From: Ilumatobacteraceae bacterium
Lineage (GTDB): Bacteria; Actinomycetota; Acidimicrobiia; Acidimicrobiales; Ilumatobacteraceae
Direction of reading: 5' to 3'
DNA: 64,000 bases
Assembly: GCA_033344875.1 (NCBI GenBank)
Contig: JAWPMO010000001.1
Span: 1,265,595-1,329,594, forward strand
The translations under genes were made by a program, and so were the position numbers. This document shows, one piece after another, positions 1 to 64,000 of the stretch. The notes below the pieces were generated by a model that saw nothing but the letters and a program-made list of their open reading frames with translations, had not been told where the DNA came from and ran no database searches. Positions within the stretch are counted from its first letter, which is position 1. Every line of letters starts with the position of its first letter.

Positions 1-1101
1 GCCGGCGGCCTTGGCCGCATCTTCGCCCGGACCTGCCCACGCCACTTCGGGGTCGCAGTAGATCGCCCACGGGACCCGGTCGTACGCGACCGGCATCGCG
101 CCCTCGCCCAGCGCATGCTTGACCACGAGGATCGCCTCGGCGTATCCCACGTGCGCCAGCTGCGGGGTGTTGATCAGGTCGCCCACGGCGTACACACCCG
201 GCTCACCGGTCTGGCAGTACTCGTCGACGACGACGAAGCCGCGCTCGTCGACCTGGACACCGGTGCCCTCGAGCCCGAGTTGATCGGCGAACGGACGCCG
301 CCCGACCGAGATGATGCAGGCGTCGACCTCGACCGACTCGCCGTCGCCGAACTGCACGGTCGTGCCGCCCGACCCGTCGGGAGTGTGGCCGGTGACCTTG
401 ACATCGGTCTTGATGGTGATCTTCTTCTTCTTGAAGCTGCGCTCGACGATCTTGGTGACGTCGCTGTCGAGACCCGGCAGGATCTTGGGCAGCCCTTCGA
501 GGATCGTGACCTCGGCGTCCAGGTCGGCGAAGGTGGAGGCGAACTCGCAGCCGATCGCGCCGCCGCCGATCACGGCGACCCGTGGCGGTACGTGGTCGAG
601 ATTCAGCACCTCGTCACTGGTCATGATCGGACCACCCACGTCGAAGCCCGGGATCGTCCTGGGCACCGAGCCGGAGGCGAGGATCACGTTGGTGCCGGTG
701 ATGGTCGCCGACCCGCCGTCGTTCATGGCGACCGACACGGTTCGATCGGCGCCGAGCGAGCCGACGCCGTTGAAGACCTCGACGTTGCGGCCCTTGCACA
801 TGGCGGCGATCCCGCCGACGAGACCGGCGACGATCTTCTGCTTCCGCTCCTGCGTGACCGCGAAGTTGACCGACGGCGAACTCGACTCGATCCCGAAATC
901 GGCGCTGTGCTCGACGTGGCGCTTGACCGCCGCCGTCTCGAGGAACGCCTTGGCCGGGATGCACCCACGGTTGAGGCACGTTCCGCCGAGTGCGTCTTTT
1001 TCGACGAGGGCCACCTGCATGCCGGCGGAGGCGGCGTACAGCGCGGCGGCGTACCCGCCCGGGCCACCACCGATGACGACGAGATCGAACGAATCACTCA
1101 C
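1..1101 (-). CDS. lpdA: dihydrolipoyl dehydrogenase (E3), 3' end cut by the window
   Basis: Flavoprotein that reoxidises the lipoyl groups of 2-oxo-acid dehydrogenase complexes using NAD+. The N-terminus has the FAD-binding GGGPGGYAAA motif and the redox disulfide GGTCLNRGCIPAK at about residues 40-52; a second Rossmann motif GGGAIGCEFA follows in the middle, and the conserved AVGDL segment comes near the window edge. About 367 residues are present, so the C-terminal dimerisation domain with its catalytic His-Glu lies outside. The GTG start at 1101 is chosen because a -10-like TACGGT (1114-1109) ends 7 bases before it, the leaderless pattern used by many genes here. aceE lies 17 kb away, so the pyruvate dehydrogenase genes are dispersed. 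The family call is secure; which complex it serves is inferred. Confidence 0.95.
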   Translation of the reverse strand, partial: MSDSFDLVVIGGGPGGYAAALYAASAGMQVALVEKDALGGTCLNRGCIPAKAFLETAAVKRHVEHSADFGIESSSPSVNFAVTQERKQKIVAGLVGGIAAMCKGRNVEVFNGVGSLGADRTVSVAMNDGGSATITGTNVILASGSVPRTIPGFDVGGPIMTSDEVLNLDHVPPRVAVIGGGAIGCEFASTFADLDAEVTILEGLPKILPGLDSDVTKIVERSFKKKKITIKTDVKVTGHTPDGSGGTTVQFGDGESVEVDACIISVGRRPFADQLGLEGTGVQVDERGFVVVDEYCQTGEPGVYAVGDLINTPQLAHVGYAEAILVVKHALGEGAMPVAYDRVPWAIYCDPEVAWAGPGEDAAKAAG

Positions 1102-1161
1102 GAACGCCACCGTATCGTCGCTACCCACGGGTAACGCACGCCCCTCGCCGCTGTCTGGTGG

Positions 1162-1575
1162 TCAGCCCAACACCCAGCGGGCCTGGTCGTCACCACGCTC
1201 GTAGAACAGCACGCGCGACGCCCCGTCGGCGGAGGCGACGTCGAACTCGATCGCACAATCGGCGAGTGCCGACGACGAGGCCGCACAGGTCGTCGACTCG
1301 AGCCCCACCGGACGTCCCGAGGCGATCAACCGGAACGCTGCGGTCGGGTCGTCGTCGTCGGTGCCGCCGATGGTCACGAGCACACGGAGGCGGCCGGCGT
1401 CCTCGACGGCGTCGGTGACGACGACCGTCATGTCGCCCACCTCTGCCGACTCGCCGAGCGCCACCGGAGCCGCGATGTCGTCCTGACCGGTGAGCTGGAA
1501 CAGGAAGACCGCTCCGGCCAACATGATCGCGAGTCCGCAGCCCAGGGCCATCAACATCAGTGTTCGTGTCTTCAT
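1162..1575 (-). CDS. small membrane-anchored protein of unknown function
   Basis: A 137-residue protein with one hydrophobic N-terminal segment (about residues 7-28) that could be a membrane anchor or uncleaved signal. A polar domain follows, with an acidic DDDDP stretch and two cysteines (around CAASSSALADC) that could form a disulfide outside the cell. It sits between lpdA and the divergently transcribed TlpA-like gene. I do not recognise a family. A TAGCCT -10-like element lies 9 bases upstream of the ATG. Real-gene status is supported by sensible composition, the membrane segment and the spacing to neighbours. Confidence 0.65.
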   Translation of the reverse strand: MKTRTLMLMALGCGLAIMLAGAVFLFQLTGQDDIAAPVALGESAEVGDMTVVVTDAVEDAGRLRVLVTIGGTDDDDPTAAFRLIASGRPVGLESTTCAASSSALADCAIEFDVASADGASRVLFYERGDDQARWVLG

Positions 1576-1650
1576 GTGCGGACGAGGCTACGAGCGGAAA
1601 CGTTCGCGAAACACCGCCCGAGGTGACGGCGTCGCTCGCCTCGACCGCGG

Positions 1651-1656
1651 TACCGT
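1651..1656 (+). promoter_or_regulatory. -10 element of a leaderless promoter for the TlpA-like selenoprotein gene
   Basis: TACCGT lies 7 bases before a GTG start at 1664. The same TAnnnT-(6-8)-RTG arrangement recurs at many genes in this window. It argues for translation starting at 1664 rather than at the in-frame GTG at 1655, which overlaps the -10 itself. No convincing -35 is visible. Confidence 0.5.
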
Positions 1657-1663
1657 GCTCCTC

Positions 1664-2218
1664 GTGTTCCGACGTGCCCTCCCCGTACTCGCAGCGACGC
1701 TGCTCGTGGCGTGTGGCGGCGGGGACCCCGAGGCATCGCCGACCACCGATGCACCGACGCCCGCTGCCGTGACGACCGCTGCGCCAGGTGCGACAGCGAT
1801 CGATCCTGGCGCCGTGCCGGCGGCCTTGCAGTTCACCGCCCCGCTCGTCGGCGGCGGCGAGATCGAGCTCGGCGAACTCGCCGGTCGGCCGGTGCTCCTC
1901 TGGTTCTGGGCACCGTGGTGAAGCACCTGTAATCGAGAAGCTCCCTCGGTCGAGGAAGCAGCACAACGATGGGCCGGTCAGGCCGAGTTCGTCGGCGTCG
2001 CCTGGAGCGGCACCGAGGACCAGTTCCAGGACTTCATCGACAAGTACGACCTGTCGTTCCCACAGATCGGCGACGGGACGGGCGACGTGTTCGCCCAGTT
2101 CGAGATCCCGACACAGCCGGCGATCGCGATCATCCGTCCCGACGGCGAGGTCCAGACCCTGTTCGGCGCCGCCGACGAGGCGCTGCTCGACTCGTTGATC
2201 TCCGACGCGTTGGCCTGA
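1664..2218 (+). CDS. thioredoxin-like (TlpA/ResA family) lipoprotein, probable selenoprotein with Sec at residue 86
   Basis: The 184-residue reading frame contains one in-frame TGA (1919-1921) exactly where TlpA/ResA proteins carry the first redox cysteine: WFWAPW-U-STCNREAP. The second cysteine is intact (residue 89), giving UxxC. After the TGA the frame continues without interruption through typical thioredoxin-fold segments (EFVGVAWSGT, FEIPTQPAIAII) to a normal stop. The N-terminus is a lipoprotein signal with lipobox LLVAC (Cys17) and a Pro/Thr/Ala-rich linker, so the domain is extracytoplasmic. It is likely a thiol-disulfide reductase or peroxidase-like enzyme acting on envelope proteins. 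A hairpin with a GGUC apical loop sits 18 bases after the TGA. A simple TGC-to-TGA nonsense mutation is the alternative; frame integrity, codon position and hairpin all favour selenocysteine. No selA, selB, selC or selD gene is in this window. Confidence 0.8.
1940..1959 (+). promoter_or_regulatory. SECIS-like hairpin for the UGA at 1919-1921
   Basis: Stem 1944-1947 (CCUC) pairs with 1952-1955 (GAGG) around the loop GGUC (1948-1951). Below one C-A mismatch the stem continues with GCU (1940-1942) against AGC (1957-1959). The loop begins 26 bases after the UGA, inside the usual bacterial SECIS window of about 16-37 bases. A loop starting with GG and containing U matches the SelB-binding loop of E. 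coli fdhF. Folding was done by eye. Confidence 0.7.
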
Positions 2219-2240
2219 GACCCGAGCGATCGGCGACCGA

Positions 2241-4280
2241 TCAGTTCTCGTACGCCGCGTCGAGGCAGTCGAGATAGCGCTCGTCGTACTCGGGGTCGTC
2301 GAACTCGTTGTACCAGTTCCGACCCTCGAAGCATTCGAGATACGCGATCTCGGTCGGCAGTTCCCACTCGTCGACGACACCCTGCTCGACCAGGTCGAGG
2401 AAGCAGGGGCGGGCGGCCTCGGCGCCGGCGATGAACTCGTCGTCGCTCAACTGATAGACCTCGCCGGCCCACGATGACGTGTACCCGCATTCGGGGTGAC
2501 GCAGCGCGAGCGGGACGAACGACGAGTCGATCTCCCCGGCATCGACCGCGGTCCAGAAGCAGACGGCGGCCACGTCGGGATCGGACTCCGAGTAGCAGTC
2601 CTCCCACGAGCTCGCACCCTGATCACCGGTTCCGCCGGTGGTCGCGTCGCCGGTCATCTCGTCACCGATGTCGTCACCCATGCCGTCATCGACGACCACC
2701 GTTGCCGGCGGTGCCACCGGCTCGCTCGAGCCGTCGAAGTCGGTGGTGAACTCACCACCGAACGAGCCGGGCAGGTTGTTCAGGCTGCCGAAGATCGCGT
2801 CGACGAACTCCTCGCCGGCGGCGGGGGCCTGCTCGATGATCGCATCGAGTTCGGATCGGTCGAGTGCCCGCAGCACGTTGAGGAACGCCTCGCTCGCCGT
2901 GGTGGTCGGGCTGACGTACCAGAGACCGTCCGACCTCCGCATCTCGAGCCCGGACTCCTCCATGTCGGCGAACGCGTCGGTCACGGTCTCGATCAGCTGC
3001 TTCGTGGCGGGGGCTTCGTCGAGCAGGCCGTTGGCATCCTCGAACACACCCGAGTTGCACTGCTCGAACGTCTCGCCGGCAGCGGCGGCGCGGATGCAGT
3101 CGTCGGCGAACTCGAACGAGAACGGCTCGTCCTCGAAGGTGCCCTCGACGGCGATCGCATCGAGGAAGACGGTGGCCGTGTCACCCGACTCGTCGACCCG
3201 GAACTCGCGTCGGGTGATGCTCCAGTCGAGCGGCACCTCGGCCAGCGCCGCCTCCGCCTCTTCGATGAACAGCGGGGCGTAGCGCTGGAGGGCGGCCGCC
3301 TCGCCGGGGTTCAGGGTTCGCAGCAGACCGGTCAGGTCGAGATCTTCGACACGATCGAGCACGCCGTCGAAGGCCGCATCGGGGGTGTCGGCGCCGTCGG
3401 ACCCGATGCCCTGGATCGGGATGAGCATGCCGGGGGCCGCCTCCTGGCGGGCGAGTTCGGCGATCGTGTGGAACACGCTGAAGTACCAGCGACCGTCTTC
3501 TTCGACCGCGGTGAGACGGACGTCGAACTCGTCGGTCTCGGTGAGACGGGTGCCGCGCATCTCGGTCATCAGGTCGTCGGGGACATTGTCGGTGATCAGG
3601 TCACCGATCGGCAGTTCGGCACCGTCGAAGGTCAGCACCGCATCGGCTCGGAGGTCGATGTTGGTGATGTCGGGCACGTTGGTCGACGACGCCGACACGC
3701 GCTCGTTCGAGAGTTCGACGTCGAGGCCGAGGATGCGCGACAGATCGGCCTCGGGCGACAGCACCTCGAGGCGCGTCAGCTCGGAGACGAGGTCGACCAA
3801 CGGGTCGCGGAACACGTCGCGCTCCCCCGGCGACAGCACGTCGACGACGCCCAGGACGTCCTCGTTCTCGATCGCCTGCAGGAGCGACAGGCCCAGTTCG
3901 TCGGGTGACGCGGCGCCACCCTGGGCACCGCCGGTGAGGTTGCTGACGGCGAACACGCCGGCCGCGCCCGTGGCGAGCACGGCGGCGACCGCCCCTCCGA
4001 CGAGCCACTTGGAGCGCTTGCTCCTGGTCGGCGGCTCACCCGAACGGACGAGGACGTCCGAATCGGCCGGCTCGAGCGGCTCGGCCGCCGGCGACCAGTC
4101 GGTCGGCGCAACCGCCGGGCCGGTCGGAGCGGGTGGCGGCGGGACGATCGGCGCAGCCGATGCCGGCACGACCGGCGGGGCGGCCGCGGGCGACGGCAGC
4201 GACGGCAGCGACGGCGCCGCCGACTCATCGGTCGATCGACCGGGCTCCGACGGCGGTTTCCAGGGGCTGTCGTCCTGCAT
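2241..4280 (-). CDS. membrane-anchored protein with repeated extracellular domains, unknown function
   Basis: About 679 residues. A long Pro/Ala-rich cytoplasmic N-terminus is followed by one transmembrane helix (WLVGGAVAAVLATGAAGVFAV), then a large acidic extracellular part. That part has repeating units built around L..LL.A.E.ED...V.DVL.PGE (first) and ...LL.TLNPGEAA.L (second), with a third, weaker copy starting near SEAFLNVLRALDRSELD, so it looks like an internal duplication. A Gly/Thr/Asp-rich linker then leads to a Cys-rich acidic C-terminal domain (WEDCYSESDPDVAAVCFW and later CFEGRNWYNEF). I choose the ATG at 4280 because TAGCGT ends 7 bases upstream, a leaderless arrangement; ATGs at 4298 and 4307 are also in frame. 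No enzyme motif is recognised. Confidence 0.75.
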   Translation of the reverse strand: MQDDSPWKPPSEPGRSTDESAAPSLPSLPSPAAAPPVVPASAAPIVPPPPAPTGPAVAPTDWSPAAEPLEPADSDVLVRSGEPPTRSKRSKWLVGGAVAAVLATGAAGVFAVSNLTGGAQGGAASPDELGLSLLQAIENEDVLGVVDVLSPGERDVFRDPLVDLVSELTRLEVLSPEADLSRILGLDVELSNERVSASSTNVPDITNIDLRADAVLTFDGAELPIGDLITDNVPDDLMTEMRGTRLTETDEFDVRLTAVEEDGRWYFSVFHTIAELARQEAAPGMLIPIQGIGSDGADTPDAAFDGVLDRVEDLDLTGLLRTLNPGEAAALQRYAPLFIEEAEAALAEVPLDWSITRREFRVDESGDTATVFLDAIAVEGTFEDEPFSFEFADDCIRAAAAGETFEQCNSGVFEDANGLLDEAPATKQLIETVTDAFADMEESGLEMRRSDGLWYVSPTTTASEAFLNVLRALDRSELDAIIEQAPAAGEEFVDAIFGSLNNLPGSFGGEFTTDFDGSSEPVAPPATVVVDDGMGDDIGDEMTGDATTGGTGDQGASSWEDCYSESDPDVAAVCFWTAVDAGEIDSSFVPLALRHPECGYTSSWAGEVYQLSDDEFIAGAEAARPCFLDLVEQGVVDEWELPTEIAYLECFEGRNWYNEFDDPEYDERYLDCLDAAYEN

Positions 4281-4399
4281 CTCGTTCACGCTATCCATTC
4301 CTCGCATCTCGCTGCTGGCTGTTTGGATCGGCCCGTTCGGCGCCGAACTTGACCCGGACCCGAGGTTTGGGGGTCGCGGCGAACGCGTACAGTCGGGCC

Positions 4400-5299
4400 A
4401 TGCACGTAGGAATCACCGGGGCCTCGGGCCTGATCGGCACCGCGCTCGGCGAGCACCTCCGGTCGAACGGCCACCAGGTCACCCCGATCGTTCGACGTTC
4501 GGCCTCCGCCGACGAGATCGGTTGGGATCCCGGTGCGGGACGACTGGATCCCGCCGACATCGCCACGCTCGACGCGGTCGTGCACCTGGCCGGCGCCGGC
4601 ATCGGCGACCGCCGCTGGACCGACGAGTACAAGCGCACCCTGATGGACAGCCGCGTCGACGGCACCACCCTGCTCGCCGGGGTCCTGGCCGAACTCGGCG
4701 ACGACGGCCCGCAGACGCTGCTCAGCGGGTCGGCGATCGGGTTCTACGGTGACCGGGGCGACGAGATCGTCGACGAGAAATCGCCCAGCGGTGACGGCTT
4801 CCTCGCCGAGATCTGCCGGGCCTGGGAGGCCGGCACCTTGCCGGCGTCCGGCGCCGGCGTGCGGGTCGCACACCTGCGAACGGGCATCGTCCTGAGCGAC
4901 CAGGGGGGCGCGCTGACGAAGATGCTCCCGCTCTTCAAGGTGGGCGCCGGTGGTCGTTTCGGGTCGGGCGAACAGTGGATGAGTTGGATCTCGATCACCG
5001 ACGAGGTGCGTGCGATCACCCACCTCCTGACCGCCGACGTCGAGGGCCCGGTCAATCTCACCGCTCCGAACCCGGTCACCAATCGCGAGTTCGCCGACAC
5101 CCTGGGCGACGTCCTCCACCGCCCGTCGTTCATCCCCGTCCCGAAGTTCGGTCCGAAGCTGCTCCTCGGCAGCGAACTCGCCGACGCCCTGCTGTTCGAG
5201 GGCCAACGCGTGGACGCTGCTGTGCTCGGTGCCGACGAGAACTTCTCCTTCGCCCACCCCGACCTCGCGACCGCCCTCCGGGCGGTACTCGACCGGTGA
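4400..5299 (+). CDS. TIGR01777-family NAD(P)-binding epimerase-like protein (YfcH type)
   Basis: A 299-residue extended-SDR protein. It has the N-terminal dinucleotide-binding motif GITGASGLIGTAL, the family signature GSAIGFYGDRGDE in the middle, and the C-terminal segment VNLTAPNPVTNREFADTLG typical of YfcH-like proteins. The biochemical substrate of this family is not established. The leaderless pattern TACAGT plus 6 bases precedes the ATG at 4400. The stop overlaps the GTG start of the next gene (GTGA), so the two are co-translated, which suggests a shared role, perhaps in carotenoid/isoprenoid or quinone-related redox chemistry; that role is inference. Confidence 0.9.
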   Translation: MHVGITGASGLIGTALGEHLRSNGHQVTPIVRRSASADEIGWDPGAGRLDPADIATLDAVVHLAGAGIGDRRWTDEYKRTLMDSRVDGTTLLAGVLAELGDDGPQTLLSGSAIGFYGDRGDEIVDEKSPSGDGFLAEICRAWEAGTLPASGAGVRVAHLRTGIVLSDQGGALTKMLPLFKVGAGGRFGSGEQWMSWISITDEVRAITHLLTADVEGPVNLTAPNPVTNREFADTLGDVLHRPSFIPVPKFGPKLLLGSELADALLFEGQRVDAAVLGADENFSFAHPDLATALRAVLDR

Positions 5300-6549
5300 C
5301 CCCGGCGCGTCGCGGCGACGCGCCGATCGTCGTCGTCGGAGCCGGCCTGGCCGGCCTGAGCTGCGCCGTCGCCCTCCACGACGCGGGTCGCGAGGTGCTG
5401 GTGCTCGAGGCGAGCGACGGCGTGGGCGGTCGGGTCCGGACGGATGCCGTCGACGGCTTCCTCCTCGACCGTGGTTTCCAGGTGCTGCTCACCGCCTACC
5501 CGGAGGCGCACCGACAACTCGATCTCGACGCGCTCGACCTGCGTGCGTTCGATCCGGGTGCCCTGATCCACGACGGCGAGTCGTCGTCGGTGATCGTCGA
5601 CCCGTTCCGCTCGCCGACTCGGGCGATCGACGCGGTCCGGAGCCCGGCTGCGACGCTCATCGACAAACTCCGCATCGCTCGGCTCCGTCGACGCCTGCGG
5701 TCGGTGCATCCTGCGTCGCTCCTCCGGGGTGCCGACATGAACACGCGCGAGGCTCTGGTCGCCGACGGCTTCTCGGATCGCACGATCGAACGGTTCTTCC
5801 GCCCACTGTTCGGAGGCATCCAACTCGACCCCGACCTGAACACGTCACGCCGGATGTTCGACGTCATTTTCCGCACACTCGCCGACGGCGACTCGGCGGT
5901 CCCGGCGTCCGGGATGCGAGCCATCCCCGACCAGCTCGCAGCACGGTTGCCGGACGGCGCGATCCGCCTCGACTCGCCGGTCGAGCGGATCGACGGCGAC
6001 GGGGTCGACGTGTCGGACGGGCACATCGCGGCATCGGCCGTCGTCGTCGCCTGCGAGGGTCCGGCCGCGACCCGACTGCTCGACCTGCCGGCCACCGGCT
6101 CGAAACCGGTCGGCGCCGTCTACTTCTCGGCGCCGGACGCCCCCACCGACGAACGGTTGGTCGTCCTCAACAGCCGGCCGGGTCCGGTGCTCAACGCGGC
6201 GATCATGACCAACGTGGCTCCGAGCTACGCGCCGCCGGGTCGTCACCTGATCGTCGCGGCGATGCCCGGCGAAATCGGGACACCAGCGGCCCTCGAACGA
6301 TCAGCCCGAACGACGTTCCGCAGTTGGTGGGGGCCCGCCGTCGACGGATGGGAACTCATCCACACCTACCGCATCGAACACGGGCAGCCGATCCAGCCCG
6401 TGCCGTTCTCGCCCAAGCAGCCGGTGGCGCTGAGCGACGGGCTGTTCGTGTGTGGTGACCACCGCGACACGGCGTCGATCCAGGGTGCGATGTACTCCGG
6501 GCGTCGGTGCGCCGATGCCGTGCTCGGCCGGCCGCGTCCGATTGCGTAG
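5296..6549 (+). CDS. FAD-dependent amine-oxidase-like oxidoreductase
   Basis: A 417-residue flavoprotein with the N-terminal FAD motif VVVGAGLAGLSCAVAL and the GG-doublet GVGGRVRTD that follows it in the monoamine oxidase/phytoene desaturase superfamily. The C-terminal FAD segment GLFVCGDHRDTASIQGAM has the usual form in which the flavin is closed off by a final helix. The substrate cannot be read from sequence. It starts with GTG inside the stop of the epimerase-like gene (4-base overlap). Confidence 0.88.
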   Translation: MTPARRGDAPIVVVGAGLAGLSCAVALHDAGREVLVLEASDGVGGRVRTDAVDGFLLDRGFQVLLTAYPEAHRQLDLDALDLRAFDPGALIHDGESSSVIVDPFRSPTRAIDAVRSPAATLIDKLRIARLRRRLRSVHPASLLRGADMNTREALVADGFSDRTIERFFRPLFGGIQLDPDLNTSRRMFDVIFRTLADGDSAVPASGMRAIPDQLAARLPDGAIRLDSPVERIDGDGVDVSDGHIAASAVVVACEGPAATRLLDLPATGSKPVGAVYFSAPDAPTDERLVVLNSRPGPVLNAAIMTNVAPSYAPPGRHLIVAAMPGEIGTPAALERSARTTFRSWWGPAVDGWELIHTYRIEHGQPIQPVPFSPKQPVALSDGLFVCGDHRDTASIQGAMYSGRRCADAVLGRPRPIA

Positions 6550-6550
6550 C

Positions 6551-6561
6551 GCAACAGTTGC
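6551..6561. promoter_or_regulatory. candidate operator of the MarR gene
   Basis: GCAACAGTTGC is a perfect 5-1-5 inverted repeat, 8 bases upstream of the leaderless -10 TACGAT (6569-6574) of the MarR gene. The position suggests autoregulation. Seen by eye only. Confidence 0.4.
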
Positions 6562-6580
6562 ACCTGGGTACGATGTCGTC

Positions 6581-7042
6581 ATGAGCGACGTCCGATGGCT
6601 GAACGACACCGAGATGGCCGCGTGGCGGTCGTTCGTCGAGGCGCACGACGACCTGATGAGCGCGCTCGAGGCCGACCTGACACCCACCGAGCTGACCCTC
6701 GGCGACTACCAGGTGCTCGTGTACCTCACCGAAGCCGACGACCGCCAGATGCGCATGTGCGACCTGGCCGAGATGCTCCAGCTCTCGCCGAGCGGACTGA
6801 CCCGCAGACTCGACGGCCTGGTCAAGGCCGGGTGGGTCGAGCGACGCAACTCCGAGGTCGACCGCCGCGTCATGCTCGCCGCCCTCACCGACGCCGGACG
6901 CGCACAACTCGCGGCGGCGGCGCCGACACACGTGGCGAGCGTCCGGGCCCGCATGATCGACGTCCTCGACACCGACGACCTCGATGCCGTCGCCCGGGCC
7001 TTTCGCAAGATCCGCGCCGCACTCGATGCGGAGTGCGCATGA
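6581..7042 (+). CDS. MarR-family transcriptional regulator
   Basis: A 153-residue winged-helix protein. The recognition helix region MCDLAEMLQLSPSGLTRRLDGLVKAGWVERR is contiguous (about residues 64-94), followed by the wing segment SEVDRRVMLAALTDAGRAQL, which is diagnostic of MarR. The start is fixed by TACGAT plus 6 bases (leaderless), with a palindrome upstream that may be its operator. The stop overlaps the ATG of argJ (ATGA), so it is co-transcribed with an acetyltransferase of arginine biosynthesis, an unusual partner. The effector is unknown; aromatic acids are common in this family. Confidence 0.92.
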   Translation: MSDVRWLNDTEMAAWRSFVEAHDDLMSALEADLTPTELTLGDYQVLVYLTEADDRQMRMCDLAEMLQLSPSGLTRRLDGLVKAGWVERRNSEVDRRVMLAALTDAGRAQLAAAAPTHVASVRARMIDVLDTDDLDAVARAFRKIRAALDAECA

Positions 7043-8196
7043 CCACGCTCCCCCAGGGTTTCAGCGCGTACGTCGCGAACATCGGCATCAAGGACGACAC
7101 CGACGACTTCGTCGTGATCGCCGCCGACCGCCTCGCCGCCGCTGCCGGCGTGTTCACCAAGAGTCGTTTCGTCGGACCGAGCGTCACGATCAGCCGCGAC
7201 CACGTGGCGTCGGGCACCGCCCGAGCGGTCGTGGTCGTCTCGAAGAACGCCAACGTCGCCAACGGGCCGTCGGGTGAGTCCGATGCCCGCGAGTTGGTCG
7301 CCTCGGTCGCCGAGCGACTCGGCTGCCAACCCGACGACGTACTGATCGCCTCGACCGGTGTCATCGGCCGGCCCTACCCGATGGACCGCGTCCGCTCCGG
7401 TGTCGCCGCCATGCCGGCGCCCCTGACCGCCACTTCGGCCGACGCCGCGGCCGACGGCATCATGACCACCGACACGGTCCGAAAGGTCGCCGTCAGCTCC
7501 GTCGAGGGCGCATCCGCGACCGTCGTCGGCATCGCCAAAGGCGTCGGGATGATCGAGCCCGACATGGCGACGATGATCGCGATCGTCCTCACCGACGCGC
7601 TCGTCGAACGCGACGAGCTCGACGAAACCTTCAGGCGCGTGGTCGACCGGACCTTCAACTGCGTCAGCATCGACACCGACACGTCCACGAGCGACACCGC
7701 GGTCGTCCTCGCGAGCGGCGCAGCCGGACCGGTCGACGCCTCGGCGTTCGAACGGGCGATGCATGACGTGTGCCTCGACCTCACCAAGCAGATCGCGCGT
7801 GACGGAGAGGGCGCACAGACGTTGATCGAGGTCACGGTCACCGGCGCCCGCGACGACGATCAGGCCAAACGGGTCGCGAAGACGATCGTGAACTCGCCGC
7901 TCGTCAAGACCGCCGTGCACGGCGCCGACCCCAACTGGGGCCGTGTCGCGATGGCGATCGGCAAGTGCAGCGACGACACCGACATCGACCAGGAACGGGT
8001 CACGATCCGGTTCGGCGGCACCGAGGTCTACCCGACCCAGGTCGACGACGGCGGGCTGGCCGAACTGTCGATCTACATGCGGGGCGAGACGGTCGAGATC
8101 GGTGCCGATCTCGGCATCGGTGGCGGCGACGCCACCGTGTGGGGCTGCGACCTCACCGACGGCTACGTCCGCATCAACGCCGACTACACGACCTGA
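7039..8196 (+). CDS. argJ: ArgJ-family glutamate N-acetyltransferase / ornithine acetyltransferase
   Basis: A 385-residue member of the N-terminal-nucleophile ornithine acetyltransferase family, which moves an acetyl group from N-acetylornithine to glutamate. The self-cleavage site is present (KGVGMIEPDMATMIAI, cleavage between Ala and Thr), as is the oxyanion TG of STGVIG, and NPLVKTA-type and DPNWGR motifs appear late. One deviation is visible: the family's NSGNAN loop reads VSKNANVAN here. No other arg genes lie nearby; instead it is translationally coupled to a MarR regulator. It could be the housekeeping enzyme in a rearranged locus or an OAT paralogue with another acyl substrate. Confidence 0.85.
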   Translation: MTTLPQGFSAYVANIGIKDDTDDFVVIAADRLAAAAGVFTKSRFVGPSVTISRDHVASGTARAVVVVSKNANVANGPSGESDARELVASVAERLGCQPDDVLIASTGVIGRPYPMDRVRSGVAAMPAPLTATSADAAADGIMTTDTVRKVAVSSVEGASATVVGIAKGVGMIEPDMATMIAIVLTDALVERDELDETFRRVVDRTFNCVSIDTDTSTSDTAVVLASGAAGPVDASAFERAMHDVCLDLTKQIARDGEGAQTLIEVTVTGARDDDQAKRVAKTIVNSPLVKTAVHGADPNWGRVAMAIGKCSDDTDIDQERVTIRFGGTEVYPTQVDDGGLAELSIYMRGETVEIGADLGIGGGDATVWGCDLTDGYVRINADYTT

Positions 8197-8208
8197 CGCC
8201 GAGCAGTC

Positions 8209-11200
8209 AGCGGGTCGGGATCGGGCCGACCCCGTAGCGGGTGTCGACCACACGTTCGCCGGGCGACGAACGCAGGCCACCGTCGAACCAGGCCGTCACG
8301 TCGACGATCACGTCGGTCTCCACCAACGACGACACACACACCTCACCCGACTCGTCCACCGGCACCACCACCGCATTCGGCTCCACCGCACCAGCCGCCA
8401 CGAAATTCACCGACGACGTCTCCGGCTCCTCCGAACCACACGCCCACACCCGCAAGAACCCCGGACCCACCGGACCCACCGCCGTCACATTCAACGCAAC
8501 ACCCACCACACCCGACTCCGGCACACCCGCCCGATCCGACACCGGCACCCGCAACACCTCACCCGCGGCCACACGCGACCCCTCGCGCGTATCCACCAAC
8601 CGACCCGACGCCGCACCCACACCCGACTCGAACCACGCCGTCACATCCACGATCACGTCGGTCTCCACCAACGACGACACACACACCTCACCCGACTCGT
8701 CCACCGGCACCACCACCGCATTCGGCTCCACCGCACCAGCCGCCACGAAATTCACCGACGACGTCTCCGGCTCCTCCGAACCACACGCCCACACCCGCAA
8801 GAACCCCGGACCCACCGGACCCACCGCCGTCACATTCAACGCAACACCCACCACACCCGACTCCGGCACACCCGCCCGATCCGACACCGGCACCCGCAAC
8901 ACCTCACCCGCGGCCACACGCGACCCCTCGCGCGTATCCACCAACCGACCCGACGCCGCACCCACACCCGACTCGAACCACGCCGTCACATCCACGATCA
9001 CGTCGGTCTCCACCAACGACGACACACACACCTCACCCGACTCGTCCACCGGCACCACCACCGCATTCGGCTCCACCGCACCAGCCGCCACGAAATTCAC
9101 CGACGACGTCTCCGGCTCCTCCGAACCACACGCCCACACCCGCAAGAACCCCGGACCCACCGGACCCACCGCCGTCACATTCAACGCAACACCCACCACG
9201 TCGGTGCCGGCGCCCTCGGCGGGTACCCCACCGACGCCCATCACCGGGATGCGGAGCGGTTGACCGGGCAGCAGCGATCGCGGCGGCGTGTAGCCGTCGG
9301 CGACGATCTCGAGTACCCGGTTCCGGAGCCACAAGGCGAACTCCGCCTGGCCGGTCGACGTCAGGTGGACCCCATCGGAATACCAGCGATCGGCGCCGGC
9401 ATGGCTGCTCGCGGCGTTCCAGTCGAGCACGACGAGTTCGTCCCACGCCGCAGCGGCCTCGTCGAGCGCGGCGTTCGTGAGGTGGTACGGCATGGAGGTG
9501 CGACGTTCGGACACGTTGACCCACAGCACGAGGCCGACCTGCCGTTCGCGCAGTGCGAGCATGACGGCATCGATGCGAGCGGGCATCGAACCCGGGTCGT
9601 CGTTGTACCCGAGTTCGACCACCACCAGATCCGTGCCGACCGGGACGTCGGACGCGGCCGACACCCCGTCGACGATGTGGCCACCCTGGGTGCGGCGGCT
9701 CGAGATGGCATCGAACGTCTCGTCGCCGAAGACGTCCTCCGTGACGACACGGAACTCCGAGGACTCGGACCCCGCCACGCTCACGCCGACGGAGTCACCG
9801 ATGAAGGCGAAGTCGACCGCGTCGGTGACGGTCCGTCGGATCGGCACCAGCTCGAAGCCGGGCGCGTTCAACCCGAAGGCGTTGCGGAAGTCCCAGGCGC
9901 TGACCGTCGTCCCGTTCCCGAGCCGGACCTCGTTGGCCCAGATGCCGCCGTACGGCGAGTCGGTGTCGGTCGCGGTCGTGACGTCGTTGGCCGAGCCCAA
10001 CCCATAGCGCGAGCGGATCGCATCGGCGTCGATGATGCGGGTCCAGCGGTGATTGGGGTTGCCCGGCTGGTCGTCCCAGGGGTCGACGACCGAGGGAAAC
10101 GAACCACCGGCCGTCGTCGGACCGTTCGACGCGGAGAACTCGGTCGACACGATCGCGCCCGAGCCCGGCCACACCCGAACAACGCCCCCGGTGTCATCGA
10201 TGGCCTCGTCGGTGTTGTCGTGCTCGAGGCGAACCGAGTTCGCCGTCGCCGCATCGAGACGCACCGCCGAGCCGCCGTACACCTGGCACGACGAGGTGTC
10301 ACACGTGCTCGCGTAGGAGTAGCGGTTCTGCGTGAGCGCGTACGACCGTGCGGCGACCGACTGGGCCCGCAGCGCGTTCATCCCGGCGCCGCCGGCGGCG
10401 TCGCCCCACGATGCGGGCGACTCCTTCGGGACGACCCCGCGCAGGTAGTTCTCGATGTCGACCTCGTTGACGACCCGATTGCCGTCTCCGGTGTGCAGGA
10501 ATTCGACCGACCCGCGGTAGTGGGTGATCGAGCCGTCGGGCTCGCACACGCCCAACACGTTCGCGGCGCCCGCCGACGACTGGTTCACCGGGGTGGTGAA
10601 CCGGACCGGGCCGTCGACCGGTTGCGCGGTCAGCTTCGTCCACGGGGGTGCGTCCTGACCTTCGAGCCGCTCCTCGGCCCGGTTCCAGTCGGCGGCGTCC
10701 CACGTGCCGTCGACCGGCAGACCCTCGGCTTCCTGGAAGTCTTCCAGGGCCTCCTGGGTCATGTTGCCGAAGATCCCGTCGATCGGGCCGGGCGAGAAGC
10801 CGAAGTGCGAGAGCAGTTGCTGCATCTGCGTGACGCTCTGCCCGCGGTCGCCGTTCGTGAGCGACACCTGCGGCACGACGAACGACGACGACCCGACGCA
10901 CCCGTACCCCGACGTCGCGCCGTACACCTCGAACCGATCGGGGCTCACCTCGACCGCGTACATCGACGTGTACTTCGCGGTCGAACCGTTCCACGCCGCC
11001 TTGCCGTCGCGGCTGATCACGCCGACGGTCCCGACGCCGTCCCACGGGGTCAACCGGACGCGCAGGTCGGACTTCGTCGCGGTGCCGGCCTCGGTGTTGC
11101 TGTAGTAGGCGTCGAGGATCTCCTGCCACGACTGGCCGTCGATCGCTCGCCCGTAGGAACCCCATTGGCTGAGCCCGCGGCCGTGGCCGTTGCCGACGCC

Positions 11201-11338
11201 GCGGACCTCGAACGCGATCACCTCGTCGTCGCCGCCCGGAGCGGCCGACGCAGGCGTGCTCGGCATCGCTGTCGCGAGGGCGCCCGTACCGACCAGGGCG
11301 AGCGCGAGCAGCGCGGCGATGCGGCGGGGAGTCTGCAC
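8209..11338 (-). CDS. secreted SpoIID/LytB - SGNH hydrolase protein with C-terminal VDTR repeats
   Basis: About 1043 residues. A signal peptide (RRIAALLALALVGTGALATA) is followed by a SpoIID/LytB-like domain (GNGHGRGLSQWGSYGRA; YLRGVVPKESPASWG; ALRAQSVAARSYAL) with an inserted peptidoglycan-binding-type segment (QMQQLLSHFGFSPGPIDGIFG). An SGNH hydrolase domain follows (FIGDSVGVS, GYNDD, and Asp-His in SDGVHLT). Three roughly 115-residue repeats end the protein, each with VDTREGSRV and GFLRVWACGSEEP, a module common in actinobacterial surface proteins. Expected role: envelope remodelling, cutting or de-acylating peptidoglycan or surface glycan. The GTG at 11338 is chosen from TACGGT 8 bases upstream and the signal-peptide length; a GTG at 11380 is in frame. 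Confidence 0.85.
8304..9199 (-). repeat. 345-bp tandem repeat, about 2.6 near-identical copies, inside the SpoIID/SGNH gene
   Basis: Copies are phased at 8311, 8656 and 9001 (period 345 bases, 115 codons). By eye they are identical from 8304 to 9199, apart from the outermost edges. The coding strand is strongly G+T-rich and uses GTG, GGT and TTG where the rest of the gene uses GTC, GGC and CTC. Identity at synonymous sites implies recent duplication or gene conversion. Confidence 0.93.
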
Positions 11339-11422
11339 GATCGCGCACCGTAGCCATTCGTCACGCGTTTGTAACGTCACGCCGGGGATATCGGCACGAT
11401 GGTGGGCCGACTCAAGGAATCG

Positions 11423-11941
11423 TCAAGACGAGCCGGCGGGCACCGCGGCGACGGCGAGCCGGTCGACCAGGTCGTTCATCCGATCACCCGAATGCCCCTT
11501 GACCCATTGGAACGTCACCGAGCCCGACTGGACGATCTCGACGAGCGGCTGCCAGATGTCGAGGTTGGCGACCGGCTCCTTCTTGGAGTTCTTCCACCCG
11601 TTGCGCTTCCACTTCACCCACCAGCCGTCGCGAAAGCAGTTGACGACGTAGGTGGAGTCGGACACCACGGTGACCGGCCCGGCCTCCGAGCCGACGCCGA
11701 GCGAGCGGAGTGCTTCGAGCACCGCCATCAGCTCCATCCGCTGGTTGGTGGTGCGCGCCTCGCCGCCGGAACCGCACGGTTCACCATCGGGGGCCACGGC
11801 CCAACCCCAGCCACCGGGCCCGGGGTTCCCCGAGCAGGCACCGTCGGTGTAGACGGTCACCGGTGCCGCGTCGGCGACACGGCCACCGGGACCGTCGGCG
11901 TCGGGGCGATCTGCCGGATGGTCGAACAAGCTGTCGGTCAC
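11423..11941 (-). CDS. rnhA: ribonuclease HI
   Basis: A 172-residue enzyme that degrades the RNA strand of RNA-DNA hybrids. All catalytic positions are visible: Asp in YTDGACSGNPGPGGWGW, Glu in MELMAV, Asp in VSDSTYVVN, and the His/Asp pair in VKGHSGDRMND. The basic handle region WVKWKRNGWKNSKKEPV is also present. A roughly 25-residue N-terminal extension precedes the core. The GTG start overlaps the stop of the upstream acyltransferase by 4 bases, so it is translated as the second gene of that operon, an arrangement with no obvious functional logic. Confidence 0.96.
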   Translation of the reverse strand: MTDSLFDHPADRPDADGPGGRVADAAPVTVYTDGACSGNPGPGGWGWAVAPDGEPCGSGGEARTTNQRMELMAVLEALRSLGVGSEAGPVTVVSDSTYVVNCFRDGWWVKWKRNGWKNSKKEPVANLDIWQPLVEIVQSGSVTFQWVKGHSGDRMNDLVDRLAVAAVPAGSS

Positions 11942-14067
11942 GGTTGCGGTACTCCCAGTGCGATGCGGACGAGTCGGTCCCCCAGATAGCGCTCACTGAT
12001 CTCGGTCGCCGCCTCCGGCGTCGGATGCACGCCGTCGGGGCGCACATCCTCGCTGCGGTCGAGGCGCTGATCGCGAAGCCACCGGTCGAGGGCGACCACC
12101 TCGACGAGATCGTCGGCGGTGGCGAGGCGGTCGTAGAGGTCGTAGATCACCTGGTGACGCGCTGGGTCTTCCTGTGCGTCGACGCGCGGCAACCAGAACG
12201 GGTCGGGAATCGGGTGCCGTACGAGCGCGACTCGGCCGGCACCCGATGTCTCGAGTGCGGTCGTCAGGGTGCGATAGTCGGCGTCGAGCCGTTCGGCGAA
12301 CTCGTCGTCGAACGGAGTGAGCAGCGCCTCACCGCTCCACCGCCGGTCGACGAGGTCCCACGAGGTCACCATCGCGACCACCACGTCGGGACGGAGCCGC
12401 TCGACCTCGGGGTACACGAACCGCTCGAGCCAACGGTCGCAACCCTCGATCGGCCCGATCGTGTCACCGGTTCGCCGCTCGCCACCGGTGAGGAATCCGC
12501 ACCCGGGCGCCCCGACGACCTCGACCTGGGCGAGTTCGGGGTTCGCTGCCGCCCAGTTGACGAGTCCGGTTCCGAACGCATTGGCCGTCGAGTCACCGGT
12601 GACGAGGATCCGGACGGGTCGCGCGAGTTCGGGGAGCGGTTCGACCGCGGCGACCGACCCGGGTGCGGTCGTCGGCGGCGATGTCGCGACGGTCGGCGCC
12701 GTGTCGGCGTCGGGCCGCGTGGTGGCGGTGCTCGCCGTCGCCGGTGGTGACGAGGATGGCGAGGGTGGCGACGATGGTGATGTCGATGAGGATGGTGATG
12801 TCGATGAAGTGGGCGTCGTGGCCACCGTCGTGGTCGTCGCGACCAGACCGACCAGCGGCTCGTCGGTCTCGTCGATCGACGCCGCCTCGACCGTGTCGGC
12901 ATCGGGATTCCAGTACTCGCCGATGCCACTCGGCACGACCGCGACAGCCAGCACGAACACGGAGACGGTCGACGCGAACGAGGTGGTGAACGTGATCCTG
13001 GGGCCGCGGCCGCGGGCCGACCGGATCGGCTGCTCGACCAATTCGTACGAGACGATCGTGACGGCGAGCGTGAGCACGATGCGAACCAGGAACAGCGCCG
13101 GCCCCGGCCAGTCGAACCGATCGGGGTGGACCAACACGAAGATCGGCCAGTGGAACAGGTACAGGCCGTAGGACACCTTGCCGACCCACACCACGCCGTC
13201 GTGTTCGAGCAGCCGGCGCAGCGGGCCCGGCTGCTGGAGACCGAGGACCAGGGCGGCCGAGACGAGCGCCACCAGCGGCAGCGCACCCGCGTAGGCCGGG
13301 CCACCCGCCGACGGGAACGCGACGATGCACACGACCAGCACGGCGAGCGCGAGCGGCGCCAACGGTGCCACTCGCTCGGGTGCGGTTCGGCCGGCGAGCA
13401 CCGTCGCCAACGCCGCACCGATGATGATCTCGCTGATCCGCGCCGGGGTCGCCCAGTATGCGGCATCGGCGCCCCAGACGAGCGCGATCACGGGTGCACT
13501 GATCGACGTCAGCACCGCCAGGCCGCCGACCACGACCACTCGCCCGCGCCGGCGCGGCACACGGGCCAGCACGAACATCATCAGCGGTGGCCACACCCAG
13601 TAGAACTGCTCTTCGATCGCCAACGACCAGAAGTGTTCGAGCGGTGACGACGTCCCGCTCGTCCGTTCGAGCAGGTCCTGGTAGGAGCCGTCGCCGGCCA
13701 GGAACACCCAGTTCGCGACCTGGAACACCGACCCGAGCAGATGCGCCCGGAGGTTGGCCACGCCGTCGAACAGATCGGTCGTCGTGGCGATCAGCGCCAC
13801 GCCGACGAGGCACACCACGCTGGCGGGGAGGAGTCGCCGCAACCGCCGCGCGTAGAACCCGGCAAGGTCGATCGTGCCCGACCCGTCGTGTTCGCTCAGC
13901 AGCAGGCTCGTGATCAGGAAGCCGGACAGGGTGAAGAACACCGACACCCCGAGATAGCCGCCGTCGAATCCCGGTATCCCGGCGTGGAAGAGCAACACGG
14001 CTGCCACCGCGAACGCCCGGACACCGTCGAGTGCCGGCTGATATGCGATCGTCGGGCGATTCGACAT
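11938..14067 (-). CDS. OafA/YrhL-type acyltransferase with C-terminal SGNH domain
   Basis: A 709-residue integral membrane protein. The N-terminal acyltransferase-3 domain begins with the conserved YQPALDGVRAFAV and contains FFTLSGFLI, the HFWSLAIEEQFYWVWP signature, and about ten hydrophobic helices up to about residue 390. A Thr/Ser/Pro-rich linker follows, then an extracytoplasmic SGNH domain with TGDSTANAFGTG and the Asp-His motif DGVHPTPEA. This fusion architecture O-acetylates surface polysaccharide or peptidoglycan. The ATG at 14067 has TACACT 10 bases upstream. A divergent -10 (TATCGT, 14097-14102) serves the next gene, so the two surface genes share a promoter region of about 40 bases. 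Confidence 0.93.
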   Translation of the reverse strand: MSNRPTIAYQPALDGVRAFAVAAVLLFHAGIPGFDGGYLGVSVFFTLSGFLITSLLLSEHDGSGTIDLAGFYARRLRRLLPASVVCLVGVALIATTTDLFDGVANLRAHLLGSVFQVANWVFLAGDGSYQDLLERTSGTSSPLEHFWSLAIEEQFYWVWPPLMMFVLARVPRRRGRVVVVGGLAVLTSISAPVIALVWGADAAYWATPARISEIIIGAALATVLAGRTAPERVAPLAPLALAVLVVCIVAFPSAGGPAYAGALPLVALVSAALVLGLQQPGPLRRLLEHDGVVWVGKVSYGLYLFHWPIFVLVHPDRFDWPGPALFLVRIVLTLAVTIVSYELVEQPIRSARGRGPRITFTTSFASTVSVFVLAVAVVPSGIGEYWNPDADTVEAASIDETDEPLVGLVATTTTVATTPTSSTSPSSSTSPSSPPSPSSSPPATASTATTRPDADTAPTVATSPPTTAPGSVAAVEPLPELARPVRILVTGDSTANAFGTGLVNWAAANPELAQVEVVGAPGCGFLTGGERRTGDTIGPIEGCDRWLERFVYPEVERLRPDVVVAMVTSWDLVDRRWSGEALLTPFDDEFAERLDADYRTLTTALETSGAGRVALVRHPIPDPFWLPRVDAQEDPARHQVIYDLYDRLATADDLVEVVALDRWLRDQRLDRSEDVRPDGVHPTPEAATEISERYLGDRLVRIALGVPQP

Positions 14068-14109
14068 GCGAGGCAGCAGTGTAGGGGCGCGCTCAGTATC
14101 GTCGGTGGC

Positions 14110-15891
14110 GTGCCACGAATCCGTCGGACCCCCCGCCTGGGGCTCGCACTCGTCGTGACCGTGGCGTCCACTGCGGTCCTGAGCCCGGCGTCGACTCCGG
14201 CCCACGCCGCGCTCGCGAACCAGATCGGTGATTCGACCACCCGGGTCCACGGCGCCGTCACCGTGCTCGGCGATTCGGTCCTCCAGGGTTCCGTCGTCTT
14301 CGGTCCGACGATCGCGACCCGCCTGGCCGAGCACGGGTGGGGTCCGATCCGCGCTCGTGCCGGTGTCGGCTACACGACCGGCTACTTCAGCACGAACTCG
14401 ATCGAGGCGAAGTCGACGTATTGGATCGAGCGGTGGCGGCAGGAGGGCTGGGACGCACCGAACGTGCTGGTCAACCTGGGCGCCAACGACTCGGGGCGCT
14501 GCGATGTCGACCTCGCCTGCGCCCGCAACGCGATCATGCACCTGGTCGACGAGATCGGACCGGGGCGCCGGATCTGGTGGCCGCAGATCACCCGCCATCC
14601 GCTGTACCGCCATCAGGCCGACACCTGGAACCTCGCGCTGCACCAGATCGCCGGGGAACGCGACGACTTCTTCACCTGGGACTGGCCGCAGGTGATGGCC
14701 GCCGGCGGGTTCCGTTCGGGCGACAACACCCACCTCTCCGTCGATGGGTACCGGACACGTTCCCAGCTGATGGCCCACGAGTTCAGCGCCGACCTCGTGG
14801 CGGGCAGCCGGGTCGGCGGCGATGCCGGGCTCGCCGCAGCGACCGGCGCGACGACCGGTGTCGTGCCGATCGGACCGCTGCGCGTGATCGACACACGTGA
14901 CGACGCACCCGGCACCGTCGCCGCCGACACCGCGATCGAGATCGACGTGTCCGAACACGTCCCCGACGGCACCACCGCGATCGCTGCCTACGTGTCCGCG
15001 ACCAACACGACCGGACCGGGTTTCCTCACCGCGTACGAGTGCTCGACCGGCCGCCCCGAGGCGTCGGCCGCCAACCACACCGCTGGTCAGACGCGCGGCG
15101 CCGTGGCGATCACCCCGATTTCCGACCACGGCACGTTCTGCCTCTACACGCTGGCCGAGGCCGACCTCCTCGTCGACCTCCAGGCAGCGTTCGTGCCGAT
15201 CACCGACGAAACGTTGCGATTCGACCCGCTCGACACGCCCCGGCGTCTGGTCGACACACGCGAGACCGGTCGCCGGGAGACGCTCGAGATCGACGTCCCC
15301 GACGGCGCCGACGCCGTCGCGATCAGCCTCACCGCCGTGTTCACCGACACGTTCGGGTTCCTCACCGCCTACCCCTGTTCCGACGAGGTACCGACCGTCG
15401 CGACGGTCAACTACCAGCCGAACGAGGTGATCTCGGGCACCGCGATCGTGCCGGTCAGCGACGAGGGCACGATCTGCGTCTACGCACTCTCGGACACCGA
15501 CGTGACGGTCGATCTCACCGGCACCTTCGCCGCCGACGCCGAACTCGTATTCCAGCCGGCGCGGCCAACCCGCATGATCGACACGCGGGTCGGCATCGGA
15601 GGGTGGAGCCCGATCCACGGGCAGTTCCAGACGATCGACGCTCGGGTCGCTCCCGCCGGCGCCCAGGCGGTCAGCGGCACCCTGACGCTGGTCTCGCCGA
15701 TGCGTCCCGGGTTCCTGCGGGCGTGGGGTTGCGGGGTGCAGCCCGACACCGCCAACGTGACCGGGCTGCAGGGCGACGTGCTCGGCAACTCCCTGACCAC
15801 CGGGATCTCCGCCGACGGTCGGCTCTGCATCTTCGCTCGATCGGCGACGTCGACGATCTTCGATACCAGCGGCTGGTGGGTCCCCGGGTGA
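14110..15891 (+). CDS. secreted SGNH-hydrolase-like protein with three VDTR repeats
   Basis: A 593-residue exported protein: signal peptide (LGLALVVTVASTAVL...AHA), then an SGNH fold with VLGDSVLQG (nucleophile Ser), LGANDSG (block III Asn) and SGDNTHLSVDG (Asp-x-x-His). Three repeats follow, each with I/VDTR, GFLTAYxC and a closing VDLxAxF or VDLTGTF. It probably removes acyl groups from surface glycan while the repeats anchor or extend it; the substrate is not identifiable. The GTG at 14110 has TATCGT 7 bases upstream (leaderless). It is coupled to the next gene by a GTGA overlap. Confidence 0.82.
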   Translation: MPRIRRTPRLGLALVVTVASTAVLSPASTPAHAALANQIGDSTTRVHGAVTVLGDSVLQGSVVFGPTIATRLAEHGWGPIRARAGVGYTTGYFSTNSIEAKSTYWIERWRQEGWDAPNVLVNLGANDSGRCDVDLACARNAIMHLVDEIGPGRRIWWPQITRHPLYRHQADTWNLALHQIAGERDDFFTWDWPQVMAAGGFRSGDNTHLSVDGYRTRSQLMAHEFSADLVAGSRVGGDAGLAAATGATTGVVPIGPLRVIDTRDDAPGTVAADTAIEIDVSEHVPDGTTAIAAYVSATNTTGPGFLTAYECSTGRPEASAANHTAGQTRGAVAITPISDHGTFCLYTLAEADLLVDLQAAFVPITDETLRFDPLDTPRRLVDTRETGRRETLEIDVPDGADAVAISLTAVFTDTFGFLTAYPCSDEVPTVATVNYQPNEVISGTAIVPVSDEGTICVYALSDTDVTVDLTGTFAADAELVFQPARPTRMIDTRVGIGGWSPIHGQFQTIDARVAPAGAQAVSGTLTLVSPMRPGFLRAWGCGVQPDTANVTGLQGDVLGNSLTTGISADGRLCIFARSATSTIFDTSGWWVPG

Positions 15892-17603
15892 ACCGCCGAC
15901 TGGTCACAGCGGTCGTGCTGCTGACCACCGCCGTCGGCGTCGGCGGCACCTCGACCGACGTCACCGCCGAGACGCCCCGAAGCCGACGGGTCACCATGTT
16001 CACCGACTCGGTCGGCCTCGGCGCCGAGTACGCACTCCCCCGTGCGTTCCCCGCCGACTGGCAGGTCCGGGTCGACGGCGAACCGGCCGAGATGGTCGGC
16101 CAGATGGAGCGCAACTTCGTCGCCCCGCGCATCGCCACCAACCCGGAGTGGTTCGGCGACCACGTGGTGATCGCCGCCGGCTACAACTTCCCGTACTGGG
16201 ACCACGACCGGTTCGTCCGCGAGGTCGATTCGATGATCGCGACCCTCACCGCGGCGGGGGTCGAACACGTCCACTGGGTGACCCTCCGCGAGGTGAAGCG
16301 TGAGTTCGTCTCGCCGTCCGGGTGGCGCCAGATCCAGCCGTACTCGTGGTACTTCCCCATCGTCAACGACCTGCTCGAGCAGGCCCTGGAGCGACACCCC
16401 AACCTCCACCTCGTCGACTGGGCTGCGATCGCCGACCGGTCCGACATCACCTATGACGCGATCCACCTGAACAACACCGGCGCCGAACTCTTCGCCAACC
16501 TGATCCGCGCGTCCGTCGACCGGGTCGCCACCACCGTGGCCGATGGCTCGACCACCCGCATCAGGGTTCCGAACGCCGACGGCGCCGTCGCCGCAGCCGT
16601 CAACGTCACGACCACCGACCCGCGCACCGTCGGCTTCATCACCCTCCACCCGTGCGACGGCCCACCGCCCACGGTGTCGATGCACAACCATCGCCGCGGC
16701 GAGGTGGCGGCCCACGCCGGGATCGTCCCACTCGACGACCTGGGCGACTTCTGCGTCACCACACGGGTCGCCACCAACCTGATCGTCGACGTGACGGGGC
16801 TGTTCCGGGCCGACGAGGGCTTCATCGCGCCCACGCCGACCCGTTGGCTCGACACCCGCGAGCGTGCCGACCGCGCCCCGGTGCCGGCCGGCGACACGAT
16901 CGAACTCGACCTCGACACGATCCGCGACGAGATCGGGTACTCCGGCGACGCCGCGGCCGTCGCGGTCGTGGTCACGGCGACCGAGGCGACTGCGCCCGGC
17001 TGGCTGCGCGTGGGCACGTGCGGCGCCGGGTCCGACACGTCGAACGTCAACTACAACGACGGATTCGCCGTCCCGAACCTGGCGATCGTCGAACCCGACG
17101 CCGACGGCCGGATCTGCGTGACCACATTGGCCGACACCCACGTGATCGTCGATCTGTTCGGGGTCGTCGAGGCGTCCTCCGACCAAGCGCAACCGGCCGT
17201 GCGTGCCGACCGGGCCGTTCGCATGCTCGACACCCGCACCACCGGCACCAAGGTCGCGGCGGGTGAGATCGTCCGACTCGACGCCACCGCCGGCGGGTTC
17301 GAGCCCGCCGCAGGCATCGTGGTCAATGTCACCGGCGTCGACACCGACGACCCCGGCTTCCTGACGGTGTATCCGTGCACCGATGAGGTGCCGACGAGCT
17401 CGAGCCTCAACACCCGTCCGGGGCTCGTCGTGTCGAACGCGAGCATCGCGGCGACCGACGCCGACGGGTTCGTCTGCGTGTTCTCGCTCACGGGCACCCA
17501 TCTCGTGGTCGACATGATGGGAACGGTCGACGGTCCGTTCGACCCGGTCGTGCCGTTCCGCGTACTCGACACACGAACCGCGACCGACGGTCCCACCGGT
17601 TGA
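15888..17603 (+). CDS. secreted SGNH-like protein with VDTR repeats, degenerate active site
   Basis: A 571-residue paralogue of the preceding gene: signal peptide, an SGNH-like domain and three repeat modules (closing segments VDVTGLF, VDLFGVV, VDMMGTV). The nucleophile region reads MFTDSVGLG instead of GDS. The block III Asn-Asp is missing (AAGYNFPYWD), while the terminal Asp-x-x-His survives (YDAIHLNNTG). It may therefore bind glycan rather than hydrolyse it, or use altered chemistry. It starts with GTG overlapping the upstream stop, so the pair forms one operon. Confidence 0.78.
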   Translation: MNRRLVTAVVLLTTAVGVGGTSTDVTAETPRSRRVTMFTDSVGLGAEYALPRAFPADWQVRVDGEPAEMVGQMERNFVAPRIATNPEWFGDHVVIAAGYNFPYWDHDRFVREVDSMIATLTAAGVEHVHWVTLREVKREFVSPSGWRQIQPYSWYFPIVNDLLEQALERHPNLHLVDWAAIADRSDITYDAIHLNNTGAELFANLIRASVDRVATTVADGSTTRIRVPNADGAVAAAVNVTTTDPRTVGFITLHPCDGPPPTVSMHNHRRGEVAAHAGIVPLDDLGDFCVTTRVATNLIVDVTGLFRADEGFIAPTPTRWLDTRERADRAPVPAGDTIELDLDTIRDEIGYSGDAAAVAVVVTATEATAPGWLRVGTCGAGSDTSNVNYNDGFAVPNLAIVEPDADGRICVTTLADTHVIVDLFGVVEASSDQAQPAVRADRAVRMLDTRTTGTKVAAGEIVRLDATAGGFEPAAGIVVNVTGVDTDDPGFLTVYPCTDEVPTSSSLNTRPGLVVSNASIAATDADGFVCVFSLTGTHLVVDMMGTVDGPFDPVVPFRVLDTRTATDGPTG

Positions 17604-17657
17604 CCGACCGCGGCGAATTCGCTGCTCCCGGTGGTACCCATCGGTAACTCTGCGAGA

Positions 17658-20411
17658 ATGCCCCCCATGATCTTCGACGGCTTCGTGCATCAGCTGCCCG
17701 ACATCGACCCGGTCGAGACCCAGGAGTGGTTGGACTCACTCGACGCGGTCGTCGACGTCCACGGCAAGACACGGGCGCGGTTCCTGCTGAGCCAGCTCCT
17801 CGACCGGGCGAACGCCAGCCAGGTCAGCTTCCCGGCAACCGTGAGCACCCCGTACATCAACACGATCCCCCGTGAGCAGGAGCCGTTCTTCCCCGGCGAC
17901 GAGCACATCGAGCGGCGCATCCGTGCGTTCATCCGCTGGAACGCAGCCATGATGGTGATCAAGGCGAACAAGCACGCCGACGGCATCGGCGGCCACCTCT
18001 CGACCTTCGCGAGTTCCGCAGCCCTGTACGAGATCGGCTTCAACCACTTCTTCCGCGGCAAGGACGACGAGCCCGGCGACCACGTGTACTTCCAGGGCCA
18101 TGCCGCGCCCGGTGTCTACGCCCGCGCCTACCTCGAAGGCCGGATGACCGACGACGACCTCGACCACTTCCGCCAGGAGATCGGCCGTGGCGGTCGCGGG
18201 CTGTCGAGCTACCCGCACCCGCGCCTGATGCCCGACTTCTGGGAGTTCCCCACGGTGTCGATGGGCCTCGGGCCGATCACCGCGCTCTATCACGCCCGTT
18301 TCAACCGCTACCTCCAGAACCGCAAGCTCGACGACACGTCGGGCAGCCGGGTGTGGGCGTTCCTCGGTGACGGCGAGTGCGACGAGCCCGAGACCCTCGG
18401 GGCGATCTCGCTCGCCTCACGCGAGCAGCTCGACAACCTCGTCTTCGTCGTCAACTGCAACCTGCAGCGACTCGACGGTCCGGTCCGCGGCAACGGCAAG
18501 GTCATCCAGGAGCTCGAGGCCGTGTTCCGCGGTGCCGGCTGGAACGTGATCAAGGTCGTCTGGGGCTCCAAGTGGGACGAACTGCTCGCCAAGGACAAAG
18601 ACGGTGTGTTGCTCAACAAGATGAACAACACCGTCGACGGCGAGTTCCAGCGGTACGCCGTCGAGAGCGGCGACTACATCCGCGAACACTTCTTCGGCCC
18701 CGACCCGCGCCTGCGGGCGATGGTCTCCGACCTGTCCGATGACGAGCTGCGCAGCCTCCCGCGCGGCGGCCACGACTACAAGAAGCTCTACGCCGCGTAC
18801 AAGGCGGCCACCGAGAACCTCGGCTCGAGCCGACCGACCGTGATCCTCGCGAAGACGGTCAAGGGCTGGACCCTCGGCCCCGGCTTCGAAGGTCGCAACT
18901 CGACCCACTCGATCAAGAAGATGACCAAGCAGCAGCTGCTCGACCTGCGCGATCGGTTGCACCTCCACGACGAGATCCCCGAAGAACTGATCGAGGCCGA
19001 CGACCCGCCGTACTTCCGGCCGGCCGAGGACTCGATCGAGTACCAGTACATGATGGAGCGCCGCCGAGCGCTCGGCGGATCGCTGCCCAAGCGCACCACG
19101 ACGGCCCGGCGTCCGCTCGAACTGCCGGAGCCCGACGCCTTCGAGGAGATGCGTGCCGGCTCCGGCAAGCAAGAGGTCTCGACGACCATGGGCTTCACGC
19201 GCCTGTTGCGCAACCTGTGCCGCGACGAGAACGTCGGCAAACGGATCGTGCCGATCATCCCCGACGAGGCCCGGACGTTCGGCATGGACGCCCTGTTCCG
19301 CGAGCTCGAGATCTACGCCAGCCAGGGTCAGAAGTACGAGCCGGTCGACCACGACCTGCTGCTGTCGTACGCCGAAGACTCCGACGGACAGATCCTCGAA
19401 GAGGGCATCACCGAGGCCGGCTCGATGTCGAGCTTCATCGCAGCCGGAACCAGCTATGCCACGCGTGGCGTACCGATGATCCCGTTCTACACCTTCTATT
19501 CGATGTTCGGGTTCCAGCGCGTCGGCGACCTCGTCTGGCAGGCCGCCGACATCCGCACCCGCGGGTTCATGATGGCCGCCACGGCGGGCCGAACCACGTT
19601 GCTCGGCGAAGGCCTCCAGCACCAGGACGGCCACGGGCTCGTCCTCGCCTCGACCGTGCCGGCGGTTCAGGCATACGACCCCGCGTTCGCCTACGAGGTC
19701 GGTGCGATCGTCCGAGCCGGCATCGAGCGCATGTACGGCGCTCGGTCACGCGAGAACGGTGGGGATCTCGACCCCGACGTGATGTACTACATCAACCTCT
19801 ACAACGAGAACTATGTGATGCCGGAGCTGCCCGACGACCGGGTCGCCGAGATCGAAGAGGGCGCCGTTCGCGGCCTCTACCGGTTCGCCGAAGCCCCGGA
19901 GGGCCCCTCCAAGCGGGCCACCATCTTGTTCTCGGGTATCTCGCACGCCGCCGCCCGTGCTGCCGCCGATCAACTCGCGGAGCACTACGACGTCGGTGCC
20001 GAACTCTGGTCGGCCACGAGCTACAAGGCGCTGCGCGAGGAAGCGATGGCGGTCGAGCGCCGCAACCGGCTGCACCCGACCGAGCAGCCAGAGGTTCCCG
20101 AGGTGACGCAGCTGCTGTCACAATCGTCGGGCCCGATCACCGCCGTCAGCGACTTCATGAAGATCGTGCCCGAGCAGATCGCCAGGTTCGTTCCCGACGA
20201 CCGTCCGTTCGAGATCCTCGGCACCGACGGCATGGGCCGCTCCGACACGCGCGAAGCGTTGCGTCGGTTCTTCGAGATCGACATGGGCAACGTGGTGGTG
20301 AGCGTGTTGACCGGACTGATGCAGTCCGGCGAGGTCGACGCGGCAACCGTTGCCGACGCCATCAAGCGCTACGACATCGATCCCGACGCCGTCGATCCGT
20401 TCATCATCTGA
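17658..20411 (+). CDS. aceE: pyruvate dehydrogenase E1 component, homodimeric type
   Basis: A 917-residue thiamine-diphosphate enzyme that decarboxylates pyruvate and loads acetyl groups onto lipoyl-E2. The ThDP/Mg motif [12 protein letters not shown]...NCNLQRLDG is intact. [14 protein letters not shown] and [18 protein letters not shown] are characteristic of AceE rather than of alpha2beta2 E1. Length matches the family (about 890-930). Two in-frame ATGs exist (17658, 17667); 17658 is preferred because TAACTC lies 7 bases upstream. Its partner E3 is at the left window edge. It acts in the cytoplasm, linking glycolysis and the pyruvate-yielding uronate route of the island to acetyl-CoA. Confidence 0.97.
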
Positions 20412-20425
20412 TCATCGTCGTCTGA

Positions 20426-20644
20426 TCAACGACGCTTGCGACGGCTCCCGATCGCATCGCGCAGCGCCGAACCCTCGGCACCTCGCTCGCGCCGGAGACG
20501 ACGGCGACGGGTGCGTTCGACGACCTCGCTCGCGACCAGCGTGACTCCCGCCGCGATCAGACCCCAGATGATGCCGGCGACGAGGGTCACCACGACGCCG
20601 ACGACCACGACGGCAGCGAGCCAGATCATGTTTCGTGTACTCAC
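20426..20644 (-). CDS. small membrane protein with basic C-terminal tail
   Basis: 72 residues: two closely spaced hydrophobic stretches (IWLAAVVVVGVVVTLVAGIIW and GLIAAGVTLVASEVV), probably a hairpin or one long membrane segment, followed by a strongly basic tail (RTRRRRLRRERG...RRKRR). GTG at 20644 is preceded by TACGGT plus 7 bases, the leaderless signature of this genome, which supports it as a real gene. Convergent with aceE, 14 bases away. No family recognised. Confidence 0.65.
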   Translation of the reverse strand: MSTRNMIWLAAVVVVGVVVTLVAGIIWGLIAAGVTLVASEVVERTRRRRLRRERGAEGSALRDAIGSRRKRR

Positions 20645-20676
20645 GCCAGGCACCGTAACGCGCGGAGCAGGCCCGC

Positions 20677-21135
20677 TCAGGTGACGCCCGACCCGACCTC
20701 GGGCCGCCGATCGTCCGGACGCCGCTCGTCCGGTCGACGCTCGCCGACGAGGAGCGCGATCGGGATCGCGGCGATGAGCACCTGGCCCGTGAGGCTGGCG
20801 GCGAGATCGCCGGCGCCGAGGCCGGCGCGATGCGTGACGTGATAGATGAGGTGGGGCACACCACTCGCGAGCACGGCGACGCTCGCGGTGATCACGATCG
20901 AGCGGGCGAGGGTCACGATCGCGGCGACGATCAACACGCCCAGACCGAGATACAGCCCGCCGACGTCGCGGACCAGGTGTTCGTTGTACGGACCGTCGAC
21001 GTCGACCCAGGCCCGTCCCAGCCCCGGGAAGCCGTCGTAGAACGACTTCGGCGCGAACTGTGCCCACACCCCGATCTGGAGCGAGACGACGGCCAGGTAG
21101 CCGAGCGCGATGCGTTTCCACACGCGCTCGGTCAC
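20677..21135 (-). CDS. four-helix membrane protein of unknown function
   Basis: 152 residues with four predicted transmembrane stretches (around IALGYLAVVSLQIGVWA, LYLGLGVLIVAAIVTLA, IVITASVAVLASGVPHLIY and LIAAIPIALLV) and a charged tail of repeated ERRPD units. The family is reminiscent of small actinobacterial proteins found beside NmrA-like reductases. Its GTG start overlaps the stop of the upstream NAD(P)-binding gene (GTGA), placing it third in an Rrf2-controlled operon. Function unknown. Confidence 0.75.
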   Translation of the reverse strand: MTERVWKRIALGYLAVVSLQIGVWAQFAPKSFYDGFPGLGRAWVDVDGPYNEHLVRDVGGLYLGLGVLIVAAIVTLARSIVITASVAVLASGVPHLIYHVTHRAGLGAGDLAASLTGQVLIAAIPIALLVGERRPDERRPDDRRPEVGSGVT

Positions 21136-22028
21136 GTGAGTCGGCCCCACTGCTCGAGGGCCGCACCGGTCGGCTCCCACGATGTGACCGCCCTGAAGGC
21201 CTCGCTCGAGATGCGGTGGGAGCGTGCGAGACCCTCGCCGGCCGCACCGGCGAGCCGCTCGACGAGCGGCAACGTACGCAGGGCGTCGCGACCGACCGCC
21301 GCAGCCAGCGCCGAACGGTGGTCGCCGCGGAGCCGGGGGTCGGCTTCGGCGATGTTGTAGACCCCGGGCGGTGCGTGGAGCGCGGCGACGACCGCCGCGG
21401 CAGCATCGTCGACGTCGACGAACGACATGTAGGAGTCGTCGTCGCCGAACAACCCCCACAGACCCTTGTCGGCCATCTGGGCGTAGGTCTGCATGTGAGC
21501 GCTGTCGTCGGCCATGAACATGGCGAAGCGGAGCACGACACCGGCCCCTCCGACGGCGGTGACCGCCGCTGCCGCGGACTCGGCATCGACGGTGGTGCGG
21601 TTGCCCCAGAAGAACGACTGCTCGGTCGTCTCGCCGATCCAGTCGGTCCCACGATCGACGTAGGAGAACGTGATCGACTCCTGCACGTAACGTCCGATGC
21701 CGAGTTCGACGGCAGCGTCACTCAGGAGCCGCGCCGACTCCGAACGCAACCGGTCGTTGATGCGCCATCCCCGCTTCCGCATCGCCGAGGCGCCGGTCGG
21801 GATGTTGGTGGCGAGGTGCGCGATCGCATCGTGGCCCGCGACCGCCGAGCGGATCGCGTCGAAATCGAACAGGTCGACGTCGGCGGGGGTCGCCCCGTGC
21901 TCGGTCAGCGATGCCGCCTTCGCTGACGTCCGGGCCACGGCCGTGACGTCGTGTCCGGCATCGACCAGACGTGGCACGACGCGGCGGCCGAGGACCCCGG
22001 TGGCGCCCGTCACGAAGATCTTGCTCAT
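21132..22028 (-). CDS. NmrA/extended-SDR NAD(P)-binding protein
   Basis: 298 residues with the N-terminal Rossmann motif FVTGATGVLGRRVV, an acid-rich sugar-epimerase-like middle and the FVDVDDAAAAVVAAL segment common in atypical SDRs. There is no clear YxxxK catalytic pair, which suggests a redox sensor or reductase of the NmrA/HSCARG kind. ATG at 22028 overlaps the stop of the Rrf2 regulator (ATGA), so it is the second gene of the regulator's own operon. A role in sensing NAD(P)H or redox stress is inferred from this linkage. Confidence 0.85.
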   Translation of the reverse strand: MSKIFVTGATGVLGRRVVPRLVDAGHDVTAVARTSAKAASLTEHGATPADVDLFDFDAIRSAVAGHDAIAHLATNIPTGASAMRKRGWRINDRLRSESARLLSDAAVELGIGRYVQESITFSYVDRGTDWIGETTEQSFFWGNRTTVDAESAAAAVTAVGGAGVVLRFAMFMADDSAHMQTYAQMADKGLWGLFGDDDSYMSFVDVDDAAAAVVAALHAPPGVYNIAEADPRLRGDHRSALAAAVGRDALRTLPLVERLAGAAGEGLARSHRISSEAFRAVTSWEPTGAALEQWGRLT

Positions 22029-22513
22029 CTCAGTACCTTTCCCAGCCAGTTGATGGCGTTGTCGATCTGTTCGGGTGAGACCGTGCGGTCGAGTTCGGCG
22101 ACGAGGTCGCCGATGGTCACGGAGCGCAGCGAGTCGCGCCAGGCGGTCTCCGCGTCCCACATCGCACGGGCGATGCCGCACGGTCGGACATAGTGCTCGG
22201 GGGCCACGGCGCTCGGTCCGCGCTGGCGGATCTCGCTGCAGCGGAACGCCGGGTCGTCACCGTCGACCGCGAGCACCACGTCGAGCAGCGTGATCTCGCC
22301 GGCGGGTCGGCCGAGGCGATAGCCACCGTGACGGCCCGGCACCGACTCGACGATGCCGGCCTGGCTGAGCGCTTGGAGATGCTTGGCCAGGTAGGCGGCC
22401 GGCACCTCGTGGAACTCGGCCAGCCTGGCGCTCGGAAGCGCAACCGCGTCGGGCAGCGTGCCCAGCACGGAGCAGCAGTGCAACGACCATTCGACGCCTT
22501 CGCTCAGCTTCAT
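22025..22513 (-). CDS. Rrf2-family transcriptional regulator
   Basis: A 162-residue winged-helix regulator with the Rrf2 hallmark AAYLAKHLQALSQAGIVESVPGRHGGYRLGRPAGEI (residues 39-73), followed by ITLLDVVLAVDG. Cysteines are at 13, 14, 92 and 112. The classical Fe-S members (IscR, NsrR) use three clustered Cys in the loop; only Cys92 and Cys112 are in that region, so cluster binding is possible but not assured. First gene of a three-gene operon with 4-base overlaps. Its promoter carries a palindrome (22526-22539), and the -10 TAACAT sits 6 bases before the ATG, so the transcript should be leaderless. Confidence 0.93.
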   Translation of the reverse strand: MKLSEGVEWSLHCCSVLGTLPDAVALPSARLAEFHEVPAAYLAKHLQALSQAGIVESVPGRHGGYRLGRPAGEITLLDVVLAVDGDDPAFRCSEIRQRGPSAVAPEHYVRPCGIARAMWDAETAWRDSLRSVTIGDLVAELDRTVSPEQIDNAINWLGKVLR

Positions 22514-22517
22514 ACTC

Positions 22518-22549
22518 GGATGTTAGATATCTGGATATCAGTTGTCCAA
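22518..22549 (-). promoter_or_regulatory. promoter and candidate operator of the Rrf2 operon
   Basis: On the minus strand, TTGGAC (22549-22544) and TAACAT (22525-22520) are 18 bases apart. The spacer holds GATATC-TG-GATATC (22526-22539), an AT-rich inverted repeat that stands out in this GC-rich sequence and would let the regulator block its own promoter. Transcription would start at or next to the ATG at 22513. Confidence 0.6.
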
Positions 22550-22594
22550 TTATTCGGCGAGCGGGCGTCCCGAGTGATGCGCGAGGATTGCCGC

Positions 22595-22963
22595 ATGCTG
22601 GAGGTCGAGCGGACGAACACCGTGCTCTACTGCGTGCGCTGGGACGAGACCGTCGCGTTCTACCGGGACACGCTCGGGCTCCCGGTGTCGTTCGAGAACG
22701 ACTGGTTCGTCGAGTTCGCGCTCCAGCCCGGCGCGTTCATCAGCGTCGCCGACGCGGCGCGGAGTTCGATCCGCGCCGGCGATGGCGCCGGCGTGACGTT
22801 GAGCTGGCAGGTGCCCGATCTCGATCCGGTCCGCGCAAGCATCCGGGCGAACGGCATCGAGGTCGGCCCGATCCGAACGAGGTTCGGATCACCCGTTTTC
22901 GACGTGTTCGACCCGGTCGGCAACCGGATCGAGTTCTGGTCGAATGCGCTCAGCGACGCGTGA
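22595..22963 (+). CDS. VOC-superfamily (glyoxalase/bleomycin-resistance fold) protein
   Basis: 122 residues forming a beta-alpha-beta-beta-beta pair: FYRDTLGLPVSFENDWFVEFAL in the first half and VFDVFDPVGNRIEFW at the end, where the final Glu is a usual metal ligand. The substrate is not predictable. The ATG at 22595 follows weak upstream signals. It converges with and overlaps the next gene by 14 bases. Confidence 0.82.
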   Translation: MLEVERTNTVLYCVRWDETVAFYRDTLGLPVSFENDWFVEFALQPGAFISVADAARSSIRAGDGAGVTLSWQVPDLDPVRASIRANGIEVGPIRTRFGSPVFDVFDPVGNRIEFWSNALSDA

Positions 22964-23375
22964 TCGACAGACCGTCTCGACGCCGGTGCACGCTGAGGTA
23001 GGTCAGGCCCTCGGACGCAGCGCGAATCCGCCGACGGCTCCCGCGCGGCACCTGCACGACGACGCCCGGACGGAGCGACCGTGCCCGACCGTCGACCGCC
23101 AGTTCGCCGGCACCCCGCCACACGACGACGAGGACATCGACCTCACGGTTGACGTGCTCGTCGATGGCGTCGCCCGGCCGGAGCCAGACGGCGTTGGCAT
23201 CGAGGTCACCGCCGTGAGGCAGGCTCCAGACCGCGCCGCTGCTTCCGGATTCGTCGAGGTCGGCCAGTTCCACGCCATCGAGCGGCCGACCGTCCGAGCC
23301 GTCGGCAACGTCGAGCTCGTCGACGAAATGCGCCCAACACGCCGGTTCGCCACCGAGGTCACTGTCATCGCTCAT
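22950..23375 (-). CDS. cupin-domain protein
   Basis: 141 residues. The second half has the cupin barrel pattern: DAIDEHVNREVDVLVVVWRGAGELAVDG (first motif, His and Glu present) and LRPGVVVQVPRGSRRRIRA (second motif, metal His replaced by Arg). Weak metal binding is therefore expected. A strong Shine-Dalgarno (GGAGGAG) precedes ATG 23375. Convergent with the VOC gene. Function unknown. Confidence 0.72.
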   Translation of the reverse strand: MSDDSDLGGEPACWAHFVDELDVADGSDGRPLDGVELADLDESGSSGAVWSLPHGGDLDANAVWLRPGDAIDEHVNREVDVLVVVWRGAGELAVDGRARSLRPGVVVQVPRGSRRRIRAASEGLTYLSVHRRRDGLSITRR

Positions 23376-23437
23376 GCCGCTCCTCCCGCGGTTCGTCGAC
23401 TCGAGTCTCGCACGCCCCGTCACCGCGGGCGGCGCGA

Positions 23438-23554
23438 TCACGACGTGACGTCGACGACGGCGATCAACACGAGCGCCACCGCGACCCCCAGCATCAGCAG
23501 GGCAGCGATGAGCGTGGGGTGCGTCGGCTGCTGATCACGGTCGGGAGGCGCCAC
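23438..23554 (-). CDS. 38-residue single-pass membrane protein
   Basis: The small frame begins GTG at 23554 and encodes a short polar head (VAPPDRDQQPTHPT) and one hydrophobic helix (LIAALLMLGVAVALVLIAVV), ending DVTS. TAGCCT (23568-23563) lies 8 bases before the GTG, the leaderless configuration, which supports expression. It is too short for most gene finders. Function unknown. Confidence 0.5.
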   Translation of the reverse strand: MAPPDRDQQPTHPTLIAALLMLGVAVALVLIAVVDVTS

Positions 23555-23628
23555 GAGTGGCCAGGCTAGACATGCTTGCATCGCGCCGGACGTTCCTGGG
23601 CATCAGCGACGTGAGTCGGAGGACGGTT

Positions 23629-23643
23629 CCAGACCGGTTCTGG
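23629..23643. promoter_or_regulatory. candidate operator of the GntR regulator
   Basis: CCAGACCGGTTCTGG has perfect 5-base arms (CCAGA/TCTGG). It ends immediately before a possible -10 (TAGTTT, 23644-23649), 35 bases upstream of the gntR start. GntR/FadR-type proteins often repress their own promoter from such a site. Confidence 0.45.
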
Positions 23644-23678
23644 TAGTTTGCCGAGCTTCCAGCGAGATCCAGCCACCC

Positions 23679-24365
23679 ATGACGCCACCCACCACACCGA
23701 TCGAGGACAGCACCGTCGAACAGGTGGTCAACTTCGTCCGCGACGGCATCATCCGCGGCGATTTCCCGCCGGCGTCGAAGTTGCTCCCCAAGCAGATCGC
23801 CGAACAGTGCGGCACGAGTTTCATCCCCGTCCGCGAGGCGCTGAGGGCGCTCGAATCCGAAGGCTTCGTCAACTTCGTCCACAATCGCGGGGCGTGGGTC
23901 ACGCCGCTGTCCAAGGCCGACCTGCTCGACATCTACACGATCCGTATCGAGCTCGAAGGCGAGGCGGTCAGGCGTGCGTCGGCATTCACCGACGACGACA
24001 TCAGCGCCCTGGAGGAAACCCTCGCCCGCCTCGGCGACCGCCACGAGCACCACGACCATGCCGGCGTGGTGGCGCTCAACCGTGAGTTCCATTTCTCGAT
24101 CTACCGCAAGGCAGGCTCGCCCCGCCGCCTCAAGCTGATCGATCAGCTCTGGATGCATTCGGCCCGGTACCAACGCCTCGTCCTCGACCATCGCGACGAC
24201 GGCGCCGACGCCGAACACCGCGAGATGGTGGCCAAGCTCCGACAGGGCGACCACGAGGGAGCGGCGAGAGCACTACGGACGCATCTCGAGTCGACGGTCG
24301 AGCTGATGAGCGCCGACATCGAGGCCGCGACCGACGAGCGCACCGACTCCCCCGCCGGCGCCTGA
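23679..24365 (+). CDS. GntR-family regulator, FadR (FCD) subfamily
   Basis: 228 residues. The N-terminal winged helix (VVNFVRDGIIRGDFPPASKLLPKQIAEQCGTSFIPVREALRALESEGFV, residues 16-64) has the GntR PVREAL recognition signature. An all-helical FCD ligand domain follows, with metal/ligand residues in LNREFHFSIYRKAG, HREMVAKLRQGD and ARALRTHLE. FCD regulators usually sense sugar acids, hydroxy acids or amino acids. First gene of the catabolic island and immediately upstream of a FAH-family hydrolase, so it is the best candidate local repressor. A hairpin terminator follows it. Confidence 0.92.
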   Translation: MTPPTTPIEDSTVEQVVNFVRDGIIRGDFPPASKLLPKQIAEQCGTSFIPVREALRALESEGFVNFVHNRGAWVTPLSKADLLDIYTIRIELEGEAVRRASAFTDDDISALEETLARLGDRHEHHDHAGVVALNREFHFSIYRKAGSPRRLKLIDQLWMHSARYQRLVLDHRDDGADAEHREMVAKLRQGDHEGAARALRTHLESTVELMSADIEAATDERTDSPAGA

Positions 24366-24370
24366 CCGCT

Positions 24371-24391
24371 CCGGCGGCCGTTGGCCGCCGG
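24371..24391 (+). terminator. hairpin after gntR
   Basis: CCGGCGGCC, loop GTT, GGCCGCCGG: a perfect 9-bp stem starting 6 bases after the gntR stop. No U-tract follows, so it is a transcript-end or mRNA-stability structure rather than a classical terminator. Confidence 0.5.
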
Positions 24392-24395
24392 ATGC

Positions 24396-24430
24396 TATAT
24401 TCTTGGTCGGCATCGTCGGACGGACGATGC
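24396..24430 (+). promoter_or_regulatory. promoter of the FAH-family gene with a 5' hairpin
   Basis: TATATT (24396-24401) is a clear -10. GCATCGTC-GGACG-GACGATGC (24410-24430) then forms a perfect 8-bp hairpin starting about where transcription should begin. Two other island promoters also have a hairpin at the very 5' end of the transcript. No good -35 is seen, so activator dependence is possible. Confidence 0.45.
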
Positions 24431-24493
24431 TCCGCCTCGGTCCACCCGTCGGGTGCCCCTGGCCGGACGACCCTACGGAAGTTGGACCAACAG

Positions 24494-25351
24494 ATGAAGC
24501 TGCTTCGCTACGGAGATCAGGGGGCCGAACGCCCTGCCGTCATGCAACCCGGCACGGACGTCGTGCTCGACGCCCGCCCGGTCACCGACGACTTCGACCC
24601 TGCGTTCTTCGCATCCGGTGGCCTCGAGCGTCTCGCCGCAGCCGTCGACGCCGGCGAACTCGACCCGGTCGACATCTCGGGCGAGCGTCTCGGCGCACCG
24701 ATGGGTCGACCCGGCAAGATCGTGTGCATCGGCCTCAACTACCGCAACCACGCGGCCGAAGGCGGGATGCCGATCCCCGACGAGCCGATCATCTTCATGA
24801 AGGCACCGAACACCATGGTCGGGCCCAACGACGACGTCCGTATCCCTCGCGCATCGACGAAGACCGACTGGGAGGTCGAACTCGCGGTCGTCATCGGGTG
24901 CGAGGCGAGCTACGTCGACAGCCCCGAAGCGGCACTCAGCCACGTTGCGGGATATGCGGTCGGCAACGATGTCTCCGAACGCGAGTTCCAACTGGAGCGC
25001 GGTGGCCAATGGGACAAGGGCAAGTCGTGCGACACGTTCAATCCGCTCGGCCCGTGGATCGTCACACCGGACGAACTCGGCGACCACCAGTCCAAGGACA
25101 TGTGGCTGGACGTCGACGGGCAGCGCGAGCAGACCGGCAACACGTCCGACATGATCTTCGGCGTCGACCACATCATCTGGTACGTCAGCCAGTTCATGAC
25201 GCTCGAACCGGGCGACCTCATCAACACCGGCACGCCGGCCGGCGTCGGCCTCGGCAAGACACCGCCCCGATACCTCAGTGCAGGCCAAGAGATGGTCGTC
25301 GGCATCGAAGGCCTCGGCGAGCAGCGCAGCCGCACGATCGCGGCTCCGTAA
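24494..25351 (+). CDS. fumarylacetoacetate-hydrolase-family enzyme (2,4-diketo-3-deoxy-sugar-acid hydrolase-like)
   Basis: 285 residues. A short N-terminal domain leads into the FAH fold: IVCIGLNYRNHAAEGG, PIIFMKAPNTMVGPND, the metal-binding E-x-E in WEVELAVVIG, then VGNDVSERE and GDLINTGTPAGVG. The family cleaves C-C bonds in beta-diketo acids or hydrates and isomerises them. The NYRNHAAE...FMKAP form resembles L-fuconate/2,4-diketo-3-deoxy-L-fuconate hydrolases as well as ureidoglycolate lyases. With the UxuA/KDG genes in the island, a sugar-acid role is plausible. Has its own promoter directly downstream of gntR. Confidence 0.85.
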   Translation: MKLLRYGDQGAERPAVMQPGTDVVLDARPVTDDFDPAFFASGGLERLAAAVDAGELDPVDISGERLGAPMGRPGKIVCIGLNYRNHAAEGGMPIPDEPIIFMKAPNTMVGPNDDVRIPRASTKTDWEVELAVVIGCEASYVDSPEAALSHVAGYAVGNDVSEREFQLERGGQWDKGKSCDTFNPLGPWIVTPDELGDHQSKDMWLDVDGQREQTGNTSDMIFGVDHIIWYVSQFMTLEPGDLINTGTPAGVGLGKTPPRYLSAGQEMVVGIEGLGEQRSRTIAAP

Positions 25352-25394
25352 CACCTCCCGACGACCTGCGGCCCCGCCGGCCCGACCGGCGACC

Positions 25395-25449
25395 GACGAG
25401 CGGCAATTGTTATAATGTTCGCTCAGGCCGGTCGAACCGATCGGCCACC
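25395..25449 (+). promoter_or_regulatory. promoter with conserved leader block, upstream of the first RidA gene
   Basis: TATAAT (25411-25416) is followed 13 bases later by GGTCGAACCGATCGGCCACC (25430-25449). The same arrangement occurs at 43061-43116, with closely similar flanking bases (GAC.AG at the left edge). GGCCGGTCG and CGATCGGCC (25426-25446) can pair as a 5' hairpin with one G-U. A shared operator or leader RNA element is inferred. Confidence 0.55.
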
Positions 25450-25478
25450 CCCCACCAACAGAGAAACGAGCACACATC

Positions 25479-25913
25479 ATGGGAGCACAGGCCAACGCCA
25501 CCGCCAAGGGATTGGACTTGTCGCCGATCGAATCCGGTTACCTCGCGATGTGCGTGCAGAGCGGGTCACTCATCCACACGAGCGGCCACGTGTCGACCAC
25601 CAAGGGCGTGCTCGGCAAGGACGTCACGGTCGAGCAGGGCTACGAGGCAGCCCGTGACTGCGCCGAGAAGATCCTGCGGTCGGTGCACCACCACCACGGT
25701 TCGCTCGACGGCCTGCGCGTCGTGAAGCTCCTCGGCGCCGTGTACTCGGCACCCGACTTCACCGATCACCACCTGGTGATCAACGGCGCCTCCGACCTGC
25801 TGCACGAACTGTTCGGCGACGATCTCGGCTACCACGCCCGCAGTGCACTCGGCTTCGCCGCACTCCCCACCGGGGTCGCGGTCGAGATCGAGGCGATCTT
25901 CGAAGTCGTCTGA
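25479..25913 (+). CDS. RidA/YjgF-family protein 1 (active-site Arg present)
   Basis: 144 residues. The core runs LIHTSGHVSTTKG...QGYEAARDCAEKILRSV...VVKLLGAVYSAPDF and ends GYHARSALGFAALPTGVAVEIEAIFEVV. The Arg in HARSALG corresponds to the catalytic Arg of RidA, which hydrolyses reactive enamine/imine intermediates released by PLP dehydratases. Its stop overlaps the ATG of a D-aminoacylase (TGATG), giving a two-gene operon. That coupling and a D-serine-dehydratase-type gene elsewhere in the island point to a role in D-amino-acid deamination. Confidence 0.9.
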   Translation: MGAQANATAKGLDLSPIESGYLAMCVQSGSLIHTSGHVSTTKGVLGKDVTVEQGYEAARDCAEKILRSVHHHHGSLDGLRVVKLLGAVYSAPDFTDHHLVINGASDLLHELFGDDLGYHARSALGFAALPTGVAVEIEAIFEVV

Positions 25914-27520
25914 TGCCGATGTTCGACGTTCTGATCACCAACGGCCTCGTCGTCGACGGAACCGGACAACCCGCCTTCGCTGCGGATGTCGCGATCAACG
26001 GTGAGCGGATCGTCGCGGTCGGCGACCTCGCCCAGGCCGAGGCCGGCCGCACGATCGACGCAACGGGCATGGTGGTCTCCCCCGGATTCATCGACATCCA
26101 CACACACTCGGACCTGACCCTGCTCGTCGAGCCGTTCGGCATGAGCAAGATCCGCCAGGGCGTCACGACCGAGGTCAGCGGCAACTGCGGATACAGCCCC
26201 TACCCGGTCGCCCCCGATCATGCCGACGAGCTCCGCGAACTGCTGAGCAGCGGACTCCACGGCGAGTCGGTCGACTGGGTCTGGAGCGACCTGGCCGGCT
26301 ACCGCGACTTCGCTGCCGAACGCGGGCTCGGCATGAACGTCGCGCCGCTGGTCGGTCACGGTGCCGTCCGTGGCGCCGTGGTCGGGTTCGAAGACCGCCG
26401 TGCCACCGCCGATGACGTCGCGGGCATGCAACGGTTGGTGTCGGAATCGATGGAGCAGGGCGCGTTCGGCCTCTCGACCGGCCTCACCCTGACGCCCAGC
26501 GCCTATGGCGACACCGAGGAGATCGTCGCGCTCGCCGAGGCGATGTCGCACTTCCCCGGCCGCTTCTACACCAGCCACACCCGACTCTGGGCCGGCTGGC
26601 ACATCAAGGGCGTCGCCGAAGCGATCGACATCGGTCGACGGGCGAACGTGCCGGTCCAGGTCTCGCACATGGCGGTCAACGACCCGCCCTACTGGGGGCA
26701 GGCCGACACGGTGATCGCCGTCTGTGAAGACGCCGTCACCGACGGGTTCGATGTGACCTTCGACGTGTACCCGTACGCGGCGAGCAGCAGCGGGTTCGCC
26801 CAGTGCATCCCGACGTGGGCGCAGTCCGGCGGGACGCAGGCACTCCTGCAACGGCTGCGCAACCCGAACGAACGCGCCCGGATCCGGGCCGACATGCTCG
26901 AAGAGGGGCTGTTCCGAGGCTGGCCGTGGTTGTGGGACCGACTCCAGGTCAGTGCCGCACACACGCGCGAGGTCAGCGAGTTCGAAGGCATGTCGTTCGA
27001 GCAGGCGGGCGAGAAGATGGGCCTCGAACCGATCGATGCCGCACTCACCCTGATGGAACGCGACGAGGCGAAGCTGCGGATCATCTTCTACTACCGCACC
27101 GAGGAGGACATGAAGTCGTTCCTCCGGCATCCGATGGGCATGATGGGTTCGGACGGACTGGCGATCCAGGCGTCGGGTCCGCTCGGCGCCGGTCGGCCAC
27201 ACCCGCGCTCCTACGGCGCCCACAGTCGAGTGCTCGGCCTGTATGTCCGCGACACCGCCGTACTCACGATGGAAGAGGCGGTGCACAAGATGAGCGGACA
27301 GGTCGCGACGCGCCTCGGCATGTCGGACCGCGGCGTGATCGCCGCCGGCAACATCGCCGACATCGCGATCTTCGATCCGGACACCGTCGCCGATCGGGCC
27401 AGCTTCGAAGATCCGCACCAGTACGCGGTCGGCGTGCCGTACGTGCTGGTCAACGGCGAGGTGGTCGTGGCCGAAGGCGAACACACCGGCGCACTGCCGG
27501 GCCGCGTACTCGCCGCGTAG
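25913..27520 (+). CDS. N-acyl-D-amino-acid deacylase (D-aminoacylase) paralogue 1
   Basis: 535-residue amidohydrolase that should free D-amino acids from N-acyl conjugates. Visible metal and catalytic positions of the D-aminoacylase group: HTH at 63-65, Cys93 in SGNCGYS, His in FYTSHTRL, His in VQVSHMAV, and the catalytic Asp in MMGSDGLAI. The beta-sandwich ends are intact (LITNGLVVDGTG at the start, VLVNGEVVVAEGEHTG at the end). Closest in form to paralogue 3 (shared PWLWDR and FYYR/FYRSEDD blocks). ATG 25913 overlaps the RidA stop; ATG 25919 is an alternative. Confidence 0.9.
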   Translation: MPMFDVLITNGLVVDGTGQPAFAADVAINGERIVAVGDLAQAEAGRTIDATGMVVSPGFIDIHTHSDLTLLVEPFGMSKIRQGVTTEVSGNCGYSPYPVAPDHADELRELLSSGLHGESVDWVWSDLAGYRDFAAERGLGMNVAPLVGHGAVRGAVVGFEDRRATADDVAGMQRLVSESMEQGAFGLSTGLTLTPSAYGDTEEIVALAEAMSHFPGRFYTSHTRLWAGWHIKGVAEAIDIGRRANVPVQVSHMAVNDPPYWGQADTVIAVCEDAVTDGFDVTFDVYPYAASSSGFAQCIPTWAQSGGTQALLQRLRNPNERARIRADMLEEGLFRGWPWLWDRLQVSAAHTREVSEFEGMSFEQAGEKMGLEPIDAALTLMERDEAKLRIIFYYRTEEDMKSFLRHPMGMMGSDGLAIQASGPLGAGRPHPRSYGAHSRVLGLYVRDTAVLTMEEAVHKMSGQVATRLGMSDRGVIAAGNIADIAIFDPDTVADRASFEDPHQYAVGVPYVLVNGEVVVAEGEHTGALPGRVLAA

Positions 27521-27532
27521 GACGAATCGACG

Positions 27533-28357
27533 TCAGCCCGGGCGCTTGCCGGGAGCGGGCGCGCCCGAGTACCCGATCGCGTCCTGCATCGCGAGCGCGC
27601 GCCGCGCGTTGGCGACGTCCACGTCGGCCATGACATCGGTGGCCGGGGGCAGCAATTCGAAGTGGCCGAACCGATCCTCGCCGGCGACGAGGTGACCGAA
27701 CGTCTGCTGTCCGGACACCTGCCTCATCGACGGCGTCACGAATCGGAGCGCCAGTCCGATCCGACGATCGTCCGACGTGTTCGGCTTCGAGGCGTGGAAG
27801 AGATGCCCGTGGTGCAACGACATCTCGCCGGGCCGCAGGATCGCCTCGACCGCGTCGGCCTCGTCGACGTCGACTGCGACCTCCTGACCGCGAGACAACA
27901 TGTTCGACTCGTCGAACGTGTCACTGTGAGCGACGAGTTCATGGTGGCTGCCGGGCACGAAGCGCATACAGCCGCTGGCAGACGTTGCCGGCGACAGAGC
28001 GACCCAGGCCGTCACCTCGGACACGTCGTCGTAGCCCCAGTACGTCAGGTCCTGATGCCAGCTGATGAAGTCCGGGGTCCGCGGCTCCTTCACGAAGAAA
28101 TTGGCGCCCATCACGATGAGATCGTCGCCGAGAATCGACGCGACCGGCTCGACGATCGACGGCAGGCGCATGATCTCGTCGACGAACGGCAGCACGATGT
28201 TGGCGAACTGCTTCACGATCCGCGTGGCATCGGGATCGTGTGCATACTCGGCCTCGATCGCTTCGAAGGCGGCGCGGTGCTCGGCGGCACCAGCCGGGCT
28301 CATCACCCGGAGCGGGAAGACGTACCCGTCACGCTCGAACGCTCCGCGAACGGACAC
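27533..28357 (-). CDS. phytanoyl-CoA dioxygenase (PhyH)-family Fe(II)/2-oxoglutarate oxygenase
   Basis: 274 residues with the facial triad and 2-oxoglutarate anchor: ISWHQDLTYWG (His-x-Asp), EMSLHHGHLFHAS (distal His) and RIGLALRFV (Arg). Family members hydroxylate small acids, quaternary amines or amino-acid derivatives. It starts with GTG 5 bases after the stop of the GSAM-like aminotransferase, so the two form an operon and probably act on the same carbon skeleton. The substrate is unknown. Convergent with D-aminoacylase 1, 12 bases away. Confidence 0.88.
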   Translation of the reverse strand: MSVRGAFERDGYVFPLRVMSPAGAAEHRAAFEAIEAEYAHDPDATRIVKQFANIVLPFVDEIMRLPSIVEPVASILGDDLIVMGANFFVKEPRTPDFISWHQDLTYWGYDDVSEVTAWVALSPATSASGCMRFVPGSHHELVAHSDTFDESNMLSRGQEVAVDVDEADAVEAILRPGEMSLHHGHLFHASKPNTSDDRRIGLALRFVTPSMRQVSGQQTFGHLVAGEDRFGHFELLPPATDVMADVDVANARRALAMQDAIGYSGAPAPGKRPG

Positions 28358-28362
28358 GCCGG

Positions 28363-29673
28363 TCAGCCTGCCCCGGCGTTGGCCATCTCGCCGAGCACAC
28401 GATCCCCGGCAGCGAGGGTGCGGTCGATCGCATCGTCGTCGTGGGCGGCCGAGACGAACCACAGCCCTCGTCCCGTCGGCCGGACGCCGTGGTCTTGCAG
28501 GAGCTCCAGGAACCGGGTCAGCATCGGCCCGTCGGAGTTCGCTGCGAAGTCGGTTCGCGAGGCGATCGGCCCGGACTTCCCGAAGCGGGTCTGGAGCAGG
28601 CCTCCACCGATGTGATCGACGGCGAGTTCGAGACCGTGACGCTGACCCAGCCCGACGAAACCGTCGGCGAGACGTCGCGCCAGACGATCGATCTCGGGGT
28701 ACGGGTCGGTGTCGATCAGGACCCGGAGCGTGGCGATCCCGGCCGCGACCGATGACACGCCGGTGTTGTACGTACCCGAGTGGTTGACCTCGCCGCGACC
28801 GACGCTCGCCAGCAACTCCGTCGTGGTGCCGAGCACGGCCAAGGGAAAGCCCGAGGCGATCGCCTTGGCGTAGATCGAGATGTCGCCGTTGATACCCAGC
28901 AGACCCTGGGCGCCGGTGAGCCCGAGCCGGAACCCCGTGATGACCTCGTCGACGACCAACAGCGCGCCGTGCTGCCGACAGAGTTCCTTGACGCCTTCGA
29001 GGTAGCCGTCGGCCGGTGGGATCAGCCCGGTGTTGCACATGACCGGCTCCATGATCACGCACGCGACGTCACCGGTTCGGAGCACGGCGGCGACCTGGTC
29101 GAGGTCGTTCCACTCGCACATCACGACGTCGTCGGCCGCCGACACGGACTGGCCGGGGGTGAGCGGAACGGGCCCGTTCTGGTCGGGGGTCGCGGCCATG
29201 TTGACGAACAGCGGGTCGAGCCACCCGTGGTAGTGGCCGGTGAACCGCAACACCTTGCGATTTCCGGTGGCGGCCCGGGCGATGCGAACGGCCAGCAGGT
29301 CCATCTCCGTTCCGCTCATGCCCATCCGGATGCTCTCGACCCACGGCAGCGCGCCGACGAGCGCTTCCGCGAACTCGGCCTCGAGCGTGTTCTGGCCGGC
29401 GAACAACTGACCGGTCGACAGACATTCCTGAACCGCCGTGGTGACGGCCGGATGATTGTGGCCGAGGACCATCGGACCCATCCCGCCGGCGTAGTCGACG
29501 TAGGCATTGCCGTCGACGTCCCACAACATCGCTCCGTCACCGCGGGCGATCGTCAGCGGAACCGGTGACCCCTGCAACCGGACGTTCGAGTTCACCCCGC
29601 CGGCGATCACCGCCAGGCGGCGAGCGTGCTCCGCTCGGCTCCGGTCGTAACGGAAACTCTCCACTGTTGTCAT
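28363..29673 (-). CDS. class III PLP aminotransferase, glutamate-1-semialdehyde aminomutase-like
   Basis: 436 residues. AGGVNSNVRLQ at the N-terminus, GHYHGW in the middle, CVIMEPVM and VDEVITGFRLG before the PLP lysine in ISIYAKAIASGFPLAV are the GSAM/HemL-type pattern. A second GSAM for heme synthesis is unlikely inside a catabolic island, so a beta- or gamma-amino-acid aminotransferase or aminomutase is more likely. The ATG at 29673 is preferred because GAGGT lies 5 bases upstream; ATGs at 29676 and 29685 are also in frame. Operon with the PhyH-type oxygenase. Confidence 0.87.
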   Translation of the reverse strand: MTTVESFRYDRSRAEHARRLAVIAGGVNSNVRLQGSPVPLTIARGDGAMLWDVDGNAYVDYAGGMGPMVLGHNHPAVTTAVQECLSTGQLFAGQNTLEAEFAEALVGALPWVESIRMGMSGTEMDLLAVRIARAATGNRKVLRFTGHYHGWLDPLFVNMAATPDQNGPVPLTPGQSVSAADDVVMCEWNDLDQVAAVLRTGDVACVIMEPVMCNTGLIPPADGYLEGVKELCRQHGALLVVDEVITGFRLGLTGAQGLLGINGDISIYAKAIASGFPLAVLGTTTELLASVGRGEVNHSGTYNTGVSSVAAGIATLRVLIDTDPYPEIDRLARRLADGFVGLGQRHGLELAVDHIGGGLLQTRFGKSGPIASRTDFAANSDGPMLTRFLELLQDHGVRPTGRGLWFVSAAHDDDAIDRTLAAGDRVLGEMANAGAG

Positions 29674-29823
29674 CATTGACCTCATCGTGTTGGTGAATCG
29701 GACCAGCCGACCCCGCAACCGGCCGGGCCCGACCGTTCCGCCGGGTCACCTGCACCGGGAACGAGCCGCCCAGCGCGCTCAATCTCAGCTGCTGGACACC
29801 ATACCACTGCCTGCAACCCCCAC

Positions 29824-29836
29824 TTCATCAAATGAA
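29824..29836. promoter_or_regulatory. AT-rich inverted repeat between the aminotransferase and Dpp operons
   Basis: TTCATCAAATGAA (arms TTCAT/ATGAA, 3-base centre) lies in the divergent intergenic region, 25 bases upstream of the Dpp promoter -35. Its composition contrasts with the GC-rich surroundings. Candidate operator for GntR or IclR; the region otherwise shows only the promoter and leader ORF listed separately. Confidence 0.35.
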
Positions 29837-29860
29837 ATCGTGAGCCTGGCGCGCTTGGCA

Positions 29861-29889
29861 TTGACCGGCGTTCACCGGGACAGTATGGT
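29861..29889 (+). promoter_or_regulatory. sigma-70-type promoter of the Dpp operon
   Basis: TTGACC (29861-29866) and TATGGT (29884-29889) are separated by 17 bases, the best housekeeping promoter match in the island. Transcription should start near 29896, giving a leader of about 60 bases before the small ORF at 29959. Confidence 0.65.
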
Positions 29890-29958
29890 TCCACGCACTG
29901 AAACTTGGGGCACTGTGAATGACACGGACAGGGCCTGCATGACACGGGAAGGGACAGG

Positions 29959-30039
29959 ATGACCACAGCCGACTGCGAGCACGCCGCGACCGAACGAGGT
30001 CAGGGTCGGCGAGGCGTGAACGACGGGCTCCGCCGGTGA
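29959..30039 (+). CDS. 26-residue leader ORF translationally coupled to dppD
   Basis: ATG at 29959 is preceded by an AAGGGA Shine-Dalgarno (29949-29954), far better than anything before the dppD GTG at 30036. The frame encodes 26 residues, starting MTTADCEHAATERG and rich in Arg/Gly at the end. Its TGA (30037-30039) overlaps the dppD start codon as GTGA. This looks like a leader that delivers ribosomes to dppD. No run of one regulatory amino acid is visible, so classical attenuation is not indicated. Confidence 0.5.
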   Translation: MTTADCEHAATERGQGRRGVNDGLRR

Positions 30040-32102
30040 CCGACACCGGCGCGCGAGCCATCGACGACGCCCCGCTCCTCCGCATCGACGGGCTGAACGT
30101 CGAGTTCGGCTCGTCCGACCAACCGGTCAGGGCGGTCAACGGGGTCGACCTCGAGGTCCGCCGCGGGGAGACACTCGGGATCATCGGCGAGTCCGGTTCC
30201 GGGAAGAGCGTCACGGCGATGTCGATCCTGAGGCTCCTCCCCAAGGGCCAGGCGCGAATCACGTCGGGCAAGATCCTGTTCGACGGCACCGACCTGCTCA
30301 CCGCCGACCCCGGCGTGTTGCGGCGGGTCCGCGGCAAGGACGTGTCGATCATCTTCCAGGACCCGGCGACCTCGCTGCATCCGTCCTACACGATCGGCGC
30401 CCAGTTGATCGAGGCGATCCGGATCCACGACAGCCAGATCTCGAAGGCCAAGGCTCGAGCGCGGGCGGCCGAACTGATCGCCAGCGTCGGCATCGCCCAC
30501 GCAGACGAACGGTTGGATCAGTATCCACACCAGTTCTCGGGCGGAATGCGCCAGCGTTGCATGATCGCGATGGCGATCGCGAACCAGCCCCAGGTCGTGA
30601 TCGCCGACGAGCCGACCACCGCGTTGGACGTCACGATCCAGGCGGAGATCCTCAACCTGTTGCGCGTCGTCCAGCGCGAAACGGACTCCGCCGTGATCTT
30701 CATCACCCACGACCTCCGGGTCGTGGCCCAGGTCGCCGAGCGAGTGGCGGTGATGTACGCCGGGTCCATCGTCGAGTCCGGCAAGGTCGACGAGGTCTTC
30801 CAGAACCCGCAGCACCCCTACACATCGGCGCTGCTCCGCAGCCTGCCGGCGCTCGACCACCGAGCCGAACGCCAGGTGACCATCCAGGGGACACCACCCA
30901 ACCCGAGCGACCTGCCGATCGGTTGTGCGTTCCAGCCGCGTTGCGACGTGTCGCGCGGCCGGTCCGTGTGCATCACCGATCGTCCCCCGCTCGTCGACGT
31001 CGGTGGCGGTCGGACCGCGGCGTGCCACTTCAGCGACGAGATCGAAGCCGTCGCCGTCAACCTCGCGCGCCACACGCCGCAACCACAGGCGATCACCGTC
31101 GCGAGCAGCGACGACGCCGAGCCGGTGCTCAGCGTCACCAACCTCGACAAGAAGTTCGAGATCGGCGGCGGTCTGTTCACCGGCGCCAAGCGGCAGGTCC
31201 ACGCCGTCAACGACGTCTCGTTCGACGTGCACCCTGGCAAGACGCTGGCCCTGGTCGGCGAGTCCGGGTCGGGCAAGTCGACCACCGCCCGCCTGATCCT
31301 GCGACTCCACGATCCGACCGGCGGCAAGATCATGTTCGGCGGTCGAGACCTCGCGGTCACCAACGGCACCGACTTGCGCAACCTGCGTCGTGAGATCCAG
31401 GTCGTCTTCCAGGATCCGTTCGGATCACTCAACCCGCGCCTCACCGCCCGTGAGTTGGTCGCCGAACCCCTCAAGATCCAAGGGCTCTTCGATCCGGACG
31501 GCACCGACAAGGTCGGCGAGCTCCTCGGTCGTGTCGGGCTGTCCCCCAGCCAGTGGAACCGTCTGCCTGCAGCGTTCTCCGGCGGCCAGCGACAGCGAAT
31601 CGCGATCGCCAGAGCCCTGATCCTCGAGCCCAAGATGCTCGTCCTCGACGAGGCGGTCTCTGCCCTCGACGTCTCCATCCAGGCCCAGGTACTCAACCTG
31701 CTCGCCGACCTCCAAGCCGAGCTCGGTCTGACCTACCTGTTCATTTCCCACGATCTCGCCGTCGTCCGGCAGCTCGCCGACTCGGTCGCGGTCATGTTCG
31801 CCGGACGGATCGTCGAACAGGGCGCCGCAGCCGACGTGTACGGCTCGCCGCGACACCCCTACACGCGGGCGCTGCTCGCGGCGATCCCCGGAACCGACCC
31901 GCACGGCCCTGCGGGCAGTGACGTCGAGGTCAAGGAGGCCCGCATCGACATCGCCGATGAGGGATGTGCCTATCGACTGCGATGCCCGATCGCCCAGGAT
32001 GTGTGCACGACCGTGAGCCCGCCGTTTGCCCGGATCGACGGCACCGTCCACGACGTGGCGTGCCACTTCGGCGCCGTGCCGGTGGAGGTGACCGCGCCGT
32101 GA
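30036..32102 (+). CDS. dipeptide/oligopeptide ABC transporter ATPase, DppD-DppF fusion
   Basis: 688 residues containing two complete ABC ATPase domains. Domain 1: Walker A GESGSGKS near residue 55, signature FSGGMRQR, Walker B VVIADEPTTALD. Domain 2: Walker A GESGSGKS near residue 410, signature FSGGQRQR, Walker B MLVLDEAVSALD. Each is followed by the oligopeptide-transporter C-terminal Cys motif (CAFQPRCDVSRGRSVC; CAYRLRCPIAQDVC), which in related transporters may hold an Fe-S cluster. Usually DppD and DppF are separate; the fusion fixes the heterodimer. First structural gene of dppDF-C-B-A, overlapping dppC by 4 bases. Confidence 0.95.
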   Translation: MTDTGARAIDDAPLLRIDGLNVEFGSSDQPVRAVNGVDLEVRRGETLGIIGESGSGKSVTAMSILRLLPKGQARITSGKILFDGTDLLTADPGVLRRVRGKDVSIIFQDPATSLHPSYTIGAQLIEAIRIHDSQISKAKARARAAELIASVGIAHADERLDQYPHQFSGGMRQRCMIAMAIANQPQVVIADEPTTALDVTIQAEILNLLRVVQRETDSAVIFITHDLRVVAQVAERVAVMYAGSIVESGKVDEVFQNPQHPYTSALLRSLPALDHRAERQVTIQGTPPNPSDLPIGCAFQPRCDVSRGRSVCITDRPPLVDVGGGRTAACHFSDEIEAVAVNLARHTPQPQAITVASSDDAEPVLSVTNLDKKFEIGGGLFTGAKRQVHAVNDVSFDVHPGKTLALVGESGSGKSTTARLILRLHDPTGGKIMFGGRDLAVTNGTDLRNLRREIQVVFQDPFGSLNPRLTARELVAEPLKIQGLFDPDGTDKVGELLGRVGLSPSQWNRLPAAFSGGQRQRIAIARALILEPKMLVLDEAVSALDVSIQAQVLNLLADLQAELGLTYLFISHDLAVVRQLADSVAVMFAGRIVEQGAAADVYGSPRHPYTRALLAAIPGTDPHGPAGSDVEVKEARIDIADEGCAYRLRCPIAQDVCTTVSPPFARIDGTVHDVACHFGAVPVEVTAP

Positions 32103-33034
32103 CCACCCCCGTCGACACCGACACCGCTCCCCCGGCCGAGGGTTCGGCGGTCGCACCGCGCAAGCGGCGACTCCGCTCGGCGGCACGCTCGTTCGGCCGC
32201 TGGTCGATGGACGAGAAGCCGGCGGCGATCGCGGTCGGATTCCTGGTGCTGCTGTCGTTGGCGGCGATCGCCGCCCCGATCGTCTCGCCACACGATCCGC
32301 TCCAGCAGGACCTCAGCTCGATCCTCGTCGGCCCCTCCTGGTCGCATCCGTTCGGCACCGACGAACTCGGTCGCGACATGCTCAGCCGGGTCATCTACGG
32401 CGGACGGATCTCGCTCGCGACCGCAGGGATCGCCGTCGGGATCGCCGGGGTGCTCGGTGGCCTGGCCGGCCTGATCGCCGGGTACGTGGAGCGGCTCCCG
32501 GGAGCCCTCATCATGCGATCGATGGACCTGCTGCTCGCCATCCCTGGCATTCTCCTGGCGATCACGATCGCCGCAGTGCTCGGCAACGGGTTCTGGCCGG
32601 CGACGATCGCCGTGACCGTGATCTCGATCCCTGCGTTCGCCCGACTCGCCCGAGCCAGCGTGCTGGCGACCAAGGAAGAGGAGTTCGTGCAGTCGACCAG
32701 GAGCGCGGGGGCGACCCACCCCTACCTCATGTTCCGCACGATCTTCCCCAATGCACTCAGTCCGCTGATCGTGCAGGCCAGCGTCGCTGCGGCGACCGCC
32801 ATCCTGCTCGAGGCGGCCCTCAGCTTCCTCGGTCTCGGCACCCAACCGCCTTCGCCCTCCTGGGGGACGGCGATGGCGCTCGGGAAGTCGTACCTGAACC
32901 AGTCGATCTGGTACGCCCTGATGCCCGGCGTCGTGCTGACGGCGACCGTGCTCTCGATCGACACGATCGGTCGGGCACTCCAACGCACATGGGGTGGCAA
33001 CGCCCTCGATTCGGCAGCCGGAAGGGGTGGCTGA
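32099..33034 (+). CDS. dppC: dipeptide ABC transporter permease (DppC type)
   Basis: 311 residues: a cytoplasmic N-terminus, a first helix (AAIAVGFLVLLSLAAIAAPIVSP) and the DppC/OppC hallmark HPFGTDELGRDMLSRVIYGGRISL. Five further helices surround the EAA loop (ARASVLATKEEEFVQSTRSAGATHPYLMFRTIFPN), which contacts the ATPase. GTG at 32099 overlaps the stop of the ATPase gene; its own stop overlaps the dppB ATG. Together with DppB it forms the membrane channel for peptides. Confidence 0.95.
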   Translation: MTTPVDTDTAPPAEGSAVAPRKRRLRSAARSFGRWSMDEKPAAIAVGFLVLLSLAAIAAPIVSPHDPLQQDLSSILVGPSWSHPFGTDELGRDMLSRVIYGGRISLATAGIAVGIAGVLGGLAGLIAGYVERLPGALIMRSMDLLLAIPGILLAITIAAVLGNGFWPATIAVTVISIPAFARLARASVLATKEEEFVQSTRSAGATHPYLMFRTIFPNALSPLIVQASVAAATAILLEAALSFLGLGTQPPSPSWGTAMALGKSYLNQSIWYALMPGVVLTATVLSIDTIGRALQRTWGGNALDSAAGRGG

Positions 33035-33990
33035 TGCTTCGGTTTCTCGGATTTCGCATTCTGCAACTGATCCCGATCGTGATCTTCGCGTCGATCGGCG
33101 TGTTCTTGATGATCCATCTCGTCCCCGGCGACCCGGTACTGACCGTGACGGGGCTGGAGGCCAGCGCCGAGCAGATGGCGCGGGTTCGCGAAGAGCTGGG
33201 CTTCAACCGTTCGCTGCCCGTCCAGTACTTCGACTGGGTCGGCCGGGTGCTGTCGGGCGACCTCGGCAACTCGCTGGTGAGCCAGAAGCCGGTGACCGAA
33301 CTGATCGTCGACCGCATGCCGGCGACGATCCAGTTGACGATCGCCACGATGATCATCGGGCTCGCGCTCGGCATCCCGTTCGGATTGCTGGCCGCCAGCC
33401 GCAAGGGCTCGTGGGTCGACAAGACGGTGGCCGGCTACTCGTCGTTCAGCCTCGCTGTTCCGACGTTCGTGGTCGGCATCGTGTTCATCCTGGTGTTCGG
33501 CGTCACGCTCGAATGGCTTCCGACCGCATCCGACTACATCCCGGTCTGGGAGGACCCCGGCGGCGCGTTCAAGGCCACGATCGGCCCGGCGTTCACACTC
33601 GGCTTTTTCGTGTCCGGGGTCATCGCCCGGTTCGTGCGGGCGTCGATGATCGAGGTCCTCGGTCTCGACTACATCCGAACCGGCCGGGCCAAAGGCGTGA
33701 ACGAGGCCAAACTCGTGTACAAGCACGCGTTCCGTGCCGCCTCGCTCCCGACGTTGACGGTCGTCGGCATCCAGTTCGGCACATTCCTCGGTGGTTCCCT
33801 CGTCACCGAGTCGGTGTTCAACTACCCCGGCATCGGCCGACTGATCTTGAAGGCGATCCTGAGCCGCGACTTCGTCGTCGTCCAGGGTTCGGTCCTCGTC
33901 GTGGTCGTCATCTTCACGCTCGTGAACCTCGCGACCGACGTGCTCTACAGCTTTCTCAACCCCAGGATCCGCGCCGGTAACAGCGGATGA
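33034..33990 (+). CDS. dppB: dipeptide ABC transporter permease (DppB type)
   Basis: 318 residues with the DppB/OppB pattern: first helix ILQLIPIVIFASIGVFLMIHLVPGDPV, periplasmic LPVQYFDWVGRVLSGDLGNSL, then the EAA loop (VRASMIEVLGLDYIRTGRAKGVNEAKLVYKHAFR) and ESVFNYPGIGRL, followed by a last helix. ATG at 33034 overlaps the dppC stop. A hairpin separates it from the substrate-binding protein gene. Confidence 0.95.
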   Translation: MLRFLGFRILQLIPIVIFASIGVFLMIHLVPGDPVLTVTGLEASAEQMARVREELGFNRSLPVQYFDWVGRVLSGDLGNSLVSQKPVTELIVDRMPATIQLTIATMIIGLALGIPFGLLAASRKGSWVDKTVAGYSSFSLAVPTFVVGIVFILVFGVTLEWLPTASDYIPVWEDPGGAFKATIGPAFTLGFFVSGVIARFVRASMIEVLGLDYIRTGRAKGVNEAKLVYKHAFRAASLPTLTVVGIQFGTFLGGSLVTESVFNYPGIGRLILKAILSRDFVVVQGSVLVVVVIFTLVNLATDVLYSFLNPRIRAGNSG

Positions 33991-34052
33991 CACGTCTGGC
34001 GGCGGCTTGGAGGACCGCTGTCACCCGTTCGAATGCATGACAACGAAGCACC

Positions 34053-34083
34053 GCCGGATGCCACCCCGAGTGGCGACCCCGGC
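34053..34083 (+). promoter_or_regulatory. intercistronic hairpin between dppB and dppA
   Basis: Inner stem GCCAC-CCCGA-GTGGC (34060-34074), enclosed by GCCGG (34053-34057) and CCGGC (34079-34083). Such stem-loops commonly protect the downstream mRNA and raise expression of the binding protein relative to the permeases. The 125-base gap holds nothing else I can identify beyond the dppA Shine-Dalgarno AAGGGA. Confidence 0.45.
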
Positions 34084-34115
34084 ATCGTGAACACACAACC
34101 TGAAAGGGACACCCC

Positions 34116-35822
34116 ATGAGAAACCACCGACGAGGTCGGCCGATCTTCGGCCTGGTGATGGCGTTCGCGCTCGTCACCGCCGCTTGCGGAGGCGATGACG
34201 ACGCAGCGGACGAGCCGGCGACGGCTGAGGACACCGCCGACGACGGCGACAGCGAACCCGCCGACGACGGCGACAGCGAACCCGCCGACGACGGCGACAG
34301 CGAACCCGCCGACGACGGCGACAGCGAACCCGCCGATGACGGCGACGACGACGCCAGCGAGCCGAGCGACGAACCGAGCGACGACCCTGCCGAAACCGGC
34401 GGGGTCCTGCGCGTCGGGTACGTCTCCGACGTGACGACCTTCGACCCGTTCGTCCTCACCTTCGGCCACTTCCCGTCCATCATGGCGATGTACGACGCCC
34501 TCATCCGGTACGACGACGATCTCAACGCGTTGCCGAGCCTGGCGACCGACTGGGAGATCGCCGACGACAACACGTCGGTGACGGTCACCCTGCGAGAGGG
34601 CGTCACGTTCCACGACGGCGGCCCGGTCGACGCCGACGCAGTGGTCACGACCTACGAGCGGGCCATGGACCCGGAGGTCGGCAGCAACATGCTCGGCTTC
34701 ACCGTCGACATCGAATCGGTCACGGCCGTCGACGAGGGCACGGTGTTGATCGAGCTCTTCCGGCCGCTGCCCGACCTCGCGATCACCGACATCCTGCAGG
34801 CGGTCTCGATCACCGACCCTGCCGGCATCGCCGACCTGCCGACTCGCGGCTCGGGCTCCGGTCCGTTCAAGTTCGAGTCCTGGGACCCGGGCGTCAAGGT
34901 GACCCTCTCGGCGTACGAGGACTACTGGGGCACCGAGGGCCCGTACCTCGACGGTATCGAGTACCTCGTCTTCGGTGACGACGACGCGCTGCTGGCCGCA
35001 TACAACTCCGGCGCCATCGACGTCGCCTGGGACATCCCGAAGAAGGATGCCGCCGACCTCGGCGACGACAACATCCTCAGCGGCTACCCGGGATCGCTGA
35101 CGTACGCGTTCCAGCTCAACGCCAACCGCGCGCCGTTCGACAACCAGAACATGCGGCAGATGTTGCAGTACGCGACGAACCGTCAGGGCATGCTCGACGC
35201 CGCGCTGTTCGGTCAGGGTGAGACGGCGGTACTGCCGTGGGCGAAGAGCTCGCCGGCATACGACGCCTCGTTCGACGAGACGTACGCGTTCGACCTCGAC
35301 AAGGCCAAGGAACTGCTCGAGGCCGGTGTCGCCGAAGGTGCCGCCACCTCCGCGATCATCAACGTCCCGACCTCACGGCCGCCGATGGTGCTGATGGCAC
35401 AGATCCTGCAGTCGGACCTCGCCTCGATCGGGTTCGACCTGGAGATCAACGCGCTCGATGCGGCTGCCTTCGGTGAGCTGTACGTCGCCAAGGACTACGG
35501 CATCATCACCAACTTCAACGGCAACCTCGCCAAGTACCCGACTCGCATGACGGGCAACTCGACGTTCCGCCTCGAAGACAACCGCGGCTGGCCCGACGGA
35601 CTGCCCGAGGAGTACGTGGCCGCGGTCGACGCCGCATCATCGGCACTCACGCCGGAAGCACAGGAGGCTGCGTTCGCCGACCTGCGCGAGGTGATGCTCG
35701 AGCTGTCGTGGGTGATCAACATCGCCTACAACCAGGCCGTCAACGCGGTCGCCGACAACGTCGAAGGCCTCGACGTCACCGTCGACAGCATGTTGATCAT
35801 GGAGAACGTCCGCCTGACGTAA
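34116..35822 (+). CDS. dppA: ABC transporter substrate-binding lipoprotein (DppA/SBP family 5)
   Basis: 568 residues. Lipobox LVTAAC at about residues 19-24 gives a lipid-anchored N-terminus. An acidic linker contains four perfect 8-residue DDGDSEPA repeats, then the family-5 ligand domain: GGVLRVGYVSDVTTFDPF, LATDWEIADDNTSVTVTLREGVTFHDG, GSGPFKFESWDPG. It captures peptides outside the membrane for DppBC-DF. Last gene of the operon, 125 bases after dppB, with its own good Shine-Dalgarno. The ligand (di/tripeptide or other) cannot be read from sequence; context suggests D-residue-containing peptides. Confidence 0.95.
   Translation: MRNHRRGRPIFGLVMAFALVTAACGGDDDAADEPATAEDTADDGDSEPADDGDSEPADDGDSEPADDGDSEPADDGDDDASEPSDEPSDDPAETGGVLRVGYVSDVTTFDPFVLTFGHFPSIMAMYDALIRYDDDLNALPSLATDWEIADDNTSVTVTLREGVTFHDGGPVDADAVVTTYERAMDPEVGSNMLGFTVDIESVTAVDEGTVLIELFRPLPDLAITDILQAVSITDPAGIADLPTRGSGSGPFKFESWDPGVKVTLSAYEDYWGTEGPYLDGIEYLVFGDDDALLAAYNSGAIDVAWDIPKKDAADLGDDNILSGYPGSLTYAFQLNANRAPFDNQNMRQMLQYATNRQGMLDAALFGQGETAVLPWAKSSPAYDASFDETYAFDLDKAKELLEAGVAEGAATSAIINVPTSRPPMVLMAQILQSDLASIGFDLEINALDAAAFGELYVAKDYGIITNFNGNLAKYPTRMTGNSTFRLEDNRGWPDGLPEEYVAAVDAASSALTPEAQEAAFADLREVMLELSWVINIAYNQAVNAVADNVEGLDVTVDSMLIMENVRLT
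34236..34331 (+). repeat. 24-bp tandem repeat, four copies, in the dppA linker
   Basis: Units start at 34236, 34260, 34284 and 34308 and are identical; a degenerate fifth follows. They encode the acidic ADDGDSEP linker next to the lipid anchor. Copy-number variation between strains is expected from such slippage-prone DNA. Confidence 0.9.
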
Positions 35823-35918
35823 TCCGCGGTCACCCACCTGCCCTCACCCCCCGGAGGGCCGATCGGGCCGGTCCGTCACTCCAGCGTCGGAGGCGACGGG
35901 CCGGCCCGCTCTCGTTCA

Positions 35919-35960
35919 GCGCCGGGTCGACCGACTCGATCGAGTCGGTCGATCCGGCGC
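35919..35960. terminator. 42-nt palindrome between dppA and the sulfatase gene
   Basis: Positions 35927-35939 and 35940-35952 are perfect reverse complements (TCGACCGACTCGA and its mirror), giving 26 contiguous symmetric bases. After one G-U pair (35926/35953) the symmetry continues for 7 more (GCGCCGG/CCGGCGC). As RNA it is a roughly 20-bp hairpin with no U-tract; as DNA it is an exceptional operator-like palindrome. It lies 43 bases before the sulfatase ATG, so it could end the Dpp transcript or bind a dimeric regulator. Confidence 0.6.
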
Positions 35961-36002
35961 CACGAACACCCACGACATCTCGAACGACGGGCCAGAGTGC
36001 GC

Positions 36003-37427
36003 ATGAACACCTCGCAACCGAACATCCTGCTGATCATGTCCGACCAGCACAATCCGAAGCTGGCCGGGTATGCGGGCGACGACGTCGTCCGGACGCCGAA
36101 CCTCGATCGCCTCGCAGCCCGAGGGGCATCGTTCTCCAACGCCTACTGCACGAGCGCGATCTGCGTGCCGGCCAGGGCGAGCATCGCCACCGGACGCTAC
36201 GTCCACGAGATCGGCAACTGGGACAACGCCGCTCCGTACGTCGGCGACCACCCGAGCTGGGGGCATCATCTGGGCGACGCCGGCTACCGCGTGACCACGA
36301 TCGGCAAGCTCCACTACCGGGACCCGTCCGACGACACCGGATTCCCGGACCAGCGCCTCCCGATGCACATCGCCGGCCGTGGCGATCTTCGCGGTATCGC
36401 CCAGCGGCCGCAGGGTGCGGTGCCGACGGTTCCGGGCTTCGAGGGGATCCTCGGGGCCGGCGCCGGCGAGAGCGACTACACCCGCTACGACCGCGCAGTC
36501 ACCGCCGCCGGGGTCCGCTATCTCGACGAGGAGAGCCACCGCGGGCCGTGGGCACTGATGGTCTCGTTCGTCGCTCCCCACTTCCCGCTGATCGCCCCCG
36601 ACGAGTTCTTCGCCCTGTACGACGACCCCGAGCTCGGCCTCCCACCCGACGACCTCCTGGCGTGGGACCATCCCGCCGTTGAGGTGTTCCGCGAGTCGTT
36701 CGGCATCGATCGAGGCTTCTCCGACGACGAGCGCCGACGGGCCCTCCAGGCGTATCTCGGACTGTGCAGCTTCATGGACGCGAACGTCGGTGAGCTGCTC
36801 GATGCGCTCGACGCGTCCGGGCACGCCGGCAACACCGTCGTGATCTACACCTCCGATCACGGCGAGAGCGCCGGGGCGCACGGTTTGTGGTTCAAACACC
36901 TGATGAACGAGGAGTCGGTCGGGGTCCCGCTCCTGCTCGCCGGTCCCGGCGCCCCCGCCGGGGTGGTCGACACGCCGGTCTCGCACATCGATCTCGTGCC
37001 CACCATGCTCGATGCGGCCCGAATCGAGCCGCGTTCCGACGCCCCACTGCCAGGGCTCTCGCTCCTCCGACCTGAGCCGCTCGCTGCCGCCGAGCGCTCG
37101 GTGTTCGCCGAATACCACGCCAACGGATCGACCGCGGCCAGCTTCATGATCAGGCACGGCCGGTACAAGTACGTCGAGTACATCGGTGAACGCCCACAAC
37201 TCTTCGACCTCGACCTCGACCCGGCCGAGACGACCGACCTCGCCGGCCGGGCCGACTGCGCCGACGTGCTGGCCGACTGCGCCGGCCGCCTGCGGCAGAT
37301 CTGTGACCCGGTGGCGGTCGACGCACGCGCGAAGCTCGATCAGTCGCGCCGGATCGACGAGGTCGGCGGCGTGGCCGCAGCCGCCGCCCACACCGTGGCC
37401 TACACCCCGGTACCCGATCGGACATGA
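36003..37427 (+). CDS. formylglycine-dependent sulfatase, choline-sulfatase-like
   Basis: 474 residues. Metal-binding Asp and Gln are in LLIMSDQHN (residues 9-17). The maturation motif C54-V-P-A-R58 is the CxPxR target of formylglycine-generating enzyme. TIGKLHY, ALMVSFVAPHFPL and YTSDHGE complete the alkaline-phosphatase-like site. The C-terminal CDPVAVDARAKLDQSRRIDEVGG segment resembles choline-sulfatase-type sulfatases more than sugar sulfatases. No export signal is visible, so it should act on imported sulfate esters. It overlaps the KDG-kinase start by 4 bases, which instead suggests a sulfated sugar-acid substrate; the two hints conflict and the substrate stays open. Confidence 0.9.
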   Translation: MNTSQPNILLIMSDQHNPKLAGYAGDDVVRTPNLDRLAARGASFSNAYCTSAICVPARASIATGRYVHEIGNWDNAAPYVGDHPSWGHHLGDAGYRVTTIGKLHYRDPSDDTGFPDQRLPMHIAGRGDLRGIAQRPQGAVPTVPGFEGILGAGAGESDYTRYDRAVTAAGVRYLDEESHRGPWALMVSFVAPHFPLIAPDEFFALYDDPELGLPPDDLLAWDHPAVEVFRESFGIDRGFSDDERRRALQAYLGLCSFMDANVGELLDALDASGHAGNTVVIYTSDHGESAGAHGLWFKHLMNEESVGVPLLLAGPGAPAGVVDTPVSHIDLVPTMLDAARIEPRSDAPLPGLSLLRPEPLAAAERSVFAEYHANGSTAASFMIRHGRYKYVEYIGERPQLFDLDLDPAETTDLAGRADCADVLADCAGRLRQICDPVAVDARAKLDQSRRIDEVGGVAAAAAHTVAYTPVPDRT

Positions 37428-38419
37428 TGGAACCAGCAGCCTCGCGACCACCGGACAACCGGTTCGACCTCGTGGCGCTCGGCGAGTCGATGCTGAGCTT
37501 GTCGCCCGTGCCCGGCACGACGACGTTTTCGTCCGACATCGCCGGGGCCGAGTCGAACGTGGCCCGCAACGTCGCAGCGCTCGGCCTTCGCGCCGGCTGG
37601 GTCAGCCGGCTCGGCGATGACGTCGCCGGCCCGCTGGTGCACGCCGCGATCGCGAACAGCGGCGTCGACACTGGCGACGTGACGGTCACCGCCGACGCGC
37701 CGACCGGCCTGATGCTCAAGGGAGCTCCCGGCACGCAGCCTCGCGTCCAGTACCACCGGCGGGGCTCGGCGGCATCGGGCATGTCGACGTCGAACATCGA
37801 CGTCGGCGGATGCCTCGACACCGCCGTGCTCCACCTGACCGGGATCACCATGGCGTTGTCGGAGTCGTGCCGTGCACTCGTGCTCGAGCTGCTCGACGCT
37901 CCGAGTACGGCGATCCGTTCCTTCGACGTCAACTGGCGACCGGCGCTGTGGTCGTCGGAGCCGTCGGCAGCCGACCTGCTGGCCGATGCGGCCAACCGAG
38001 CCGATGTGGTGTTCGTCGGACTCGACGAGGCCGAAGCGGTGTGGGGTCTCACGACTCCGGCCGACGTGCGCGCCCTGATCGACCGACCGCGCCGGCTCGT
38101 GGTCAAGAACGGCGCGATCGACGTGACCACGTTCGTGGACGACGTGGCCCACTCGGAACCGGCGCTTCGCGGCACCGTCGTCGACCCGATGGGTGCCGGC
38201 GACGCGTTCGCGGCGGGCTACCTCACCGGGATCGTGCGGTACCCGGACGACGTGCATCGGTGCCAGCGGCTCGGGCACATCACCGCGATGAGCGCCGTGA
38301 CGAGCCCGAACGACGTCGGCCACCCCCTGGCGTGGGACGAGATCGAACGACTGCTCGCGCTCTCGTCGCACGAGTGGGCCGAGATGGAGTATCCCGACGG
38401 AGCGACCGATGACGGCTGA
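37424..38419 (+). CDS. kdgK: PfkB-family sugar kinase, probable 2-dehydro-3-deoxygluconate (KDG) kinase
   Basis: 331 residues with the ribokinase-family signatures: VALGESMLSLSPVPG at the N-terminus, the AESNVARNVAALGLRAGWVSRLGDD block, and the catalytic DPMGAGDAFAAGYLTG motif with the base Asp. KDG-kinase assignment rests on the ALGESM start, the PRVQYHRRGSAASGMS substrate segment and the convergent KDPG aldolase 25 bases downstream. It phosphorylates KDG to KDPG using ATP. The ATG at 37424 overlaps the sulfatase stop. Confidence 0.87.
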   Translation: MMEPAASRPPDNRFDLVALGESMLSLSPVPGTTTFSSDIAGAESNVARNVAALGLRAGWVSRLGDDVAGPLVHAAIANSGVDTGDVTVTADAPTGLMLKGAPGTQPRVQYHRRGSAASGMSTSNIDVGGCLDTAVLHLTGITMALSESCRALVLELLDAPSTAIRSFDVNWRPALWSSEPSAADLLADAANRADVVFVGLDEAEAVWGLTTPADVRALIDRPRRLVVKNGAIDVTTFVDDVAHSEPALRGTVVDPMGAGDAFAAGYLTGIVRYPDDVHRCQRLGHITAMSAVTSPNDVGHPLAWDEIERLLALSSHEWAEMEYPDGATDDG

Positions 38420-38444
38420 CGCCGGCGCTGCGCGACGGGACGTC

Positions 38445-39071
38445 TCAGCTCGGCCGGGCCTCGACCCAGCGACGGACCGCGTCGACGCCGCCGGGTTGGG
38501 TCAGCCGACCGCCGATGCCGACGGCGAGCGCACCCTGCGCCAGATAGTCGTCGGCGTTGTCGACGTCGACCCCACCGGTCGGGACGAAACGAAGACTCGG
38601 GAACGGCCCGGCGAGTGCCCGCAGGTACCCCAGCCCGCCGAGCTGCGCGGCCGGGAACAGCTTGACCGCCGAGAGCCCCAGCGCGATCGCGTGCTGCACC
38701 TCGGTCGGTGTCGCGACGCCGGGGAGCACGGCGACCTCGTTGTCGCGAGCGAACTCGACGACCGCTGCCGACAGGCCGGGCGAGATGAGGAACGATGCCC
38801 CGGCTTCGACGGCCAGCTGCGCGCCCTCGACCGACACCACCGAGCCCGCGCCGATCGTGTCGGGTCCGGCGGGCCACTCCTGAATCGTCTGGCGGAGCGC
38901 CGCCAACCCCATCTCGTCCTGCATCGTGACCTCGATGTGACGCACCCCGATCGAGCGCAACTCGAGCGCCAGGGCCGTGGTGGCATCGGGGCTGAGGCCA
39001 CGCAGGATCGCCACCATTCCTGCATCGCCGAGGCGTTGCTCGAAGTCGGTCTGGACGGAATCGGCGGTCAT
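38445..39071 (-). CDS. eda: 2-dehydro-3-deoxy-phosphogluconate (KDPG) aldolase
   Basis: 208 residues, the usual length. Class I aldolase residues are visible: Glu in RHIEVTMQ and the Schiff-base Lys in SAVKLFPAAQLGGLGYL, with the phosphate-binding FVPTGGVDVDN and GIGGRL. It cleaves KDPG to pyruvate and glyceraldehyde-3-phosphate. The ATG at 39071 has a GGAG 10 bases upstream; the in-frame ATG at 39113 would add a 14-residue tail without homology. It forms the last step after the mannonate dehydratase and KDG kinase of this island. Confidence 0.93.
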   Translation of the reverse strand: MTADSVQTDFEQRLGDAGMVAILRGLSPDATTALALELRSIGVRHIEVTMQDEMGLAALRQTIQEWPAGPDTIGAGSVVSVEGAQLAVEAGASFLISPGLSAAVVEFARDNEVAVLPGVATPTEVQHAIALGLSAVKLFPAAQLGGLGYLRALAGPFPSLRFVPTGGVDVDNADDYLAQGALAVGIGGRLTQPGGVDAVRRWVEARPS

Positions 39072-39140
39072 CGACACCGGCTCCGCACTGACTGGCCCGT
39101 CTGCATCATTCATTCACGCTATCCCTCGAGGAGCTTCCCC

Positions 39141-39227
39141 ATGCCGACCGATCACCGACCGCACCCCTCCCCCTCGCCGATGCGCCGCGCGTCGACGATC
39201 GAGCTGCTCCGGGGGTGCCGGACATGA
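39141..39227 (+). CDS. 28-residue leader ORF translationally coupled to D-aminoacylase 2
   Basis: ATG at 39141 follows a strong GAGGAG Shine-Dalgarno (39128-39133) by 7 bases. The frame encodes 28 residues beginning MPTDHRPHPSPSPMRR. It ends with TGA at 39225-39227, overlapping the D-aminoacylase ATG at 39224 (ATGA). The dppD gene 9 kb upstream has the same architecture (short ORF, 4-base overlap). Confidence 0.45.
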   Translation: MPTDHRPHPSPSPMRRASTIELLRGCRT

Positions 39228-40684
39228 TCGATCTGGCGATTCGCAACGGTGTCGTCGTCGACGGCACGGGTTCCGAACCGTTCCCGGCCGACGTCGGCAT
39301 CGACGGCGGCCGACTCGTCGAGATCGGCGAGGTGGGCGCGGCGCGCCACGACCTCGACGCCGCCGGCAAGGTGGTCGCTCCCGGCTTCATCGATGCACAC
39401 ACCCACGACGACATGCAACTGCGGCGGGACCCGTTCAATCGGGAGAAGATGCTCCAGGGCGTCACGTCGGTCATCTGCGGCAACTGTGGGTTCAGCGCGT
39501 TCCCACATCGCCCCGGGCACACGACTCCCGACCTGCTCTCGATCGACGGCCCGTGGGACTCGTTCAACACGTACGCCGACGCGTTGCGCCAACAGGGCAT
39601 CGGCCCGAACATGGCCACGTTCGTCGGCCACAACACGGTCGGTCGCCACGTCGACCCGCAGGTTGATCGTCGCCCCGGTCGTCTCGAGCGCATCCGGATC
39701 GTCGACGCCGTGCGACGGTCGGTCGACGAGGGCGCTCTGGGCGTGTCGACGGGCCTGATCTACGAACCGGGGCGATCGTCCGTGACCGACGACCTGGTCG
39801 AGGTCGCCACCGCTGCAGCGCAGAGCGGCGGGCTGTACTGCAGCCACATCCGCGACGAGGCGGAGCACCTGCTCGACGCGATCGACGAGGCGTTCACCGT
39901 CGCAGCGGCAGCCGGGACCGGAGTGCAACTCTCACACCTCAAGTGCGTCGGGCGTGACAACTGGGGTTCGATCGGTGGTGCGCTCGCCAAGATCGACGCC
40001 GCCCACGCCGCCGGCGTCGACGTCGGGTTCGACGTCTATCCCTACATGGCGGGTTCCGGCCCGTTCGAGCAGTACTTCGACGTCGATGCGCTCGATCCCG
40101 CTCGGCTCGAGATCGTGCAGATCACGCACTGCCCCGACTTCCCGCAATTCGAGGGTCGCCGGCTCCCCGCGATCGCCGCTGCAGAAGGCTGCACGATCTC
40201 GGAGGTCGCTCGGCGGATCATCACCGGGCTGCGCGCCACCGAGACGATCTGCGTCAAGTTCGAGATCGACGAGGACGACATGCGCACGGTGCTCTCCCAC
40301 CCGAGGGCGATGATCGGCAGCGACGGGATCCCGCAGGACGGCGGCGTGCCGCATCCCCGGCTGCTCGGCGCCTTCCCACGTGTGATCGGCCAGTACGGGC
40401 GCGACGAGGGTCTGTTCGACCTCGCCGCTGCGGTCAGGAAGATGACGTCGATCCCGGCGCAGCGTTTCGGGCTGACCGGTCGTGGCCTGATCGAGGTCGG
40501 CTGCTGGGCCGACGTGACGGTGTTCGATCATGCGACCGTGGCCGATCGCGCCACCTACGAGGAGCGTCGTTCGCCCGACGGCATCGAATGGGTGATCGTC
40601 AACGGTCAGGTCGTGGTGTCGCCCGACGGGCTCGGCACCGCGCTGCCGGGCCGCGTGCTGGCCCGTGACGCCTCGCTCACCTGA
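39224..40684 (+). CDS. N-acyl-D-amino-acid deacylase paralogue 2
   Basis: 486 residues and the most canonical D-aminoacylase of the three. It shows AHTHDD (His59, His61), ICGNCGFSAFPH (Cys88), LYCSHIRDEAEHL, VQLSHLKCVGRDNWGS and MIGSDGIPQDGGVPHPR, where the SHIR, SHLK and SDG segments carry the metal-binding His residues and the catalytic Asp. Expected reaction: N-acyl-D-amino acid plus water to D-amino acid plus carboxylate. It differs clearly from paralogues 1 and 3 (shorter, SHIRDEA motif), so substrates probably differ. Preceded by a coupled leader ORF and, on the other strand, by eda. Confidence 0.92.
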   Translation: MIDLAIRNGVVVDGTGSEPFPADVGIDGGRLVEIGEVGAARHDLDAAGKVVAPGFIDAHTHDDMQLRRDPFNREKMLQGVTSVICGNCGFSAFPHRPGHTTPDLLSIDGPWDSFNTYADALRQQGIGPNMATFVGHNTVGRHVDPQVDRRPGRLERIRIVDAVRRSVDEGALGVSTGLIYEPGRSSVTDDLVEVATAAAQSGGLYCSHIRDEAEHLLDAIDEAFTVAAAAGTGVQLSHLKCVGRDNWGSIGGALAKIDAAHAAGVDVGFDVYPYMAGSGPFEQYFDVDALDPARLEIVQITHCPDFPQFEGRRLPAIAAAEGCTISEVARRIITGLRATETICVKFEIDEDDMRTVLSHPRAMIGSDGIPQDGGVPHPRLLGAFPRVIGQYGRDEGLFDLAAAVRKMTSIPAQRFGLTGRGLIEVGCWADVTVFDHATVADRATYEERRSPDGIEWVIVNGQVVVSPDGLGTALPGRVLARDASLT

Positions 40685-40699
40685 CGGGCGTCGGGAGCC

Positions 40700-41497
40700 T
40701 CACCAGATCGTCCATCCGCCGTCGACGACGAGGTTGTGCCCGGTGATGAAGCGTCCGGCGTCGCCGGCCAACAGCAACACCGCGCCGGCGAGATCGTCGG
40801 GTTCGCCGACGATGCCGAGCGCGTTGCCGGCGCGACCGCGCTCGACGAACTCGGGGTTGGCGTCGGACCGGGGGATGAAGCCGGGGCTGATGCAGTTGAC
40901 GCGGATCCCGTGCGGGCCCAACTCGGCGGCGAGGTTGCGGGTCAACCCGATGATGCCGGCCTTCGCCGACTGGTAGCCCGGCCCGGATCGTTGGGCGAGG
41001 TCGAGCCCTTCGTACAGGCGTGGGTCGGAGGCGACCGAGCCCTGCATCGACGACACCGTCACGATCGATCCACCGGTGCCGGCGTCGCGCATCACCCGGG
41101 CTGCCGCCTGGGCACACGAGAACGTGCCGACGAGGTGGGATCGGATCGTCGCGAGGAACGTCTCGACCGGCTGGTCGGGCGGGAACCGGTCTTCGGCCGA
41201 TGCGCCCGCGTTGCAGACCATGACCGAGAGGTCACCGAGGTCGGCGGCGATGTCACCGATCACTCGTCCCACTCGATCGTCGTCGGTGATGTCGAGTGTG
41301 CGTGACGTCACCGTGAGGCCGTCGGCGGTCAAGTCCTCGACCGCGTCGGCGAGCACGTGTTCGCGTCGCCCGACGATGCAGACCCGAGCGCCACGGCCCG
41401 CCATGGCTCGCGCCATCGCCTTGCCGAGGTGGGTACCGCCGCCGGTGACGATCGCACCTCGACCGGTGAGCTCGAACGGGTCGGCAGACGGACTCAT
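40700..41497 (-). CDS. SDR-family NAD(P)-dependent oxidoreductase 1
   Basis: 265 residues of classical short-chain dehydrogenase: AIVTGGGTHLGKAMARAMAGRGARV (cofactor), VCNAGASAEDRF, catalytic Ser in IVTVSSMQGS, YQSAKAG (Tyr-x3-Lys) and VNCISPGFI. It may be a sugar-acid (gluconate/mannonate-type) or hydroxy-acid dehydrogenase; sequence alone does not decide. The ATG at 41497 overlaps the stop of the M81 peptidase gene (ATGA), so it is the second gene of that operon. Confidence 0.9.
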   Translation of the reverse strand: MSPSADPFELTGRGAIVTGGGTHLGKAMARAMAGRGARVCIVGRREHVLADAVEDLTADGLTVTSRTLDITDDDRVGRVIGDIAADLGDLSVMVCNAGASAEDRFPPDQPVETFLATIRSHLVGTFSCAQAAARVMRDAGTGGSIVTVSSMQGSVASDPRLYEGLDLAQRSGPGYQSAKAGIIGLTRNLAAELGPHGIRVNCISPGFIPRSDANPEFVERGRAGNALGIVGEPDDLAGAVLLLAGDAGRFITGHNLVVDGGWTIW

Positions 41498-42969
41498 CCC
41501 CGCCACGACTCGATCGCCTCCATCGGGAAACACGGCCGCGGGATGCGCTCCCACGGCAGCGCAGCGATGTCGGACTGGGTCGGCCCCGGGGTCGCGGCGC
41601 GGATGATCGTCGAGGTGAATGGCGCCATGTACTGGAAGTTCGAGGCGGTCTTCATCACCATCATGTGGTACTCGGTCGGTTCGATGCCCACGTGTCGGTA
41701 CACGTCCGGGTGGATGCCGGCCACGCCGGCGTACTCGCTCACCAGCAACGTGACCGGCCCGACCTCGAAGGCGACCGTGTGGCCCATGTCGATCTCGGTC
41801 TCGGCGTGGTCGCTGAGTTCGACGATCCCGTCGGACACGGCTCGGACGACGCCGGTGACCTCGAGCGGCGTGAAGAACGGGGCGGACCGACCGCCGAGCT
41901 CCAAGGTGACGGTGGCACCGACGCCGGCGGCGGCGAGTTGCGGCGCCGAGACCGGATCGATCATCGGGATCAGCGCTCGGTTGGTGATGCCGACTCGCAG
42001 GATCGACTCGAGCAGCACGGTGCTGTCGCCACCGGAGCCGCCCAGCACGGAATCGCCGGTGTCGCTGAGGATCACGAGGCCGGTCTCGGCCGCATCGGCA
42101 TCGGCGACCGCCCGGTCGACCGGGCGGCTCTCGGTCTCCTGGAACCGGTGTCGCATCGGCCACGCCAGGTCGGCGAGTTCGTCCGCGAACTGTTCGGCGA
42201 GTTCCTGATCGTCGTCGGTCACGACGACCATCGACCATCCCCCCTCTTCGGCGTCGAGCCAGCACTGCATCGGGAAGGGCGACACCGCCACGGCCCGAGG
42301 GTCCTGCTCCATCTCACGGGCACGATCGAAGAGGATCTTCATCGGGCCGCGCGAGGTGAGGTACTGCTCCTGGTGGGTCATCATGCGGAGGTTGCGCCAC
42401 GCCGTGGTCGGAGCGATCTCGCCGGCGAACAGCCGCACGGCGTGTTTCGTGAGATCGCGAGCCGTCTCGAACTGGTCGTGGGGCTGCGTCCGGAACCCGA
42501 CGATGACGTCGGCGTGGTCGATCATCGCCTGGGTCACGTTGGCGTGGTGATCGAGCATCAGACCGAGGGGCAGCTCCGGTCCGACCACGTCTCGGGCGGT
42601 TCGCAGCAGCGCCCCCTCGACGTCGTCGTTGCCTTCCGCCGAGGCCGCACCGTGGAGCAGCATGACCAGCCCGTCGAGCTGTCCCGCCACCGCGAGCCCG
42701 TCACGGACCTTGCCGTCGAAGAAGTCGAAGACCTCGGTCGCGAGCCGCCCGCCGGAGCGAGCCGCACCGCGGACGATCGGGACCGTTTCCACCTCGACCC
42801 CGGATTGGCGGATGCCCTCGAGGTACCCCCCGACCAGGCCGGCGCTCTCCTGCCGTTCGAGGATCTCGGCGCCCTCGTAGATCCCGAACGACTCGAAGTC
42901 GGCGAGCGTCGTCAGCGTCGGGTTGAAGCTGCTCGTCTCCTGCGTGACCTGGATCAATCCGATGCGCAT
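41494..42969 (-). CDS. M81-family metallopeptidase (MlrC-like) 1
   Basis: 491 residues. The start MRIGLIQVTQETSSFNP, the metal motif LDHHANVT, the SDTGDSVLGGSGGDSTVLLE region and the C-terminal MlrC domain (MKTASNFQYMAPF) define the M81 family. Its best-known member, MlrC, opens linearised microcystin, a peptide rich in D- and beta-amino acids. Other homologues sit in D-amino-acid and hydantoin-like catabolic loci. The link to D-aminoacylases here fits hydrolysis of D-residue peptides. Operon with SDR 1. Confidence 0.88.
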   Translation of the reverse strand: MRIGLIQVTQETSSFNPTLTTLADFESFGIYEGAEILERQESAGLVGGYLEGIRQSGVEVETVPIVRGAARSGGRLATEVFDFFDGKVRDGLAVAGQLDGLVMLLHGAASAEGNDDVEGALLRTARDVVGPELPLGLMLDHHANVTQAMIDHADVIVGFRTQPHDQFETARDLTKHAVRLFAGEIAPTTAWRNLRMMTHQEQYLTSRGPMKILFDRAREMEQDPRAVAVSPFPMQCWLDAEEGGWSMVVVTDDDQELAEQFADELADLAWPMRHRFQETESRPVDRAVADADAAETGLVILSDTGDSVLGGSGGDSTVLLESILRVGITNRALIPMIDPVSAPQLAAAGVGATVTLELGGRSAPFFTPLEVTGVVRAVSDGIVELSDHAETEIDMGHTVAFEVGPVTLLVSEYAGVAGIHPDVYRHVGIEPTEYHMMVMKTASNFQYMAPFTSTIIRAATPGPTQSDIAALPWERIPRPCFPMEAIESWRG

Positions 42970-43060
42970 GGGTGGGTACTCCTCGTGGCTCGCGGCATGG
43001 GGATCCGAGGCCGATCCCGGACGCCGCTGCCATGGGGGTCGGCACCGCTCGGACGATTCC

Positions 43061-43116
43061 GACCAGTGCCCAAATAGTATAATATGCGAGCCGGAGTGGT
43101 CGAACGGTCGGCCACC
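43061..43116 (+). promoter_or_regulatory. promoter with conserved leader block, upstream of the SDR-cupin-RidA-UxuA operon
   Basis: TATAAT (43078-43083) is followed 14 bases later by GGTCGAACGGTCGGCCACC (43098-43116), nearly the same as at 25430-25449. GTGGTCG (43096-43102) and CGGCCAC (43109-43115) can form a 7-bp hairpin around AACGGT. The upstream GAC.AG edge is shared with the promoter at 25395. Confidence 0.55.
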
Positions 43117-43128
43117 GACGGGAGGATC

Positions 43129-43938
43129 ATGTCGGAGTTCGGGGACGGCAACACGGTGGCCGACACCGGACCGGACGCGAACCGTCCCTCCACTCCCCCG
43201 GCCGGGTGCGTCGTGATCACCGGAGCCGCCAGCGGGATCGGTCGCGCCGTGTACGAGATGCTGCTCGAGCGACGACCCGACGTACAGCTCGGACTCGTCG
43301 ACCTCGACCACGTCGGATTGAACGAGATCCGGTCCGCACATCCGGACCGGACCCGAGTCGTCGCCTGTGACGTGTCGGAGCGCGACGCGCTCGCGTCGGC
43401 GATCGACACGATCGCCGACGGACTCCCGATCGTCGGCCTCGTCACCGCCGCCGGCATGCTCCACCAGCGCGACAGTGTCGAACTCGACGGGGGCGACTGG
43501 TCGGCGATGCTGGGAGTACACCTCGACGGCACGCTGTGGGCAGCGCAGGCCGCCGCTCGTTCGATGACCGCCAACGGTGGCGGCGCGATCGTGAACTTCT
43601 GCTCGGTCGCGATGGAGTTCGGCTGGCCCCGGCGCCTGCCGTACGCCGTCGCGAAGGCCGGCGTCGCCGCGATGACGCGCACGCTGGCGGTCGAATGGGC
43701 CGACCGGGGCATCCGGGTCAACGCCGTGGCGCCCGGCTACGTCGATACGCCGATGATCCGCGGGGCACATGCCGCGGGGGCGCTCGATGCCGACGAGAAG
43801 GCGCGCGCCCACGCACTGGGGCGCTTGGCACAGCCGGCGGAAGTCGCGGAGGTCGTCGAGTTCCTCCTCTCCGACCGAGCGTCGTTCGTCACCGGCGAAG
43901 TCGTTCGGGTCGACGGCGGCTACACGGTACTGAAATGA
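43129..43938 (+). CDS. SDR-family oxidoreductase 2, candidate fructuronate/mannonate dehydrogenase
   Basis: 269 residues: VITGAASGIGRAVYEML, VTAAGMLHQRDSV, catalytic Ser in NFCSVAMEFG, YAVAKAG (Tyr-x3-Lys), VNAVAPGYVDTPMIRG and the final VTGEVVRVDGGY. The start is set by a GGAGG Shine-Dalgarno (43121-43125) before ATG 43129; an ATG at 43084 is in frame but overlaps the promoter block. First gene of an operon ending in mannonate dehydratase, so it may supply mannonate from fructuronate. That assignment is contextual. Confidence 0.88.
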   Translation: MSEFGDGNTVADTGPDANRPSTPPAGCVVITGAASGIGRAVYEMLLERRPDVQLGLVDLDHVGLNEIRSAHPDRTRVVACDVSERDALASAIDTIADGLPIVGLVTAAGMLHQRDSVELDGGDWSAMLGVHLDGTLWAAQAAARSMTANGGGAIVNFCSVAMEFGWPRRLPYAVAKAGVAAMTRTLAVEWADRGIRVNAVAPGYVDTPMIRGAHAAGALDADEKARAHALGRLAQPAEVAEVVEFLLSDRASFVTGEVVRVDGGYTVLK

Positions 43939-43960
43939 ACGAATCCAACGAGGAGCACAG

Positions 43961-44377
43961 ATGAGCAAGATCGTCATTCGGAACATCGACGAGATGGTCG
44001 ACGAGGCGGTCGCCGCGCTCGCCTCCGGGGGCACAGCGAAGCATCCGCTGATCGAGGGGCGGATCGTCGCCGTGTTCGCCACCCCGGACGACGAGACGTC
44101 GGCGCGCATGGCGATGGGCGTGAGCGTGCTGCCGCCGGGGTATTCGACGCCGGCCCACCACCACCCGGCCGAGGAGTTCGCGACGGTCGTCCGGGGCACG
44201 GGCTCGATCACGATCGACGGCGAGGTCGTGGCGGTCGCACCCGGCGATCTGGTGGTCACGCCGCCCGACTCGGTGCACGTCACCACGTCGTCCGCCGACG
44301 AACCGCTCGTCATCCACTGGTCGTACGGCCCGGCCGGCAGCGAACAACGCTGGCTGCAAACAGGAGGAAACTCGTGA
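43961..44377 (+). CDS. cupin-domain protein
   Basis: 138 residues with both cupin motifs complete: PAHHHPAEEFATVVRGTGSITIDG (His, His, Glu) and GDLVVTPPDSVHVTTSSA (final His). It is therefore a metal-binding single-domain cupin, possibly a sugar-acid isomerase or a small dioxygenase. Second gene of the SDR-cupin-RidA-UxuA operon; a GAGGAGC Shine-Dalgarno precedes it and it overlaps the next start by 4 bases. Confidence 0.87.
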   Translation: MSKIVIRNIDEMVDEAVAALASGGTAKHPLIEGRIVAVFATPDDETSARMAMGVSVLPPGYSTPAHHHPAEEFATVVRGTGSITIDGEVVAVAPGDLVVTPPDSVHVTTSSADEPLVIHWSYGPAGSEQRWLQTGGNS

Positions 44378-44775
44378 TGGAACGAACCGGCATCGCTGCC
44401 AACCGATCGTGGTCCAAGGTCGCCTATTCGAGGGCGGTCCGGTTGGGCAACCTGATCGAAGTGGCCGGCACCACGTCGAGCGGGCCCGGTGGTGAGATCC
44501 TCCACCCCGGCGACATGTACCGACAGGCGAGCGAGATCTGCGGCATCATCGCCCGATCGATCGAAGAACTCGGCGGCAGTGTCGACGACGTCGTACGTAC
44601 CCGAGTGTTCGTCACCGACATCTCCCAGTGGGAGGCGGCCGGACTCGCCCACCACGAAGCCTTCGGCCACATGGAGCACCCGCCGGCCAGTGCGTTCTAC
44701 GGCATCAAGGAACTCCTGCATCCCGACCTCCTGATCGAGATCGAGGCCACCGCCGTCGTGGAGCACGATTCATGA
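44374..44775 (+). CDS. RidA/YjgF-family protein 2 (active-site Arg absent)
   Basis: 133 residues: VRLGNLIEVAGTTSSGPGG, DMYRQASEICGIIARSIEELGGSVDDVVRTRVFVTDISQWE, and the end ASAFYGIKELLHPDLLIEIEATAVV. At the position of the RidA catalytic Arg the protein reads PASAFYG, as in the non-deaminase Rid subfamilies. A different hydrolytic or binding role is therefore likely. AGGAGG precedes the GTG at 44374; the adjoining ATG at 44377 is possible. It overlaps uxuA by 4 bases. Confidence 0.88.
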   Translation: MMERTGIAANRSWSKVAYSRAVRLGNLIEVAGTTSSGPGGEILHPGDMYRQASEICGIIARSIEELGGSVDDVVRTRVFVTDISQWEAAGLAHHEAFGHMEHPPASAFYGIKELLHPDLLIEIEATAVVEHDS

Positions 44776-45725
44776 AACTCGCGTCCGTACTCACCCCCCT
44801 CTCGCACGAGAACCTGACACTGGCGGCCCAGACCGGTGTCTCGGAGATCGTGGTCAGGTACCCGGGACCCGATCTCTCGCAGATCGACGAGCTCAAGGCT
44901 CGCATCGAGTCGTACGGCATGCGGCTCGGCGTCGTCGAGGGCTACCTCCCGATCGAGAACATCAAGCTGGGCCGCGACGACGGCACCGAGATGGCACAGA
45001 TGAAGGCATTGATCCGCCACCTCGGAGCGATCGGTGTTCCGATGATCTGTTACAACTTCATGGCCGGCACCGACTGGATCCGAACGAGCATCGACGCCCC
45101 CGAGCGCGGCGGCGCCAAGGTGACCGCTTTCGACCTCGCCGACCTGGAGAGTGCCAGGATCCCCGGACGCGAACCGTTCAGGGCATCGCTCGAACCCGGC
45201 GCGAAGGGCGACCAGCTCTGGAGCAACCTGGAGGCGTTCCTGACCGAGATCATCCCGGTCGCCGAGGATGCCGGGGTGATCATGGCGATGCACCCCGACG
45301 ACCCGCCGCTCCCCACACTGCTCGGCAACGAGCGGGTCATGCACTGCGTCGAGGGCTTCGAACGGCTGGTCGAGTTGGTACCGTCGCCCTCCAATGCGAT
45401 CGCGTTCTGCCAGGGCACGTTCTCGGAGATGGGGATCGACATCCCGGCAGCGATCCGGCGACTCGGCAAGCACATCGCGTACGTCCACTTCCGCGACGTT
45501 CGCGGCACCGCCGAATGCTTCACCGAAACCTGGCAGGACACCGGCCAGACCGACATGGTCGAGGCGATGCGCGCCTACCGAGAGGTCGGTTTCGACGGCC
45601 CGATCCGACCGGATCACGTTCCGCAGCTGATCGGCGAGGACGACGGCGAGCCGGGCTACACGATGCTCGGACGCCTGTTCGCGTTCGGCTACACCCGCGG
45701 GCTGATGGACGCGACCGAGAGCTGA
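44772..45725 (+). CDS. uxuA: mannonate dehydratase (UxuA family)
   Basis: 317 residues, shorter than the roughly 390 of E. coli UxuA. The family core is unmistakable: PMICYNFMAGTDWIRT, IIPVAEDAGVIMAMHPDDPPLP, FCQGTFSEMG, YVHFRDVRG, a TWQDTGQTDM segment and IRPDHVPQL with metal-ligand His/Asp/Cys. It dehydrates D-mannonate to 2-dehydro-3-deoxygluconate, which the KDG kinase and KDPG aldolase 6-7 kb upstream take to pyruvate and triose phosphate. Last gene of its operon, with ATGA overlap. Confidence 0.9.
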   Translation: MKLASVLTPLSHENLTLAAQTGVSEIVVRYPGPDLSQIDELKARIESYGMRLGVVEGYLPIENIKLGRDDGTEMAQMKALIRHLGAIGVPMICYNFMAGTDWIRTSIDAPERGGAKVTAFDLADLESARIPGREPFRASLEPGAKGDQLWSNLEAFLTEIIPVAEDAGVIMAMHPDDPPLPTLLGNERVMHCVEGFERLVELVPSPSNAIAFCQGTFSEMGIDIPAAIRRLGKHIAYVHFRDVRGTAECFTETWQDTGQTDMVEAMRAYREVGFDGPIRPDHVPQLIGEDDGEPGYTMLGRLFAFGYTRGLMDATES

Positions 45726-45749
45726 CGGCGACCGGTGCGTCGCGTGCGC

Positions 45750-46196
45750 TCAGCTCGGGCGGACGGCGATCACGTCGACCTCGAACTTCAACGTCGGAGG
45801 CAAGCAGTTGGTGATCGTGCTGCGCGCCGGCAACGGCGCGCTGAAGAACTCGTGGTAGAGCTCGTTGTAGCGCGGACCGTCGGCGGCGTCGTGCAGATAG
45901 CTGGTCACGCGGACCACGTTGCGCATGGTGAGCCCGGCGGACGCCAGCACCCCCTCGACGTTGGCGAACGACCGCCGCATCTCTTCTTCGAAGGTTCCGG
46001 AGATGATCGCACCCGTGTTGTCGACCGACGCCTGTCCGGAGACGAACACGAAGCCGTTGGCCTCGACGGCCGGGGGAAACGGCAGATGACTCGAGATCTC
46101 CGATTCGATCGACGTCCACCCCCTGTCCGCGGCGTCGCTGGAGGTCTCGGCGTGCGCGCCGGTGTGCGGGGAATCGTCGTTCGTTTCAGTGCTCAC
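45750..46196 (-). CDS. RidA/YjgF-family protein 3 (active-site Arg present)
   Basis: 148 residues from GTG 46196; an ATG at 46220 would add 8 residues. After a polar N-terminus the core reads VEANGFVFVSGQASVDNTG, then MRRSFANVEGVLASAGLTMRNVVRVTSYLHD, and ends PLPARSTITNCLPPTLKFEVDVIAV. The Arg in PARSTI is the RidA catalytic Arg. Transcribed divergently from D-aminoacylase 3 over a 140-base region, again pairing a Rid protein with a D-aminoacylase. Confidence 0.88.
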   Translation of the reverse strand: MSTETNDDSPHTGAHAETSSDAADRGWTSIESEISSHLPFPPAVEANGFVFVSGQASVDNTGAIISGTFEEEMRRSFANVEGVLASAGLTMRNVVRVTSYLHDAADGPRYNELYHEFFSAPLPARSTITNCLPPTLKFEVDVIAVRPS

Positions 46197-46227
46197 GAGA
46201 CGGACCGTACCAGCATTCATCCAGTGG

Positions 46228-46250
46228 ATCGTCCGTTTCAATTCTGTGGT
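46228..46250. promoter_or_regulatory. shared ATCGTC-GTTTCAAT element in the RidA3/D-aminoacylase 3 divergent region
   Basis: ATCGTCCGTTTCAAT (46228-46242) reappears, one base shorter, as ATCGTCGTTTCAAT at 50831-50844, between the D-serine-dehydratase-type and DUF3604 genes. In both places GTG(G/A)TA follows 3-4 bases later. A shared operator or unusual -35 is inferred. Confidence 0.45.
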
Positions 46251-46336
46251 ACCGTCATCGCCGACGATGCGATCGATCGGCAACCGGTCGGACGACGTCA
46301 TCGTTCGTCCGTCCGATCCATCACTGCGAGGACACC

Positions 46337-47929
46337 ATGTTCGACCTGATCATCCGCAACGCCATCGTGATCGACGGCACGGGTTCACCCGGCACGCCGG
46401 GTGACGTCGGTATCGCCGACGGCCGAATCACCGCCGTCGGCACGGTCGAGGGCGAAGCGGCCCGCACGATCGACGCGGCCGGACGGGTCGTGTGCCCGGG
46501 TTTCATCGACATCCACACCCATTCCGACCTCACCCTCGTCGCCGACGGGATCGGCGAGAGCAAGCTCCGTCAGGGCGTGACCACCGAGGTCGTCGGCAAC
46601 TGCTCGTTCGCCGCGTTCCCGATCGAACCCGAACGCCTCGAACTCCACGCCGACCACCTCGCTCGAGCGACTGCGCCGATCACGCCGTGGTGGACCGATT
46701 TCGACGGGTACGCCGACGCCCTCCAGGAGCAGGGGCTCGCGATCAACGTCGCACCGCTGGCCGGCCACGGCACCCTGCGGGTCGCCGCCATGGGTGTCGA
46801 CCAACGACCGGCGACCCCCGACGAGATGGCGCGCATGGAACAGGATCTCGATCACGCTCTCGAGCAGGGCGCGTTCGGCATGAGCACCGGGCTCACCCAC
46901 GTGCCGAGCGCCTACGGAGACTTCGACGAGGTCGCCGCACTGGCCCGCGTCCTCGCCGCCCGCGGAGCGCTCTACGCCACCCATGCCCGCTCGGTCCCCG
47001 AGACACGGTTCGGCGAGGTCCTCGAAGCGATCGACATCGGCCGACAGACCGGCGTCACCGTCGAGTTCAGCCACCTCGCGATCAACCGACCCGAGAGTTG
47101 GGGCGACGGCGCCGAACTGTTGGCGCTGTTCGACACCGCCCGCGAGGAAGGCATCGACATCTTCTTCGACGTCTACCCGTACGACGCCTCCTCGTCGTCG
47201 CTGACGCAGTACCTCCCACCGTGGGTGCAGGCCGGCGGCACCGAGGCGATGTGTGCACGACTCGCGATCCCCGAGGAACGACAGCGCGCACTCGACGACA
47301 TGGCCGACGGCTGGTTCGGCGGCATCCCGTGGCTCTGGGACCGCTTCCTGGTGAGCAGCAGCCCCGACGGCTACGGCATCGCCAAGACACTCGAGCAACT
47401 GTCGGCCGACGAGGGGATCGAGCCGTACGAGCTGACCCTGCAGCTCTGCGAGCGCTACGGCAACGAACTTCAGGTCGTGCTCTTCTACCGGAGCGAAGAC
47501 GACGTCGCCAAGTTCCTCGCCCACCCCCTGTCGGTGATCGGATCCGACGGCAACGCGATTCCGCTCCACCAGCCGACGGCGTGCCCGCACCCCCGCAACT
47601 TCGGCACGTTCCCTCGGGTTCTCGGCGTGTACGCCCGCGACAAGGGCGTGCTGCAACTCGCCGACGCCGTGAAGAAGATGACGGCCGAGCCGGCCCGACG
47701 GTTGGGACTCCCCGACCGTGGCACGCTCGCGGTCGGTGCGGTCGCCGACCTCGTGATCTTCGACCCCGACACCGTGATCGACAACTCGGAGTTCGGCCAG
47801 GACGCCGGCGCGCCCGTCGGCATCGACGTCGTCATCGTCGGCGGCAGCGTCGTCCTCGACCACGGGACGATCGGCGCGGAGCGTCCGGGCCGAGTCCTCC
47901 GCAAGACCCCGACCCCCGTCGCCTCCTGA
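46337..47929 (+). CDS. N-acyl-D-amino-acid deacylase paralogue 3
   Basis: 530 residues. DIHTHSD (His60, His62), VVGNCSFAAFP (Cys89), LYATHARSVPE, VEFSHLAINRPESWG and VIGSDGNAI give the complete D-aminoacylase metal/catalytic set. WLWDRFLVSS and LFYRSEDDVAKFLAHP match paralogue 1, so these two are the closer pair. A GAGGA Shine-Dalgarno precedes ATG 46337. It is followed after 28 bases by M81 peptidase 2 on the same strand, forming a peptidase-deacylase operon. Confidence 0.91.
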   Translation: MFDLIIRNAIVIDGTGSPGTPGDVGIADGRITAVGTVEGEAARTIDAAGRVVCPGFIDIHTHSDLTLVADGIGESKLRQGVTTEVVGNCSFAAFPIEPERLELHADHLARATAPITPWWTDFDGYADALQEQGLAINVAPLAGHGTLRVAAMGVDQRPATPDEMARMEQDLDHALEQGAFGMSTGLTHVPSAYGDFDEVAALARVLAARGALYATHARSVPETRFGEVLEAIDIGRQTGVTVEFSHLAINRPESWGDGAELLALFDTAREEGIDIFFDVYPYDASSSSLTQYLPPWVQAGGTEAMCARLAIPEERQRALDDMADGWFGGIPWLWDRFLVSSSPDGYGIAKTLEQLSADEGIEPYELTLQLCERYGNELQVVLFYRSEDDVAKFLAHPLSVIGSDGNAIPLHQPTACPHPRNFGTFPRVLGVYARDKGVLQLADAVKKMTAEPARRLGLPDRGTLAVGAVADLVIFDPDTVIDNSEFGQDAGAPVGIDVVIVGGSVVLDHGTIGAERPGRVLRKTPTPVAS

Positions 47930-47957
47930 CCGACCCCCTCCCAACCGAAGGATTCCG

Positions 47958-49442
47958 ATGCGCGTTGCCACCCTGGGCCTCCATCACGAGTCGAACACGT
48001 TCGCTCCCGTGCCCGCCACCCTCGAGCAGTTCCTCGCCAGTGGCCCGGTCGAGGGCGCCGGCCTGATCGACCGGTACGCCGAGTCGGAGGCCACGTTGGC
48101 CGGATTCATCGAGGCGGCGGCCGCCGACCCGGATGTCGAGTTGGTGCCGCTCACGCACTTCGATCTCAATCCGATGGGCACGATCACGTCGGAGGCGTTG
48201 GAGACGATCTCGGAACGGCTCCTGAGCGACCTCTCCGAACAGGGCCCGTGGGATGCCGTCCTGCTGGCACTGCACGGCGCCGCAGCGTCGGAAGTGCACC
48301 GCGATGCCGACGGCGAAGTACTCGCTCGGGTCCGGGCGCTCGTCGGACCCGATGTGCCGATCGGGATCACCTACGACATGCACGCGAACGTGTCACCCCG
48401 CATGATCGAGGCTGCGACGGTCGTGACCATCTACATGACCAACCCCCACCTCGATCCTCGCCTGCGGGCGCGCCAGTGCGCCGACCTGATCTTCCGCGTC
48501 GTCCGCGGCGAGATCGCTCCGGTGATGGCACTCGAGAAGCCGCCGCTGTCGGTCAACATCCTGCGCCAGGGCACGAGCGACTCGCCGATGAAGGAACTGG
48601 TCGCGCTCGCGCACGAGGCCGCCGAGCGGCCCGGTGTGCTGTCGGTCAGCATCGCCGAGGGGTTCCCGTACGCCGACGTCGAGGAGATGGGTATGGCCTT
48701 CCTCGCGGTGACCGACGGCGACGCCGAACTGGCGGCCGACATCGCTCACGAACTCGCCCGAGCCGCCTGGGACGTTCGCACCGAACTCGAAGGCGACGGG
48801 ATGGACGTCGACGAAGCGCTGCTGCACGCCGCCGCAGCGACGGAGCATCCGGTCGTCCTCCTCGACGTCGGCGACAACGTCGGCGGTGGCAGCCCGGCCG
48901 ACTCGACCCATGTGCTGGCCGCCGCGCAGCGGCTCGGCATCGGCGGCGTGTTCCACTCGCTGTGCGACCCGGCCGCGGTCACCGCGTGCGCGGCAGCCGG
49001 CGTCGGAGCCACCGTCGAACTGGAGGTCGGCGGCAAGACCGACGACCTGCACGGCAGCCCCGTCGCCATCCGTGGTGTCGTCCAGATGCTCGACGACGGC
49101 AAGTTCGAAGACACGGGGCCCACCCACGGCGGGTTCCGCTTCTACGACGCCGGTCCGCGGGCGCTCGTCCACACCGACGACGATCACATGGTCCTGCTGA
49201 CCTCGAACCCGCGTGGCAACACCAGCCGCCAAGAACTCGTCAGCGCCGGCCTCGACCCGCTGACCCAACCGATCATCGTCGCCAAGGGCGTCCATTCGCC
49301 GCGCGGCACCTACGAGCCGATCGCCGCCGAGATGATCCGCCTCAACACCGCCGGCTGCACCAGCGCCGACGTCAGCGCACTCGAGTACACGTATCGACCG
49401 CGGCCGATGTTCCCGTACGAGCGCGACGCCCACTACGAGTAG
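47958..49442 (+). CDS. M81-family metallopeptidase (MlrC-like) 2
   Basis: 494 residues: MRVATLGLHHESNTFAP at the start, metal motifs YDMHANVS and GDNVGGGSPADSTHVL, and a C-terminal MlrC domain ending in YRPRPMFPYERDAHYE. It is closer to the canonical M81 signature (GDNxGGGxPxD) than the first copy. Follows D-aminoacylase 3 by 28 bases with an AAGGA Shine-Dalgarno. Likely hydrolyses peptide or amide bonds next to non-standard residues; the exact substrate is unknown. Confidence 0.9.
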   Translation: MRVATLGLHHESNTFAPVPATLEQFLASGPVEGAGLIDRYAESEATLAGFIEAAAADPDVELVPLTHFDLNPMGTITSEALETISERLLSDLSEQGPWDAVLLALHGAAASEVHRDADGEVLARVRALVGPDVPIGITYDMHANVSPRMIEAATVVTIYMTNPHLDPRLRARQCADLIFRVVRGEIAPVMALEKPPLSVNILRQGTSDSPMKELVALAHEAAERPGVLSVSIAEGFPYADVEEMGMAFLAVTDGDAELAADIAHELARAAWDVRTELEGDGMDVDEALLHAAAATEHPVVLLDVGDNVGGGSPADSTHVLAAAQRLGIGGVFHSLCDPAAVTACAAAGVGATVELEVGGKTDDLHGSPVAIRGVVQMLDDGKFEDTGPTHGGFRFYDAGPRALVHTDDDHMVLLTSNPRGNTSRQELVSAGLDPLTQPIIVAKGVHSPRGTYEPIAAEMIRLNTAGCTSADVSALEYTYRPRPMFPYERDAHYE

Positions 49443-49475
49443 CACCGGGCCGGCCCGCGGCCGGCAGCCGGCGCG

Positions 49476-50756
49476 TCAGAAGAGGGTGTCGGCGACCTCG
49501 ACGACCCGGTAGTCGTCGTCGACGATCGGGATCGAGCGCCACTTGTCGAACGTCGTGCACGGGTGCGAGATCCCGAAGCCGACGAGATCACCGACGGCCA
49601 ACGGATCGGCGGGATCGAGGTCGAGGAACGCGTGCTGATCGTGGATCTCGACGACGCGGGCGCCCGATCCGGTCTCGATCTCGGTCGAACCGCGTCGGCG
49701 GATCTTCTTGAGATTCGGCAGCAGACCATCGGTCGAGGCGTCGCGCTTACCGATGCCGACGAGGGCCCGGGTCGGCTCTGGTCGCGACAGCACGACACCC
49801 CAGACCTCGATCGCGGGCAGCAACCGTTCGTCGTGCCCGGTTCGCGGGGTCTCCCCCATCGGTGACGCCTGGTGGAGCCCGCCGTCGTCGTGGCTGATGT
49901 AGCAGCCGCTGCGGATGACGATCCGCGTCGGTGCGTCGATGTCGACCCCCGAGAAGTGGGTGACCACCTGGTCGAAGAACGCGCTTCCCCCGGCGGTGAC
50001 GATCACCTCCGGCGTCGGCTCGAACCAGCCGGCGGCGGCGACGGCCTGCGTCAATCGGACGATCTGATCGAGGAACTCGTCGACCCGCTCCGGACCCGAT
50101 CGGCCGTCCTTCGGTCCGAGGATCCCTTCGAATCCGGATGTCCCGGTCAGCGCGAGGTGCGGCGCGTTTGCCGCGGCCTCGGCCACCAGCAGACCGTCGG
50201 CGATGGTCCTCACCCCGGTACGGCCTCCATCGATGCCCATCTCGAGGAGGACCGGGAGTCGGCTGGCCGCTCCGGACTCGGCCACGGCGTCGTTCAGCAA
50301 CCGGACGCCGTCGAGCGAGTCGACGTAGCAGTACACCTCGAAGCCCTCGTCGAGCGCCGACGCCAGCCAGGCGATCTCGCCGGGCACGACGACCTGGTTG
50401 GCGATCAGGACCCGGTTCACGCCGGCCGCACGCATCGTCCTGGCCTGCCAGGTGGTGGCCGCCGTCATCGCCCAGGCCCCGTCGCGCATCTGTCGACGGA
50501 ACAACGCCGGCGCCATCGTCGTCTTGCCGTGCGGCGCCAGGGAGACACCGTTGCGCTCGCAGAAGCCCTTCATCGCCCGGCTGTTGTGGTCGAGCACGGT
50601 GTCGAACATCAACGCCACCGGGTACGGGACGTCGCCGTCGAAGATCGACCATCCGACCGGATCGTCGGACCCGAGCGGAAATCCCTTGGGGTGGGCGGCG
50701 TGGGCCGCCCCCTCGTCGCCGGTGGCCGTCGTGGCCTGCGGTGATGCGTCCGTCAT
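49476..50756 (-). CDS. PLP enzyme of the D-threonine aldolase / D-serine dehydratase (DSD1) fold
   Basis: 426 residues. An alanine-racemase-like barrel with the PLP lysine in SLAPHGKTTMAP (Lys78), a conserved LLEMGIDGGRTG, and the C-terminal D-serine-dehydratase-like domain. There the metal pair is H398-P-C400 (GISHPCTTFDKW). In this fold His-x-Cys is the zinc site of eukaryotic-type D-serine dehydratase, while D-threonine aldolases use His-x-Asp, so a D-serine (or D-threo-3-hydroxyaspartate) dehydratase is favoured. Such enzymes release aminoacrylate, the natural substrate of RidA proteins, three of which are in this island. Confidence 0.87.
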   Translation of the reverse strand: MTDASPQATTATGDEGAAHAAHPKGFPLGSDDPVGWSIFDGDVPYPVALMFDTVLDHNSRAMKGFCERNGVSLAPHGKTTMAPALFRRQMRDGAWAMTAATTWQARTMRAAGVNRVLIANQVVVPGEIAWLASALDEGFEVYCYVDSLDGVRLLNDAVAESGAASRLPVLLEMGIDGGRTGVRTIADGLLVAEAAANAPHLALTGTSGFEGILGPKDGRSGPERVDEFLDQIVRLTQAVAAAGWFEPTPEVIVTAGGSAFFDQVVTHFSGVDIDAPTRIVIRSGCYISHDDGGLHQASPMGETPRTGHDERLLPAIEVWGVVLSRPEPTRALVGIGKRDASTDGLLPNLKKIRRRGSTEIETGSGARVVEIHDQHAFLDLDPADPLAVGDLVGFGISHPCTTFDKWRSIPIVDDDYRVVEVADTLF

Positions 50757-50830
50757 GGTCTACCCCTGTCGTCCTGGTCGTCTCCGCGCACAGGGTACCG
50801 CGTCGGGCCGAATGCGTTCTACACACAGAA

Positions 50831-50856
50831 ATCGTCGTTTCAATCGAAGTGATAAC
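50831..50856. promoter_or_regulatory. shared ATCGTC-GTTTCAAT element upstream of the DUF3604 gene
   Basis: ATCGTCGTTTCAAT (50831-50844), then CGAA and GTGATAAC, lies in the divergent region between the D-serine-dehydratase-type and DUF3604 genes. It matches the element at 46228. The AT-rich tract GTGATAACTT may hold the -10. Confidence 0.45.
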
Positions 50857-50900
50857 TTGGCCAGGACCCCCGACCACCAGCACCCCGCCATGGAGATGGA

Positions 50901-53075
50901 ATGTTCGAACTCGTCGTAGACCACTCGGGAGCGCTGGGGACGGTTCGCTCGACCTGCCCATCGCCGGCCGAGGCCGGTTCGATCGCCAGCTGGGTCGTCT
51001 CGGTCGAGACCACACGGACGCTCGACACCGGAAGCCGACTGGCGTTCGCGCGCCGGTGGCCGAGCGACTGGGGCGCGCCACAGGCCGACGACCCGGAGGC
51101 CGCCGACTTCTTCACGGTCGAGACGCCGAGCGGTGTCCCCCTCCGGTGGTGGACGGAGGTCGTGTACCCGTGGCACCCGTTCGACCACGTCATCCACGTC
51201 GAGGCGCTGGCACCGATCGCTGCCGGCGAGCGGATCGAACTCCGGTTCGGCGACGACCGGCGGGGGTCGCCCGGGGCGAACATCCAGACGTTCATCGAGG
51301 AGGCATCGCCGCTCAGCGTCCGGGTGCGGCCCGGCCGGGACGACGACTGGGTCGAGATCGACCGGATCGAGGTCGCCGTCCAGGGAACCGCGGCCCACCT
51401 GCTCGTGGCGACCGCACCCAGCAAGGTCGAGCTCGGCGAACCGTTCGAGATCCACCTCCGGGTCGAAGACCGGTGGGGCAACCCCGCATCCGACGTCGAT
51501 GCCGAGTTCGAGATCATCGGCGCCGACGCCACGGGCCGGGTGAGTTCGGGCGAGGGCAGCTTCGCCCGGATCGAAACCGTGCTGTACGACGCCGGTGTGC
51601 ATCGCCTGACCGTCCGCCACGTCGACGGCACACTCTCGGCGACCACGAACCCGATCGACGTCGGCACGCACCACGAGACGCTCCTGTACTGGGGCGACAT
51701 GCACGGGCAGTCGCTCGTCGGGTGCGGCGCACGCTCGGTCACGAACTACTTCCGGCATGCCCGGGACTTCGCCGGCTGCGACGTCGGCAGCCACCAGGCG
51801 AACTGCTACATGGTCACCACCGACGAGTGGGCCGAGACCGAGTCCGTCACGAGCCGGGCACACGAGCCCGGTCGCTTCGTTCCGCTCCTCGGCGTGGAGT
51901 GGTCGGCCCTCACCCCGCTCGGTGGCGACCGCAACATCTATTTCCCGGGCGACCGCGCACAGCTCCGACGCTGCAGCCACGAGTTCGTGAGCGACCTGTC
52001 GGATCTCGACACCGACCTTCCGCACGTCGACAACCTGCACGACCATTACCGCGACCGGGACGTGATCATCGCGTTGCACGTCGGCGGGCGCACCGCGAAC
52101 CTCCGGTTCCACGATGCAGCGATCGAGCGGTTGATCGAAGTCCACTCGACCCACGCGACGTCCGAGTGGTTCATGCTCGACGCACTGGAGCGCGGCTACC
52201 GGATGGGCGTGGTCGCGGGGAGCGACGGCGTCGACGGCCGGCCGGGCGCCAGCCATCCCGGACACATGGCGGTCCGCAACGTGCGCGGTGGACTCACGGC
52301 GTTCGCGCTACCCGAACTCACGCGGGATGCGCTGTGGACGGGTATGTACGAGCGTCGGTGCTACGCCACGACCGGCGAGCGGATCCTGCTCGACTTCGAC
52401 TGCGACGGACATCCCTACGGCACCGAGTACACGGCCGCGGGCGCACCGACGATCAGCTACCGGGTCGAAGGCACCAGTGCGCTCGACCAGGTCGAGATCT
52501 GGCGTGGCACGGAAAAGATCCACGACGTGGCGGTCGAACCCACCGACCCGACGCCCTCCGACGTCGTCCGGGTCTCGTGGCGAGGGACGACCTCACGCGG
52601 CAACTGGCGACAGGCCCGCATGGTCTGGGACGGGTCCGTGCGGCTCGACGGAGCACGGATCACCGAGGCCTCGGGCCACGCGTTCGACTCACCCGACGAG
52701 GGCCTGACCACCTGGTCCCCCACCGAGGCGCATTGGCGTTCGGTCACCGCCGGCGATTGGGACGGCATCACGCTCCGGCTCGACGACGTGCAGCCCGACG
52801 GCGGCCGACTCGAGTTCACGAGCGACCCCATGAGCTTCACCGCTCCCCTCGCCGGCCTCGACGAGCAGCCGATGATCGTCCGGGCCGACGACCCGGCACG
52901 CACCGTACGGGTGGAGCGCCTGCCGCTCGGATTGCCCGCGCCGACCGCCGTGGGCAGCTTCGTCGATCCCGACCCGCGGCCGGGATGCAATGCGTACTGG
53001 CTCCGAGTGCTCCAACACGATGGCGGCCAGGCATGGTCCAGCCCCGTGTTCGCCTCGTTCCCCGTCGACACCTGA
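50901..53075 (+). CDS. DUF3604-family (PHP-like) protein
   Basis: 724 residues. An N-terminal beta-rich part (about 1-255) is followed by the DUF3604 core beginning LLYWGDMHGQS near residue 260. This is a PHP-phosphoesterase-like start with metal-binding Asp/His; DVGSHQANCYMVT, LLGVEWSALTPLGGDRNIYF, IALHVGGRTAN and VVAGSDGVDGRPGAS follow. The C-terminus is beta-sandwich. No signal peptide is seen. The family is a frequent neighbour of catabolic clusters in marine bacteria but its reaction is not established. Shares an upstream element with the D-aminoacylase 3 locus. Confidence 0.83.
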   Translation: MFELVVDHSGALGTVRSTCPSPAEAGSIASWVVSVETTRTLDTGSRLAFARRWPSDWGAPQADDPEAADFFTVETPSGVPLRWWTEVVYPWHPFDHVIHVEALAPIAAGERIELRFGDDRRGSPGANIQTFIEEASPLSVRVRPGRDDDWVEIDRIEVAVQGTAAHLLVATAPSKVELGEPFEIHLRVEDRWGNPASDVDAEFEIIGADATGRVSSGEGSFARIETVLYDAGVHRLTVRHVDGTLSATTNPIDVGTHHETLLYWGDMHGQSLVGCGARSVTNYFRHARDFAGCDVGSHQANCYMVTTDEWAETESVTSRAHEPGRFVPLLGVEWSALTPLGGDRNIYFPGDRAQLRRCSHEFVSDLSDLDTDLPHVDNLHDHYRDRDVIIALHVGGRTANLRFHDAAIERLIEVHSTHATSEWFMLDALERGYRMGVVAGSDGVDGRPGASHPGHMAVRNVRGGLTAFALPELTRDALWTGMYERRCYATTGERILLDFDCDGHPYGTEYTAAGAPTISYRVEGTSALDQVEIWRGTEKIHDVAVEPTDPTPSDVVRVSWRGTTSRGNWRQARMVWDGSVRLDGARITEASGHAFDSPDEGLTTWSPTEAHWRSVTAGDWDGITLRLDDVQPDGGRLEFTSDPMSFTAPLAGLDEQPMIVRADDPARTVRVERLPLGLPAPTAVGSFVDPDPRPGCNAYWLRVLQHDGGQAWSSPVFASFPVDT

Positions 53076-53092
53076 CCAGCCGGCCCCTGACC

Positions 53093-53113
53093 GGCCGGCC
53101 CCGTCGGCCGGCC
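53093..53113. terminator. bidirectional hairpin between the convergent DUF3604 and IclR genes
   Basis: GGCCGGCC (53093-53100), loop CCGTC, GGCCGGCC (53106-53113): a perfect GC stem 17 bases after one stop and 22 bases before the other gene's end. No U-tract. Confidence 0.5.
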
Positions 53114-53135
53114 GACCCAGGTCCGATCGCGGGCC

Positions 53136-53912
53136 TCAGTCGCTCAGGAAGTCACGGACGAGCTCGAGGCCGACACGTCGCATCTGCTTGACGACCGCCG
53201 GCACCTTGTCGATCGTCAGACGCAGCGCCGGTGCGCTCACGCTGATACCGCACGGGAAGGGCATGCCTTGGAGCGCGAGGGCGACACATCGACCGTCGTC
53301 CTGGTTCTCCAGTTCGTCGATCGCGTATCCCTGTTTGCGGACGACTTCGAGTTCGGCCAGGTAGGCGGCCGGATCGGTGATCGTGTGCTCGGTGAAGGGC
53401 TGCATGTCGATCGCGTCGAGCATCGCGAGCACACGATCGTTGGGGAGCTCGGCCGACATCGCCTTGCCCAGTGCCGTCGAATGGATTGGTGCGCGGTCGC
53501 CGACGCGCGCCGCGAGGCGCATCATCTGCGGGCTCTCGTACACCAGGCTGTGGACCACCATCGGGCCGTCGAGGGTGCCGAGATTCGTCGTTTCCCCCGT
53601 GTCGTCACGCAGCTGCCGGAGCGGGCCTTCGGCGTGCGACAGGAAGGCCTCGAACTGCCGGGTGTTCTGCGGTTGGAAGGCGAGGCCGATCCGATACAGG
53701 GCGGTCTCGTCGTCGCGCTCGACGTAGCGCCGGGCCTCGAGGGCCGACAGGTACCGGAAGGCCGAGCTCTTCGGCAGCGAGGTCACCGCGGCGACATCAG
53801 GGAGTGAAACACCCTCGCGCGACCGCTGCAACACGTCGAGGATGTCGCAGACGCGCTCGACCGCTCGGATCGGGTAGGCGGTCGCACGGTCGTTGGTGGT
53901 TGTCGCTGACAC
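53136..53912 (-). CDS. IclR-family transcriptional regulator
   Basis: 258 residues: N-terminal winged helix (AVERVCDILDVLQRSREGVSLPDVAAVTSLPKSSAFRYLSALEARRYVERD, residues 17-67), then the IclR effector domain with RAPIHSTALGKAMSA, YAIDELENQDDGRCVALAL and ISVSAPALRLT. IclR proteins usually respond to aromatic or aliphatic carboxylates and sit beside the genes they control. It starts with GTG at 53912 and closes the right end of the catabolic island. Candidate regulator of the shared elements at 46228 and 50831. Confidence 0.93.
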   Translation of the reverse strand: MSATTTNDRATAYPIRAVERVCDILDVLQRSREGVSLPDVAAVTSLPKSSAFRYLSALEARRYVERDDETALYRIGLAFQPQNTRQFEAFLSHAEGPLRQLRDDTGETTNLGTLDGPMVVHSLVYESPQMMRLAARVGDRAPIHSTALGKAMSAELPNDRVLAMLDAIDMQPFTEHTITDPAAYLAELEVVRKQGYAIDELENQDDGRCVALALQGMPFPCGISVSAPALRLTIDKVPAVVKQMRRVGLELVRDFLSD

Positions 53913-54249
53913 AATCGGCTTCCTAGCGTTGGTTCCGGTCGACGCCGCCGCAGGGCGGCGGAGAACATCTCTGGGGCGCCGTCCGGTCGATGCCGAACGA
54001 CGTCGGAATTTTCCTCGCGTTCTCCATACTTCGGACCTCCGTCACGTTTCGCTCCTCGGAATGCGCACCGCAAAACCCGACCAGTTCATCGAGCGGTCGA
54101 GAAAACAGCATGCTGGCAGCCACATTAGAACCATCTCGTCCGACTGCCTGACATCCGACGAAATACGCCCGAAACAACACGCTCCACGTTCGACCCGCGA
54201 CGCCCGGCGGTCGACGCTCGACGCAGCGTCGCTCCGCCGACGGATCTAC
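53913..54249. other. 337-base non-coding stretch upstream of the IclR gene
   Basis: No convincing gene on either strand. It contains GGAATTTTCC (54005-54014), an AT-rich inverted repeat with GGAA/TTCC arms that could be an IclR operator. The base pattern lacks the codon periodicity of its neighbours. Most of it looks like decayed sequence leading into the amidohydrolase remnant. Confidence 0.5.
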
Positions 54250-54468
54250 CGCCCGGTTGACGACGTGGTCGGTGTCTGCACGACCGACTTCATCGGTGCC
54301 TGCAACCTGATGTGGGGCAGCGACTACCCCCACGGCAACTCGATCTTCCCGGACTCGCAACAGATCCTCGACGAACTCTTCGAGGGCAACGACGACGACC
54401 GTCGCCGCATCACCGTCGAGAACGCGATCGAACTCTACGACCTCCCGTTCACCAGCACAGCCGGCTGA
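54250..54468 (+). pseudogene. C-terminal remnant of an amidohydrolase-2 family gene
   Basis: About 70 residues match the C-terminus of amidohydrolase-2 proteins: NLMWGSDYPHGNSIFPDS (with the catalytic Asp of GSDYPH), QQILDELFEGNDDDRRRITVEN and a closing NAIELYDL-type helix. Everything upstream in this frame is unrelated low-quality sequence, so the first four fifths of the gene are gone. It marks a deletion or rearrangement at the island's right edge, directly before the tRNA-Ala gene. Confidence 0.72.
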
Positions 54469-54635
54469 TCGAGCGGCCATCCGCCGCTCCGCCGATCGAG
54501 GTCGTCCGCGCCGAGACGGCGCAGACGGGTGAACACCGGATCCTGCACGTCGCTTGCACCGGGCCACACGCCCGCTCACCGGCGCGCCCGCTTCCCAGCG
54601 GCGGACGACGGCGCCCTCCCCTGCCCGGTGACGCG

Positions 54636-54664
54636 AAAAACCCCAGGCGCTCGGCCTGGGGTTT
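54636..54664 (-). terminator. Rho-independent terminator of the tRNA-Ala gene
   Basis: AAACCCCAGGC (54638-54648), loop GCTCG, GCCTGGGGTTT (54654-54664): an 11-bp perfect stem followed on the minus strand by TTTTT (54640-54636). It begins 6 bases after the tRNA 3' end. This is the only classical terminator with a U-run that I found in the window. Confidence 0.85.
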
Positions 54665-54669
54665 CGGGG

Positions 54670-54742
54670 TGGAGCTAAGGAGAATCGAACTCCTGACCTC
54701 CTCCATGCCATGGAGGCGCTCTACCAACTGAGCTATAGCCCC
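54670..54742 (-). tRNA. tRNA-Ala, anticodon GGC
   Basis: 73 bases. The acceptor stem GGGGCTA pairs with TAGCTCC (one G-U), with discriminator A at 54670 and no encoded CCA. D-arm AGCTCAGTTGGTAGAGC; anticodon stem CCTCC/GGAGG around loop ATGGCAT (anticodon GGC); T-arm AGGAGTTCGATTCTCCT. It lies at the right border of the catabolic island, beside a nuclease-like gene, a typical integration landmark, though no duplicated 3' end was found nearby. Confidence 0.97.
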
Positions 54743-54805
54743 GAACTGCTCCGAGGAGACTATCGCGGGGACGGGGCAGCAACACCCTTTCCGTACGGTC
54801 TTGGC

Positions 54806-55216
54806 ATGGACTCTTACACCTCGCCGGGGACACAGGGCACACGCAGCGAGGCAGCGATTGCATCCGCGCTCGTTCGGTCGGGTGCCGAGGTGTATCTGCC
54901 CGCCTTCGGCAACAACGGGAGGATCGACCTCATCTACGTACGAACGGGGGCTGCGGTCCGCGTCCAGTGCAAGTCAGCCTGTCGCATCGGCGACTCGCTC
55001 CGGTTCTGGACGTGCAGCAACACAGCGAACAACCCCGCACCGTATATCGGTGAGGTCGATGAGTTCGGTGTGTACTCACCCGATACCGGCGTCGTGTATG
55101 TCGTGCCGGCTGACGGGCTTCCCTCCAGAGCCTGCTTCTTGCGGCTCGCTCCGACTCGGAATGGGCAGCGCGTGGGCGTCAGGTGGGCCCGAGACTTCGA
55201 ACTCGGCCCTCCGTAG
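54806..55216 (+). CDS. PD-(D/E)XK nuclease-like protein (group I intron endonuclease / PDDEXK_5 type)
   Basis: 136 residues. GTRSEAAIASALVRSGAEVYLPAF supplies the first acidic residue; GNNGRIDLIYV (Asp) and VRVQCKSA (Gln-x-Lys) complete the nuclease core. This matches the short PD-(D/E)XK proteins related to I-Ssp6803I, the homing enzyme of a cyanobacterial tRNA intron. No intron interrupts the adjacent tRNA-Ala. The start is set by TACGGT plus 6 bases before ATG 54806 (leaderless). It could be a domesticated or free-standing homing nuclease, or a repair enzyme. Confidence 0.75.
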   Translation: MDSYTSPGTQGTRSEAAIASALVRSGAEVYLPAFGNNGRIDLIYVRTGAAVRVQCKSACRIGDSLRFWTCSNTANNPAPYIGEVDEFGVYSPDTGVVYVVPADGLPSRACFLRLAPTRNGQRVGVRWARDFELGPP

Positions 55217-55234
55217 GGCTCGAGGCACCGGTCG

Positions 55235-55615
55235 TCATCCCGTCGTGGGAACGTCGGTTCCCTCACTCCAGTCGACCTTCGGCACGTCGTTGTAGAGCCG
55301 TTCGATCTCGTAGAAGTCACGGATCTCCGACAGGAACACGTGCACGATCACGTCGCCGTAGTCGATCAGGACCCACTGGTGTTCGCGTGCGCCCTCGACC
55401 CGGATCGGTGATCGACCGGTTGCCTCGCGCACCTGCGCCTCGATCTCTTCGACGATCGCGTCGACGAGCCGCTTGTTCGACGCCGAGGCCACCACGAAGT
55501 ACTCGGTGAGCGCCAGCACATCGCCGACGTGCAACACCATGATGTCCGCGGCCTTCATGCCGTCGGCGATCCGGGCCGCACGGATGGCCAGGTCGCGCGC
55601 CTCCTGGTCGATCAT
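55235..55615 (-). CDS. rsfS: ribosomal silencing factor RsfS (Iojap/YbeB)
   Basis: 126 residues with the whole RsfS fold: MKAADIMVLHVGDVLALTEYFVVASASNKRLVDAI, EGAREHQWVLIDYGDVIVHVF and EIRDFYEIERLYNDVPKVDW. It binds ribosomal protein uL14 and prevents subunit joining under nutrient limitation. Follows the LytR-like gene and nadD on the same strand, the widespread bacterial nadD-rsfS neighbourhood. Confidence 0.95.
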   Translation of the reverse strand: MIDQEARDLAIRAARIADGMKAADIMVLHVGDVLALTEYFVVASASNKRLVDAIVEEIEAQVREATGRSPIRVEGAREHQWVLIDYGDVIVHVFLSEIRDFYEIERLYNDVPKVDWSEGTDVPTTG

Positions 55616-55642
55616 GCGCCGCCGCGCCGATCGGTCGTCGTC

Positions 55643-56959
55643 TCAGCCGTCGTCGGCGGTCGCATCATTCGATTCATCGTCCTCAGAGCCTGCCACGGTG
55701 GCGGGCGATTCACCACGGAGTTGTTCAAGGAAGCTGCGACCGAGCGTGACCTCGACGTCGATGCCGTCGATCCGAATCGTGGCGGGCACGACCTCGATCT
55801 CGCCGAACAGCGGCGCGTACACCTCTCGCACCGCGCCGGAGGTCTCGGGATCGGCGACGAGCACCTGCGTCACGTCTGGCACCTCGCCGCCCGCCAGGTC
55901 GGCCACCGAGACGATGTTGGCCTGGGCGAAGAACAGTCCGTCGATCGCGCGCTTCAACACGTCGGAGGAGTTCACCCCGAACCCGTCGAGATCGCTCTCG
56001 GAGAACGGCGACACGACACGGAACACCGGTGCGTCGAGCGGAGCCCCCAGTCGCCCCGGAGCGGCGGCACCGAACAGCATGACCATCTCCGCCCGGTCGT
56101 GCGCGACGACGGCATCGACCGAACCGAGGGCACCGACGAACGCGTCGACGAGCTGCGACTCGACGCGACCGGGATCGATCGGTCGAAAGCTCAGCGGCCG
56201 GTACTCGACCGCCGCGCCGAACAGGCGGTCGGAGAACTGATCGAGGTCGGTGGGGATCGGCACGTCCTGGTCGGAGGCGATCGGAGCCACCGAACCGACA
56301 CCGGCGCCGACCCGATCTGCCACCGCCTCCCACACCGCAGCGCGCGCCGGTTCGAACGTCCAATCGGCCGCATCGGGATCGGTCGCCGTGATCGCCCTGG
56401 CGGCCGCAGCGGAACTCAGCGTCGTCTGCCCCGACGTCCACTGCTCATCGGACGACGCGTCACCGAACGACACCGGCAGGACGGCAGGCAGATCGCCCAG
56501 CGGAGCGACCAACTGAGCGAACCGTGGCGGGTCGACGATTTCGACCACGTCGAACGACAGACCGGTCAACCGCTCGGAGGCGGTGAGGAACTCCTGCACA
56601 CCACCGACCTCGTACACCGCCGCCAGCGGCGAGAGCGTGTCGAACGTGCCCGACGCGGCGTCGGCCGTCGCTGCCAACCCCACGATGCTGCCACCGACCC
56701 CGTTCGGTTCGAGGATCCACACGGCAGCCGACGTGAGCCGCTCGTCGTCGTCGATCACACCGACCAGCGCCGTCGACGTGAACGGCAGTCGTTGCGAACG
56801 CCGCGCCTCGCGCTGTCCGTCGGCCTGCCTCCCCGCCGTCGAATCGCTGAGCGACCGCACGCCGGACACCCCGAGGACCGCGGCGGCACCGAGCCCGAAC
56901 ACGGCCGCGGCGAACGCCAACGCCGTGCTCCGGGTTCGGCGCTGCTTGACCGCGGTCAT
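55643..56959 (-). CDS. membrane-anchored LytR-like protein between nadD and rsfS
   Basis: 438 residues: a short basic head, one N-terminal helix (ALAFAAAVFGLGAAAVLGV) and an extracytoplasmic domain. That domain begins TALVGVIDDDERLTSAAVWILEPNG, resembling the first strands of LytR-CpsA-Psr domains, but the usual Arg/Asp catalytic set is not obvious. The C-terminal part (DVTQVLVADPETSGAVREVYAPLF) resembles a LytR C-terminal domain. In many actinobacteria a LytR/LCP gene occupies this position, which supports the assignment. ATG 56959 overlaps the nadD stop. Confidence 0.65.
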   Translation of the reverse strand: MTAVKQRRTRSTALAFAAAVFGLGAAAVLGVSGVRSLSDSTAGRQADGQREARRSQRLPFTSTALVGVIDDDERLTSAAVWILEPNGVGGSIVGLAATADAASGTFDTLSPLAAVYEVGGVQEFLTASERLTGLSFDVVEIVDPPRFAQLVAPLGDLPAVLPVSFGDASSDEQWTSGQTTLSSAAAARAITATDPDAADWTFEPARAAVWEAVADRVGAGVGSVAPIASDQDVPIPTDLDQFSDRLFGAAVEYRPLSFRPIDPGRVESQLVDAFVGALGSVDAVVAHDRAEMVMLFGAAAPGRLGAPLDAPVFRVVSPFSESDLDGFGVNSSDVLKRAIDGLFFAQANIVSVADLAGGEVPDVTQVLVADPETSGAVREVYAPLFGEIEVVPATIRIDGIDVEVTLGRSFLEQLRGESPATVAGSEDDESNDATADDG

Positions 56960-57567
56960 GAGACGGGATCCTCGCCGTAGAGACCTCGCTCGCGGATCAC
57001 ATCGAGCACATCGTCGGTCACCAGGTAGTCGAGCGGCCGACCGTCGACCCACCGAGACCGCAGATCGGTGCTCGACACCTCGAGACGTGGCACCTCGACA
57101 CGGATCCAGTCGATCTCCGGGTCGAGTTCGACCGGCTCGCCGGGTCGATCGACGACCACGAGCCGGGAGCGTTCGACCACCTCGTCGGCACGGGTCCAGG
57201 TTCGGATGCCGGCCGCGGCGTCGTCGCCGAGCACGACGAACAGTTCGGCGCCCGGATAGTCGACGGCGAGCGTGGCGATCGTGTCGGCGGTGTACGAGTG
57301 TCCACCCGCCCTGATCTCGTGGTCGCCGGCCACGAGGCGTGGCACATCCGCCACCGCCGCTTCGACCATCGCCAACCGGTCGACGGCCGGGGTGATCTCA
57401 CGGGTACCGAGCTTCTGCCACGGCTCGTTGTTGACCATCAGGATCACGCGGTCGAGGTCGAGCGCGTGCCCGACGTTGATCGCCGTGACGAGGTGGCCGA
57501 CGTGCGGCGGGTCGAACGTGCCACCGAAGACCCCGATACGCAGGGGTTTCGCGGAGGCTTGCTGCAC
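56956..57567 (-). CDS. nadD: nicotinate-nucleotide adenylyltransferase
   Basis: 203 residues. The nucleotidyltransferase motif RIGVFGGTFDPPHVGHL and the ribose/phosphate motif EVSSTDLRSR are intact, as is LMVNNEPWQK. It makes nicotinate adenine dinucleotide in NAD synthesis. I choose the GTG at 57567 because TACACT (57580-57575) lies 7 bases upstream; an in-frame GTG at 57588 would lie upstream of that promoter. First gene of nadD - LytR-like - rsfS. Confidence 0.95.
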   Translation of the reverse strand: MQQASAKPLRIGVFGGTFDPPHVGHLVTAINVGHALDLDRVILMVNNEPWQKLGTREITPAVDRLAMVEAAVADVPRLVAGDHEIRAGGHSYTADTIATLAVDYPGAELFVVLGDDAAAGIRTWTRADEVVERSRLVVVDRPGEPVELDPEIDWIRVEVPRLEVSSTDLRSRWVDGRPLDYLVTDDVLDVIRERGLYGEDPVS

Positions 57568-57698
57568 GATCGCCAGTGTAGGCCGCACGAGGGGCGTGCG
57601 ATCGAACCTCCCGCTACCACCATGCTTGACAGCTTTGTTACAGTGGAAAGCCGGTCAAAGCCCGCACGGCCACGAGACGATTGAAATCTCGCCGGAAC

Positions 57699-57725
57699 GG
57701 GAACACTTTGTTCGGACGATGCGTT
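57699..57725 (+). promoter_or_regulatory. SigH/SigR-type ECF promoter upstream of the sigma-factor gene
   Basis: GGGAAC (57699-57704), 18 bases, then GTT (57723-57725) preceded by GC, matches the GGGAAY-N18-GTT consensus of SigR/SigH, the thiol-oxidative-stress sigma factors of actinobacteria. In mycobacteria sigB is driven by this class of promoter. The leader to the ATG at 57852 would be about 120 bases; the rest of the 284-base gap holds only the divergent nadD promoter. Confidence 0.55.
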
Positions 57726-57851
57726 CTTCTATGCATCGCACGAGCCATGTGGGCCCGTAAGTACTCCTAACCCCCCAAGATCCGAGTCTGTGTCATGAGA
57801 CACGTCTGCGCTCGGAAGAATCCACCACGACGAACGGTTGTAACGAACATC

Positions 57852-58679
57852 ATGAATGACTCCATCGGTCTGTACCTGAACGATATCGGCAAAGTCCCGC
57901 TTCTCACCGCCGAGGACGAGCGTGAACTCTCGCGCATCATCGAAACGGGTCGCGAGGCCGCCGAACTCCTCGAGAACGGCAAGCGCAGCGCCGACCTCAA
58001 GGCGAAGGTCGCCGCTGCGGCCGACGCCAAGGATCGCTTCATCCGAGCGAACCTCCGCTTGGTGGTGTCGATCGCGCGCCGCTACCCGCTGCCGCAGGGC
58101 ATGGATCTGCTCGACCTCATCCAGGAGGGCAACCTCGGCCTCGAGCACGCCGTCGACAAGTTCGACTGGCGCCGCGGCTTCAAGTTCTCGACGTACGCGA
58201 CGTTCTGGATCCGCCAGGCGATCGGTCGTGCGCTCGACCAGAAGGCCAGCCTCATCCGCATCCCGGGCGACCGCTCGGCGAGCCTCCGTGCCGCCCTGCG
58301 TCAGGCGTCCGGCGACGGCGAGACCCTCGACCAGACCAACGCCGAGCTGCACCGCCTCACCACGCCGGTCAGCCTCGACAAGACGGTCGGCGACGACGGC
58401 GACGCCACCCTCGGCGACCTGATGGCCAACGGTGACGGCACCCCCGAGGATCACGTCATGACGCTGGTCGACTCCGACCTGCTCGACGAGCTCCTCGGCA
58501 CGCTCGACGCCCGTGCCCGGTACGCGGTCGAGGCTCGCTTCGGCCTGCTCGACGGCGAGCGCAAGAGCTTCCGTGAAGTCGGCGAGAGCCTCGGCGTGAC
58601 CGCCGAAGCCGCCCGCCGCCTCGTCAGCCGGGCCGTGGCCGGGCTGCGCGACGACGCCGAACGCATCCTCGCCGTCTGA
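57852..58679 (+). CDS. sigma-70-family RNA polymerase sigma factor (group 2/SigB-like)
   Basis: 275 residues. Region 1.2 (DSIGLYLNDIGKVPLLTAEDERELSRIIETG), region 2 (RFIRANLRLVVSIARRY, DLIQEGNLGLEHAVDKFDWRRGFKFSTYATFWIRQAI), region 3 and region 4 are all present; there is no region 1.1. Region 2.4 is near-canonical, so TAnnnT-type -10 recognition is expected. Region 4.2 (SFREVGESLGVTAEAARRLVSRAVAGLR) lacks the usual RERIRQIE helix, so -35 recognition may be altered or lost. An upstream SigR-type promoter suggests stress induction. Confidence 0.92.
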   Translation: MNDSIGLYLNDIGKVPLLTAEDERELSRIIETGREAAELLENGKRSADLKAKVAAAADAKDRFIRANLRLVVSIARRYPLPQGMDLLDLIQEGNLGLEHAVDKFDWRRGFKFSTYATFWIRQAIGRALDQKASLIRIPGDRSASLRAALRQASGDGETLDQTNAELHRLTTPVSLDKTVGDDGDATLGDLMANGDGTPEDHVMTLVDSDLLDELLGTLDARARYAVEARFGLLDGERKSFREVGESLGVTAEAARRLVSRAVAGLRDDAERILAV

Positions 58680-58680
58680 T

Positions 58681-58714
58681 CACGAGTTGTGCCTGGAGGA
58701 TCGCACAACTCGTG
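58681..58714 (+). terminator. hairpin directly after the sigma-factor stop
   Basis: CACGAGTTGTGC (58681-58692), 10-base loop, GCACAACTCGTG (58703-58714): a perfect 12-bp stem beginning one base after the stop codon. No U-tract. Confidence 0.6.
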
Positions 58715-58725
58715 ACTCGCGATGA

Positions 58726-58757
58726 CGAACACCGGCCCGGAAACGGGCCGGTGTTCG
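58726..58757. terminator. 14-bp hairpin with GAAA tetraloop before the DAHP synthase gene
   Basis: CGAACACCGGCCCG (58726-58739), GAAA, CGGGCCGGTGTTCG (58744-58757). Perfect 14-bp stem closed by a GNRA tetraloop, the most stable structure in the window. With the preceding hairpin it separates the sigma-factor and DAHP synthase transcripts. It ends 15 bases before the -10 of the next gene. Confidence 0.75.
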
Positions 58758-58785
58758 CAATTCTCCCCCCGATAGGCTGCGAGCC

Positions 58786-60138
58786 ATGGCGAAGGACTGG
58801 TCCCCCGATTCATGGCGTGACCGCCCGATCAAGCAGCAGCCGGCCTGGCCGGACCCCGCTGACCTCGATCGGGCACTGAAGCAGATCTCGTCCTATCCGC
58901 CGCTGGTGTTCGCCGGCGAGGCACGCTCGCTCCAGTCCGGGCTTGCCAAGGTGGCGGCGGGCAACGCCTTCCTGCTCCAGGCCGGCGACTGCGCCGAGAG
59001 CTTCGAAGACTTCTCCGCCGACAACATTCGCGAGAAGCTGCGCGTGATCCTCCAGATGGCGATCGTGCTGACCTACTCCATGGGCGTGCCCGTCGTGAAG
59101 GTCGGTCGGATGGCCGGTCAGTTCGCCAAGCCGCGCTCCGCTGATTTCGAGCGGATCGGCGACGACGAGATCCCGTCGTTCCGCGGGCACATCGTCAATG
59201 CCGAGGGGCCGACCGCCGCCGCTCGCGTCCCCACGCCGGAGCGCCTCGTGCAGGCCTACCACCAATCGGCATCCACGCTGAACCTCGTTCGGGCGTTCAC
59301 CAAGGGCGGCTTCGCTGCGCTCGATCGTGTCCACGCCTGGAACCAGGAGTTCGTCGCATCGAGCCCGGCCGGCCAGCGCTACGAACAGCTCGCGAGTGAG
59401 ATCGACCGGGCGCTGCGTTTCATGCGGGCGACCGGCATGGAGACCGACACCAACGCCAACCTGCGCGAGGTCGACGTCTACACCAGCCACGAGGCACTGT
59501 TGCTCTCGTACGAAGAAGCGCTCACACGTCGCGACTCCACGACCGGCGCCTGGTACGACTGCTCGGCGCACATGCTGTGGATCGGCGAGCGCACCCGTGA
59601 ACTCGACGGTGCCCACCTCGAGTTCCTCCGCGGTGTCGGCAACCCCATCGGCTGCAAGGTCGGGCCGAGCATGACCGGCGACGAGCTGATCCAGCTCTGC
59701 GAGCTCGCCAACCCGGCGCGCATCCCGGGACGACTCACGTTGATCAGCCGGATGGGCGCCGACAAGATCGAAGAGGGCATCCGCCCGCTCCTGCGAGCCG
59801 TCAAGGACAGCGGCCACCCGGTGGTGTGGGCCTGCGACCCGATGCACGGCAACACCTACACCAGCGAGAACGGTCGCAAGACCCGCGACTTCGAGTCGAT
59901 CATCGCCGAGATCGAAGGCTTCGTGCGAGCCCACCGCGCCGAAGGCACCTGGCCCGGCGGCATCCACGTCGAACTCACCGGCGAAGACGTCACCGAGTGC
60001 ATCGGCGGTGCCGACCGACTGATCGACGCCGATCTCGGCAACCGGTACGAGACGGTGTGCGACCCACGCCTCAACGGTCGCCAATCGCTCGAGCTGGCGT
60101 TCCGCACGGCCGAGCTCATCCGCAACCTGCAGGGCTGA
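58786..60138 (+). CDS. aroG: class II 3-deoxy-7-phosphoheptulonate (DAHP) synthase
   Basis: 450 residues of the plant/actinobacterial class: LLQAGDCAESFEDF, VVKVGRMAGQFAKPRS, SHEALLLSYEEALTR, IGCKVGPSMT, LISRMGADKI, CDPMHGNTYTSENGRKTR and VHVELTGEDVTEC carry the metal (Cys, His, Glu, Asp) and phosphate ligands. It condenses phosphoenolpyruvate with erythrose-4-phosphate, the first step of the shikimate pathway. TAGGCT plus 7 bases precedes ATG 58786 (leaderless). Confidence 0.97.
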   Translation: MAKDWSPDSWRDRPIKQQPAWPDPADLDRALKQISSYPPLVFAGEARSLQSGLAKVAAGNAFLLQAGDCAESFEDFSADNIREKLRVILQMAIVLTYSMGVPVVKVGRMAGQFAKPRSADFERIGDDEIPSFRGHIVNAEGPTAAARVPTPERLVQAYHQSASTLNLVRAFTKGGFAALDRVHAWNQEFVASSPAGQRYEQLASEIDRALRFMRATGMETDTNANLREVDVYTSHEALLLSYEEALTRRDSTTGAWYDCSAHMLWIGERTRELDGAHLEFLRGVGNPIGCKVGPSMTGDELIQLCELANPARIPGRLTLISRMGADKIEEGIRPLLRAVKDSGHPVVWACDPMHGNTYTSENGRKTRDFESIIAEIEGFVRAHRAEGTWPGGIHVELTGEDVTECIGGADRLIDADLGNRYETVCDPRLNGRQSLELAFRTAELIRNLQG

Positions 60139-60146
60139 TCCGGCCG

Positions 60147-60983
60147 ATGTCGGCGCTGCATCAGGTGGTCGACTGGCCGGTCGACCACGTCGCAGCGGCG
60201 ATCATCACCGACTCCGGGGTCGACCACGTCGGCGAACTCGACCGTCGCTACGAGCTGGCGTCGCTCTCCAAGCCGATCACTGCATGGGCGATCATGGTGG
60301 CGGTCGAAGAGGGCGTGATCGACCTCGATCGGCCGCTCCGTCACGTCGATGCCCCCGCCGGCGCCACCATGCGGCACCTGCTCAGCCACGCCGCAGGGTT
60401 CGGCTTCGACGGCGACCAACCGATCGCCGAGATCGAGCGCACCCGCACCTATTCAAACACCGGGATCGAGCGTGCCGCCGACGAACTGGCCGCCGAGTCG
60501 ACGCTGCCGTTCGAGGTCTACCTCGACGAAGCCGTCCTCGCTTCCCTCGGGATGACGTCGACCACCCTCGACGGCTCACCTGCGCACGGCATCACCAGCA
60601 CGCTCACCGACACGATCGCGTTCGCATCCGAATTGCGACGCCCGACGCTGCTCGCGAGGACGACGGTCGACGAGATGATTCGACCGCAGTATCCGACTCT
60701 CGGAGGTATCGTTCCGGGCGTGGGCCGATTCGATCGTTGCCCCTGGGGACTGGGGGTCGAGCTGCACGGCGACAAGTCGCCGCACTGGATGGGGCGCGCC
60801 AACTCGGCGGCCACGTTCGGTCACTTCGGCGGGGCCGGCACGATGATGTGGGTCGACCCGCTGGCCGACGTCGCCGTCGTCGCGCTGACCGACCGCCGGT
60901 TCGAGCAGTGGAGCGACCAAGCCCTGCAGCTCTGGCCGGAGTTCTCCGATGCAGCTCTCGCCGAGGCACGGAGCGCCGCCTGA
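60147..60983 (+). CDS. serine hydrolase, class C beta-lactamase/penicillin-binding-like
   Basis: 278 residues, compact for the family. Active-site elements are visible: SxxK in ELASLSKPITA (about residue 37), YSN in RTYSNTGIE and the HxG triad element in GHFGGAGTMMW. MRHLLSHAAGFGFDGD is typical of esterases/DD-peptidases of this fold. No signal peptide, so an intracellular esterase is more likely than a beta-lactamase. 8 bases after aroG and overlapping the next gene by one base. Confidence 0.87.
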   Translation: MSALHQVVDWPVDHVAAAIITDSGVDHVGELDRRYELASLSKPITAWAIMVAVEEGVIDLDRPLRHVDAPAGATMRHLLSHAAGFGFDGDQPIAEIERTRTYSNTGIERAADELAAESTLPFEVYLDEAVLASLGMTSTTLDGSPAHGITSTLTDTIAFASELRRPTLLARTTVDEMIRPQYPTLGGIVPGVGRFDRCPWGLGVELHGDKSPHWMGRANSAATFGHFGGAGTMMWVDPLADVAVVALTDRRFEQWSDQALQLWPEFSDAALAEARSAA

Positions 60984-61438
60984 TGTTCCAGCCCGGCGAT
61001 CGTGTGCGTTGGGCCTCGATCGGCGACGACGGCTTCCCGATCGTGCGGTACGGATTCGTGCGCGGCGCCAACGGCGACCGCCGGCGCGTCGCTGTCATGC
61101 TCGACGGTGACCTCAAGGGCGACACGGTCGTCGACCTCGACCAACTCGAAGCGGTGACGATCACCAACATCGAACTCCACCTGAGCGGCACCGACCTGCT
61201 CGACGACGCATCGCTGCGGCAGGGCATCGTCAACCTCTGGACCGCCGAGGCCGATCAGGCCGGACTCGAAGTCCGCAGTCTCGAGTATCTCGGCCACAAG
61301 GGATGGGGATCATCCGACGACGGCTGCGCCCTCGCCGAACTCCGCGCCGGGGGCGCCCAGTACATCCTGCGTGCGATTCCCCGCACCGACGACTCGATCT
61401 GCGTCAAGGCCGACCTCCCCCTCCCCGGCGAAACCTGA
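60983..61438 (+). CDS. conserved hypothetical protein
   Basis: 151 residues: the first half is beta-rich and resembles a small barrel (FQPGDRVRWASIGDDGFPIVRYGFVRG...VAVMLDGDLKGDTVVDLDQLE). The second half contains a helix and strands ending with a single Cys-rich spot (DDGCALAELRAGG). No family recognised. The ATG is part of the upstream stop (TGATG), so it is translated with the serine hydrolase. Confidence 0.68.
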   Translation: MFQPGDRVRWASIGDDGFPIVRYGFVRGANGDRRRVAVMLDGDLKGDTVVDLDQLEAVTITNIELHLSGTDLLDDASLRQGIVNLWTAEADQAGLEVRSLEYLGHKGWGSSDDGCALAELRAGGAQYILRAIPRTDDSICVKADLPLPGET

Positions 61439-61448
61439 CCAGCCGCCG

Positions 61449-61464
61449 GGCGGTCCGGACCGCC
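61449..61464. terminator. palindrome between convergent genes
   Basis: GGCGGTCCGGACCGCC is a perfect 16-base palindrome in the 45-base gap between two convergent genes; probably a bidirectional transcription end signal. Confidence 0.45.
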
Positions 61465-61483
61465 AGCCAGGGCGGAAACCGGC

Positions 61484-62686
61484 TCAGCTGAGGCGTTCGA
61501 TGATCATGGCCATGCCTTGCCCGCCACCGACACACATCGTCTCGATGCCGTACTGCTTGTCGGCGGCCTGCAGACCGTGGATCAGGGTCGTCATGATGCG
61601 GGCGCCGGTCATGCCGAACGGGTGACCGAGGGCGATCGATCCGCCGTTGACGTTCAGCTTGTCCATCGGGATGTCGAGGTGCTTGGCCGACGGGATCACC
61701 TGGGCGGCGAACGCTTCGTTGATCTCGACGAGATCGATGTCGGCCATCGTCATACCGGCGCGGGCGAGCGCCTGACGCACGGCTTCGATCGGGCCCAGCC
61801 CCATGATCTCAGGGTTCAGACCGGTGACGCCCGACGACACGATGCGGGCCAGCGGCGTGATGCCGAGCTGGCGGGCCTTGGTGTCGCTCATGACCATCAC
61901 GGACGCCGCACCGTCGTTGAGCGGGCAGGCGTTGCCGGCGGTGACGGAACCGTCGGGGCGGAACACCGGCTTGAGTCCGGCCAGCGCCTCGGCCGTGGTG
62001 CCGGCGCGGGGGCCGTCGTCCTTCGACACGACGGTGCCGTCGGGCAGCGTGAGCGGAGAGATCTCGTGCTCCCAGAAGCCGTTCTCCTGGTTGGCGACAG
62101 CGAGCTGCTGACTGCGAGCGGCGAACTCGTCCATCTCCTCGCGGCTGACGTTCTCGTACTGCACGACGTTCTCGGCGGTCTGGCCCATCGCGATGTACAT
62201 GTCGGGCAACCCCTCGGCCGGGGCCCAGGTGGGCGCGCCACCCTGCGAACGCTCGGCGGTGCGGGCGCCGGCCTCGGCGAAGATCGAGTTGGGAGCGGTG
62301 TCGGCGGCACCGTTGCCATAGCGGCTGACCGCCTCGACCCCGGCGGCGATGAAGCAGTCGCCCTCCCCCGCCTTGATGGCGTGCGCCGCCATGCGGATCG
62401 TCTGGAGGCTCGACGAGCAGTACCGGTTGACGGTGACGCCGGGGACGTCGTCGAGACCGGCGAGCAGTGCTGCGGCGCGGCCGATGTTGAACCCGGCCTC
62501 GCCCGCAGGCTGACCCGAACCCATGATGACGTCTTCGATGTCGTCGGCGCCGACCTGCGGCACCATCTCCATCAACGACCGGAGGTTCTGCGCCGCCATG
62601 TCGTCGGGGCGCAGGTCGACGAGCGAGCCCTTGACGGCCCGACCGATCGGGCTCCGGGTGGCGGCAACGATCACAGCTTCAGTCAT
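61484..62686 (-). CDS. fadA: acetyl-CoA C-acyltransferase (thiolase)
   Basis: 400 residues with all thiolase catalytic elements: the nucleophilic Cys in TVNRYCSSSLQTIR, the NEAF motif (LVEINEAFAAQVI), the His in LGHPFGMTG, and the second Cys in METMCVGGGQGMA-type sequence near the end. It cleaves 3-oxoacyl-CoA in beta-oxidation or condenses acetyl-CoA units. The ATG at 62686 follows TACGAT by 6 bases (leaderless). Stands alone without a fadB partner in the window. Confidence 0.95.
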   Translation of the reverse strand: MTEAVIVAATRSPIGRAVKGSLVDLRPDDMAAQNLRSLMEMVPQVGADDIEDVIMGSGQPAGEAGFNIGRAAALLAGLDDVPGVTVNRYCSSSLQTIRMAAHAIKAGEGDCFIAAGVEAVSRYGNGAADTAPNSIFAEAGARTAERSQGGAPTWAPAEGLPDMYIAMGQTAENVVQYENVSREEMDEFAARSQQLAVANQENGFWEHEISPLTLPDGTVVSKDDGPRAGTTAEALAGLKPVFRPDGSVTAGNACPLNDGAASVMVMSDTKARQLGITPLARIVSSGVTGLNPEIMGLGPIEAVRQALARAGMTMADIDLVEINEAFAAQVIPSAKHLDIPMDKLNVNGGSIALGHPFGMTGARIMTTLIHGLQAADKQYGIETMCVGGGQGMAMIIERLS

Positions 62687-62787
62687 GACCCCATCGTAGT
62701 TACCCATCGGTAGGAACGTCCGAATCGAGTCCGCGTTGCTCGCGATGCACCGACCGGTTGGCCGTCCGACCGGAGCGACAGGACGGA

Positions 62788-63504
62788 TCAGCGCGAGTCG
62801 GCGACGAAGAAGCGCTCGGCGGAGCGCCCCTCGGCGAGACCGCCCTGACGCCCGAGTTCGAGGTACCACTCCCTGACACGCTGCTCCATGCCGGCGGGGT
62901 CGCGGTGCTGACTCTCGTGGCATCGCAGCGCGCGGATCTTCCGGTCGAGCTGATCGGTGATGTCGACGGTCTCGTCGGCGTCGACACTCAGCATGATCCA
63001 GATCTCGTCGACCGCCCACGGCTCGAGCCCCTCCTGGAGGAGTTCCGGGAAGGCGAACGGGTTACGGGCATCGGGATACACCGCCGCCCACACACCCTGA
63101 CCGGTCGCGACGTGATCGGCGTGACTGCCGTACACCGAGCCGACGTCGATCACCGGCGACTGGGTGATCACCACCTGGGGACGAACCTGACGGATCACGC
63201 GTGAGAGCTGGCGTCGCAGGTCGAGACCGAACTCGACAGCGCCGTCCATGATCCCGAGGAAGACCAGATCGACGACGCCGACCTCGGCCGCCGCCCTGGT
63301 CTGCTCCTCACGACGGATTTCGGCCATGCGTGGCCGAGCGATCGTCTGGTCGAATCCGCCTGCCTGGCCATCGGTCACCAGGCAGTACGTGACCCCAACG
63401 CCCGCGTCGGTGAGGTTGGCGACCGTACCGGCCGCCCCGAAGTCGACGTCGTCGGGATGGGCGGTGACGACGAGGGCTCGTTCGATGTCGGAAGGCTGCA
63501 ACAC
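62788..63504 (-). CDS. PIG-L/LmbE-family deacetylase
   Basis: 238 residues. Zinc-binding HPDD in VVTAHPDDVDFG and the late SHADHVATG His motif define the family, whose actinobacterial members deacetylate N-acetylglucosaminyl groups (MshB in mycothiol synthesis, Mca in mycothiol-conjugate breakdown). VTDGQAGGFD and RREEQTRAAAEVGV are typical of Mca/MshB-like proteins. The exact substrate is not determined. GTG at 63504 with TAGCCT plus 7 bases upstream (leaderless). Confidence 0.9.
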   Translation of the reverse strand: MLQPSDIERALVVTAHPDDVDFGAAGTVANLTDAGVGVTYCLVTDGQAGGFDQTIARPRMAEIRREEQTRAAAEVGVVDLVFLGIMDGAVEFGLDLRRQLSRVIRQVRPQVVITQSPVIDVGSVYGSHADHVATGQGVWAAVYPDARNPFAFPELLQEGLEPWAVDEIWIMLSVDADETVDITDQLDRKIRALRCHESQHRDPAGMEQRVREWYLELGRQGGLAEGRSAERFFVADSR

Positions 63505-63544
63505 GAACCGCAGGCTACGTGCGATCGCCTGGTAGACACACGAC

Positions 63545-64000
63545 GTGAGCGACCTCGAACGAGTGCGGTGGGCGAGGACACTCGCCCTGGCCGGCTGGTT
63601 GTTCGTGCTCGCCTACGTCGGGTTCATCATGTGGCAGGTGCGGCTCGCGTTCCGGATCTCCGAGGGCAGCTTCGAGGACGGCCTCTGGTGGCAGCGCATC
63701 GAGCAGATCTCGTTCCTCTCGCTCCCCCAGAACCTGGTGGTGCTCGCGCTCGCTGCGGCGTGCGCTGCGGTGGGGACGGTCCTCGTCCGCAGCCTCGTCG
63801 ACCATTCCGTCGTCAATCTCTCGCAGCTCACGCGGATCGTCGCCGGCATCGCGTCGGTCGTGATCCTCATCGCCGTGCTCGGCATCGTCGGCATCTTCTT
63901 CCGCAACGCGGACAGCGTCGGCGACCTCGCCGCGTTCGTGCTCCGACTCGGCGGTATCGCGATGGCCATCGCGATCATCCGGATCTGTCTCGAAGCGGAA
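63545..64000 (+). CDS. multi-pass membrane protein, 3' end cut by the window
   Basis: 152 residues present, open to the window edge. At least four hydrophobic segments (LALAGWLFVLAYVGFIM, LPQNLVVLALAAACAAVGTVLV, IVAGIASVVILIAVLGIVGIFF, LRLGGIAMAIAIIRI). GTG at 63545 is the first plausible start after the divergent PIG-L gene. No family recognised. Confidence 0.7.
   Translation, partial: MSDLERVRWARTLALAGWLFVLAYVGFIMWQVRLAFRISEGSFEDGLWWQRIEQISFLSLPQNLVVLALAAACAAVGTVLVRSLVDHSVVNLSQLTRIVAGIASVVILIAVLGIVGIFFRNADSVGDLAAFVLRLGGIAMAIAIIRICLEAE

Follow-up and report, generated by a model that had tools for sequence, protein, structure and literature searches.

A sequence block shared downstream of two TATAAT promoters in a catabolic gene cluster of an Ilumatobacteraceae bacterium: a candidate operator

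The genome consists of one contig of 4,968,626 bases (4.97 Mb). The stretch analysed here, hereafter the window, comprises 64,000 nucleotides (C1:1265595-1329594) and has a G+C content of 67-70%. Two promoters lying 18 kb apart in this one genome are the subject of the analysis (Table 1). Site 1 is followed by a ridA gene and by a gene for an amidohydrolase, presumably D-aminoacylase-like, and site 2 by genes for a short-chain dehydrogenase (SDR), a cupin protein, a second RidA and a protein of the mannonate dehydratase family. A Ribonuc_L-PSP (RidA) gene is indeed found behind each site, as had been claimed from the sequence. The third ridA gene of the cluster (45750-46301, minus strand) has neither TATAAT nor the block described below in its vicinity, according to a search of the window.

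Table 1. Coordinates of the promoter elements, predicted structures and genes; positions are those of the window unless a locus of the congener G003 is given.
Feature	Position	Strand	Basis or remark
Site 1, promoter -10 box TATAAT	25411..25416	+	sequence; among 7 genome occurrences
Site 1, shared block GGTCGAACCGATCGGCCACC	25430..25449	+	pattern search of window and genome
Site 1, FadR-like core CGGT-CGA-ACCG	25429..25439	+	by inspection; differs from TKGT-N3-ACMA (accessible part of PMC4494728) at 2 positions
Site 1, predicted stem-loop, 9 pairs, 3-nt loop	25426..25446	+	fold, -16.2 kcal/mol
Site 2, promoter -10 box TATAAT	43078..43083	+	sequence
Site 2, shared block GGTCGAACGGTCGGCCACC	43098..43116	+	pattern search of window and genome
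Site 2, FadR-like core TGGT-CGA-ACGG	43097..43107	+	by inspection; differs from TKGT-N3-ACMA (accessible part of PMC4494728) at 2 positions
Site 2, predicted stem-loop, 8 pairs, 4-nt loop	43096..43115	+	fold compared with shuffles
ridA1 (Ribonuc_L-PSP), first gene behind site 1	25479..25913	+	ORF and Pfam
Amidohydrolase, second gene behind site 1	25913..27520	+	ORF and Pfam
SDR, first gene behind site 2	43129..43938	+	start codon chosen by eye; longest ORF from 43084
Cupin protein, second gene behind site 2	43961..44377	+	ORF and Pfam
ridA2 (Ribonuc_L-PSP), third gene behind site 2	44374..44775	+	ORF and Pfam
UxuA-type protein, fourth gene behind site 2	44772..45725	+	ORF and Pfam
Rrf2 protein	22025-22513		gene upstream of site 1, at about 3 kb
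GntR/FCD regulator	23679..24365	+	PF00392, PF07729; first candidate reader of the block
IclR regulator	53136..53912	-	Pfam; likely operator is another motif; disfavoured as reader of the block
GTTYCR-N5-YGRAAY palindromes	29888-29904, 54046-54062; G003 L010:12325-12341, L121:2277-2293		conserved between this genome and G003

Both promoters carry the -10 hexamer TATAAT, and 13-14 bases further downstream a nearly identical block of 19-20 nt, so that these two elements of the original prediction stand. The window contains TATAAT only at sites 1 and 2, where shuffled sequences lead one to expect 0.37 occurrences. In the 4.97 Mb of the genome the hexamer occurs seven times at six places, two of which are these sites; it is rare, yet with ten occurrences of the reversed control pattern it is not clear that it is avoided. 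The combination with the block is found nowhere else. GGTCGAAC-N2/3-TCGGCCA at 13-14 bases past TATAAT is confined in the genome to sites 1 and 2, and genome-wide searches with GGTCGAACN{1,4}TCGGCCA and with TATAATN{10,18}GGTCGA each returned these two sites as the only matches. A scan with CAANTNNTATAATNTNCG, a pattern derived from the two sites themselves, likewise found both without mismatch and nothing more at one or two mismatches; at up to three mismatches there were 23 matches, against 35 for the reversed control. Genome-wide, the exact block has no third copy.

The likeness of the two sites is unevenly distributed. The -10 boxes agree in 6/6 positions and the blocks in 18/20 columns, with a difference in length of one base in the middle of the block, while the spacers agree in only 6/14 and the upstream parts in 12/21 positions. 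The upstream edge GAC.AG, which had been proposed as a further common element, is not significant, since the upstream part was matched or bettered by 2,389 of 20,000 random pairs. The leaders downstream of the boxes have an in-register score of 15 (shift of at most 1), whereas the scores of the remaining pairs of the seven TATAAT leaders (20 of 21) run from 2 to 6. Among random pairs from the same genome a score of at least 15 was reached by 1,167 of 9,751,596 (about 1.2e-4), a slight undercount because only pairs with a common 6-mer in the band were scored. A second run gave 12/60,000, with overlapping draws not excluded. These nulls, and the one for the upstream part, were drawn from the window plus 40 kb of flanking DNA, by inference mostly coding. 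The pairing of TATAAT with the block is real and non-random, the likeness is centred on these two elements and not spread as in a recent copy, and among the genomes searched the complete promoter and leader element is present in this one only.

The best explanation appears to be that sites 1 and 2 serve as control regions for two catabolic operons of one cluster. Each would combine an unusually strong consensus -10 box with the same operator of about 20 bp, situated within the first 10-30 bases transcribed from the predicted start. A repressor bound to this operator would block promoter clearance at two otherwise strong promoters until an inducer, perhaps a pathway intermediate, is present. 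The most plausible repressor would be the FCD-type GntR protein, encoded by a gene whose start lies 1.7 kb before site 1. That GntR reads an operator just downstream of the two promoters is a reading that we favour tentatively, and it may well turn out to be wrong. The uniqueness of TATAAT plus block in 4.97 Mb, the low frequency of equally good in-register pairs and the concentration of identity in the -10 box and the block rather than in the spacer and upstream part all count for an operator.

The case for GntR in particular is circumstantial, and GntR is best regarded as the first protein to test. The most conserved octamer of the blocks, GGTCGAAC, holds a GT-N3-AC core of the FadR type, and TCGGCCACC could then be an accessory half-site. 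According to the accessible part of PMC4494728, GntR regulators of the FadR subfamily (FCD) bind TKGT-N3-ACMA, in which GT and AC usually stand 3 nt apart, and a weaker additional half-site is often present at a distance of 7-12 nt to the centre; a further operator sequence of this subfamily, TNGTNNNACNA, is given in the accessible part of PMC2230225. The sites resemble such operators in having the core in both blocks and a possible accessory box nearby, and the cluster itself includes a gene for an FCD-GntR. GT and AC boxes 3 nt apart occur as GGT-CGA-AC at 25430-25437 and 43098-43105, a feature of low information given that GGTCGAAC alone is found 23 times in the window (TCGGCCACC eight times). 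The full TKGT and ACMA boxes are present at neither site, where CGGT/ACCG and TGGT/ACGG deviate by two mismatches each, and exact matches in the window (N2 or N3) are restricted to 11919 and 57428, away from the sites. Unlike the operators described in that part of PMC4494728, the blocks are G+C-rich and not A/T-rich. Nor is there an autoregulatory copy in this genome, since no block was found in the region upstream of gntR or in the gap between gntR and the FAH gene. The lack of a third exact block, the lack of a block at gntR and the mismatches in the core count against GntR, as does the one-base difference in length within the block, which is awkward for a rigid dimer. A search for GGTCGAACN{1,4}TCGGCC in the loci of relatives gave 0/14. 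The gap between gntR and the FAH gene contains, at 24396-24430, another promoter-like box, TATATT, and downstream of it the inverted repeat GCATCGTC..GACGATGC, which resembles an early hairpin.

Relatives offer one informative comparison. When the first amidohydrolase was compared with 60 relatives, four had a match at E<=1e-100, and the congener G003 was the only one with a close orthologue (86%). G003 has retained much of the cluster in order, with RidA1 90% and SDR 68% identical, and is the sole congener with which the RidA1 and SDR promoters were compared. A protein of 724 aa encoded at 50901-53075, which has no Pfam match at E<=1e-8, is also 72% identical there. Conservation in relatives, which the original prediction had named as a check, was found only in part. 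TATAAT plus block is absent from both G003 promoters. Homology upstream of ridA1 is clear until about 25 bases before the start codon, and further upstream CGAAATGATCGGC in the G003 leader matches CGAACCGATCGGC of site 1 in 11/13 positions, at a somewhat different distance from a -10-like TATGGT. A match at least as good was seen between the site 1 leader and 46 of 1,500 random G003 stretches (about 3%), and the block may be partly present at this promoter. The G003 SDR promoter shows no trace of it, the best 13-mer agreeing in 8/13 positions.

Orthologues of GntR were detected in 7 of 148 relatives at E<=1e-30, and none in G003, the genome of which is 98% complete. Full block and GntR are both present here and both absent in G003, which would fit GntR as the reader, but this is effectively one comparison, and the 11/13 match that stays at ridA1 where GntR is lacking weakens the argument from joint loss. 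As G003 has no detected orthologue, it does not decide on a GntR operator, and loss of the operator together with its regulator is there inseparable from plain turnover. In G002 the contig with the cluster ends before the target genes would appear. In G033, G092 and G089 at least one gene related to those of the cluster is located close to the GntR orthologue, which speaks for GntR. A search for RidA1 and SDR in 397 genomes of the order found each in 1/397, namely in the present genome, G003 evidently lying outside this sample. Scanning 13 relatives' loci (L131 left out) for a loose dyad with an A+T filter and an upstream TANNNT gave ten rows, none of which was judged to be a promoter copy; one, GGTCGAACGCGCCACC in L011, lies inside an MlrC-like gene. 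Upstream of the gntR orthologue of G002 (L125) there is a palindrome of 20 bp, CGCCATGGTCGACCATGGCG, that has TGGTCGA in common with the blocks, and TTGTTACACCA is found about 100 bases upstream of the G101 orthologue (L128). Both fit TKGT-N2/3-ACMA, but they were not used as GntR operators because they lie at the end of the preceding amidase-like gene and the other orthologues are without them. The window itself contains nine palindromes of at least 16 bp.

IclR had been suggested as another possible reader of the block. This did not hold up, because a different motif, conserved at two other promoters, is the likely IclR operator. IclR is kept in G003 with 83% identity. In orthologous intergenic regions the promoter of an ABC transporter has the palindrome GTTCCACGCACTGAAAC (29888) in this genome and GTTCCACGCAGTGAAAT in G003, and the region upstream of iclR has GTTTCGCTCCTCGGAAT (54046) and GTTTCACTCCTCGAAAT, respectively. 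The pattern GTTYCR-N5-YGRAAY, drawn from these palindromes, has exact matches in the window at 29888 and 54046 only. It is found at nine distinct places in the genome (14 rows, against two rows for the reversed control), one of which, read by eye, is just upstream of the start of another, putative IclR gene. The two cluster sites agree with the consensus of IclR group 1 operators, GKTYCRYW3-4RYGRAMC, given in the accessible part of PMC8222616, and judged from motif and position they likely constitute an autoregulated IclR regulon. Sites 1 and 2 contain neither an exact nor a one-mismatch match, and their block is a different sequence from that consensus; IclR is therefore disfavoured as its reader. 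The G003 ridA1 promoter has a one-mismatch copy of the palindrome over TATGGT (L010:3314-3330), one of five in the 20-kb locus, a weak hint that ridA1 may be under different regulators in the two congeners. Site 1 as a decayed IclR site was dropped for want of a second half-site. GTTTCA with a partly conserved stretch occurs in both genomes upstream of two more operons (window 46235 and 50837; L011:12615 and 17167), those of an amidohydrolase at 46337 and of the gene at 50901; these are perhaps weaker IclR half-sites.

The arguments for a DNA operator stand without naming the regulator, and it is conceivable, though on the unlikely side, that a transcription factor other than GntR and IclR reads the block, for example Rrf2, encoded nearby upstream of site 1, or a protein encoded elsewhere. 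Positive evidence points to no particular protein, and none links Rrf2 to these operons. If GntR is the reader, GntR and IclR would split the promoters of the cluster between them, and the control of a little-studied catabolic cluster with RidA proteins, amidohydrolases and MlrC-type proteins would be defined. The uncharacterised FCD-GntR would acquire a testable operator, and G003 would exemplify how regulatory sites change between congeners along with the regulator gene. A more far-reaching version would see a switch of two operons that is specific to this lineage: its regulator would read a G+C-rich element downstream of the start that is coupled to rare consensus TATAAT boxes, and such boxes would be tolerated where a roadblock further down keeps the promoter shut; in full this seems rather improbable. 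Literature on promoter work in Ilumatobacter, presumably a related genus, as far as its accessible parts go, yielded work on rifampicin resistance only.

The original prediction had left the choice between an operator and an RNA element, both blocks being said to form hairpins. Of this, the non-random pair centred on -10 box and block was borne out, while the RNA part came out weak. Both leaders do fold, with stems of 8-9 bp that begin within about 10 nt of the expected start. For the 28-nt stretch at site 1 none of 200 shuffles folded as well (z -4.5), whereas at site 2 the fold is no better than its composition allows (23/200 shuffles as good, z -1.2). The stems pair in different registers and it is the primary sequence that the sites share, which is better explained by recognition of DNA than by a conserved RNA structure. 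5'-terminal stem-loops of the ompA type stabilise mRNA, and the leaders are similar in having a stem-loop near the expected 5' end; they differ in that the register of the stem is not conserved between the two copies and that site 2 does not rise above its shuffles. Rfam 15 gave one sub-threshold match at site 1 (mir-2235, minus strand, 16.4 bits against 61) and nothing at E<=1 at site 2, so that no family exceeds its cut-off at either, and in the whole window one tRNA was found at gathering scores. A stem-loop protecting or regulating both mRNAs is for these reasons improbable.

That the likeness arose by chance, from two GC-rich leaders made of words common in the genome, has a small probability. 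Counting both strands, the window has 271 copies of GGTCGA and 193 of TCGGCC. When the register is ignored, 57 of 40,000 random pairs of 40-mers, taken from the window alone and by inference mostly coding, are as good, and each leader scores higher with other stretches of the window. Sites 1 and 2 form the best of all pairs that can be made from the 58 window leaders headed by TANNNT, but one unrelated pair reaches 14, and many pairs were available for the original prediction to choose from. The block alone consists of common words of this genome; it is the place beside TATAAT and not its letters that makes the pair significant. Against chance, the window has no TATAAT besides the two of this in-register pair, which occupy two of the six places in the genome, and over the genome-wide TATAAT set the expectation is about 21 x 1.2e-4 = 0.0025.

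Chance matches away from start sites, which had been named as a possible refutation, are not found for the full block, but loose forms abound. With up to three mismatches, the genome has on both strands 2,808 matches at N3 spacing (reversed control 506) and 857 at N2 spacing (reversed control 197). They were rejected as further members: among 60 loci looked at, one has a -10-like hexamer (4/6) 9-19 bases upstream, and in 0/60 does the upstream stretch exceed 50% A+T. The dyad GGTCGAN{3,6}TCGGCCA was likewise set aside as background, being present in 126 of 149 genomes, this one included. TATAATN{10,18}GGTCGA has a match in 12 of the 149, again including this one, and in 0 of the 9 other congeners. 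Scanning one genome each of 84,980 species by pattern gave 11 stretches, taken as chance; none is from a record titled as an actinobacterium and none comes from the present genome, which was possibly left out.

A short promoter segment copied between the operons and then diverged would explain likeness by descent more than by a common regulator, and the same -10 box at the same offset, unique in the genome, would fit, as would the partial match at G003 ridA1 with site 1 as the older copy, but the divergent spacer and an upstream part not above random pairs mean that any copy must be old, with the functional parts alone remaining, and this origin is very improbable.

A tRNA gene (54670-54742, minus strand, RF00005) is situated at the cluster's far edge and may mark the boundary of an acquired segment.
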